Part shown: one piece after another, positions 1 through 37,640 of the stretch | Layout of the letters: each line of letters begins with the position of its first letter | How positions within the stretch are numbered: position 1 is the first letter of the stretch | Assembly (NCBI RefSeq): GCF_028702905.1 | Contig: NZ_JAQVNX010000011.1 | Span: 1 to 37,640 of the forward strand | DNA: 37,640 nucleotides | Source: Methanofollis sp. | GTDB lineage: Archaea; Halobacteriota; Methanomicrobia; Methanomicrobiales; Methanofollaceae | Reading direction: 5' to 3' | The notes under the pieces: model-generated | Told to the model about the DNA's origin: nothing | Database searches by the model: none | What the model saw: the letters and a program-made list of their open reading frames with translations, nothing else | Program-made: the position numbers and the translations under genes

Positions 1-175
1 AAGGTGAGGCACCCCGGACAGCGGATGACGTGGTACATCAAGGGGAGATCGGCACTGCTCTGTGAAAAAGATTCCTCTCTGCACCGGAACAGGATGGGGG
101 GTCTATCGTCACGCGGACAAAAGCGCAGCCGCCGAGTGTCACCCGGGCCATCCTGTTCCCGCGTATCCGGCCGTC
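1..175. other. stretch without a supported gene
   Basis: I see no convincing gene here. A plus-strand frame is open from the left edge to about base 234. It lacks a ribosome binding site, has poor codon use and runs into the better-supported minus-strand frame at 176-358. It could hold the end of a feature that lies left of the window. Confidence 0.4.
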
Positions 176-358
176 CTACCAGCGCCAGAGGCGCCCTCTC
201 TTTCCAGCAGCACCGCCTGTTCCGTGGACGATGATCTCCACCCGTACAGGGCCTGCGGCTTCTGCGGTCATCTCTCCGCACGCCCTGCAAGCCGGGCCGT
301 ACTTCTTCCCCCGGTGGATCTCTTCCTTGATCTGCGCTCCATAACTGTACCAGGTCAT
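176..358 (-). CDS. small hypothetical protein (60 aa)
   Basis: I do not recognise this protein. The start ATG (358-356) is chosen because a strong GGAGGTG ribosome binding site (373-367) lies 8 nt upstream; an in-frame upstream ATG at 400 lacks one. Codons are rich in ATC, AAG, GAG and CGG, as in the neighbouring real genes. The product is basic, begins MTWYSYGAQIKEE and contains one CRAC-G motif with two cysteines, which alone is not a zinc site. It has no membrane segment or signal peptide. It diverges from cofE, and an AT-rich element at 417-428 could act as a TATA box in both directions. A chance open frame remains possible. Confidence 0.42.
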   Translation of the reverse strand: MTWYSYGAQIKEEIHRGKKYGPACRACGEMTAEAAGPVRVEIIVHGTGGAAGKRGRLWRW

Positions 359-416
359 CTCTTTCACACCTCCGCGGACGGTAACCCCGCCCGCATGCAC
401 CAGAGGGGAGAGAGGG

Positions 417-428
417 TGGTATTAAAGG
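417..428. promoter_or_regulatory. possible TATA element upstream of cofE
   Basis: An AT-rich TATTAAAGG-like element stands out in GC-rich surroundings. It is about 40 nt before the cofE ribosome binding site (GGAGGAGG, 463-470). In reverse it is placed to serve the small minus-strand gene as well. This is a promoter inference from composition and spacing only. Confidence 0.3.
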
Positions 429-483
429 TATCCTTCGAGCCGGGACCGATGAGTATTAGTCCGGAGGAGGCGGATTGATCTTT

Positions 484-1224
484 ATGCAAATCCAGGTAAT
501 CCCTGTTGTGGGCCTTCCTATCATCCATCCCGGGGACCATCTTGCTGAGATGATCTGCAGCACGGCCACCCTCGAAGACGGCGACATCCTCTGCATCGCC
601 TCCTCGGTCTACTCCAAGGCGCACGGGCATATCCGCAGTCTCGACGAGATCGCCCCCTCGGAAAACGCCCTGCGCATCGCACAAAAGACCCGTGAGGATC
701 CGCGGTTCGTCCAGGCCGTCCTTGACGACACGACCGACGTCATCCTGGAAGAACCCTTCATCCTCTCCGAGACGGTCACCGGCCACGTGGGCGTGCGGGC
801 GGGCATCGACCACTCCAATATCGAGGACGGCATGATCATCCGCCTCCCCCCCGATCCGATGGGCGCCGCCGAAGGCATGCGCCGGGAGATCGGCCGGATC
901 TGCGGGAAGGACGTCAGGGTGATCATCACCGACACCTGCGGGCGTTCGTTCAGGCGGGGCCAGACCGGCGTCGCCATCGGGTGGAGCGGCATGACGGCGA
1001 TCCGTGACTTCCGCGGCGACCACGACCTCTTCGGCCACACCCTGGAGATCACGGAGGAGGCGGTGATCGATGAGATCGCCGGTTTCTCGAACTTCATGAT
1101 GGGCGAGAGCAACAACGGCGTTCCCGCCGTCGTCTTCAGGAACTGCGGGGCGTGGAACGGGCACGACAGCCTCCACTTCAGCAAGAGGGAAGATATCATC
1201 AGGCAGTCGCTCGGCCGGAACTGA
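484..1224 (+). CDS. cofE: coenzyme F420-0:L-glutamate ligase CofE
   Basis: CofE adds glutamate residues to F420-0 in a GTP-dependent reaction, giving the gamma-linked polyglutamate tail of coenzyme F420, the deazaflavin hydride carrier of methanogenesis. The protein (246 aa) is full length for the family. It opens with the typical VIPVVGLPII...GDHLAEM segment and carries the conserved ITDTCGRSFRRGQTGVAIG region (about residues 141-160) and the later GESNNGVPAVV stretch. ATG 484 gives the family-like MQIQVIPVVGLP start. An in-frame TTG at 475, 7 nt after GGAGG (463-467), is a serious alternative that adds three residues. A seven-T run directly after the stop probably ends the transcript. Confidence 0.93.
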   Translation: MQIQVIPVVGLPIIHPGDHLAEMICSTATLEDGDILCIASSVYSKAHGHIRSLDEIAPSENALRIAQKTREDPRFVQAVLDDTTDVILEEPFILSETVTGHVGVRAGIDHSNIEDGMIIRLPPDPMGAAEGMRREIGRICGKDVRVIITDTCGRSFRRGQTGVAIGWSGMTAIRDFRGDHDLFGHTLEITEEAVIDEIAGFSNFMMGESNNGVPAVVFRNCGAWNGHDSLHFSKREDIIRQSLGRN

Positions 1225-1226
1225 AC

Positions 1227-1238
1227 CTCTTTTTTTCC
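1227..1238 (+). terminator. poly-T terminator of cofE
   Basis: A run of seven T (1230-1236) lies six nucleotides after the cofE stop codon, in GC-rich DNA. Oligo-T tracts are the intrinsic termination signal of archaeal RNA polymerase and the target of FttA, whose gene is in this window. Confidence 0.55.
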
Positions 1239-1366
1239 GTGGCGGGACTGCGGATCGGATGCCGTGAGATCGGAAACTCTCTGCATGGCCTTAATTAAGA
1301 GCGTCCGCGACTGACAGGAACGATGGCCCCCCTCTCTGCAATCTTTCTGTCCTTTTGAACGTAGGA

Positions 1367-1549
1367 GAAGGCGGTTGATTGGCACTCTCCTCCGGGGGGC
1401 TGCCGCCCCCCGGTCCCCCTGCCATTAGGATAGGGGGTGGATGGCAATCTCCCTTCTCAGGATCTCTGTTCTGTCTTCCCGGGGCCAATCTTGAGCAGGG
1501 GTCCGGGGGCGTTAGTCCCCCGGTTCAGATTGCGGGGAAGGCAGTGGAG
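1367..1549. repeat. dispersed GC-rich structured repeat, copy R1
   Basis: This is one member of a repeat family with at least seven partial or full copies here (R1-R7). Order of parts: a lead-in GAAGGCGGTTGATTGGCACT; a perfect stem-loop CCGGGGGG-CTGC-CGCCCCCCGG type; GGTCCCCC and ATTAGGATAG; a central segment with CTGTCTTCCC; GGGGTCCGGGGG; AGTCCCCCGG; and a closing GGGGAAGGCAGTGGA. R1 has the short form, with no hairpin between the last two G/C blocks. Apart from the cofE terminator, this repeat is the main content of the 480-base gap between cofE and secG. Short frames across it are by-products of the repeat. Confidence 0.85.
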
Positions 1550-1707
1550 TCACACAGTTTGTCATGGAGTCGTGAGGATATATCGATCCGATCATGAGGG
1601 TTCCGCCAGAGCACCGCACCCCCCATCCCGCCGCAGAAAAAACAGCACCCCCTCTTGCGTCACGCCCGACGAAAATCCAGGGCCGCCACCGACCCGAAAA
1701 AAGGTAT

Positions 1708-1866
1708 TCAGTAGAAGGTGTTCAGCACAAAGATGAAGACCCCGACTGCTGCCGCGATTGCGAGCACATAGGTGGGGTTGATGTGGAACGCCCTGCGGTC
1801 CTCGCTGTCATAATAGTTCACGAGACCTGCAGACGATACAAGCCGCCCGCCACTCTTTTTTGCCAT
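1708..1866 (-). CDS. secG: preprotein translocase subunit Sec61-beta (SecG)
   Basis: This is the small tail-anchored beta subunit of the archaeal SecYE-beta channel, which moves proteins across or into the cytoplasmic membrane. The 52-residue product has the family pattern: a basic N-terminus (MAKKSGGRLVSSAGL), the conserved YYDSEDRRAFHINP segment before the membrane, and a single C-terminal transmembrane helix (about residues 33-50) with almost nothing outside. Length is normal for archaeal Sec61-beta. It diverges from the amidohydrolase gene across 45 bp that contain one TATA element. The predicted transcription start falls at or next to the ATG, so the mRNA may be leaderless; no ribosome binding site is visible. 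Confidence 0.9.
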   Translation of the reverse strand: MAKKSGGRLVSSAGLVNYYDSEDRRAFHINPTYVLAIAAAVGVFIFVLNTFY

Positions 1867-1885
1867 GGGTTCTGGTTTCTCATTC

Positions 1886-1899
1886 AATATATATAAAAT
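1886..1899. promoter_or_regulatory. shared TATA box between secG and the amidohydrolase gene
   Basis: The AT run AATATATATAAAAT is nearly symmetric and is the only TATA-like sequence in the 45-bp gap. Its centre (about 1892) is about 26 nt from the secG ATG (1866) on the minus strand and about 20-26 nt from ATG 1912 or 1918 on the plus strand. That is the usual TATA-to-start distance in archaea. One element could therefore serve both genes, with very short or absent leaders. Confidence 0.6.
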
Positions 1900-1911
1900 C
1901 GGTGTCAACGG

Positions 1912-2952
1912 ATGGATATGCACGAGCAGGTGTACCGGGGCCTGGCCCTCCTCGGCGCGGACTTTGAGCCGTCCCGCGTGGCGATCGTCGTCGAAAATGG
2001 AAGGATCACCAGGATCGAGGACGACCCCGCCGCACCCGACCTCTGGATCTGTCCCGCATTCTTCAACGCCCATACCCATCTCGGCGACACCGTGGCGATG
2101 GACTGCGCCACCTGCGGCGACCTCACCGCACTTGTCACCCCCCCGCACGGCCTCAAACACCGCATCCTCGCGGCAACGCCGCGGGACCGCCTGGTTGCCG
2201 GCATGCGCGCGAGCATCGGGGCCATGCGGGCGACCGGCACGGCAGGCTTCGCCGACTTCAGGGAAGGCGGGCCTGACGGGGTCTCGGCCCTGAGAGAGGC
2301 GCTCCGCGGCGAGGCGGCCACCCCTGTCATCTTCGGCCGTGAAGGAGGGGAGATGGCGGCCGACGGCATCGGGATCAGCAGCGTCAGGGACGTCGCCGGC
2401 GTCGAGGCGCAGGTGGCCGCCGCACGGGCCGCCGGAAAGAAAGTGGCCTTCCATGCAGGGGAACGCGACCCCGACGACATCGACGGCGCCCTCGCCTTCG
2501 AGCCCGACCTCCTCGTCCACTGCACCCACGCCACCGACAGGCAACTACGGGCGATCGCCGACGCCGGAATCCCGATCGCCGTCTGCATGCGTTCGAACTG
2601 GATACTCGGCGTGACCCGCGGGCAGGACCACCCACCTCTCCGGCGAATGGCCGAACTCGGCTGCACCTTCTACCTCGGCACCGACAACGTCATGTTCGTC
2701 CAGCCCGACATGCTCCGCGAGATGGCATTCTGCGAGACAGTCTCGCGCCTCCCTGCCGATCAGGTGCTGCGCGCCGCCGTCGGGGGCGCCGCCCTCGCGG
2801 GCAGATCCTGCCTCCTGGACACAGGGAATCATGCGAATTTTATCATAATAAACCCCGGATATGCGAATCTCCGGTTCAGCACCGACCCTCGGTCCTCGAT
2901 CGTCCGGAGAGTAGACGGGAATGTCATCCGGGAAACTGTTATAAATCCATAA
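1912..2952 (+). CDS. amidohydrolase-superfamily metal-dependent hydrolase
   Basis: This is a cytosolic TIM-barrel hydrolase of the amidohydrolase superfamily (relatives: cytosine deaminase, chlorohydrolases, methylthioadenosine/adenosine deaminases); the substrate cannot be told from sequence. Metal ligands are visible in order: NAHTH (His54 and His56), FHAGE (His181, Glu184), VHCTHA (His203/His206) and GTDN (Asp258). The His-Ala-Gly-Glu pattern is typical of the deaminase branch. The N- and C-terminal segments (VAIVVENGRITRI; ANFIIINPG) fit the small beta-sandwich that flanks the barrel. Length (346 aa) is slightly short but complete. No ribosome binding site precedes ATG 1912, in keeping with a leaderless mRNA; ATG 1918 is an alternative start. 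Confidence 0.8.
   Translation: MDMHEQVYRGLALLGADFEPSRVAIVVENGRITRIEDDPAAPDLWICPAFFNAHTHLGDTVAMDCATCGDLTALVTPPHGLKHRILAATPRDRLVAGMRASIGAMRATGTAGFADFREGGPDGVSALREALRGEAATPVIFGREGGEMAADGIGISSVRDVAGVEAQVAAARAAGKKVAFHAGERDPDDIDGALAFEPDLLVHCTHATDRQLRAIADAGIPIAVCMRSNWILGVTRGQDHPPLRRMAELGCTFYLGTDNVMFVQPDMLREMAFCETVSRLPADQVLRAAVGGAALAGRSCLLDTGNHANFIIINPGYANLRFSTDPRSSIVRRVDGNVIRETVINP
2939..2948 (+). promoter_or_regulatory. TATA box for the uspA-CBS unit
   Basis: TTATAAATCC lies within the last codons of the amidohydrolase gene, about 25 nt before a likely transcription start near 2968 and ahead of the GGAGGTG ribosome binding site at 2981-2987. It suggests that uspA has its own promoter and does not depend on read-through. 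Confidence 0.5.
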
Positions 2953-2992
2953 AAGGAATTATGTTGCAAGTTTCGTTTTTGGAGGTGCAGTT

Positions 2993-3418
2993 ATGTTCCA
3001 GAAAATCGTCGTCGCCGTCGACGGGTCAGAGATAAGCCAGAAGGCATTCGAGGTCGCTCTCTCGGAGGCGAAAATGTGGAATGCCGCGCTCCACCTGATC
3101 TATGTCGTCGAAACCAGCAGGTTCTCGTCCCTTCCCATGGACAACACCATGGAAGTCATCTACTCCCTGCTGGAGAAGGAAGGCCGGGAGATCTTTGAGA
3201 AGAGCACCGCACAGGCTGCCGCCGAAGGGATATCCATCGTCACCCATCTCAGGGACGGACACGCCGGAACCGAGGTTCTCGCCCTCGCCGAAGAACTGCA
3301 GGCCGACCTGATCGTCATCGGGTCACGCGGCAAGAGCGGCATCGACCGTCTGCTCCTCGGCAGTGTGTCCGCCCATGTCGTCCAGGACAGCAGGTGCACA
3401 ACAATGGTGGTGAGATAA
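2993..3418 (+). CDS. universal stress protein UspA family
   Basis: Single-domain UspA protein (141 aa, normal length) with the Rossmann-like fold. It begins with the classic KIVVAVDGSEISQKAFEVA strand-helix and ends with the nucleotide-binding signature GSRGKSG followed by LLLGSVS, the G-x2-G-x9-G-S pattern of the ATP-binding subclass. The role is probably a cytosolic ATP-dependent stress or energy sensor; no partner is proved. The start is firm, with GGAGGTG 5 nt upstream of the ATG. The stop overlaps the beginning of the CBS-domain gene. UspA plus CBS pairing suggests that both proteins sense adenine nucleotides. Confidence 0.9.
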   Translation: MFQKIVVAVDGSEISQKAFEVALSEAKMWNAALHLIYVVETSRFSSLPMDNTMEVIYSLLEKEGREIFEKSTAQAAAEGISIVTHLRDGHAGTEVLALAEELQADLIVIGSRGKSGIDRLLLGSVSAHVVQDSRCTTMVVR

Positions 3419-4299
3419 TTCCCGAAACGGCAGATGACATGCATGTCATCGACTACATGACAAAGGATGTCGTCTCTGTCGAAATACCCAGCAACCGGGA
3501 CGATATCCTCAAGATCCTGAAAAGGACCGGGATCTCGGGCGTGCCGGTCCTTGAAAAAGGGAAGGTCGTCGGCGTGGTGACCAGGAAAGACCTCCTCAGA
3601 AAGTCGGAGGAGACCCAGGTCGCCCTCCTGATGTCCCGCAGCCCGATCGTGATCAGTGCCGCCGCCACCATTGCCGAAGCCGCCACCCTGATGAGCAAGG
3701 ACAATTTCCGCAGGCTGCCGGTCGTGGACGACGACGGGAAACTCGTCGGCCTGATCAGCGTCGCCGACATCATTGCCGCCGTCGCCCAGCTCAGGATCAA
3801 GGACGAGATCAAGGACCACTGCGTGAGCACCACCTTTGCCCTCTGGGAAGAGACGCCCCTCCCCCTCGTCGGCAGGATCATGGAGATCTCCGACGTCGAG
3901 GCCGTCCCGATCATGGACGACAAAGGCAGGGTTGCAGGGATCATCTCAGAACGCGATCTCATCCGCAGCTCGCACATCGAGGACTCTGTCGAGGTCTCCG
4001 ACTTCTCGAACGGAACCGACGACGACGAATGGACATGGGAGAGCATCAGGGACATGCATGTCATCAGTTACGGTGTCTCGAAGGTGAAACTCCCGGAAAG
4101 ACCGGTCAAGACGGCCATGGTCAGAAACGTGATCACCGTCCCGAAGAATGCAACGGTGAGCGAGTGCGCTCTTCTGATGAAGCGTTCCCGTCTCGACCAG
4201 CTCCCGGTGGTCAACGGCGACAAAAAACTCATCGCCATGCTCTTTGACCGCGACCTCATCAGGGTGCTCTGTGAGGAACCCGGGAACAACAACCTTTAA
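3394..4299 (+). CDS. protein with four CBS domains
   Basis: The protein has two Bateman modules and no other recognisable domain (301 aa). The CBS motifs lie at roughly residues 16-70, 78-135, 143-200 and 236-297. Each ends with the usual 'GVVTRKDLL / GLISVADII / GIISERDLI / AMLFDRDLI' strand-helix. CBS pairs commonly bind AMP, ATP or SAM, so this is likely a nucleotide-responsive regulator of another enzyme or transporter. The GTG start at 3394 overlaps uspA by 25 nt and lacks a clear ribosome binding site. An in-frame ATG at 3439 (MHVIDYMTKDVV) matches the 'MHVISYGVSKV' segment before the fourth motif, so it could be the true start. A linker of acidic residues (about 200-222) separates the modules. 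Confidence 0.85.
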   Translation: MHNNGGEIIPETADDMHVIDYMTKDVVSVEIPSNRDDILKILKRTGISGVPVLEKGKVVGVVTRKDLLRKSEETQVALLMSRSPIVISAAATIAEAATLMSKDNFRRLPVVDDDGKLVGLISVADIIAAVAQLRIKDEIKDHCVSTTFALWEETPLPLVGRIMEISDVEAVPIMDDKGRVAGIISERDLIRSSHIEDSVEVSDFSNGTDDDEWTWESIRDMHVISYGVSKVKLPERPVKTAMVRNVITVPKNATVSECALLMKRSRLDQLPVVNGDKKLIAMLFDRDLIRVLCEEPGNNNL

Positions 4300-4370
4300 A
4301 TTTCTTCGTGTCCCTTATAACAGATAACGCTTTTACCAACTTTTAGCGTGTAATTTTTGGGGGTATTTCA

Positions 4371-5012
4371 GTGCCTGAGATGTATCAGGAAATATTAAAG
4401 GGCACCACGACAGTGGGGCTCGTATTCCATGACGGCATCGTCCTTGCGACCGAGAGACGTGCGACGATGGGTAATTTGATCGCCAGCAAAAAGGCAAAGA
4501 AGGTTTACCAGATCGCTGATCGCATCGGGATGACGACCGCCGGCGGCGTCGGCGACGCCCAGCAACTCGCCCGTCTCATGCAGGTTGAGTGTAACCTCTA
4601 CAAGGTCCGCCACGGGAAAACCATCACGGTTGTGGCGGCGGCGACACTCCTCTCCAACTATCTCCAGCAGAACCGGTATTACCCGTACTATGTCCAGCTC
4701 CTCGTCGGTGGCGTGGACAGGAACGGCCCGAGCGTGTATTCAGTCGACGCCATGGGCGGCGCCTCGAAGGAAGACGACATCGTCTCGACCGGATCGGGCT
4801 CGCCGATGGCGTACGGCGTACTTGAAGACCGTTTCACGGCCGACATGGGCGAAGAACAGGCTGCAGCACTTGCGATCCGGGCCCTGAAGGCTGCGATGCG
4901 CCGTGACTCGGCATCGGGCGAGGATATCAGTGTTGTCGTCATCATGAAAGACAAGTATGAAGAACGTGCTGTTGAGGTCACAAAAGGAAACAGCCCAGAA
5001 TTAGCCCACTAA
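4371..5012 (+). CDS. psmB: archaeal 20S proteasome beta subunit
   Basis: This is the catalytic N-terminal-nucleophile threonine protease of the 20S proteasome (213 aa precursor). A short propeptide, [11 protein letters not shown], is cleaved after Gly11 to expose Thr12. In mature numbering Thr1, Asp/Glu17 (Glu in ATERR), Lys33 (SKKAKK) and the STGSGSP serine (Ser129 region) are all present, so the enzyme looks active. The GTG start is preferred because GGGGGT (4359-4364) is 6 nt upstream; ATG 4380 is an alternative. The fttA gene follows 22 nt downstream, probably as one operon. The 71-nt gap upstream has AT-rich elements (TTTAAATTT at 4295-4303; CTTATAAC at 4314-4321) that could be its promoter. 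Confidence 0.95.
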
Positions 5013-5034
5013 ATTCTTTTTTAGGACGATTTTA

Positions 5035-6924
5035 ATGCTCATAGAGGACAGACTCAAGGAACTCAGGGATAAGATCAATGCCAAGGTTCCCCCCGGTATC
5101 ACCATCTCTGACGTCGAATTCGAAGGCCCGGAACTGGTCATCTATACCGATGATCCGAAGAAATTCGCCGACCAGGAGGACCTGATCAAGGTTCTTGCAC
5201 GAGATCTGCGCAAGCGTATCGTCGTGCGGCCGAACATCCTCGAGGACCCGGAGACGGCGGCCACGAAGATCAAGGCGGTCGTGCCGGACAATGCCGGAAT
5301 ATCAGATATATTTTTCGACCCCGACACCGGCGAGGTGCTCATCGAAGCAGAAAAGCCAGGCGTCGTCATCGGCAAGAACGGGTCGACCCTCCGCGACATC
5401 ACCAAGAACACCTGCTGGACGCCGAAAGTGGTCCGCACCCCCCCCATAGAGAGTTCGAGCGTCAAGCAAGTCCGTCAGTTTCTCAGGTCGGTCAAGGACG
5501 AGAGAAAAACATTCCTCCGGACCATCGGGAGGCGCATCCACCGCGACGTGATCGCGAAGGACCAGTGGGTCAGGGTGACGACCCTCGGGTGCTGCCGGGA
5601 AGTCGGCCGGGCGGCCTTTCTCCTCACGACGCCGGAGAGCAAGGTGCTCATCGACTGCGGCGAAAAGCCGGGAAGCGCCACGAGCACGCCGTACCTCTAT
5701 GTCCCGGAGATCTCTCCGCTGACCTCTCTCGACGCCGTGGTCCTCACCCACGCTCACCTCGACCACTGTGCCCTCGTGCCCCTGCTCTTCAAGTACGGAT
5801 ACGACGGTCCAGTGTACTCGACCCCGCCGACGCGTGACCTTGCCACCATGCTCCAGCTCGACTACCTCGACGTGGTCAAGAAGGATGCAGGGAGGCAGCC
5901 GTACACTTCCAATGAGGTAAAGGAGTACATCAAGCACTCGATCACCCTCAATTACGGGTCTGTCACCGATATCGCACCCGACATCAAGCTCACCTTCCAC
6001 AACGCGGGCCACATCCTGGGATCGGCCATCGCTCACTTCCATGTCGGCGACGGCCTGTACAACATCGCCTTCACCGGCGATTTCAACTACCAGAAGACCA
6101 GGCTCTTCTCACCGGCGGTCTCAAGTTTCCCACGTCTCGAAGCGCTGTTCATGGAGAGCACCTACGGCGGTGCGAACGATTTCCAGCCGCCGCGTGAAGT
6201 AGCCGAGGCCAAGCTCTACGAGATCGTCAACAGGACGATCAACCGCGGCGGCAAGGTTGTCATCCCGGCCTTCGCCGTCGGCAGGTCGCAGGAGGTCATG
6301 CTCGCCCTTGAGGAGGGGATGAGGAAGGAGAAGATCCCGAAGGTGAAGGTCTACCTGGACGGCATGATCAAGGAGGCGACGGCGATCCACACGACCTATC
6401 CCGAATACCTCAACGCCGATCTCCGCAACCAGATCTTCCGGGACGGCATGAACCCCTTCCTCGCCGACTGCTTCATCCAGGTGGACTCGTCCGACCTGCG
6501 GGAGAAGGTCATCGGCGGCGACCCCTGCGTGATCGTCACGACGAGCGGCATGCTCAACGGCGGCCCTGTGATGGAGTACCTCTACGCCCTCGCACCCGAC
6601 GAGAGGAACACCCTCATTTTCGTCGGGTATCAGGCCGACGGCACCTTCGGGCGGCGCCTCCAGAAGGGCTGGCGGGAGATCCCGATCGGCAACCGCGAGA
6701 CGATGGTCCTCAAGCTCGATATCGACACGGTGGACGGGTTCTCCGGGCACTCCGACCGGAAGCAGTTGATGGGGTTCATCCAGCACCTCCAGCCGCGGCC
6801 AGAGAAGATCTTCACGATCCACGGGGACGAGGGGAGCACCATCGACCTTGCAAGCTCGATCTACAAGCGTTTCCACATCGAGACGCGCGCGCCCCTGAAC
6901 CTCGAGACCTACCGTATGGTTTAA
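5035..6924 (+). CDS. fttA: transcription termination factor FttA (aCPSF1), KH/beta-CASP ribonuclease
   Basis: FttA is the archaeal CPSF73 homologue, a metallo-beta-lactamase/beta-CASP nuclease that cleaves nascent RNA at U-rich 3' ends and ends transcription; it also has 5'-3' exonuclease activity. The 629-residue protein has the full architecture: an N-terminal KH-like region (about 1-70), a KH domain with VIGKNG (111-116), the metallo-beta-lactamase domain with HAHLDH (239-244) and the later GHILGSA and FTGDFNY motifs, the beta-CASP insertion with [10 protein letters not shown], and the C-terminal SGHSD motif. ATG 5035 lies 22 nt after psmB. The gene is followed after 7 nt by an MFS transporter gene. 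All catalytic motifs appear intact. Confidence 0.95.
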
Positions 6925-6931
6925 AGACAGC

Positions 6932-7996
6932 ATGAAGCAGCGCCTCCCCATCCTGCTCGGCGTCTTTGTCGTGATGGCGCTTTCGAACGCGATCGTGCCC
7001 GTGCTGCCGGCCCTCGCCGATGGGCCGGCCTTGCAGGGCGCCCTTTTTTCCGCATACTTTCTCGGGGCTTTTCTCACGGTCCTGCCGGCAGGGGTCCTCT
7101 CCGACAGGGTGGGTCGGGTGCCCCTGATACGGGCCGGCCTTGTCCTGACACTCGCGAGCGGAGCGGCGATCCTTGCCTTCCCCGACCCTCTGGTCCTCCT
7201 TGCAGCACGGGGCATCGAGGGGATCGGCGCCGGTCTCTTCGTGCCCGCGGCGATGTCCTGGATCAATCTCCAGACAGACCACGAGCATATGAGCGGCAAC
7301 TTCATCGCCGCCCTGAATGTCGGTCTGGTCTCCGGCCTTCTCGGGGCAGGCTTTCTCAGCGATGTGGCAGGGATCATGGGCGGGGTTGCGGTCTTCACCG
7401 CGGCGACGGTGGTGCCGCTCGTGCTCTCGGGTCTGATGGCGGAGGCAAACGCTCCCGAAGGGAGAAATGGCGGGCTCATCGGGATCGGAAAGAACTATTT
7501 CTGGCTGTATGTCTCGGCGATCGTCCTTGTCGGCGCGACCGGGGCGGTGACGGCGATCTATCCGGACTTCACCGGCGAGACGCCGGCAACCCTGAGCCTG
7601 CAACTCGGGATGATGAACGTGGCGACGATCTTCGCCTCCATCGCAGCGTCACGGGCCCACCTGGCACCGATCCCGACAATACGGGCGTCGGCCGTGGTGA
7701 TGGCCGCGGCGGTCGCCTTCTCCTATCTCACCCCGCTCGCGTTCGTGCTCGTCGGCGGGATCGCCGGCGTGGTGATGATCGCCCAGATAAATTACCTTGC
7801 AGCAGACCAGGCGAAACAGGGGGCGGTGATGGGTCTCTTCAATGCGTCGAGTTATGCGGGGATGACCCTCCTCCCCTTTATGGCGGGAGTGGTCGCGGAA
7901 ATAAATGGATTTATGATGGCATTTGCGGTCACCGCCGTCCTGTCGGCCATGATGGCCGTCACCATCGGGCGGTGCCGGTGCCCGGTATCACACTGA
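6932..7996 (+). CDS. major facilitator superfamily transporter
   Basis: Integral membrane protein of 354 aa with about 10-12 hydrophobic segments and the MFS motif A between TM2 and TM3 (GVLSDRVGRVPLIR). A break near residue 180-190 (EANAPEGRNGG) fits the central cytoplasmic loop between the two six-helix halves. It is short for the superfamily (usually about 400 aa), mainly because the loops are tight. The substrate is unknown; the motif A pattern resembles drug/proton antiporter-like members. It starts 7 nt after fttA with a poor ribosome binding site and may be translated by coupling. It is followed by a small unknown gene after 13 nt. Confidence 0.85.
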   Translation: MKQRLPILLGVFVVMALSNAIVPVLPALADGPALQGALFSAYFLGAFLTVLPAGVLSDRVGRVPLIRAGLVLTLASGAAILAFPDPLVLLAARGIEGIGAGLFVPAAMSWINLQTDHEHMSGNFIAALNVGLVSGLLGAGFLSDVAGIMGGVAVFTAATVVPLVLSGLMAEANAPEGRNGGLIGIGKNYFWLYVSAIVLVGATGAVTAIYPDFTGETPATLSLQLGMMNVATIFASIAASRAHLAPIPTIRASAVVMAAAVAFSYLTPLAFVLVGGIAGVVMIAQINYLAADQAKQGAVMGLFNASSYAGMTLLPFMAGVVAEINGFMMAFAVTAVLSAMMAVTIGRCRCPVSH

Positions 7997-8009
7997 ATCG
8001 GAGATTACC

Positions 8010-8432
8010 ATGACAGAAAAGAATGCATTTGAAAACCTGAAAGGTTCGGGTGTCGATGAGAAGTTTGTGTCCATCGGGGTCTCGCCCGGAGTACAGATCG
8101 ACATTCTCGAACTCCAGCGTCTCAGCCGCAGATACGGTTTCCGTGCCGTCGTGTATTTCGAGGAGGAGATGGCACAGGCAGGGGACCTTGCGGCGGACGA
8201 AAAGGAGTACGCGGACGTGCCCGAGAGCGATCGACCCTTCGTCTCTGTCGACGACTTCCTGAAATTTGCCCGCGAGTACGATCCCTACTCCTTCGACATC
8301 CGCCTCAAGGAACTCCCGATCATGATCGAGGTCGTGTCCGTGGGGGAGATCGCGGGCACGCCCTATGTAACCGGCCTGATGCCCTTCCTCGACGAACTCG
8401 ACACTTTCGAGGAGCCCGAGGTTATGGGGTGA
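8010..8432 (+). CDS. conserved-looking hypothetical protein (140 aa)
   Basis: I do not recognise a family. It is a soluble, acidic protein (runs such as FEEEMAQAGDLAADEKEY) with an N-terminal helical part and a C-terminal part rich in beta-type segments (PIMIEVVSVGEIAGTPYVTGLMPF). It has no signal peptide, no transmembrane helix and no cysteines for metal binding. The start is supported by CGGAG 6-7 nt before the ATG. It is the last gene of the psmB-fttA-MFS run, 13 nt after the transporter gene, so it is likely co-transcribed. An A9 run and then the R2 repeat follow. Confidence 0.75.
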   Translation: MTEKNAFENLKGSGVDEKFVSIGVSPGVQIDILELQRLSRRYGFRAVVYFEEEMAQAGDLAADEKEYADVPESDRPFVSVDDFLKFAREYDPYSFDIRLKELPIMIEVVSVGEIAGTPYVTGLMPFLDELDTFEEPEVMG

Positions 8433-8497
8433 AGGAGCCCGAAAAAAAAATCGCGTGTGAAAAAGTTCTGTAAAAATTCTGATCGTGAGTGACCGTG

Positions 8498-8698
8498 CCG
8501 GGGGGTTTCACCCCCCGGTCCCCCCAACATTAGGATAGAGGTGGGATTGCAATCCCCCTCTTCAGAATCTCCTGCTCTGTCTTCCCCGGCTCTATCCTAT
8601 AGATCGGGGGTCCGGGGGCTGCGAACGAAGTGAGCACGAGAAAACCGTAGGTTTTCGAGGTAGTCCCCCGGCGAAGGGTTTTAGGGAAGGCAGTTGAT
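8498..8698. repeat. dispersed structured repeat, copy R2a (long form)
   Basis: This copy starts with the perfect stem CCGGGGGG-TTTCA-CCCCCCGG and the TCCCCCC...ATTAGGATAG arm. It then has the central part with CTGTCTTCCCC, and CTATCCTAT...GGGGGTCCGGGGG, which is the inverse of the left arm. It carries an extra hairpin: GAAAACC (8640-8646), loop GTA, GGTTTTC (8650-8656), framed by CGA and CGAGG. It ends in AGTCCCCCGG and GGGAAGGCAGTTGA. The 434-base gap between 8432 and 8867 consists almost entirely of R2a and R2b. Confidence 0.85.
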
Positions 8699-8822
8699 CG
8701 GCACTCCTCCGGGGGGTTTCACCCCCCGGTCCCCCCAACATTACGATAGGGAGTGGATGGCAGTCATCTTCGATATGCAGGGTTAATCCTTCCCCTGGCA
8801 TAGTGTTTAGGGGAAGGCGGCG
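8699..8822. repeat. dispersed structured repeat, copy R2b (partial, tandem to R2a)
   Basis: The same CCGGGGGG-TTTCA-CCCCCCGG stem and TCCCCCCAACATTACGATAG arm follow R2a directly. The right half is degenerate and ends with GGGGAAGGCGG. The tandem arrangement shows that the GGGAAGGCAGTTGATCGGCACT segment is the junction between units. Confidence 0.8.
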
Positions 8823-8866
8823 GTTTGGAGTATCACTTCAAACGTACCCCGGGAACCGAGCACCCC

Positions 8867-9580
8867 CTACCCCTCTCTCTCCTCCAGAACCCTCAGAGCA
8901 ACCGCCGCCGCCGCCTTCTTCGCTTCGGCCTTGCTCCTGCCGGTGCCAGGGGCCGAGAAGAGGTCGGGGACGGTGACCGCACAGACAAATGTGGGGGCAT
9001 GGTCGGGCCCCTGGCGGTCGAGGACATGGTACTCGGGCAGGTCGCCGGCGTGGTCACCCTGGACGCGCTCCTGGAGTCTGCCGATGGTGTTCTCGCCGGT
9101 ATCGAAGTGGAGGATGTCGTCGGCGACAAGACCGAGCACGACCTCCCGCGTCCTGTCCAGCCCGACATGGAGGTACAGGGCGCAGATGAAGGCCTCGAAG
9201 ACGTCGGCGATGATCGACGTCGTGAGGGCCTGGCCCGTTCCAAGGAGGATCAGCCTCTCAAGCCCTATGCCGGTGCCGGGCACGATCGTGCCGAGGTGCT
9301 CGTTCTTCACTGCCTCCATCCTCTTCGAGAGGGCGCCCTCGGAGCAGTTGAAGGTGGAGAAGAGGTACTCGGCCACGATGAAGTTGAGGATGCGGTCGCC
9401 GAGGAACTCGATGCGTTCATAGTCTGGGCAGGGGAGTTGACCGCAGGGGTGCTCGTGGGCATAGGACCGGTGCGTGAAGGCCCGGTCGTAGCAGGCAAGC
9501 GCCTCGTCGGTGACTCCGGTGATACCGATCGGTTGTTGTGCAAGAAAAGCGAGAAAGTCCTGTTTTCGTGTCCATTCCAT
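8867..9580 (-). CDS. rnc: ribonuclease III, bacterial type
   Basis: Double-strand-specific endoribonuclease of 237 aa with an N-terminal RNase III domain and a C-terminal double-stranded RNA-binding domain, the standard bacterial length and layout. The signature ERIEFLGDR (55-63) supplies Glu58 and Asp62, and ADVFEA supplies Asp126 and Glu129, so the Mg2+ site is complete. The tail (about 160-235) has the dsRBD pattern with TFVCAVTVPD and the final helix GRSKAEAKKAAAAVALRVLEE. RNase III is patchy in archaea, where splicing endonuclease and RNase P/Z usually handle stable RNA, so transfer from bacteria is a reasonable inference. The gene diverges from the aldehyde dehydrogenase gene across 97 bp. 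A weak GGGTGG site precedes the ATG. Confidence 0.92.
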   Translation of the reverse strand: MEWTRKQDFLAFLAQQPIGITGVTDEALACYDRAFTHRSYAHEHPCGQLPCPDYERIEFLGDRILNFIVAEYLFSTFNCSEGALSKRMEAVKNEHLGTIVPGTGIGLERLILLGTGQALTTSIIADVFEAFICALYLHVGLDRTREVVLGLVADDILHFDTGENTIGRLQERVQGDHAGDLPEYHVLDRQGPDHAPTFVCAVTVPDLFSAPGTGRSKAEAKKAAAAVALRVLEEREG

Positions 9581-9677
9581 CTGCAGACCACCCTGGAGGA
9601 GACGACGGGTACAGGTGCGGCCGGCCCGCCGGGAGGGAAAAACCTATTCTTCCATAAAAGATAGGATCCCAGCAATT

Positions 9678-11090
9678 ATGAAGATGCTTATCGGCAGCGC
9701 ATGGGTGGATGCGTCATCAGAGAGGACGATGGACGTCGTGAACCCCGCCACCTGGGAAAGGATCGACAGTGTGCCCCTCGGCGGCCCTGAGGACGGGGGC
9801 GCCGCCGTTGAGGCCGCAGGGGAGGCGCTCGCCGGGTGGGCAGGCCAGACCCCCCTCGACAGGGGGAAGGTCCTCTATCGCACCGCGGACCTGGTGCGCA
9901 GAGAGGCCGACACCCTGGCGACGACCCTTGTCGCCGAACAGGGCAAGCCCCTGCGCGAGGCAAAGGACGAGGTGCGGGGCTTTGCCCATATCCTGGAGTA
10001 CTATGCCGGACTTGCGTCCTCCCTCCAGGGGGAGACGCTGAACACCGCGGCATACGGTCGGATCATCGTCGAAAAAAGACCTCTCGGCGTCTGCGTCGGC
10101 ATCGTGCCCTGGAACATGCCGGTGCTCATCGCGGGCTGGAAGATCGGGCCGGCCCTCCTTGCCGGCAACACCGTCGTGCTCAAACCGGCCAGCACCACGC
10201 CTCTCACGACCCTCGCCATCGGCGACCTCTTCTCCCGGGCAGGCCTCCCGGCGGGGGCCCTCAACATCGTCACCGGTCCCGGGGAGACCCTCGGCGAGGC
10301 GCTGGTCACCCATCCCGATGTCAGGAAGGTCTCCTTCACCGGGGAGATCGGCACGGGCAGGCGCGTGGCCGAGGCCGCGGCCCAGACGATGAAGTACGTC
10401 ACCCTGGAGCTCGGCGGGAGCGACCCGATGATCGTCTGCGACGACGCCGACCTTGAGGCAGCGGTCGCAGGGGCGGTCGCCGGCCGATTCTATAACTGCG
10501 GGCAGACCTGCACGGCGGTGAAGAGGCTCTTCGTCTTCTCCGGTGTCGCCGAAAAGTTCAGGGCCCTCCTCACCAGCAAGGCCGAAGAGATCAGGGTCGG
10601 GAACGGAATGGAGCCCGGCGTCAGGATGGGGCCGCTGAACAATGCCGCAGGTCAGGAGAGGATGCGGCAGGTGGTCGAGGGGATCGAGGGCGAGGGCCGG
10701 GTCCTCACCGGGGGAAAGGTGCCGTCGGGAAAGGGTTTCTTCTTCGAACCGACCGTGGTCACCGGCCTTGCGCCCGACGCCCTCCCCCTCCGCGATGAAG
10801 TCTTCGGACCCGTCCTCCCGGTCTTCGAGGTGGAGAGCCTCGACGAAGCGCTTCACGCGGCGAACAGCACGAAGTACGGACTCGGGGCATCGATCTGGAC
10901 AAAGAGCCTGGAGAGGGCCGAGAGGGGCTGCAGGGACCTGGAGGCCGGGATCGTCTGGGTGAACCAGCACCTCAAGATCCCGCCTGAGGCACCTTTCGGC
11001 GGGACGAAGTGGAGCGGTATCGGGCGGGAAAACGGCCGTGGCGCACTGGACAGGTACACCGAGGAAAGATCGATTCTTATCAGGACATAA
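9678..11090 (+). CDS. NAD(P)-dependent aldehyde dehydrogenase (succinate-semialdehyde dehydrogenase-like)
   Basis: Soluble ALDH-superfamily enzyme of 470 aa, full length, oxidising an aldehyde to the acid with NAD(P)+. Visible motifs are VPWN (143-146), the dinucleotide-fold SFTGEIGTG (219-227), the general base Glu244 in LELGG, the nucleophile Cys278 in NCGQTC, and the C-terminal EEAPFGG-type segment (IPPEAPFGGTKWSGIGRENG). It resembles succinate-semialdehyde and lactaldehyde dehydrogenases, but the substrate cannot be set from sequence. ATG 9678 gives the family start MKMLIGSAWV. The frame continues upstream, but that part is antisense to the rnc gene and not protein-like. In methanogens such an enzyme may detoxify aldehydes, or serve alcohol oxidation. 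Confidence 0.9.
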   Translation: MKMLIGSAWVDASSERTMDVVNPATWERIDSVPLGGPEDGGAAVEAAGEALAGWAGQTPLDRGKVLYRTADLVRREADTLATTLVAEQGKPLREAKDEVRGFAHILEYYAGLASSLQGETLNTAAYGRIIVEKRPLGVCVGIVPWNMPVLIAGWKIGPALLAGNTVVLKPASTTPLTTLAIGDLFSRAGLPAGALNIVTGPGETLGEALVTHPDVRKVSFTGEIGTGRRVAEAAAQTMKYVTLELGGSDPMIVCDDADLEAAVAGAVAGRFYNCGQTCTAVKRLFVFSGVAEKFRALLTSKAEEIRVGNGMEPGVRMGPLNNAAGQERMRQVVEGIEGEGRVLTGGKVPSGKGFFFEPTVVTGLAPDALPLRDEVFGPVLPVFEVESLDEALHAANSTKYGLGASIWTKSLERAERGCRDLEAGIVWVNQHLKIPPEAPFGGTKWSGIGRENGRGALDRYTEERSILIRT

Positions 11091-11187
11091 AAGGGCAGGG
11101 TGCTGCCGGAAACCCTTCCCCTCCATTCAGGTCGGGAGGAATCGTGTGTTTGTGGGAAGATGAAGGAAATAGGGAAGATAGTGTGCT

Positions 11188-11655
11188 TCAGTCTCTGAAG
11201 AGCACGTGGGTGGTCATCGACTCTGCGCCGAAGAACGCCTTGCAGAACTCGCCCATCTTCTTGGGGCCGTAATCCTTGCAGGAGAAGATATCGAGATAGG
11301 CAGCGTTGGTCTCGTTGGCAAAGTGGCCGGAGACAAGGGAGGTCTCGATAAGCTGCATCATGGAATAGCCGGCGACCTTCTCGCACGGGCCGAAGTGGAC
11401 GACGGTCGGTTCGCCGAAACGCTTCATGTCGATGAGGTCGCAGAGTTCTACGATGAACTGCTTGATCTTGTCGGCGTCTCTGATGGTGGCCGGGTTGCAG
11501 TTCTTGAGGTCGACACTCGTGTAAAGACCCCAGGATCCCTGAGCGTTGAACTTCTTGATGATCTCGTCGTCTGAGAGGGTATCCCAGTAGTTCGTGGTCT
11601 CGTTCAGGGTGAGCATGTCATTCTGGTTGTGAATCTCGGTTGCGGTCATATTCAT
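11188..11655 (-). CDS. S-adenosylmethionine decarboxylase (SpeD)-like pyruvoyl protein
   Basis: A 155-residue protein with the fold pattern of short prokaryotic SpeD. After an N-terminal extension (1-40) comes WGLYTSVDLKNC, then VVHFG, then the processing region QLIETSLVSGHF, and AAYLDIFSCKDYGP. Aligned to SpeD, Ser106 matches the residue that becomes the pyruvoyl group, His111 the processing histidine and Cys126 the active-site cysteine. The normal Glu-Ser-His has become Thr-Ser-Leu. It may therefore be a decarboxylase with a changed substrate (SpeD-derived arginine or ornithine decarboxylases exist) or an inactive homologue. ATG 11655 is set by GGAGGGGAT just upstream; a GTG at 11658 is in frame. 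The gene is alone between the convergent ALDH gene and a long AT-rich gap. Confidence 0.7.
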   Translation of the reverse strand: MNMTATEIHNQNDMLTLNETTNYWDTLSDDEIIKKFNAQGSWGLYTSVDLKNCNPATIRDADKIKQFIVELCDLIDMKRFGEPTVVHFGPCEKVAGYSMMQLIETSLVSGHFANETNAAYLDIFSCKDYGPKKMGEFCKAFFGAESMTTHVLFRD

Positions 11656-12159
11656 CACGATCCCCTCCGGGAGAGTTCCCTGGAGGCTATGATGTAATAA
11701 CAACATCAATTGAAGATTTAAAAATATCTATCCAGATACCCCACAGGGAATGAGATAAAACGGACAGATTAGAGAATAAAATGAGAATTAATGGCCAATA
11801 ATGAGTCATTTCGTGAATAAAATGCAATATTATGCCGAAACCGGTCTGCCCCGTATTTACGCCGCGTTTGATCCTCCCGTACACAGCAGGGCACGCCCGT
11901 GGCCCCGATCGGTTTTGCGCTCTATAAATGGCCAGATTTACATTCGGCACCATCAGACTCAGGGAAAAAAGGATTTGAATGGTTTAATTTGGCTAAAACA
12001 AGCCAATTCTGTTTTAATTTGAAATTTTAAGTTTCCAGAAAGAATAATCAGAGATAGTATGGCCATTCCTCCATTATATCAGGCAAATGGAAAAACATCC
12101 ATATATCTGTGAATTCAGTGTGAAAAATAAATGTAAAATAATATGTTCACTAATGAACA
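11656..12159. other. AT-rich intergenic region of about 500 bp
   Basis: No supported gene is present. The region is clearly more AT-rich than the rest of the window. It holds a likely TATA box for the SpeD-like gene (GATTTAAAAATATC, 11715-11728, read on the minus strand), a plus-strand TATA-like CTCTATAAATGG (11920-11931) with no gene after it, an inverted repeat TTGGCT/AGCCAA (11989-11994 and 12001-12006), and the terminator hairpins of pepN at the right end. A plus-strand frame at 11801-12022 lacks a ribosome binding site and does not look like protein. Confidence 0.5.
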
Positions 12160-12171
12160 TCATCGTTCATT
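12144..12171 (-). terminator. overlapping hairpins at the 3' end of pepN
   Basis: Two alternative perfect inverted repeats overlap at the stop codon. AATGAAC (12152-12158) pairs with GTTCATT (12165-12171), and TGTTCA (12144-12149) pairs with TGAACA (12154-12159). On the minus strand they are followed by TATTATTTTAC. This looks like a termination or 3'-end protection structure. The two hairpins share bases, so only one can form at a time. Confidence 0.45.
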
Positions 12172-14988
12172 TTCCGCCTGCCGGTGCGGCAGGGCATCCA
12201 GTTCAGGGGCGGAACCGAACCCGGCCACATACCGCACCACGGCCCGCGGCGCACCGTCAAGAAGACGGCGGGCGGTGTTATAGACACTCGGACGGGCGGC
12301 GGGATCGACAGAACGCATGACCCCGAGAAGGACGGCGACAAGGGGGGCCTGGTGCTCCTCTCCCATGCTGTCGAGCGCACCGAAGACCTCCAGGGCGCTG
12401 ACCGTGTTGTACTCGTTGATCCCGGCAAGACGTCCGAGCACCCGGGCAAGATACTCCCTCCCGGCCGTGGTCTCCAGGGAGACCATCCTGTTGCGGACGA
12501 ACCTTCCGTAGAGCGCTCTCTGGTCGTTGCTCTGCTCGATCCTGAAGGACGGCGACACTTCCACGCGTCGCACAAGGTCGATACAGTCGGGCGCCGTGAC
12601 GCCGGCGACGACGGCAAGGAACATTTCCCAGGAGACGAGGTCGGCGCGGGACTCCTCCTCGAAGACGTCGAGCACGGCCATGCGGTCGGGCGCCGACGAG
12701 TCCATGTAGGTCGCAAAGGCGACAAGACTGTCGGTGGTGCAGGCGGCCCTCTCAAACTGCTCCCTGATCAGGGCGTGCACCGCCGGGGTGTCGAGGGAGG
12801 CGAGGAGGCCGAGGACCACATTCTTCACCTGCCGCGCCTTGATCGCGGCCGGACTCCGGTCGGCAGGCGCCGCGGCGTACCGCCTGTACAGGGCACGGAG
12901 AACCTCTTCGTGCCGGGAGGCGATGCCCCTCTGGAGGCGGTCCCGTGCCCCGTGCAGGGCGGTGTAGCGGTGGGCATAGCGGGGGTCGTCGACCGACTCG
13001 AAGATGGTCAGGAACTCCCCGCCGACCGCGGCCATCAGGGCGTCGTCGGAGAGGAGGTCGGCATAGAGGTCAGAGAAAGAGGGCGATGGGACCGCACCGG
13101 GATCGTCGAGGAGTCTGACCATCTCGGCCTCCGCAAGGCTCTGGAAGGCGCAGAACCTCCCGATCACATCGGGGTCGTGCCGCACCCGGAGATGACGTTC
13201 TTCCGGCGTTGCATCGTCGACCAATTTCCCATAGAATGAATAGCCGCGATTGGCCGCGACAAAGGCCGGCCTTTCCACGCCGGTAAAGACGACCTCTTCG
13301 TGGCGTCCGGTGACCTGGTGAGTCGCACCGGCGATCTCCCGGCCCTCCCTGTCCATCAGGGCGACCACACAGGGGAACTCCCAGGGCTCCATGCCCGCGG
13401 GCGTCTCCTGGTCGAGGGTGAGGGTGCAGGTGCGGGACGCGGGGTCGTAGGAGTGCGCCATCCGCACCGTCGGGTAACCTGTCTGCTTCAGCCAGAGATG
13501 TGCCATGCGTGCAAAACTCCGTCCCGCCACCTCCTCCATCGCATCGAGCCAGTCCTGCCTCGACGCGTTGCCGTGGGCGAACCGCCGGTGATAGAGGTCG
13601 AGGCCGCGGGCAAAGGCCTCCTTCCCCATGACAGTCTCGATCATCCTGACGAACTCGGGGGCCTTGACATAGGTGACGCCGGTGATCAGTTCGTTCGGGT
13701 CGTTGAACCCGTCAGGCTCGATCGGCATCGAGGCCGCGCCGGCGTCGAGGGCGAAAGTCCCGGTCTCCGGGTCGACGAGGTCGACGACACTCTGGAGGCG
13801 GGCATAGTCCTCGCCGAAGAGGAAGGCAAAGTGCGCGTTCTCCACGTGGACCGTCACCGCCTCGTTGAGCCATAGTTCGAAGGGGCTCTTTCCGGTGACC
13901 TCGGAACCATTCAGGTTGTGGTAGTACTCGTGGACCTTCACCCGGATCATGTACTCGTAGGCCCGGTCGGTCATCCGCCTGTATGGCATGATCCTGTTGG
14001 CCGTGATCGTGGTGTTGCCGACATTCTCCATGCCGCCATAGTCCGAGTTCTGCATTGCGATCTCGCGGTAGACCGTGCCGGTGTAGGCATAGCCCGGCCT
14101 GATCTCTCGTACCTTGCGGGCGAGGTCGGCACGGAGGGCCGAGACCCGTTCGTCGTCCCCGGCCTCTTTCGCCCGGTCGCGTTCATGGCAGAGGGCCCAG
14201 AGATCGGCGCGGTCGTACTGGTCAGGGCCGGTGAAGAGATAGACCCAGAGGACAGCGTCGGCAAGCGCCTCCAGGGAAGCCCCGGCGACCGCCGGGTCTG
14301 AGCCAGGCGGCGCGAGCAGTTCGAGGGCGAAAGTCCGGCCGTCCGGGTACTCGAAGTCGCGGGAAAAGGTGGCGTACGTCCCCACGCCGAGGAAGAAGAG
14401 GTACGGCGCCATCGGCGTCGTCGTGTTGTCGTAGGTGACGATGTTCCTGCCGTCGCCCATCGGCTTCCTCCCGGATAGGCCGTCGCCATTGGAGATGATA
14501 TTTGTATAGCGCTCGTCGGCGATGATCGTCGTCGTATAGGTGCACTTCGCCGCCATGTCGTCGAAGCACGGGACAAGCCTCTGAAAACCCCACTGCTGGC
14601 ACTGGGTGATCTGGGTCGGCGGCGCCCCTGCCGGCGTCTCGTCATAGTACAGGCCTTCAAGGAGCGTCCGTGACGGCCTGCAGCGTGTCCGGGTGAGGAG
14701 ATGGAGGTCGGCGCCCGGCTCGACCGGGTCGTCGAAGGAGAAGACGAGGACGTGACGGTCCCGGTCATAGGTGATGCCGGCCGCGGCCTCATCGCAGGAG
14801 GCGGCCACGACTTCGAGGTCGCGGGCATTCAGTTCAAGACGGTTGACCGGCCGGTCGCGCACACGGACATGCAGGCGCGAAGAGACGTCGGTGACATCGT
14901 CACGGACAGAGAAGGTGAGGTCCATGTGGACGACCTCGACAGGCAGTTCCCCGAAATCTTCAGGATAATAGGTAAAAATACGCGTCAT
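12160..14988 (-). CDS. pepN: M1-family aminopeptidase, PepN type
   Basis: Zinc aminopeptidase removing N-terminal residues from peptides, probably downstream of the proteasome, in the cytosol. The zinc site is complete: HEYYH (353-357) and Glu376 in LNEAVTV, with exactly 18 residues between. The exopeptidase motif GGMEN is at 318-322. Length (942 aa) and the long C-terminal helical domain match the bacterial PepN branch rather than the tricorn-factor (F2/F3) branch common in archaea. A charged segment of about 40 residues (about 258-298, rich in Arg, Asp and Glu) sits just before the catalytic core and is not part of standard PepN. No signal peptide is present. The ATG lies 32 nt after the roadblock gene, with no visible ribosome binding site. 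Confidence 0.92.
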   Translation of the reverse strand: MTRIFTYYPEDFGELPVEVVHMDLTFSVRDDVTDVSSRLHVRVRDRPVNRLELNARDLEVVAASCDEAAAGITYDRDRHVLVFSFDDPVEPGADLHLLTRTRCRPSRTLLEGLYYDETPAGAPPTQITQCQQWGFQRLVPCFDDMAAKCTYTTTIIADERYTNIISNGDGLSGRKPMGDGRNIVTYDNTTTPMAPYLFFLGVGTYATFSRDFEYPDGRTFALELLAPPGSDPAVAGASLEALADAVLWVYLFTGPDQYDRADLWALCHERDRAKEAGDDERVSALRADLARKVREIRPGYAYTGTVYREIAMQNSDYGGMENVGNTTITANRIMPYRRMTDRAYEYMIRVKVHEYYHNLNGSEVTGKSPFELWLNEAVTVHVENAHFAFLFGEDYARLQSVVDLVDPETGTFALDAGAASMPIEPDGFNDPNELITGVTYVKAPEFVRMIETVMGKEAFARGLDLYHRRFAHGNASRQDWLDAMEEVAGRSFARMAHLWLKQTGYPTVRMAHSYDPASRTCTLTLDQETPAGMEPWEFPCVVALMDREGREIAGATHQVTGRHEEVVFTGVERPAFVAANRGYSFYGKLVDDATPEERHLRVRHDPDVIGRFCAFQSLAEAEMVRLLDDPGAVPSPSFSDLYADLLSDDALMAAVGGEFLTIFESVDDPRYAHRYTALHGARDRLQRGIASRHEEVLRALYRRYAAAPADRSPAAIKARQVKNVVLGLLASLDTPAVHALIREQFERAACTTDSLVAFATYMDSSAPDRMAVLDVFEEESRADLVSWEMFLAVVAGVTAPDCIDLVRRVEVSPSFRIEQSNDQRALYGRFVRNRMVSLETTAGREYLARVLGRLAGINEYNTVSALEVFGALDSMGEEHQAPLVAVLLGVMRSVDPAARPSVYNTARRLLDGAPRAVVRYVAGFGSAPELDALPHRQAENER

Positions 14989-15020
14989 CGGCTCGAAAAA
15001 GGATGGGCCGGGAAAGGGGA

Positions 15021-15707
15021 TTACTGTTCCGACAGCAGACCCTGCACCAGGGACCTGACCCTGCCGAGGGGAACCCCCCGATCTGTCAGGACGCAGAGGA
15101 TACTGTCGCCATGGGGCACGGTACAGAGACGGCCGACAGGCGTCTCAAGGATGAAGTACGAGAGACTCCCCGCGCCCAGGGAACCGAGGAGGGAATCGGA
15201 CTCCCAGAGAGAGGCCGCAATATCGGCACATGCAAGCCCTTTCGGACAGGTGCCCGCAAGAACGGTCATCTCCTCCTCGGTACACCGTGCCACCAGGCGG
15301 ACGCCGTCCTCCTCACGGAGGAGGGGAGAGGAGACCGGCACTCCGGCAGCCTCGCTCCGGGAAAGGCCCGCCGAAGTATTCTCTTTCTCCTCGTCGTGGA
15401 CGGGCACGCCCTCTGCCTGACACCAGGCAACGGCGGCGGCGAAATCCTCGTCGGCGTACTTGCAGAGGGTCAGTTCGAGAACGTCCATGGAGGAGAGGTA
15501 TTCACGCGCCGCATTCCCCCTCAGCGTGATATCGCCGTGCCTGAAGAAGTATGCAACCGCCTCCCCCCTCCGGATCAGGACAAAACCCCTGCCGTCCCTG
15601 ACGGCGACCTTCACCGCCCCGAGAAAACGCACCGTATGGGAGTAAACCCAGGACAGGGGGGCTTGCATCGTTCCAAGGCTGGTTCCTTCAGGCAGATCGT
15701 CGATCAT
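15021..15707 (-). CDS. roadblock/LC7-like protein with an N-terminal DUF2226/DUF4388-like part
   Basis: A 228-residue soluble protein. The N-terminal half (about 15-95) has a small beta-rich pattern (GAVKVAVRDGRGFVLIRRGEA, then VAYFFRHGDITLRG) like the effector-associated domains DUF2226/DUF4388; this assignment is tentative. After a low-complexity linker (about 103-130) the C-terminal part (about 130-226) reads like a roadblock domain (DIAASLWESDSLLGSLG, VGRLCTVPHGDSILCVL and a final helix). Roadblock proteins dimerise and regulate small GTPases. The start ATG overlaps the stop of the upstream roadblock gene as ATGA, so translation is coupled. It is the last gene before pepN. Confidence 0.6.
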   Translation of the reverse strand: MIDDLPEGTSLGTMQAPLSWVYSHTVRFLGAVKVAVRDGRGFVLIRRGEAVAYFFRHGDITLRGNAAREYLSSMDVLELTLCKYADEDFAAAVAWCQAEGVPVHDEEKENTSAGLSRSEAAGVPVSSPLLREEDGVRLVARCTEEEMTVLAGTCPKGLACADIAASLWESDSLLGSLGAGSLSYFILETPVGRLCTVPHGDSILCVLTDRGVPLGRVRSLVQGLLSEQ

Positions 15708-16045
15708 AGCACAGATTCGATAAGGTCGCGGTTCTTCTTCATCTCATACCTGACACGCCCGGTATTCGCACCGGGTTCAAGGAGCACCATCAGCACAGGG
15801 CCGTTCCCGAGAGGTGTGGCAAGGATGTTCCCGCCATCTGCTTCGAGCATTGCGTCCTCGTAGCCGTCGGCACCGATCCCTGCGGAGAGACGTTCCCAGA
15901 CGTCCCGCACCGTGGGGACAAGAGATGCCGCAGTTTCCCAGTCGGCATTCCCGGCCTCGCCGAGGACCTCGCCGTCAGGCCCCGCGACGCATGCGGCAAC
16001 GGCCCCGGCGACGAGCAGTTTGCTCAGGGTAAAGTTAATCAGCAG
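15704..16045 (-). CDS. roadblock/LC7 domain protein, probable CTG start
   Basis: Small protein (113 aa) with the roadblock pattern throughout: an N-terminal helix (INFTLSKLLVAGAVAACVAG), a glycine-rich turn (PDGEVLGEAGN), a central helix (TVRDVWERLSAGIG), two strands (DAMLEADGGNILATPLG, GPVLMVLLEPGAN) and a closing amphipathic helix (GRVRYEMKKNRDLIESVL). The first ATG/GTG/TTG in frame is GTG 15910, which would remove the first helix and strand. The frame continues upstream to a CTG at 16045-16043, placed 8 nt after a strong GGAGGGAG site (16058-16051). I therefore take CTG as the start; ATT at 16039 is the other option. It is coupled to the next gene by a 4-nt overlap. Confidence 0.65.
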   Translation of the reverse strand: MLINFTLSKLLVAGAVAACVAGPDGEVLGEAGNADWETAASLVPTVRDVWERLSAGIGADGYEDAMLEADGGNILATPLGNGPVLMVLLEPGANTGRVRYEMKKNRDLIESVL

Positions 16046-16095
16046 AGTATCTCCCTCCAGTCATCTTCATTATTCCGGGGAAAGGATCCTCTCCC

Positions 16096-16230
16096 TCACC
16101 CGCCGACACTCTCTCCGGGGGTCTGACCGATCGCCCGGGCACAGGCGCTGGCCCGTGCCGGGAGGAGGAACCCGGCAGAATAACCGGATATCTCCTTCGG
16201 CGCCAGAGCGACGATGTCACAGAGCGGCAT
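16096..16230 (-). CDS. possible small protein (44 aa) in the roadblock cluster
   Basis: An ATG (16230) 8 nt after the stop of the HAMP gene opens a 44-codon frame beginning MPLCDIVALAPKEISGYSAG and ending in TGA at 16096. A short GGGG tract lies just upstream of the ATG. Codon use is similar to the neighbours. It fills the gap between the HAMP and roadblock genes, which would otherwise be about 190 nt in a tight cluster. I do not recognise it; it may be a real micro-protein, a decayed remnant or chance. Confidence 0.33.
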   Translation of the reverse strand: MPLCDIVALAPKEISGYSAGFLLPARASACARAIGQTPGESVGG

Positions 16231-16238
16231 AACCCCAC

Positions 16239-16661
16239 TCATTTGCCGTCTTCACGCGAGAGGGCGTCAAGGATCTTGTACGAGTTGAGCATCCTGTTGA
16301 ATGAGGTGGCAAGTTCGCCGATCTCGTCGTTGGTCATGACCTTCACCTCAGAGTTCCGCAGGTCGCCCATGGAGACGCTCCTCGCCACCTCGGAGAGTTG
16401 AGTGATGGGACTTGTGATGCTTGTTGCAAGGAAGAAGCTCCACATCACCACAAGGCCGAGAGTCACGAGAGTGAGGAGGAAGACCGTCCCGGGCAGGCCG
16501 ATTGCTGCCACGATACCCTCGGTGTCGCCCATGGAAATGAGGCCGATGAGCGCGATCGGGAGCACTGCCACAAAGAGCATGCTCACGAAGAGTTTGTAGA
16601 AGATCGGGATCTGGAGGGTGATGCTCCGCCCCGTCGTGCCGGACTTGATCGAACCTTCCAT
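16239..16661 (-). CDS. membrane protein with two transmembrane helices and a HAMP domain
   Basis: A 140-residue protein: a short N-terminal tail, two hydrophobic helices (about 23-44 and 55-78) with only a short loop between them, and then a HAMP linker (about 79-131, SITSPITQLSEVARSVSMGDL ... DEIGELATSFNRML). The protein stops a few residues after HAMP. It has no external sensor domain and no kinase, cyclase or methyl-accepting output. It could be a membrane-state sensor or anchor that signals through partner proteins. The two roadblock genes downstream on the same strand are the obvious candidates. A TATA-like element at 16683-16692 implies a very short leader. It begins the cluster HAMP, 44-aa frame, roadblock, roadblock-like, perhaps running on into pepN. 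Confidence 0.82.
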   Translation of the reverse strand: MEGSIKSGTTGRSITLQIPIFYKLFVSMLFVAVLPIALIGLISMGDTEGIVAAIGLPGTVFLLTLVTLGLVVMWSFFLATSITSPITQLSEVARSVSMGDLRNSEVKVMTNDEIGELATSFNRMLNSYKILDALSREDGK

Positions 16662-16682
16662 ACTCAGATATTTACACGCTCC

Positions 16683-16692
16683 AAATTTAAAT
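16683..16692 (-). promoter_or_regulatory. TATA box of the HAMP/roadblock cluster
   Basis: AAATTTAAAT, about 26 nt upstream of the HAMP-gene ATG (16661) on the minus strand. It lies in an AT-rich 156-bp gap that also holds, next to the RND stop, a T-rich tract (minus strand, 16797-16806) likely to end the RND transcript. The spacing predicts a nearly leaderless mRNA. Confidence 0.5.
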
Positions 16693-16817
16693 GTTATGAT
16701 TTTTGGTTCGAGGCATTTTTTACTAAATTATAAATTAATAAGTATTTGCTCGGCGTACGCAGGGACCAAAAGATGCAATGATAAAAATACGGCTCAGGAA
16801 AAAAGGAAAACGGGAGA

Positions 16818-19052
16818 TTACTCATTCTCGGCCTTAGATGCAGGATTACGGGACGAACGCCCTATCAGGGAGAGCACGGCAGGCATCACGATGATCGCAC
16901 CGATCAGGGAGAAGCCCACCGTGATCACGGTGACCACGCCGAAATTCTGGATGATATTAAAGGTGGAGAGGATGAGCGCCGAGAAGCCGAAGACCGTGGT
17001 CATGCCTGAGACGGTGATCGCCGTCCCGATCTGGGAGACGCTCTGCTGGATCGCATCATAGAGTTCCCTCCCCTTCTCCCGCTCCTCGTAGAAGCGCTCC
17101 ATGATCAGGATGGTGTACTCCGAGGCCACGCCGATGGTCATCGAGCCCAGGCAGGCCGTCAGTGGCGTGTAGTCGATGCCGAGGGCATACATGATCAGCC
17201 CGTTCCAGCCGACGATCATGATGATCGGGACCAGCGGCGACACAGCCTTCCCGATCTTCCGGTACACGAGGAAGAGGAATGTCAGGATCAGCCCGAAGCC
17301 AAGGATTGTCATCTGCGTCTTCCCCGTCTCGATATCGTCGATCAGGGTCGTGAACAACTCCAGGTTGCCAGTCGGTTCGGCGACGATCCCGACAGGCGGC
17401 TTCTCCCAGGCAATGTCCTTCCGCACCTTCGTGACCAGGCTCTTCGCCTGTTCCATCTCCATTTTGGTGAGGGAGAACTGGACGACTGCCCCCATGTTTC
17501 CGGCAAGATATTTATTCTTCGTTTCATCAGGGATCCGGTCGAGGACGGCCCGTGCCTCGGCGTCGGTCTGCGGCATCGCCCCGTTGTTGTACCGGAGGAT
17601 CTCGGTGATGATGCTGGTTACGCCGGTGATCTGGGCATTTTCCTTCACCTCGTAGTCCGAGAACCCCTGCATCCACTGCAAACTTTCGAGAGAGGTGACA
17701 TCGTCGCCCCTGATATAGATTGGGAGAGTCTGGGTCGAGCCCATGGTCCGGACGATCTTTTTCAGGTCCACGACCGCCGGCATGTCAGAGGGGACGAAGG
17801 TCTGCTCGTCCGTGCTGATCCTGATTTCGCTATCCATCTCGACACCGATGAAGGCGACGAGGCCGAGGATAATGAGGATAGGGATAGGGTTCTTTGCAAT
17901 CTTCACCGCAAGGTTCCCGAGGAACTGGTTGTATGCCTCAGTCGCCCCGCTGTTGGCGACATTTCCCTCTTTTTTCGGCCGGTATTTTACAAGCACACCA
18001 AAGGTCGGGACAGCGATGAGGGCGGTAAGATAGCACATCATCACGCCGATGACGCAGACCATCCCGAAACTCCGCACCATGGGGACGGGCGAGATCCCCA
18101 TGGCGACAAAGCCCATGGAGGTGGAGAGCATCGCATACAGGACTGAGGGGCCGGTCTTCGTGATCGTCGTGATCACCGACTCGTCGATCGGGGCGAGGCG
18201 CCGCTCCTCCTCGAACCGAGAGTGGAACTGGATCGCGTAGTCAATCCCGATGCCGATGAGCACGGGGAAGGCGCCGATGGTTGCCATGTTGATGTGGATC
18301 CCGACAACCCCCATCAGCCCGAAGGTGAAGATGAGGCCGGTGGCCACGATCGCCACAGGGAGGAGGCGGTACCTGACATGGGAGAAGAGGAGGCCGACGG
18401 CAAGGATCATGAGGAGCATCGCGGCCCCGATGAGGACGCCCATCGAGGCGCCCATCTCCTGTTTCATCTGCTGGGCAAAGGCAGGGTCTCCGCTGACCGT
18501 AACCCCGACGCCCGGCGGAGGACTGGATATCGCCACAACTGAGGCAATGGAGTTGAGCACGTTCTCCCTGACGTCGGAGGAGACGCCAGGATCGAGGGTG
18601 ATGATTGCAATGGTCATCATGTTCGAGGGGACGTAGCGCTCCATGATCTCGGGTGGGACCAGTGCCTTCGCTCTCTGCACCTCCGCAGCAGATGTCGGCA
18701 GGGTGCCGCCATTCACCTGCCTGACCAGGTCAGTGATACTCCGCGTCGAATCAACGTACTGTTCATCGGCGATGTCGGCCTGGAGTCGGTCTATATACGC
18801 GAGCACGTCGGGGTTGAGGACATCGTCGGTCTCGACAAGGAGCATGATGCTATCCGACATGAAGGAGTCGGCGTACTTGTCGAAGAGCATCCCGCGGGTG
18901 GTGGTCTTGTCTATATAGGTATCAGACCCGGTCTCCATCGAGACGAGGCCCATGCCGTAGAAGGCCACAAGCAATGCGGCGACGAAGAATCCAGCAACCA
19001 CCGCGGGGTGCCTGACAATCATATCTGCAATAATCTGGTAGGGGGATTTCAC
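16818..19052 (-). CDS. RND-superfamily transporter, HAE3/MMPL type
   Basis: Polytopic membrane protein of 744 aa with two similar halves, each one helix, a large outer loop and then a block of about five helices. This is the HAE3/MMPL-like form of RND proteins found in archaea, roughly two-thirds the length of AcrB. Conserved stretches are GIGIDYAIQFHSRFEEER in the first half and TIGVASEYTILIMERFYEER in the second, the segments that follow TM4-type helices. Likely role: proton-driven export of hydrophobic or lipid-like compounds; the substrate is unknown. GTG 19052 is chosen since GGAGGT (19064-19059) lies 6 nt upstream; the longer frame to 19124 would include promoter sequence. No periplasmic adaptor or outer-membrane gene is nearby, as expected for an archaeon. 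Confidence 0.9.
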   Translation of the reverse strand: MKSPYQIIADMIVRHPAVVAGFFVAALLVAFYGMGLVSMETGSDTYIDKTTTRGMLFDKYADSFMSDSIMLLVETDDVLNPDVLAYIDRLQADIADEQYVDSTRSITDLVRQVNGGTLPTSAAEVQRAKALVPPEIMERYVPSNMMTIAIITLDPGVSSDVRENVLNSIASVVAISSPPPGVGVTVSGDPAFAQQMKQEMGASMGVLIGAAMLLMILAVGLLFSHVRYRLLPVAIVATGLIFTFGLMGVVGIHINMATIGAFPVLIGIGIDYAIQFHSRFEEERRLAPIDESVITTITKTGPSVLYAMLSTSMGFVAMGISPVPMVRSFGMVCVIGVMMCYLTALIAVPTFGVLVKYRPKKEGNVANSGATEAYNQFLGNLAVKIAKNPIPILIILGLVAFIGVEMDSEIRISTDEQTFVPSDMPAVVDLKKIVRTMGSTQTLPIYIRGDDVTSLESLQWMQGFSDYEVKENAQITGVTSIITEILRYNNGAMPQTDAEARAVLDRIPDETKNKYLAGNMGAVVQFSLTKMEMEQAKSLVTKVRKDIAWEKPPVGIVAEPTGNLELFTTLIDDIETGKTQMTILGFGLILTFLFLVYRKIGKAVSPLVPIIMIVGWNGLIMYALGIDYTPLTACLGSMTIGVASEYTILIMERFYEEREKGRELYDAIQQSVSQIGTAITVSGMTTVFGFSALILSTFNIIQNFGVVTVITVGFSLIGAIIVMPAVLSLIGRSSRNPASKAENE

Positions 19053-19093
19053 ACCGCGACCTCCGTCATGCCTAGAGATTGTCCCGGCGTACA

Positions 19094-19126
19094 GATATAT
19101 CATTTGTTGCGAACAAGACAACAAAT
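19094..19126 (-). promoter_or_regulatory. RND promoter with operator-like inverted repeat
   Basis: A perfect 8-bp inverted repeat, ATTTGTTG (19102-19109) and CAACAAAT (19119-19126), lies directly upstream of the TATA-like GATATATC (19094-19101) on the minus strand, where TFB would bind. Inside it TTGTT-GCG-AACAA forms a second palindrome, so there are three TTGTT/AACAA half-sites. This is the layout of a TetR- or MarR-type repressor site; no regulator gene is next to it. Confidence 0.6.
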
Positions 19127-19219
19127 TCGGATGAGGACACAGGGGTCATCCCTCTCTCAAATACATACCTGAGGACACGATAGGAGGGCTCTGGAGAATT
19201 TCTGGCTCTGGAAGATCGG

Positions 19220-19402
19220 TGGCGGGGTGTTCACCCCCTGATCCCCCTTCAGGATAGAGATGGGATGGTAGTCTCCGTCTTCATGATCTCCTCATCTGTC
19301 TTCCCTCGTTCTATCCTAAGTTGGGGGTCTGGGTGGGGGGTGAAATCCCGGTACGTTTTTCGAGCAGAGCCCCGGGGGAACACGAGGGGAAAGGCAGTGG
19401 AT
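19220..19402. repeat. dispersed structured repeat, copy R3 (diverged)
   Basis: Diverged copy: GGCGGGGTGTTCACCCCC stem, ATCCCCC..AGGATAGAGATGGGATGG, CTGTCTTCCCTCGTTCTATCC, GGGGGTCTGGGTGGGG, a reduced internal hairpin with GAAA...TTTC, and the closing GGGAAAGGCAGTGGA. It occupies most of the 489-base gap between the RND gene and the glycosidase gene. I see no gene in the rest of that gap. Confidence 0.75.
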
Positions 19403-19541
19403 CCGCGCTCTCCCTGTGGGATCAGAGATGTCACCCTGGCTAGAGGAGGATTTACCCTGAAAAACCCGTGCAGGATTTTTCAAAGAACCGCCTGAAACGA
19501 ACGTTTCATGAGTGATTCAACAAAGCCGATACGAGCACTCC

Positions 19542-20759
19542 TCAACTCCACTGCATCCCGCGTTTCAGGAAAAGTTCCTCGTAGTCCTTGTAGGCCATGA
19601 TATACTCGGCATGGGGCCAGATGAGAGGATATACCACATAGGCAAAACCTTCGGACCACTTCGGGTGGTCCTTGATCCCGTCGATCATCACCATCTTGTC
19701 GTCCCTCAAAATGCCGGAAGAGCGGAAGAGGTCGACCCACTCCTCGAAGCGTGCGATTGTCGAGATGTGCTCGGGAAACATGTACTCGTGGGCGATGTCC
19801 AGAACCCAGCCGAGGTACACCTCGGCCCGGTCATAGTCGCCGATATGGATAAAGTGCCGCGCCAGCTGGCAGGTGAAGTGCGGCCAGGGGCCGTAACCGC
19901 CGTTGTTGCGGTCCCATGACTCGGGGTATCGGTTGATGCCGCCCAGTTCGCGGTCCCAGAGGGCGGCGTCCAGTCTCCGGACCGTGTTGATCACCCGCAG
20001 GTCGCGGTTCTTCAGCAGCCCGAAATAGGCCGGGGCGTACTCGGCCACATCAGGCTCAAAGATCACCGAGGCAAAGGGGTCGTAGCCGAGGGGTTTGCTC
20101 CCCTTCTCCTTGATCCGGATCGCCTTGACAAAGGTGCGCCTCCTCGCGCTGTACAGGCATCGGAGGATGCTCTGCTTGACCAGTTCGGCCTGCCGCGCCC
20201 AATCCCCCACCTCCTTCCCGAGGTGCTGCCCCATCTTCACCGCTTCGAGGATGCCGGCGCAGCAGGCCGAGTTCGCATAGATCTCAAACCCGTGCTCGTA
20301 GGCAGGGTACTCATGGATGCTGTTGATTGTGTGAATCAGGTGGATCTCGTCGTTCTTGTTCCGCAGGATGAAGGTGACCGCGTCGGCCACGTTCTTCCAG
20401 AACTCTTCGGCGATATCGTAGCCGTGGAGTTCGGAATATTTGCCGAGTGCGTAGAGGGCGACACCATTGCAGTCGATCTGGAGTTCCTTGTAACTGGTGT
20501 CCATGCCGTCCACATTGCACCGCTGGGGGAACTCGCCTGTCGGTTTCTGGGCCGAGAGAATAAACCGCAGGGCCCTCCTGCTCTCCTCGACAAGGCCGGC
20601 CCGCAACGCCCCAAGCGTGACGATCGAGTGGTCCCGCACGTAGATGAAGGGATAGCGCGTGCCCGGCGGGCTGGCATAAAAACCACCATTCGCATGCTGG
20701 TTCTTCTTTATAACCTCGATGCTCGACTGGTACAATTTCCCGGCTTCCTGCAAATTCAT
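19542..20759 (-). CDS. six-hairpin glycosidase, GH15-like
   Basis: A cytosolic alpha/alpha-toroid glycoside hydrolase of 405 aa related to glucoamylases (GH15-like). Recognisable parts are YPFIYVRDHSIV (about 36-47), the counterpart of the substrate-binding W-RD loop; a repeated helix pattern; RYPESWDRNNGGYGPWPHF; and EYMFPEHIS, placed like the catalytic-base loop of GH15. No signal peptide is present. It is the last gene of the GpgS operon, 9 nt after the 160-aa gene. By context it may hydrolyse or trim a glucosyl solute (glucosylglycerate) or glycogen; the sequence does not decide. ATG 20759 follows a GGTGG-like site. Confidence 0.72.
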   Translation of the reverse strand: MNLQEAGKLYQSSIEVIKKNQHANGGFYASPPGTRYPFIYVRDHSIVTLGALRAGLVEESRRALRFILSAQKPTGEFPQRCNVDGMDTSYKELQIDCNGVALYALGKYSELHGYDIAEEFWKNVADAVTFILRNKNDEIHLIHTINSIHEYPAYEHGFEIYANSACCAGILEAVKMGQHLGKEVGDWARQAELVKQSILRCLYSARRRTFVKAIRIKEKGSKPLGYDPFASVIFEPDVAEYAPAYFGLLKNRDLRVINTVRRLDAALWDRELGGINRYPESWDRNNGGYGPWPHFTCQLARHFIHIGDYDRAEVYLGWVLDIAHEYMFPEHISTIARFEEWVDLFRSSGILRDDKMVMIDGIKDHPKWSEGFAYVVYPLIWPHAEYIMAYKDYEELFLKRGMQWS

Positions 20760-20768
20760 ACGCCACCA

Positions 20769-21251
20769 TCACTGGAACTTGAAAATACAGGCCACCTTCT
20801 TCATCATCTCGTCCACTTCAGCCCTCCCGAGGCCGGCATTGACGATGGCATCGTCGTTGTAGACGGTCGCCCCCGCAGGATTGGCATCGCTTGCAAGGTG
20901 GAGCGAGGTCTTCTTGCCGGCCATCTCGGCACGCTTCGCCCGCAAGCAGTGGTGAAAGAGGCAGAAGATGTTGGAGACCGCAAGGCTCCTCCTCATCTCG
21001 ATGAGCATTCCGAACTCCTCGGGTTCTTCCCCAAACTCCTCGACGAACTCCTGGACAACGCTGAAAAACGGGCAGATATGGAGGACGTTCACCCCACCCA
21101 TCGGATCCCCTTCAAGGCCTGCCCCCTCTCGTTCACCGAGTGCCGAGGCAATGGCTTCTATCCAGGCGATCGTCTTTTCAGGCCCCTGCGACCTGACACT
21201 CTCGACAATTGCCAGAAGAAACGACGTCACCAGAACCTGTTTCACATCCAT
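20769..21251 (-). CDS. unknown protein (160 aa) in the GpgS operon
   Basis: I do not recognise the family. It is a soluble, mostly helical protein. It has a cysteine/histidine-rich middle (HICPF at about 59-63; IFCLFHHCLRAKR near 96-108) and a C-terminal CIFKF, which together could bind a metal. The pattern of an N-terminal helical region, a conserved Cys-Pro and a later Cys-x-x-x-Cys loosely recalls V4R or ATC-hydrolase-like small-molecule domains, but not enough to assign. ATG 21251 is chosen (GGGGT 6 nt upstream); GTG 21254 is in frame. It lies 42 nt after the phosphatase and 9 nt before the glycosidase, so it is very likely co-transcribed with both. Confidence 0.7.
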   Translation of the reverse strand: MDVKQVLVTSFLLAIVESVRSQGPEKTIAWIEAIASALGEREGAGLEGDPMGGVNVLHICPFFSVVQEFVEEFGEEPEEFGMLIEMRRSLAVSNIFCLFHHCLRAKRAEMAGKKTSLHLASDANPAGATVYNDDAIVNAGLGRAEVDEMMKKVACIFKFQ

Positions 21252-21293
21252 CACGATACCCCGGGGTGCATCCCATCAGGTATTGCATGGATT

Positions 21294-22091
21294 TTATATT
21301 TTTTCCAGCATCTTGACGACCGCCCGGTTCCAGCCCTCAGGGCCCACACCGTCGGCATGCACCACCTCCTGGCCAGCTTTTTCGTACGACCCGTCGGGCT
21401 TCTGGACCAGTATGGGGATGTCTGTCGCCGCAAGCATGGGAAGATCGTTTCTGCTGTCGCCAAGGCCGACAGTCGTCACCGTCCCGTACTCCTCCCTGAA
21501 GAGAGCGGCAAGGAGAGAGACGGCCCTGCCCTTGTCATTATCGCCGGTCAGGTGGAAGTACCGGCCGCCCCGCGTGTGCCTGAGGCCCCGGGCTTCGATC
21601 TCCCCGAGGACCGCCTCGACACAGGCGGGATCGGGGATGACAAAGGGTTCGTCATACTCCCTCATCCTGGCCAGACGTGCCGATGCACGGTCCAGCCCCG
21701 CGTCATGGGCGACCTCCTCGACGGTCATGTCCCCGAAACCTATGACTTTGCACCCGGTCTTCGACCGAATTTCCCTGATGGCCGCCCGCAGACGACCGTA
21801 GGGCGCGCCGAGTTCTATCACCAGATAGCCCCCGGCCTCACGGGTGTGGCCGACAGGCACGGTGAAGTAGCCGCGGGGGATGAAAACTGCTCCCCCGTTC
21901 TCGCTGATGAACGGGTCCGAGACACCCAGTTTATCCCTGACGACCTCGATCTCGGCTCTTGTCTTGCTCGTGCAGATGACAAGAGGGCACCTCTTCAGGG
22001 AGAGGAGGCGGAGTGCCGGGGCCGCGGCGGCAAAAGAATACGTGTCGTGGTCCAGGAGTGTCCCGTCCAGATCGGTGAATATGACGTGGAT
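21294..22091 (-). CDS. mannosyl/glucosyl-3-phosphoglycerate phosphatase (HAD, MPGP family), non-canonical start
   Basis: HAD-superfamily phosphatase that removes the phosphate from glycosyl-3-phosphoglycerate, the second step of glucosylglycerate or mannosylglycerate synthesis. Motif I is FTDLDGTLLD (nucleophile Asp7, Asp9 in my numbering), motif II VICTSKTRAE, then SENGGAVFIPRGYF, typical of the MPGP family, a lysine in DNDKGRA, and motif IV GLGDSRNDLPML. The protein of about 265 aa is full length. The first ATG/GTG/TTG codons in this frame come far after motif I, and none occurs upstream to beyond the end of the gpgS gene. I place the start at ATC 22091 (MHVIFTDLDG); ATA 22082 is another candidate. 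It begins 17 nt after the gpgS stop, next to a seven-G run. Confidence 0.8.
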   Translation of the reverse strand: MHVIFTDLDGTLLDHDTYSFAAAAPALRLLSLKRCPLVICTSKTRAEIEVVRDKLGVSDPFISENGGAVFIPRGYFTVPVGHTREAGGYLVIELGAPYGRLRAAIREIRSKTGCKVIGFGDMTVEEVAHDAGLDRASARLARMREYDEPFVIPDPACVEAVLGEIEARGLRHTRGGRYFHLTGDNDKGRAVSLLAALFREEYGTVTTVGLGDSRNDLPMLAATDIPILVQKPDGSYEKAGQEVVHADGVGPEGWNRAVVKMLEKI

Positions 22092-22108
22092 GCTCTCCCC
22101 CCCGGCCC

Positions 22109-23320
22109 CTACTCCCTGATGATATTCTCGTCCTCGATGATCGTCCTGATCAGTTTGTGCCTGAGCCGCGGGATGGCCGAACTAGCCCTGAGCCAGTCAG
22201 GGATCTGCGCATGTGCAGGTGAGATCAGGTACTCGTTCCCGGCCTCTACGATGACCCTCTCGAAACGATCGATGTAATGCTCCTCATCGTGCCGGTTGTA
22301 CCGGATCTGGTTGCAGATCGCATCGGTGTGGTACTGCCGCAGGCGGTCCTGCGCCGTCCTCCGGTAGAGCACCCTGAGGCTGGTGAGAAAAGCCGGGGAG
22401 ATCTCGTAGCCGTCGACCTCGGTCATCGCCCGCAGGAGAGTGACCAGGATGTCCCCGGCCATCTTCAGCAGCCCTTCAGTCCTGCCGGCGCCGATCAGTT
22501 TGTGTTTGTGGTCGTAATAGCCGAGGTCGGTCTGGCAGATCCGTTTCTTCACCACCGACCTGTACACCTCGTAGAGGGTGCCGATCTCAAGCCCCCAGTC
22601 CATGGGGATCCTGATGTTCAGGGCCAGGTCCGAGGTGAGAGCGATCTCCCCGGCAAGGGGGTACCGGAAACTGCGCAGGTACCGCAGGATGTCAGACTGA
22701 TGACCGGTTTTTACCTGGAGGGAATCGATCAGGGGGTTGAGAAAGAGGCGCGTCACCCTGCCGTAGAAGGTGGCGCGGCCGTCGCCCAGGCGGGCATAAT
22801 ACCCCTTGTTGAAGAAGTAGTCAAGGTCAGGGTTCACCAGGGGGAAGGCGAGTTTCATCGGGATCTCGCAGGAATAGTTCAGGATGTCGGCGTCGTGCAT
22901 GACGACGGCATAGGCGTCCACCGACGCGGCGCCGAGGGCCAGCCAGGTGTCCCTCCCCTTGCCCTGAATACCGAGGTCTATCCCTTCCTTCCCGAGGTCG
23001 CCGATGATCGCCTCGATGCCCGGGCTGTTGCACCACATGACCCGGTGAGGGCGCTCCAGCGAGTTGAAGAAGTGTGACGCCGATCTGAACTCCTCCTCTG
23101 ACCGGGCGTAGAGTGCCACCAGCACATTGTTCAGGAATGTCGCCTTGTTCAGTTCGGCGACGATGCCGGGCAACGCGCCATGACTGAGATCGCCGTAGGC
23201 CAGCGGCAGCACCAGGTTGATCGGCCTCTCTTCCTTGAGGTCTTCGAGAAACCTCAGGGTTCTCGACTTCTCATACCCGAAATCATGGATCGTCGTGATC
23301 GGCCCCTGATCGAAATCCAT
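22109..23320 (-). CDS. gpgS: glucosyl-3-phosphoglycerate synthase (GT81)
   Basis: Family GT81 glycosyltransferase joining glucose from NDP-glucose to 3-phosphoglycerate (EC 2.4.1.266), the first step to glucosylglycerate, a compatible solute. The 403-residue protein opens with ITTIHDFG, then RPINLVLPLAYGD, a GKGRDTWLALG loop and the metal/nucleotide-binding HDAD (142-145). FFNKGYYARL, FRYPLAGEIALTSDLALNIRIP and DWGLEIGTLYEVYR follow, all typical of GpgS. ATG 23320 is fixed by CGGAGGGGGG shortly upstream; the longer frame lacks support. It is the first gene of the operon gpgS, phosphatase, unknown, glycosidase. Sugar specificity (glucose over mannose) is inferred from family resemblance. Confidence 0.88.
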   Translation of the reverse strand: MDFDQGPITTIHDFGYEKSRTLRFLEDLKEERPINLVLPLAYGDLSHGALPGIVAELNKATFLNNVLVALYARSEEEFRSASHFFNSLERPHRVMWCNSPGIEAIIGDLGKEGIDLGIQGKGRDTWLALGAASVDAYAVVMHDADILNYSCEIPMKLAFPLVNPDLDYFFNKGYYARLGDGRATFYGRVTRLFLNPLIDSLQVKTGHQSDILRYLRSFRYPLAGEIALTSDLALNIRIPMDWGLEIGTLYEVYRSVVKKRICQTDLGYYDHKHKLIGAGRTEGLLKMAGDILVTLLRAMTEVDGYEISPAFLTSLRVLYRRTAQDRLRQYHTDAICNQIRYNRHDEEHYIDRFERVIVEAGNEYLISPAHAQIPDWLRASSAIPRLRHKLIRTIIEDENIIRE

Positions 23321-23457
23321 CGAACCCCCCTCCGAGCAGGCGCATATATCACGACTTTTATATTTATATCCACCCCTGCGGCAGGACATGGACGACTGAA
23401 TTGAGAAGACAGAATAGGATAAGGCAATCAAACACCGGGAAAGGCGATAAAAACGAA

Positions 23458-23542
23458 TGCGAGGGAAGGGATTCGAACCCTCGAATGCCTGCGCAATTAG
23501 GCCCTGAACCTAACGCCTTTGACCTGGCTTGGCTACCCTCGC
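23458..23542 (-). tRNA. tRNA-Leu, anticodon CAG
   Basis: A class II tRNA of 85 nt: acceptor GCGAGGG pairing with CCCTCGC, a D-arm starting GCCAAGCC, an anticodon arm TTAGG-TTCAGGG-CCTAA with anticodon CAG (plus strand 23504-23506), a 14-nt variable arm, a T-arm with GGGTTCGAATCCC and discriminator A. The long variable arm and anticodon give leucine (codon CUG). No intron is present and CCA is not encoded. A TATA element ATATCTTTATTTC (23579-23567, minus) lies about 25-35 nt upstream. Confidence 0.95.
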
Positions 23543-23731
23543 GCTAATAACTGTTCTCACTCAACTGAAATAAAGATATGCCTCGCCCCTGCCTCCCGGC
23601 CGCCTCACACAGGCAGGATGAGAGGTGATAGGCGGGGCCTCGCAGAAAGGGGCAGGAGAGTATGGATCCGGTCTTCGGTCAGCTGAAAAAACCGCCAAAT
23701 TCTTCGCCAATGCCGGGAGGGTGCTTCGTAT

Positions 23732-23742
23732 CATAAATATTT
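23732..23742 (+). promoter_or_regulatory. TATA box of the TBP gene
   Basis: CATAAATATTT, about 50 nt before the TBP start codon, predicts a transcription start near 23765 and a leader of about 20 nt. A second AT-rich run (GTATATTA, 23776-23783) abuts the start codon. It may be a site for autoregulation by TBP; that is inference. Confidence 0.45.
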
Positions 23743-23783
23743 CCCGTTAGTATTATAGTGCCGGCGGATGCACACGTATATTA

Positions 23784-24338
23784 ATGGATGATTCAAGGTA
23801 CGAGTCACTGAAGATCGAAAATATCGTCGCATCCGGTGTCATAGCCGATTCCATCGATCTCGGGGATGTCTCGAAAAAGGTTCCGAATTGCGAACTGAAC
23901 ACGAAGCGCTTCCCCGGCGCAGTCTACCGGATCGAAAAACCGAAGATCGCCTCCCTGATCTTCTCCTCAGGCAAGGTCGTCCTTACCGGGATCCGGAACA
24001 AGCAGGATCTCTACGACGGCCTCAATATCATCGTCCAGTCCCTCAAGGAAGCGGGGGTCGACACCTACGACGAACCGAGGGTCGGGATCACCAATATCGT
24101 CTGCTCGTACGACATCGGACGGTACATCAACCTCAACAAGGTCGTGATCACCCTTAACCTGGAAAACATCGAGTACGAGCCCGAACAGTTCCCCGGCCTC
24201 GTCTACAGGATCAAGGACCCGAAGATTGTGGCTCTCCTCTTCTCCTCAGGCAAGATCATCCTCACCGGCGGGAAGAACCTCGAGGACATCAAGCGCGGCC
24301 TCGACTTCCTCGAGCAGAAGCTCGAAAGCATAATGTGA
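23784..24338 (+). CDS. tbp: TATA-box-binding protein TBP
   Basis: General transcription factor that binds the TATA box and, with TFB, recruits archaeal RNA polymerase. The 184-residue protein is the standard saddle of two direct repeats (about 8-92 and 99-182), each with FPG(A/L)VYRI-x-(K/D)PKI-x-(S/A)L(I/L)FSSGK(V/I)(V/I)LTG. The phenylalanines that kink DNA (FSSG in both repeats, FPG in both) are present. A short acidic C-terminus is lacking. ATG 23784 is the first start; no clear Shine-Dalgarno sequence is seen. The gene stands alone, with a tRNA gene diverging on the left and a hairpin terminator on the right. Confidence 0.96.
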   Translation: MDDSRYESLKIENIVASGVIADSIDLGDVSKKVPNCELNTKRFPGAVYRIEKPKIASLIFSSGKVVLTGIRNKQDLYDGLNIIVQSLKEAGVDTYDEPRVGITNIVCSYDIGRYINLNKVVITLNLENIEYEPEQFPGLVYRIKDPKIVALLFSSGKIILTGGKNLEDIKRGLDFLEQKLESIM

Positions 24339-24339
24339 T

Positions 24340-24370
24340 TTTACAGGATCTGTAAAAATTACAATTTTTT
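24340..24370 (+). terminator. hairpin plus T-run terminator of TBP
   Basis: Directly after the TBP stop, TTTTACAG (24340-24347) and CTGTAAAA (24351-24358) form a perfect 8-bp inverted repeat with a GAT loop. A six-T tract follows (24365-24370). It resembles a bacterial intrinsic terminator, and the T-tract alone would suffice in archaea. Confidence 0.6.
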
Positions 24371-24375
24371 GAGTG

Positions 24376-24418
24376 GCGCCGGCGACGGCGATTTTCATTC
24401 TGTCATACTCGCCGGCGC
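24376..24418. repeat. perfect 10-bp GC inverted repeat
   Basis: GCGCCGGCGA (24376-24385) and TCGCCGGCGC (24409-24418) are exact inverse complements with a 23-nt spacer. The element follows the TBP terminator and precedes the repeat cluster. It differs in sequence from the R family. It could be a strong RNA hairpin or a protein site; no gene is attached to it. Confidence 0.55.
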
Positions 24419-24540
24419 TCGCAATGTGAAAATGTACCGTTTTATCGATTCTGTAGAATCGGGCATGATTCGGGAGCACGCCTCAGGCATACCGCATGAA
24501 AATTGTTCTGAGGAGTTCGTCTGGTCAAAGTGCCTTCCCG

Positions 24541-24608
24541 CACGCTTGCGCCGGGGGCGCTGCCCCCGGACCCCCGGGATTACGATAGGACGGGGAAGGC
24601 AGAGGGCG
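24541..24608. repeat. dispersed repeat fragment, copy R4
   Basis: Short member: GCCGGGGGCGC-TGCCCCCGG stem, ACCCCCGGGATTACGATAGG and the closing GGGGAAGGCAGAGG. The central part is missing, so the left arm is joined directly to the right end, as if by internal deletion. R4, R5 and R6 together fill most of the 964-base gap between TBP and the Lhr gene; I see no gene in it. Confidence 0.7.
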
Positions 24609-24740
24609 GACCTTTCTGAAGGTGGTTTTGCCCTCTCCATCTCCATCATGGGGTGCTCGTTGAGAGTCAAAACCTCATGAAAACCCGGAGAACGGATCTT
24701 CTGGATCATTTTCATGGTAATCCTCTGGATGGTCATCTCT

Positions 24741-24975
24741 GCGGGGGGCTGCCCTCGAAAAAATACGGTTTTTTCATGCTCGCTGATGCTCACACCCCCT
24801 CCCCTGTCACCAGGATGGGGTGGATTGGCAATCCCCTTTCCCAAGATCTCCGGCCCTGTCTTCCCCGACCCTGGCCTGATTCGTGGGTCCGGGGGAAACG
24901 AGCGCAAGAGAGTTCGAGAAAGCCAGAGGCTTTCGAGGGAGTCCCCGGGTCGAAAGTACGGGGAAGGGGGTGGAC
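24741..24975. repeat. dispersed structured repeat, copy R5
   Basis: Long copy with two internal hairpins: GAAAAAA (24757-24763)/TTTTTTC (24769-24775) in the left stem, and GAAAGCC (24918-24924)/GGCTTTC (24928-24934) between the right G/C blocks, at the place where R2a has GAAAACC/GGTTTTC. It also has CCTGTCTTCCCCGACCCTGG, GGGTCCGGGGG and GGGGAAGGGGGTGGA. The left stem is disrupted by the inserted hairpin. Confidence 0.8.
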
Positions 24976-25233
24976 TTATTGCATTCTTCCGGGGGGTTTC
25001 ACCCCCCGGTCCCCCCACCATTAAGATAGGAGTAGGTGGCAATCTCTCCCCCTCAGTAATCCCATTCGCACTTCCCGGATCCTATCCTGACATCGGGGTT
25101 CCGGGGGCAACGAACGATAGCGAGTTCGAGAACACAGGGAATTGAAGATTCCCGGTGAAGGAAGATCTTCGATCTTCCGTGAATCTTGATTTTCGGCGTA
25201 GTCCCCCGGCCGAGAGTGTGGGGAAGGCAGTGG
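24976..25233. repeat. dispersed structured repeat, copy R6 (longest)
   Basis: Tandem to R5: CCGGGGGG-TTTCA-CCCCCCGG stem, TCCCCCCACCATTAAGATAGG, the central region, CCTATCCTGA..GGGGTTCCGGGGG. An enlarged variable part holds a perfect hairpin GGAAGATC (25160-25167), loop TTC, GATCTTCC (25171-25178), then GTAGTCCCCCGG and GGGGAAGGCAGTGGA. The same order of parts as R2a shows one element family. Confidence 0.85.
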
Positions 25234-25302
25234 ACCCGCGCTCACCCCATTGAACCACAGGGGATCCCACAGCCGGCGTACGAGAATCTCTCCCGAACCC
25301 CC

Positions 25303-28023
25303 TCACCAGAACCGGCGGGTGAGTACGTAGTTCCTCTCCGCCTTCAAGATCTCCCTGTACATCGCATCCTCGTCCCTGCTTTTTCCAAGGACCCGGGCGG
25401 CAGTCTCCGGGCCGACGCCCCGGGCGGCGAGGGCGATCACCGCGGGCTTCCCGTAACTGAGGACAAGATTGGCATTCCGCAGGACACGCGCCTCGACGGT
25501 CCGGTCTTCGGCACTCTTCTTCGCTTTCTTGATCACGCCGATCTGCTCCTCTTCCCAGGGTTTGAGCGCGGCGATCAGGCGTGCCGAGCAGAGGGGGCAC
25601 TGCGGGTGGTCTGGCACCCTCTCGACATGGGTCCGACTCGTCCACTTCTTGCAGTGCATGCAGAAGAGCACGACCTTATCTCCGGCAAGGCGGCGTTTCA
25701 GGGTCGAGATCACCGCCTGATCGGCGGTCGGCGGCGGGACCATGTCGCGGGACGAGGAGAGGCCGTCGGCGCCGAGGACGGAGAGGGGGCCGATGTGGAG
25801 GGCGACCTCGCCGGACTGCACCGCGGCGAAGATCTTCTGCGCCCCTTCCACGTCCATGGTGGCGCGGAAGAGTTCGGTGTACGCCTCGTCGGCCACCACC
25901 GTCCCCTCGAAGGCCTCGATAAGGCGGTGGAGACTGATCTTCTCGTAGTCGGCGTCGGCGTCGATCGCCCCGAACTTCTTCGCGACCTGCACGAGTTTCC
26001 ACTTGAAGAGGGCCGTCCGACGGAGGGCGAGGCGGAGGATGCCGCCGACATGCGTCGGGTCGGTGGTGAGGAGGAACTCCCGCACCTCTGCCGCACGGAC
26101 GGCCTTCGGGAGGCGGAGCATCGCGCGGTAGGCACCGCTCTCGATCCCGACCGTCGTGCCGTAGCGTGCCGAGATCAGGACGGAGAGCACGCGTGCAATC
26201 GCCTCGTTCGCCCGGTGGCCGGCGCAGATATTGCAGACCACGCCCTCGTCCGAGTTCTCCAGGGTGATCAGGCGGTCGGTCGGCACCGGCGTCCTGTTCC
26301 TGTCCATCTCCCCAAGATAGGTGGCGGCGAAGGCGAGCGCCGTCTCGTCGTCGGTATAGGCGGCGAGGTCGCGCGTCCGGCGCAGGCGGCCGACCTCGTC
26401 GGCCACGGCAAAGGGGACAGGGATCTGCTCCCCCTCCCAGGAGGGGAGTTCGCCCTTCGCCTCCCGCGCGGGCTCGACGGTGAGGCGGCCGTCCTCGAAG
26501 TCGAGCACCCGCCACAGTTTCCCCCGCGTGATGAAGACCGCACCGGTGTGGACGAAGCCGACGACAAAGGACTCGTCCAATGTCCCGACCGTCCGCCTGG
26601 CGACCAGGTCGTAGACAGGCACCTTCCTCTCGTCATGGATCATCGAGAGGTTTGCAGAGAGGTACCGCCGGGCGCGGGAGGTGGTGACGATCCGGCGGGC
26701 CGCGCCCTCCCCGTCCAGCCGGATCAGCCTGTGCCCTTCGAGTTGCGTGCAGACGGCGTCGAGGAGCGGGCCGGCGTCCTCAAAGCATCCCGAGCGTTCG
26801 AGGATGGTGCGGGCCTTCTCCACCGCGATCTCGCCGTACTCCACCGCAAGGGCGGCGACGGCATTGGCGCAGACGTCCGCGGCATTCAGGTACGGGGCGA
26901 CCGCCTCGATCTCGCCGCCCCGCGCCCGTCGCATGATCACGAGAGATTCGAGGAGGTCGTCGAAACCGGTCGCAAGCACGGTCCCCCGCGAGACCGCGTA
27001 CAGCTGGTGGCCGGCCCGCCCGACCCTCTGGACCAGGCGGGCCACCTCGCGGGGGCTGCCGAACTGGACCACATGGCCGATATGCCCGATATCGATGCCG
27101 AGTTCCATCGAGGAGGTGCAGATGAGGCTCCGCACCGCGCCGGCCCGAAACCTGTCCTCGGCATCGACCCGCACCTCCTTCGAGAGGGAGCCGTGGTGGA
27201 CCTCGACGTCGCCCCTCTCCATGAGGGCGTGGCCGAGGGCCTCCGCGGTGACGCGGGTGTTCACGAAGACGAGGGAGGAGGGTTCGGCGTCGATCATCTC
27301 CCCGACACAGGCCGCCTGCTTCGGAAACTCGCCGCCGCAGAAGCGGACCCCGAGGTCGAGTTGCTTCGCGACCGGCACCTCGACGAGGGTGAAGGGCCGG
27401 GCGCCGCAGAGGTACCGGCCGATATCGTCGGGGTTGCCGACAGTCGCCGAGAGGCCGATCCTCTGGAACTCCCCCGCGTACTCCTGTATCCTCTCAAGGG
27501 CGACGGCGAGCTGGGCGCCGCGCTTGCTCCCCGCGAGTTCGTGGACCTCGTCGACGATCACGTGGCCGACATGCGCGAGGTGCTGACGCAGCCTCTTGCC
27601 CATGAAGAGAGCCTGCACGGTCTCGGGGGTCGTGATCAGGAGGTCGGGCGGCGAGAGGGCCTGCTTGCGGCGGACCGTCTGGGGGGTGTCGCCGTGCCGC
27701 ACCCCGACGGTGAGGCCGAGCCTCTCGCACCACCACTGGAGGCGTTCGAGGATGTCGCGGTTGAGGGCGCGCAGGGGCGTGATGTACAGCGCCCTGATGC
27801 CGGGTCCGTCCTCTTTGAGCAGGGCGTTGAAGACCGGGAACATGGCGCTCTCCGTCTTGCCCGTGCCCGTCGGGGCGATCAGGACCAGGTTGTCGCCGGC
27901 GAGGAGGTGAGGGATCGCCCGCTCCTGCGCCTCGGAGAGTTCCTCGAAGCCCCGCTCGTCAATGAGCGCCCGCACCCGCGGGTCAAGGAGGTCACGCGCC
28001 GCGCTGTTCCCTGATCTCTGCAA
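25303..28023 (-). CDS. lhr: Lhr-type superfamily 2 DEAD/DEAH helicase
   Basis: ATP-dependent 3'-5' nucleic acid helicase of the large Lhr family (about 906 aa), acting in DNA repair or recombination. Visible motifs are Q-motif-like FEELSEAQERAIPHLL, motif I APTGTGKTES, Ia TPLRALNRD, II VDEVHEL, III LSATVGN, IV VFVNTR, V STSMELGIDIG-type (CTSSMELGIDIG) and VI QRVGRAGHQ. The Lhr-specific winged-helix and DUF-like core follows. A C-terminal Cys cluster (CMHCKKW...CPLCSAR) probably binds zinc, and a helix-hairpin-helix-like end (ALAARGVGPETAARVLG) follows. The start is uncertain. TTG 28023 overlaps the upstream phosphoesterase gene by 32 nt; ATG 28065 and a GTG at 28047 are also in frame, and none has a clear ribosome binding site. 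Confidence 0.88.
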   Translation of the reverse strand: MQRSGNSAARDLLDPRVRALIDERGFEELSEAQERAIPHLLAGDNLVLIAPTGTGKTESAMFPVFNALLKEDGPGIRALYITPLRALNRDILERLQWWCERLGLTVGVRHGDTPQTVRRKQALSPPDLLITTPETVQALFMGKRLRQHLAHVGHVIVDEVHELAGSKRGAQLAVALERIQEYAGEFQRIGLSATVGNPDDIGRYLCGARPFTLVEVPVAKQLDLGVRFCGGEFPKQAACVGEMIDAEPSSLVFVNTRVTAEALGHALMERGDVEVHHGSLSKEVRVDAEDRFRAGAVRSLICTSSMELGIDIGHIGHVVQFGSPREVARLVQRVGRAGHQLYAVSRGTVLATGFDDLLESLVIMRRARGGEIEAVAPYLNAADVCANAVAALAVEYGEIAVEKARTILERSGCFEDAGPLLDAVCTQLEGHRLIRLDGEGAARRIVTTSRARRYLSANLSMIHDERKVPVYDLVARRTVGTLDESFVVGFVHTGAVFITRGKLWRVLDFEDGRLTVEPAREAKGELPSWEGEQIPVPFAVADEVGRLRRTRDLAAYTDDETALAFAATYLGEMDRNRTPVPTDRLITLENSDEGVVCNICAGHRANEAIARVLSVLISARYGTTVGIESGAYRAMLRLPKAVRAAEVREFLLTTDPTHVGGILRLALRRTALFKWKLVQVAKKFGAIDADADYEKISLHRLIEAFEGTVVADEAYTELFRATMDVEGAQKIFAAVQSGEVALHIGPLSVLGADGLSSSRDMVPPPTADQAVISTLKRRLAGDKVVLFCMHCKKWTSRTHVERVPDHPQCPLCSARLIAALKPWEEEQIGVIKKAKKSAEDRTVEARVLRNANLVLSYGKPAVIALAARGVGPETAARVLGKSRDEDAMYREILKAERNYVLTRRFW

Positions 28024-28729
28024 GGGTCCCGATGTAGGTCCCGTCACGCAGCCACACCTCGGCATCGTCTTCGTCGATACACCGCGCGAGCGGCCCGAGA
28101 CCGCTCTCTTTCAGGTCGAGCACGTCCACCCCGCCGGAAAATTCGCAGGCCGCGGGCACGGCGAGGACGCGTGTCCCGTCCCCCCACCCCTCGCCGGTGA
28201 GGGATGAGTACAGGTAGGCGGGTTCTGCCCGCAGGGAGCACCCCACCTCGTCGGAGAGGGAGACGACCGGGTGGAGGTGGCCGATCACGAGGAGGCCGCC
28301 CGCGAGGTCTGGGTCGGGATGGGTATGGCCGTGGAGATAGCCGGCCCCGTCGATGCGTGCGCCCGCCGCAGGGAGGAGTTCGCCGTCCTTAAGAAAACGT
28401 GCGATCCCGCCGTCATGGTTGCCGGGCAGCACCTTCACCTCGGTCAGGTCCCTGAAGGAGTCGAGGAGAGCCGGGAGTTCGTCGCACTCCTGCCTGCTCG
28501 TGATAGGCACCATATGCTTCACGTCTCCGAGGAGGAGGAGGAGGTCGGGGTCTGTCTCCCTGACGGCGGCAAGGACCCGCGACGCCCTCGCCCTGCTCCT
28601 GCTCTGCACATGCACGCCCGCACGGGCAAGGCCGGACTCGATCCCGAAATGGAGGTCCGCGACGACGAGCACCCTTTCCGTGTTCTCCATCAGGAGGGCC
28701 GGGACGTCCGGGAGGAATTCCGGGTGCAT
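27992..28729 (-). CDS. metallophosphoesterase (SbcD/Mre11-related, archaeal PdeM-like)
   Basis: Calcineurin-like metallophosphoesterase, 245 aa. The dimetal motifs are in order: VVADLHFG (D-x-H), LLLLGDVKH (GD), VLPGNHDGG (GNHD), YLHGHTH and VIGHLHP (GH-x-H). It belongs to the family of small phosphoesterases distantly related to SbcD/Mre11. In bacteria a related enzyme (PdeM) is genetically linked with Lhr, and the same pairing occurs here: the helicase frame begins inside the 3' end of this gene. The substrate is unknown (phosphodiester or nucleotide). ATG 28729 overlaps the stop of the RPA-associated gene by one base (TGATG), so it is translationally coupled. Confidence 0.88.
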   Translation of the reverse strand: MHPEFLPDVPALLMENTERVLVVADLHFGIESGLARAGVHVQSRSRARASRVLAAVRETDPDLLLLLGDVKHMVPITSRQECDELPALLDSFRDLTEVKVLPGNHDGGIARFLKDGELLPAAGARIDGAGYLHGHTHPDPDLAGGLLVIGHLHPVVSLSDEVGCSLRAEPAYLYSSLTGEGWGDGTRVLAVPAACEFSGGVDVLDLKESGLGPLARCIDEDDAEVWLRDGTYIGTLAEIREQRGA

Positions 28730-29436
28730 CAGATCAGCCTCACCTGCCCGGTCGAGGGGGTATAGCACTCCCCCTCCTCCAGCAGGGCATAGAGGGCCGC
28801 TTCGGCCGCCGCCCGCCCGACACCCCTCTCCCCGGCGCGGGCAAAGAGGTCCTCTTCGCTGCCACGCCGGCCAGGGCACTCTTCGAGAAGGGAGAGGAGG
28901 AGGGAGCGGGCGTCCTGTGTCGCGCCACCTGCCGGCCCCTCGGACACGCTCGAAAGCGCCGCCCGGACCATCAGGGCCATCCCGGCGATCTCTCCGGCGT
29001 CGCCGTCGGCGGCGGCGAGCGCCTCGATCCGGCCGAGGGTGAGGTCTGCCGTCCGCAGCACCCAGAGGTCACGCACCGGCTTTTCCACCCGCGCCACCGC
29101 CTCGGGCACCAGGACGACCTCGCCGCGGGAGACGGCGAGGGCCCCGCTCACCGCGACAAATGCCGGCGGCTCGATCGAACGTAAGGAATCGGCCGCCTCC
29201 CCGCGCCACGCGGCGGCGACCGTGATCGTGCCGGTCGGGTCGGCGACACGGGCGGTGACCCGTCCCCCCGCGGCCCTGACCGCCGTCAGGGCACCCGTGA
29301 AAAAGACCCGCCGCCCGCGCGCACCGGTCGGTGAAAGGAAGGTTTCGCCGTCAAATTCGGTCGTCCGCGCCATTTCCCCGGCAAACAGCCTGACCGCCGC
29401 CGCGAGAGAGACAGCCCGACCATTCGGCGCATCCAT
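28729..29436 (-). CDS. RPA-associated OB-fold protein (COG3390 type)
   Basis: Archaeal partner of replication protein A that contributes an OB-fold to single-stranded DNA-binding complexes. The 235-residue form starts MDAPNGRAVSLAAAVRLFAGE. It has the family block SPTGARGRRVFFTGALT, an OB-fold (about 45-115, with VTARVADPTGTITVAAA and PPAFVAVSGAL), and the RDLWVLRTADLTLGRIEAL segment. A C-terminal winged-helix-like region (about 165-235) ends GECYTPSTGQVRLI. ATG 29436 is chosen; ATG 29463 would add nine residues and is closer to the predicted transcription start. It opens the operon RPA-associated, MPE, Lhr, divergent from rfcS across about 77 bp. Confidence 0.82.
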   Translation of the reverse strand: MDAPNGRAVSLAAAVRLFAGEMARTTEFDGETFLSPTGARGRRVFFTGALTAVRAAGGRVTARVADPTGTITVAAAWRGEAADSLRSIEPPAFVAVSGALAVSRGEVVLVPEAVARVEKPVRDLWVLRTADLTLGRIEALAAADGDAGEIAGMALMVRAALSSVSEGPAGGATQDARSLLLSLLEECPGRRGSEEDLFARAGERGVGRAAAEAALYALLEEGECYTPSTGQVRLI

Positions 29437-29513
29437 ACCGTAGCGTGTACTCCCCGGCCACATAAAGATCAGGATGACAGCATATTCATGTCTGGAGAAA
29501 CAATCAGTCTGTG

Positions 29514-30482
29514 ATGGAGGGCAACAACACCATCTGGATCGAGAAATACCGGCCGCAAAAACTTGCGGACATGGTCGGCCACCCGGAGATCGTCGAGCGT
29601 CTCCGGTCATACGTGAAGAGCGGCACTCTCCCCCATCTCCTCTTCACCGGCCCGGCCGGCGTCGGCAAGACCACAGCAGCGGTTGCACTTGCAAAGGAGT
29701 TCTTCGGCGATACCTGGCAGATAAACTTCAGGGAGATGAACGCCTCCGACGAACGTGGGATCGACGTGGTCAGGAACCAGATCAAGGGTTTCGCCCGGAC
29801 ATCCCCGCTCGGCGGCGCAAGTTTCAAGATCCTCTTTCTGGACGAGGCCGATGCCCTCACGACCGATGCCCAGGCCGCACTCCGCCGGACCATGGAAAAC
29901 TATGCCCAGAACTGCCGGTTCATTCTCTCCTGCAACTACTCCTCGAAGATTATCGACCCCATCCAGAGCCGGTGCGCCATCTACCGCTTCAGACCCCTCG
30001 ACGACGCGGCGGTCACTGAGCAGGTGCGGCGTGTCGCCGTGACCGAGGGCGTGACCCTCACCGACGACGCCGTGCAGGCGATCGTCTATATCGCCGAAGG
30101 CGACATGAGAAAAGCGCTCAACGCCCTGCAGGGCGCGGCGATCATCTCGCGGGAGATCGACGCGGGCATGGTGTATGAGACGACCTCGACGGCGCGGCCC
30201 GACGAGATCAGGAACCTCCTCGACCTCTCGATGCAGGGCGACTTCCCCGCGGCCGAAGGAGCGCTCCGCCACCTGATGCGCGACCGGGGGATCGCCCCGA
30301 ACGAACTGATCAACCAGTGCTTCAGGGAAGTCGTCCGTTCTGATATGGAAACCGGCCTCAAGGTCGCCTTCATCGACCACCTCGGCGAGGCCGACTTCAG
30401 GATTTCGGAAGGAGCGGACTCCGCCATCCAGATGGAGGCACTGATCGCCCTATTTGTCCTTGCCGCCCGGAAAAACGAATAA
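29514..30482 (+). CDS. rfcS: replication factor C small subunit
   Basis: AAA+ clamp-loader subunit that, with RFC large subunit, loads PCNA on primed DNA. The 322-residue protein carries the RFC boxes: IEKYRP near the N-terminus, Walker [10 protein letters not shown] (46-54), [10 protein letters not shown], Walker B LDEAD (109-113), sensor-1 SCNYSSKI and the SRC arginine-finger motif (152-154). Sensor 2 is [11 protein letters not shown], and a C-terminal collar domain follows. No intein is present, although RFC-S genes in some archaea have them. ATG 29514 is preferred over the preceding GTG 29511; no strong ribosome binding site is seen. MCM1 starts about 50 nt downstream. Confidence 0.96.
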
Positions 30483-30532
30483 AATATTTTCACCCCCCGG
30501 ACAACCACCTTGATGGAGGAGCCCCCTCATAT

Positions 30533-33500
30533 ATGGTATCAATGTCACCCCGCCAGAACACTGAAGTGACCGATGTCGTCAGCGACTGGGAGACATTCCT
30601 CAAGCGGCAGTACAACCGGAAAGAGCGGGTCGAACTCTCGAAGGAATTCCCGCACAAGCGCTCATTCTACATCGATTACAGGAACCTCGAAGCATTCGGG
30701 AAGCGCGGTCTCGCTCTCGCCGACGAACTCATCGAACGGCCCGAAAAGGTTATGAACGACGTCAAGGACGCCCTCGTCCGCCTCGGCATCATCGAGGAGA
30801 AGGACAGGCGCCTCGTCCATGTCAGGTTCATGAACCTCACCAGGAAGACGAAGATCCGGGACATCAGGGCAAACCAGATCAACACCTTCGTCGCCGTGGA
30901 AGGGATCCTCAGGAAAACGACAGAGGTCAGGCCGAGGATCGTCGCGGCGGTCTTCAAGTGCCTGGAGTGCGGGCAGCTCACCCCGCCGTACTCCCAGACC
31001 TACGGCCGGTTCCAGGACCCCTTCCGGGTCTGCGCCACCTGCCAGAAGAAGACTCCACTCGAACTCGTGCCCGAGAAGTCCGTCTTTCTGGACGCCCAGA
31101 AACTGCGGATCCAGGAATCGCCCGAGGGCCTGCGGGGCGGCGAGCAGCCGCAGACCATCGACGTGGACGTGACCGACGACCTGACAGGCAGCTCCGCGCC
31201 CGGCGACAGGGTGGTGATCACCGGCATCCTCAGGTCTTTCCAGCGTATCAACGCGGGCACGAAGTCCACCCTCTTCGATATCTACCTGGAGTGCAATGCG
31301 ATCGAGGTGGCCGAGAAGGAGTTCGAGGAGGTGAATATCTCCGAGGAGGACGAGGACGAGATCCAGGAACTCTCCAGGGACCCGAAGGTCTACTCGAAGA
31401 TCACCCGGTCCATCGCCCCGACGATCTACGGGAACACGGACGTGAAGGAAGCGGTCGCCCTCCAGCTCTTCGGCGGGATCCCGAAGGAGATGCCTGACGG
31501 CTCCCGTCTCCGCGGCGACATCCATGTCCTCCTTGTCGGCGACCCGGGTATCGCAAAGTCCCAGCTCCTCAGGTATATCGTGCAGCTCTCTCCCCGCGGC
31601 ATCTACACCTCGGGCAAGTCCTCGACCTCGGCGGGCCTCACGGCGACCGCGGTGAAAGACGAGTTCGGCGACGGCCGCTGGACCCTGGAGGCCGGCGCCC
31701 TCGTGCTCGCGGATATGGGCATGGCCGCTGTCGATGAACTGGACAAGATGGAAAAGGAGGACAGGTCGGCCCTCCACGAGGCAATGGAGCAGCAGTGCTA
31801 TGACAACCAGACCGAGGTCCTCACCGAGCACGGCTGGCGGCTCTTCAGGGACGTTGAAGAGGGCGAGCGTGTGGCGACGCTCACGCCGGACGGCAGGTTG
31901 GCGTACGCCGTGCCGACGGCCTATGTGGCTGCCGAATATGACGGCGACATGTACTTCATCGCCTCCAGGCAGGTCGACCTCGCGGTCACGCCCAACCACA
32001 ACATGTACGTGGACCTGAACAGGCGTGCCGACGAGTGGGAGGGCTTCGGCCTCAGGCGGATGGAGACCCTGCCCCTCCAGAGGAGGATGCGTTTCAAGAA
32101 GAACGCCATCTGGGAGGGGATGTATGCCGAGACCTATGAACTGCCGTCGGTGACCATTTACAAGAACCAGAACCATGGCGGAGAGGAGTCGGGCGCCATC
32201 ACCCTGAAGATGAACGACTGGCTGGAGTTCCTCGGCTATTATCTCTCCGAGGGCTCTGTCCAGTACACAAACGGCGTCCCGTATCGCGTCCACCTATCCC
32301 AGAGAGACGGAGTACGTGCCGCGAAGATGACGGCGTGTACCAACCGTCTGGGATTCAGGTGGAGTTATAACGGCCAGAACATCGCCATCTCCTCGAAACA
32401 GCTGGCGACCCATCTGGCAGTGTTCGGGAAGTGCCATGAAAAATATGTCCCGCAATACGCGAAGGAGGTGTGCCCCGAACAGATCCGGATCCTCCTCGAC
32501 GCCCTCGTCCTCGGTGACGGCTGGGTCAGGAAAGGGACAGGCCAGACCGCGTATGTCACCTCCTCGCGGCAGCTGGCAGACGACATGACCGAACTCCTCC
32601 TCAAGGCAGGGATCTCGGGCAACGCCACCGTGGTCCACAGACAGGGGGATGAGGTGCGCGTTCCCGAGGGCCGGACAGCCGTCCTGTCCCATGACATCTA
32701 TCAGGTCTCCTTCATCAGGGAGGGGCAGAACAGGTCGAGCATCAACACCAATGGCCTCAGGCATATCACGAAGGGCCATTATGCCGGCATGATCTACTGC
32801 GTGGAGGTGCCCGATCACGTCATCTATGTTCGGCGGCATGGGAAGCCGGTCTGGTGCGGGAACACCGTCTCGATTGCGAAAGCGGGTATCACGGCAACCC
32901 TCCGGTCCAGATGCGCCCTTCTCGGTGCCGCAAACCCGAAGATGGGCCGTTTCGACGAGTACGCTCCCATCTCCGAGCAGATCAACATGCCGCCCTCCCT
33001 CCTCTCCCGCTTCGACCTCATCTTCATCATGACAGACAAGCCGGACGCGGCCCGCGACATGGCGATCGCAGAGCACATCCTCAAGTCCCACGCGGTCGGC
33101 GAACTGATCGAGAAGAAGAGGCGGATGCCGGTCGAAGGCGTGGACGATGCCTATATCAAGCAGCAACTCAAGCCGGTGACGCCCGATATCGAGCCCCTCC
33201 TCTTCCGCAAGTACATCGCGTACGCAAAGCGGACCTGCTTCCCGACGATCGTCCCCGAGGCGCGGGAGGCGCTGCGGGACTACTATCTCCAGCTCCGTAA
33301 ACTCGCCGACAACAACAAACCTGTGCCGGTGACGGCGCGGCAGCTTGAGGCACTCATCCGCCTCGGCGAGGCGAGTGCCAGGATAAGGCTCTCGCCGACC
33401 GTGGATATTGAGGACGCAAAGCGTGTGATCAAGATCGTGGACACCTGTCTCCGTCAGGTGGCCTATGACGCCGAGTCTGGCACCTTCGACATCGACAAGT

Positions 33501-33733
33501 GGACGACCGGGATCTCGAAGAGGCAGCGGGACATCATCAGGACGGTGAAGGAGGTCATCAAGGACGTCGGCGGCGACGAAGGCTCCGCAAACGTCGAGCA
33601 GGTGATCGAGGAGATGATCAGGGAGGGCTTTGCGAAGGAGAAGGTCGAGGCGACGATCCGGGTGCTCAAGAACGAGGGCGAGGTGGTCGAACTGCGGCCC
33701 GGCATCATCAAACTCTCCGCACGGGAGTACTGA
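30533..33733 (+). CDS. mcm: MCM replicative helicase 1, with intein
   Basis: Hexameric ATP-driven 3'-5' DNA helicase that unwinds the replication fork. The 1066-residue precursor has a 356-residue intein (residues 422-777), leaving a mature MCM of 710 aa. The N-terminal domain has a Cys4 zinc motif (Cys143, 146, 167, 170). The AAA+ core has Walker A GDPGIAKS (336-343), Walker B with DELDK (401-405), sensor 1 GAANPK after the intein, the arginine finger LLSRFD and sensor 2 in RLGEASARIRLS. The C-terminus is a winged-helix domain. The intein follows HEAMEQQ; +1 is Thr. GGAGG (30515-30519) is 13 nt before ATG 30533. A second MCM gene begins two bases after the stop. Confidence 0.96.
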   Translation: MVSMSPRQNTEVTDVVSDWETFLKRQYNRKERVELSKEFPHKRSFYIDYRNLEAFGKRGLALADELIERPEKVMNDVKDALVRLGIIEEKDRRLVHVRFMNLTRKTKIRDIRANQINTFVAVEGILRKTTEVRPRIVAAVFKCLECGQLTPPYSQTYGRFQDPFRVCATCQKKTPLELVPEKSVFLDAQKLRIQESPEGLRGGEQPQTIDVDVTDDLTGSSAPGDRVVITGILRSFQRINAGTKSTLFDIYLECNAIEVAEKEFEEVNISEEDEDEIQELSRDPKVYSKITRSIAPTIYGNTDVKEAVALQLFGGIPKEMPDGSRLRGDIHVLLVGDPGIAKSQLLRYIVQLSPRGIYTSGKSSTSAGLTATAVKDEFGDGRWTLEAGALVLADMGMAAVDELDKMEKEDRSALHEAMEQQCYDNQTEVLTEHGWRLFRDVEEGERVATLTPDGRLAYAVPTAYVAAEYDGDMYFIASRQVDLAVTPNHNMYVDLNRRADEWEGFGLRRMETLPLQRRMRFKKNAIWEGMYAETYELPSVTIYKNQNHGGEESGAITLKMNDWLEFLGYYLSEGSVQYTNGVPYRVHLSQRDGVRAAKMTACTNRLGFRWSYNGQNIAISSKQLATHLAVFGKCHEKYVPQYAKEVCPEQIRILLDALVLGDGWVRKGTGQTAYVTSSRQLADDMTELLLKAGISGNATVVHRQGDEVRVPEGRTAVLSHDIYQVSFIREGQNRSSINTNGLRHITKGHYAGMIYCVEVPDHVIYVRRHGKPVWCGNTVSIAKAGITATLRSRCALLGAANPKMGRFDEYAPISEQINMPPSLLSRFDLIFIMTDKPDAARDMAIAEHILKSHAVGELIEKKRRMPVEGVDDAYIKQQLKPVTPDIEPLLFRKYIAYAKRTCFPTIVPEAREALRDYYLQLRKLADNNKPVPVTARQLEALIRLGEASARIRLSPTVDIEDAKRVIKIVDTCLRQVAYDAESGTFDIDKWTTGISKRQRDIIRTVKEVIKDVGGDEGSANVEQVIEEMIREGFAKEKVEATIRVLKNEGEVVELRPGIIKLSAREY
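31796..32863 (+). mobile_element. intein 1 in MCM1 (LAGLIDADG, splicing-competent by motif)
   Basis: In-frame protein intron of 356 aa between MEQQ and TVSIAKAG. Block A begins with Cys1 (CYDNQTEVLT); block B has the TPNH motif (65-68). Two DOD-type endonuclease motifs, LEFLGYYLSEG (143-153) and LLDALVLGDG (233-242), flank an apparently intact homing domain. Block F is MIYCVEVPDHVIYV. The C-terminus is PVWCGN followed by Thr. The last Asn is present, but the usual penultimate His is Gly. Base composition matches the host gene, suggesting long residence. Confidence 0.92.
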
Positions 33734-33735
33734 CG

Positions 33736-36700
33736 ATGGAGGACGGCGTCACCGACGTGGTCGGCGAGTGGGTAAACTTCCTCTCCCGGTACTGCCGGCG
33801 CGAACTCGCCGAGATCGAGAGGGAGTTCCCCTTCAGGCGTTCCCTGTACATCGACTACCGGACCCTCCAGGCCTCGGGCAGGTCCGGCCTGCGCCTCGCG
33901 GACGAGGTGATCGAACGTCCCGGCAAGGCGACAGGCGACATCAGGGACGCCCTCCGCCAGCTCACCGCCATAGGCGAGGAGAAGGCCGGGAAGATCAATG
34001 TCCGCTTCCACCATATCGAGCGTGTCACCGGCATCAGGGACATCAGGGCCTACCACATCAATCGCTTTGTCTCGCTGAAGGGGATCATCAGGAAGACGAC
34101 CGAGGTGCGGCCGAGGATCGTCGAGGCTGTCTTCCAGTGCCCGGGCTGCGGCTCAACGACGACGGTGCGGCAGGGCTACGGGAACTTCGAGGAGCCCGAG
34201 GAGTGCCCGAACCCGGAGTGCAACCGGCGCAAACTGAAGCTCCTCCAGGCAAAGTCCCGGTACGTGGACTCGCAGAAAGTGCGGATCCAGGAATCGCCCG
34301 AGGGCCTGCGGGGCGGCGCAAGGCCCCAGACCCTCGACGTCGAGGTGACCGACGACCTCACCGGGGCGATCGCACCCGGTGACAGGGTGGTCCTCAACGG
34401 CATCCCCCGCTCCAGGCAGAGGGTGAACTACGGGACAAAGTCCACCCTCTTCGACATATCCCTGGAGTGCTCCTCGATCGAGGCGCCGGAGAGGGAGTTC
34501 GAGGAGGTGAACATCTCCGAGGAGGACGAGGCCGAGATCCACGAACTCTCGCACGACGCCGGACTGTACGGGAAGATCACCGGTTCGATCGCCCCCTCGA
34601 TCTACGGGAACACCGAGGTGAAGGAGGCGATCGCCCTCCAGCTCTTCGGGGGGGTGGCGAAGAACCTGCCTGACGGGTCCCGTCTCCGCGGCGATATTCA
34701 CGTCCTCCTGGTAGGCGATCCCGGCATCGCGAAGTCCCAGATCCTCAGGTACGTCGTGCAGATCTCCCCCAGGGGCGTGTACACCTCGGGCAAGTCCTCG
34801 ACCTCGGCGGGTCTCACGGCGACCGCGGTGAAGGACGACTTCGGCGACGGGAGCTGGACCCTGGAGGCCGGGGCCCTTGTCCTCGCGGATATGGGGCTCG
34901 CCGCGGTGGACGAGATGGACAAGATGCAGAAGGAGGATCGGTCGGCCCTCCACGAGGCGATGGAACAACAATGCTACGACGATCAGACCGAGGTTCTGAC
35001 GGAAGCCGGGTGGAAATACTTCCGTGACGTAACTGATACGGATCGGGTTGCAACCCTCTCTCCAGAAGGCTACCTGGAGTATCAGCGGCCGATGACGTTC
35101 GTGGATGCCGAGTACGATGGCGAGATGTATTTCTTCACGTCGCGGCAGGTCGATCTCGCAGTGACTCCAAACCACACCATGTATGTCAACCTGAACCACC
35201 GTGCCAACGAATGGGCGGGGTTTGCGCGCATACGGGCGGATGAACTGCCGATTCGTAGACGGATGCGGTTCAAGAAGAATGCCAAATGGGTTGGAGAACG
35301 GCAGGAAGTCCATACAATTCCTGGGGTCGTCAAATACGGAAACCAGAACTGCACCGGGATACAGACAGGTGGAATCGAGATTCCGATGGACGACTGGCTG
35401 GAGTTCCTCGGCTACTTCCTCTCTGAAGGATGTGTTAGTAAACACTGGCAGACCGGTGTGCCGTATCGGATCGCTATCGGCCAGAAGAAACCAGAATCGA
35501 CCGAGACAATCCGAAGATGTTTGGAACGGTTACCGTTCCGGTTCACATATGATGGGGCCAACTTTGTGATAAACTCAAAACAGTTGGCCTGTCATATGGA
35601 ACAGTTTGGTACAAGTCCTGGCAGGCACGTTCCAGATTATGCCAAACATCTTCCTCTAGAACAGATCCAGATCCTTCTGGATGCCCTGGTCCTCGGGGAC
35701 GGATCGATCGATCGGAAAACAGGCGCAACATCCTATATCACATCATCAAAAAGGCTTGCAGACGATGTGACGGAATTGCTGCTGAAGGTAGGGCTGTCTG
35801 GAAACCGATATTTAGTCAGGGAAGCCGGATCGATAACCTCGAATCCGCGTGGAGGGACATCGGTCATATCGCATGACATCTATACGGTCTCATTCATTCG
35901 GGAATCTCAGAATGAGCCGAACATCAACACGAACGGACACCAGCAGATCGAGAGAGGTCACTACACGGGCAGGATCTATTGCGTTGAAGTGCCAAACCAC
36001 CTCCTCTACGTCCGTAGGAATGGCATTCCGGTGTGGTGCGGCAACAGTATCTCGGTTGCGAAGGCCGGGATCACGGCGACCCTGCGGTCGAGGTGCGCTC
36101 TCCTCGGCGCGGCAAACCCGAAACTCGGCCGGTTCGACGCCTTCGTCCCGATCGCCGAACAGATCAACATGCCGCCATCCCTCCTCTCCCGTTTCGACCT
36201 CATCTTCGTCCTGACAGACAAGCCCGACCATACGCGGGACACGGCAATTGCCCGGCACATAATCTCGGCCCACCGGGTCGGGGAACTGATCATGCAGAAG
36301 CAGGAGGGCCCCCTCACCCCGGCGGATGCCGACCTCCTGGCGAGCGAGAGCACGGTAGTGGAACCGCCGATCGCGCCCGAACTCCTGCGGAAATATATCG
36401 CGTATGCGAAGAGGCATGTGACGCCCCTCATCACCGACGGCGCGAAGGAGATGCTCATCACGTATTACCTCAGGCTCCGCGACCTCGCCGACGAGAACAA
36501 GCCGGTGCCGGTGACAGCCCGGCAACTTGAGGCCCTGATCCGCCTCGGCGAGGCGAGCGCCAGGATGCGGCTGTCACGGACTGTCGAGCCCGAGGACGCA
36601 GAGCGTGTGATCATGATCGTGGACGCCTGCCTGCGGCAGGTCGCCTACGACGCCGAGACCGGCACCCTGGACATCGACAAGTGGACGACCGGGATCACGA

Positions 36701-36903
36701 AGAAGAAGAGGGACATCATCCGCACGATCAGGGAGACGATAAAGGCGCTCGGCGGCGATGACGGCACCGCAAAGACCGAGGAGGTCGTCGAGACCCTGGT
36801 GCAGCAGGGTTTTGACCGCGACGAGGTGCAGGAGAACCTTGACAAGATGATCCGCTTCGGCGAGGCGATGCAGCCGCGGCGCGGGATCGTGCGGTTGATC
36901 TGA
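33736..36903 (+). CDS. mcm: MCM replicative helicase 2, tandem paralogue with intein
   Basis: Second full-length MCM, 1055 aa as precursor and 697 aa after removal of a 358-residue intein (413-770). It is close to MCM1 throughout: a Cys4 zinc motif (CPGCG ... CPNPEC), GDPGIAKS, AAVDEMDKM, GAANPKLG, LLSRFDLIF and RLGEASARMRLS are intact, so it should be an active ATPase. It differs in a shorter N-terminus, the insertion LTPADADLLASESTVVEPP after the arginine-finger region, and the C-terminal winged helix. ATG 33736 lies two bases after the MCM1 stop, with GGGAG 8 nt upstream; the longer frame back to 33499 is antisense-like noise inside MCM1. Tandem duplication is the simplest origin. Confidence 0.95.
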   Translation: MEDGVTDVVGEWVNFLSRYCRRELAEIEREFPFRRSLYIDYRTLQASGRSGLRLADEVIERPGKATGDIRDALRQLTAIGEEKAGKINVRFHHIERVTGIRDIRAYHINRFVSLKGIIRKTTEVRPRIVEAVFQCPGCGSTTTVRQGYGNFEEPEECPNPECNRRKLKLLQAKSRYVDSQKVRIQESPEGLRGGARPQTLDVEVTDDLTGAIAPGDRVVLNGIPRSRQRVNYGTKSTLFDISLECSSIEAPEREFEEVNISEEDEAEIHELSHDAGLYGKITGSIAPSIYGNTEVKEAIALQLFGGVAKNLPDGSRLRGDIHVLLVGDPGIAKSQILRYVVQISPRGVYTSGKSSTSAGLTATAVKDDFGDGSWTLEAGALVLADMGLAAVDEMDKMQKEDRSALHEAMEQQCYDDQTEVLTEAGWKYFRDVTDTDRVATLSPEGYLEYQRPMTFVDAEYDGEMYFFTSRQVDLAVTPNHTMYVNLNHRANEWAGFARIRADELPIRRRMRFKKNAKWVGERQEVHTIPGVVKYGNQNCTGIQTGGIEIPMDDWLEFLGYFLSEGCVSKHWQTGVPYRIAIGQKKPESTETIRRCLERLPFRFTYDGANFVINSKQLACHMEQFGTSPGRHVPDYAKHLPLEQIQILLDALVLGDGSIDRKTGATSYITSSKRLADDVTELLLKVGLSGNRYLVREAGSITSNPRGGTSVISHDIYTVSFIRESQNEPNINTNGHQQIERGHYTGRIYCVEVPNHLLYVRRNGIPVWCGNSISVAKAGITATLRSRCALLGAANPKLGRFDAFVPIAEQINMPPSLLSRFDLIFVLTDKPDHTRDTAIARHIISAHRVGELIMQKQEGPLTPADADLLASESTVVEPPIAPELLRKYIAYAKRHVTPLITDGAKEMLITYYLRLRDLADENKPVPVTARQLEALIRLGEASARMRLSRTVEPEDAERVIMIVDACLRQVAYDAETGTLDIDKWTTGITKKKRDIIRTIRETIKALGGDDGTAKTEEVVETLVQQGFDRDEVQENLDKMIRFGEAMQPRRGIVRLI
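34972..36045 (+). mobile_element. intein 2 in MCM2 (same insertion site as intein 1)
   Basis: In-frame intein of 358 aa between MEQQ and SISVAKAG, at the codon matching that of intein 1. It starts with Cys (CYDDQTEVLT), has TPNH, two LAGLIDADG motifs (LEFLGYFLSEG; LLDALVLGDG), the YCVEVPNHLLYV block and the end PVWCGN, with +1 Ser. It is homologous to intein 1 but clearly diverged. Its DNA is visibly more AT-rich than either the exteins or intein 1, with codons such as TTA, AGT, AAA and ATA that are rare around it. This suggests later arrival from another genome. Confidence 0.92.
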
Positions 36904-36960
36904 GGGGAGAGATTTTCTTTTTTTGGGTCTGGTGAAGCTTGCTGTTCAGGGGTATCTGTG

Positions 36961-37090
36961 CCACGGGGGGCTGCCGCCCCCCCGGCCCCCAGTCCGAGAC
37001 TCAGATCCACCGCCTTCCTCACACCCTAGACCGGGGGCAAGCCCCCGGACCCCCGAAACAGGATAGAGGGGGAAGACAGAACCGGAGTCC
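36961..37090. repeat. dispersed structured repeat, copy R7 (rearranged)
   Basis: Rearranged copy after MCM2: a GGGGGGCTGCCGCCCCCCC stem, then ACCGGGGGCAAGCCCCCGGA and CCCCCGAAACAGGATAGAGG followed by GGGGAAGACAGAACC. The parts are those of R1 and R4, but in a shortened order. A T-rich stretch after the MCM2 stop (36914-36925) probably terminates the replication operon. No gene is seen in 36904-37149. Confidence 0.7.
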
Positions 37091-37149
37091 AGAAGGAATA
37101 TGCCAACCCCGCCCCATGGGTTACCACGAAAATGATCCCGGAATCCTCC

Positions 37150-37640
37150 CTAATACCCGCTCGCATAATACCACCCTCCCTCTTCCCTGATATGCACCGG
37201 GACGTCGAAGAGTCCGCCGATCACCTCATCGGTCAGGACCTCCTCCTTCGGGCCGTCGCCGTAGATGCGTCCGTCCTTCATCAAGACCACCCGCGAGATC
37301 TCGGGGATGATGTCGTGGAGGTTGTGGGTGACCATGATCACGCCTGTCCCCGAGCGTGCAATCTTCCGCAAGGTCGAGCGGACGTGGTGGAGGGCGTGGA
37401 GGTCGAGGCTGTTCGTGGGTTCGTCCAGGATGAGCGCAACGGGGTCGTGGACGAGGGCGCGGCCGATGAGGAAGCGCCTCGCCTCGCCGGTGGACATCCG
37501 CGTCATGGGGCGGGCCGCAAGGTGTTCTATCTCCAGGAAATTGAGAATCTCTTCAGTCCTGCCCTCCATCGCCGGGGTGACCTCGTGCCTGAAGAGGCCG
37601 ACACTGGAGAAGAAACCGGAGAGGACGACGTCACGCCCGG
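37150..37640 (-). CDS. ABC transporter ATP-binding protein (ModF/YlmA-like), 5' part outside the window
   Basis: C-terminal 163 residues of an ABC ATPase; the N-terminus with Walker A lies beyond the right edge. Visible are the signature MSTGEARRFLIGRAL (an STGEA variant of LSGGQ), Walker B ALILDEPTNSLDL with catalytic Glu, and the switch His in MVTHNLHDI. These, and the tail PEISRVVLMKDGRIYGDGPKEEVLT, resemble soluble ModF/YlmA-type ATPases. Such proteins often lack a partner permease next to them; none is visible here. The frame is open to the last base of the window (GRDVVLSGFFSSVGL), so the ATG at 37569 is internal. Substrate unknown. Confidence 0.85.
   Translation of the reverse strand, partial: GRDVVLSGFFSSVGLFRHEVTPAMEGRTEEILNFLEIEHLAARPMTRMSTGEARRFLIGRALVHDPVALILDEPTNSLDLHALHHVRSTLRKIARSGTGVIMVTHNLHDIIPEISRVVLMKDGRIYGDGPKEEVLTDEVIGGLFDVPVHIREEGGWYYASGY

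Follow-up and report, generated by a model that had tools for sequence, protein, structure and literature searches.

A glucosylglycerate operon of Methanofollis with a GH15-like glycosidase and a proposed small partner protein

The family chemistry of GpgS and GpgP, the synthase and the phosphatase of the route to glucosylglycerate, is established. The known glucosylglycerate hydrolase belongs to GH63 (PMC6608630). Functionally known GH15 enzymes have glucans, isomaltose or trehalose as substrates, and thus the family name alone predicts a glucan or trehalose. Their catalytic Glu residues lie in the α5-α6 loop and the α11-α12 loop, and the family includes a retaining transglucosidase with catalytic residues that are alike in sequence. 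A literature search, in which subscription journals were mostly missing, returned no archaeal glucosylglycerate-degrading enzyme and no relevant link of glucosylglycerate with GH15.

Here, we focus on a four-gene operon in a window of 37,640 nucleotides. The window corresponds to contig 11 of a Methanofollis genome that is 2.41 Mb in size and 96% complete. The operon may be a self-contained glucosylglycerate cassette, in which a GH15-like glycosidase (hereafter GH) hydrolyses the solute and a protein of 160 residues (S160) is the dedicated partner or switch of GH. We consider this reading reasonably likely.

Organization of the operon

The operon lies where the initial annotation had placed it, with four genes on one strand and gaps of exactly 42 nt and 9 nt on either side of S160. 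The features are, in the direction of reading:

tRNA-Leu(CAG), 23458..23542, minus strand: borders the operon (ARAGORN)
TATA-box-like element TATAAATATAAA, 23356..23368, minus strand: candidate operon promoter (sequence reading, conservation)
gpgS, 22109..23320, minus strand: glucosyl-3-phosphoglycerate synthase, 403 aa, HDAD motif (NF040724 match)
gpgP, 21294..22100 with uncertain start, minus strand: HAD-IIB glucosyl-3-phosphoglycerate phosphatase, ~268 aa (TIGR02461, DLDGT motif)
S160, 20769..21251, minus strand: alpha/beta protein of a new family, 160 aa, proposed GH partner or regulator (AF2 model, gene position)
GH, 19542..20759, minus strand: single-domain (α/α)6 GH15-like glycosidase, 405 aa, proposed glucosylglycerate hydrolase (NCBIfam, AF2, Foldseek)

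GpgS aligns with positions 1-400 of the 402 positions of NF040724 (GpgS_Meth; E 1.7e-192, 640 bits with a cut-off of 700) and is ~50% identical to the orthologs of other methanogen genomes. GpgP passes both TIGR02461 (E 2e-77, 260.3 bits with a cut-off of 244.35) and TIGR01486 (245 bits with a cut-off of 165) and contains the catalytic motif FTDLDGT (DxDGT). The match along the synthase model, although below its cut-off, and the scores above the MPGP phosphatase cut-offs agree with the complete two-step route to glucosylglycerate that had been annotated. With family membership assigned by sequence, GpgS would transfer glucose from an NDP-sugar onto 3-phosphoglycerate, after which GpgP would remove the phosphate to give the compatible solute glucosylglycerate. 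GpgS-like proteins with ~35-42% identity are also found in ~70 genomes of the phylum outside the methanogen-type set, many of which are of larger size (mostly 2.4-4.4 Mb) and all of which lack a GH ortholog.

The TATA-box-like element TATAAATATAAA is located ~48 nt upstream of the gpgS ATG. It is conserved in all four operon-bearing Methanofollis genomes (that of the window, G086, G090, and G094). As this element is kept before gpgS and four consecutive minus-strand genes follow, a single transcript covering gpgS, gpgP, S160, and GH is likely. A scan for sigma-70-type promoters and terminators gave values near the shuffle mean and is not meaningful in an archaeon. According to dN/dS between the four Methanofollis genomes, purifying selection acts on each gene of the operon, with values of 0.04-0.08 for GH, 0.00-0.09 for S160, 0.05-0.10 for gpgS, and 0.20-0.26 for gpgP; GH and S160 are thus under tighter constraint than gpgP.

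The start site of gpgP (22100-22098) reads GGG, likewise in G090, and ATG or GTG in two sister genomes. No in-frame ATG, GTG or TTG is present at the true start or anywhere upstream of GTG 21860, the first standard start, and use of the latter would delete the DLDGT catalytic motif. Unusual start-codon use or a run-of-G assembly fault shared with G090 are both possible. A pseudogene without a start was rejected, with dN/dS at ~0.2 and no stops, because dN/dS is no different whether or not a lineage has a standard start.

Conserved gene order and the small protein S160

A search with GH against 84,980 species genomes yielded 47 loci, all of which belong to methanogens and methane oxidisers of the phylum, bar one MAG labelled Nitrosotalea. 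Methanolobus, Methanococcoides, Methanohalophilus, ANME-1/-2, Syntrophoarchaeum, and Methanofollis are among the taxa, and the closest match to the window's GH from a named organism is an uncultured Methanofollis. S160 is positioned immediately upstream of GH at 45/47 loci, and the remaining two (L050, L082) end at a contig edge. GpgP precedes S160-GH at 42/47 loci, and the order gpgP-S160-GH is conserved in the loci of Methanosarcinaceae, ANME-1, ANME-2, and Syntrophoarchaeum. These counts strongly bear out the idea that the genes stay together across genomes. GpgS lies inside the fetched flanks at 31/47 loci, with a position and orientation that vary between loci. The stable core outside Methanofollis is gpgP-S160-GH; in Methanofollis, all four genes are co-directional in a single run. 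No further conserved neighbour was found at the 47 loci, the next commonest gene being present at 19 of them, and sugar kinases, glycerate kinases and the like do not recur within 8 kb of GH.

The distribution of S160 by genome follows the same pattern. S160 was found in 28/217 genomes, 27 of which also have GH; the exception is a fragment on a single contig of an 87%-complete genome. Across the order (140 genomes), gpgS and S160 are each confined to one shared set of four Methanofollis genomes, and in a class sample of 232 genomes full-length GH is present only in those four. The spacing between S160 and GH is 5 nt at most loci, with a 14-nt overlap in ANME-1. In most Methanosarcinaceae (e.g., L044, L051, L062, L064), GH apparently starts with TTG 5 nt past the S160 stop, suggesting translational coupling of S160 and GH.

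The AF2 model of S160 has a pLDDT of 93.6. Profile searches of PDB, Pfam, and NCBIfam returned nothing above chance, and a fold search gave no significant match (best E 0.69, TM at most 0.45). Residues G23, G43, G45, E47, G48, P61, A91, R107, and N132 are invariant. The initial annotation described the protein as Cys/His-rich, a trait that does not extend to the family: S160 has four Cys and four His per 160 residues, none of which is invariant across 47 relatives. The weak fold matches (E 0.69 or worse) cluster on V4R/Bet3-like and phenol-sensor domains, as might be expected if S160 were a stand-alone sensor that binds the solute or glycerate and has no GH partner, a role close to the sensing or binding of the sugar acid that had been annotated. 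We regard such a sensor as not very likely, and the earlier assignment is not upheld: the Cys and His residues are unconserved, no fold match is significant, a DNA-binding or signalling domain is lacking, and the tightest link of S160 is to GH.

The position of S160 ahead of GH at all 45 assessable loci, usually with a 5-nt gap, points to a GH partner. S160, which represents a new protein family, would most likely be the dedicated partner or switch of GH, not a free-standing sensor. As GH would be made alongside the enzymes producing its presumed substrate, control on GH would be needed, and S160 would be the natural candidate. Translated just before GH, S160 may bind or switch the enzyme.

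Fold, catalytic residues and proposed substrate of the glycosidase

The profile neighbours of GH are archaeal GH15 amylases and trehalases, with scores far below their cut-offs. The match to TIGR01577 (oligosaccharide amylase) has an E of 7.7e-24 and stays far below the cut-off, and NCBIfam GH15 equivalogs score 20-84 bits with cut-offs of 742-1000. The curated GH15 family cut-off is not reached (PF00723, 12.9 bits with a cut-off of 22), nor is that of the MGH1-like family (PF22422, 12.5 bits with a cut-off of 27). Sub-threshold Pfam matches to prenyltransferase and TPR families were rejected. The AF2 model (pLDDT 85, pTM 0.90) adopts the (α/α)6 catalytic barrel of GH15, with Foldseek matches to 5z3c, 1lf6, and 1ug9 (E 7e-13 to 1e-8). 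The best match, 5z3c (E 6.6e-13), is the GH15 isomaltose glucohydrolase of Kribbella (PMC12446779); a bacterial glucoamylase follows with E 5e-9, and the GH63 glucosylglycerate hydrolase matches more weakly (~7e-7).

E330 (P-E330-H) aligns with PEQ of GH15 (S5 motif, general base) and is invariant in 39 members. In the AF2 model it lies in the α11-α12 loop, between helices H309-322 and H381-399. E150 (SIHE, read against DLWE of the S3 motif DLWEE) lies in the α5-α6 loop; it is invariant, although the alignment is gapped and the pLDDT is below 50 here, and SIHE150 is kept even in the distant relatives L126 and L127. According to model and sequence, E150 would be the general acid and E330 the general base. 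E155 is likewise invariant and is a candidate alternative to E150 as general acid. No Asp, the general acid of GH63, is found within the SIHEYPAYEHGFE stretch of the α5-α6 loop, and R42 and D43 preserve the Arg-Asp pair found in the glucose-binding subsite of GH15. The annotation as a GH15-like glycosidase is supported, with a GH15-like fold and probable Glu/Glu catalytic positions as opposed to Asp/Glu in the GH63 glucosylglycerate hydrolase. Moreover, the α11-α12 loop is extended relative to that of GH15 and carries a conserved family-specific insertion with many invariant residues.

From its genomic context, GH might be the missing archaeal glucosylglycerate hydrolase. As an inverting GH15-type α-glucosidase, it would split glucosylglycerate into glucose and D-glycerate once the solute is unneeded, and the family-specific α11-α12 loop would probably close the pocket round the small anionic substrate. 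A hydrolase that is co-transcribed with synthesis causes a futile cycle unless it is controlled, which counts against this function; GH would have to stay inactive during salt stress.

Diglucosylglycerate is known in other organisms. GH might instead be a transglucosidase that converts glucosylglycerate to diglucosylglycerate or transfers glucose onto another acceptor, giving a further solute and no recycling. Co-transcription with the synthesis genes fits such a biosynthetic role, the retaining GH15 transglucosidase dextran dextrinase shares the catalytic positions, and its structure (9ju0) is among the top fold matches. However, the proteins most similar to GH in fold are hydrolases that have a single domain and an inverting mechanism, and the Methanohalophilus solute is reported as plain glucosylglycerate with no longer form (PMC3017947), which makes a transglucosidase unlikely.

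The hydrolase reading further draws on the co-occurrence of genes by genome. The phylum was surveyed in 393 genomes, of which 47 have methanogen-type GpgS, 47 have the GH ortholog, and 46 have both (Fisher's p 9e-58, with shared ancestry ignored). One of the two discordant genomes has GpgS only and the other GH only; both are incomplete MAGs, at 84% and 75% completeness. Two contrasts carry more phylogenetic meaning. Within family f8, genera g87 and g98 lack both genes and the other genera have both; Methanofollis, which is phylogenetically far from f8, has the two together. Mannosylglycerate synthase (MpgS, PF09488) is encoded in 63/393 genomes, and the absence of the GH ortholog from all 63 suggests that the glycosidase follows the glucosyl and not the mannosyl solute.

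More distant relatives of GH were also found. L126 and L127 (L133:8227-9552) share 28-29% identity with GH and keep the SIHE and PEH motifs; they come from two genomes of one family (f26), with mannosylglycerate synthase present and GpgS absent. In G356, genes for a distant GH relative and MpgS are ~54 kb apart, with no S160 nearby. L126 and L127 might represent a mannosylglycerate-cleaving branch.

GH-bearing genomes encode glycosidases of ~610-680 aa near glycosyltransferase genes and away from GH, for example at 422-427 kb in G406 (GH at 767 kb) and at 600-607 kb in G260 (GH at 1139 kb). Judged by family and neighbourhood, these are presumably glycogen genes. The initial annotation held that a location of GH mainly beside glycogen genes would speak against its proposal; the glycogen-type glycosidases are located elsewhere. 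PF08323 was uninformative for a glycogen link, as the profile matches general GT4/GT5 glycosyltransferases in 41/45 genomes, although the locations of these matches remained informative alongside those of the glycosidases. A search with PF22422 detected no MGH1/GH63-type hydrolase of ~440 aa in GH-bearing genomes, the short matches being the GH orthologs themselves. An ordinary α-glucan, isomaltose or trehalose hydrolase, fixed in this neighbourhood by chance, would suit the substrates of the nearest characterised relatives but is quite improbable given the concordance with GpgS in 46/48 genomes and with MpgS in none, the separate, non-adjacent glycogen-type glycosidases of the same genomes, the low scores against GH15 equivalogs, and the conserved insertion.

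Returning to GH as a glucosylglycerate hydrolase, a more tentative extension is that S160-GH is a new kind of regulated solute hydrolase, in which a GH15-type enzyme has been retuned to glucosylglycerate and is under obligate on/off control by a small partner. If true, archaea would keep the enzymes of synthesis and breakdown together, with the direction switched by salt.

Origin in Methanofollis and comparison with known systems

In a phylogeny of GH, sequences from Methanofollis cluster with Syntrophoarchaeum- and ANME-1-type lineages (100/99), apart from Methanosarcinaceae. Methanofollis without the operon have an unrelated gene of 319 aa at the same site, flanked by MmpL and tRNA-Leu/TBP; this gene is lipoprotein-like and on the same strand (L148:8082-9038, L149:8207-9163). 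The simplest account is that some Methanofollis probably gained the operon by horizontal transfer beside tRNA-Leu; alternatively, the operon may be ancestral and lost from the other Methanofollis.

If GH hydrolyses glucosylglycerate, a full salt-protectant cycle would be available to methanogens and to the anaerobic methane oxidisers of ANME-1 and ANME-2. Glucosylglycerate hydrolysis would then have evolved along a second, independent route, in another glycosidase family and with a new control protein. The four genes could then serve as a marker of glucosylglycerate use for genomes from saline anoxic sediments.

Among known systems, the best fold match is KfIG of Kribbella flavida (GH15; PDB 5z3a-f; TM 0.67/0.73). 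Both proteins consist of a single catalytic domain with a Glu base in the α11-α12 loop and a Glu acid, putative in GH, in the α5-α6 loop, at ~18-19% identity, and the substrate of KfIG is isomaltose. To our knowledge, KfIG has no GpgS, GpgP or S160 gene context. The archaeal GH15 oligosaccharide amylases and trehalases (TIGR01577, NF041084) are homologous to GH in the catalytic domain (E 8e-24, HHalign probability 99.9). They are ~650 aa long with an extra N-terminal domain, whereas GH lacks this domain and has the longer α11-α12 loop; some genomes (G233, G251, G438) encode a protein of this type as well as a GH ortholog. Glucosylglycerate phosphorylase (GH13_18) shares the proposed substrate of GH and a part in solute turnover (PMC11009771) but differs in fold and in its phosphorolytic chemistry. 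The glucosylglycerate hydrolase of Mycolicibacterium hassiacum (GH63; PDB 5ohc etc.) resembles GH in the (α/α)6 barrel and in size, and its inverting mechanism, substrate, and role in solute recovery are those proposed here for GH (PMC6608630). At 12% identity, its general acid is Asp182 in place of the putative Glu of GH, and GH is set apart from it by the constant pairing with S160.
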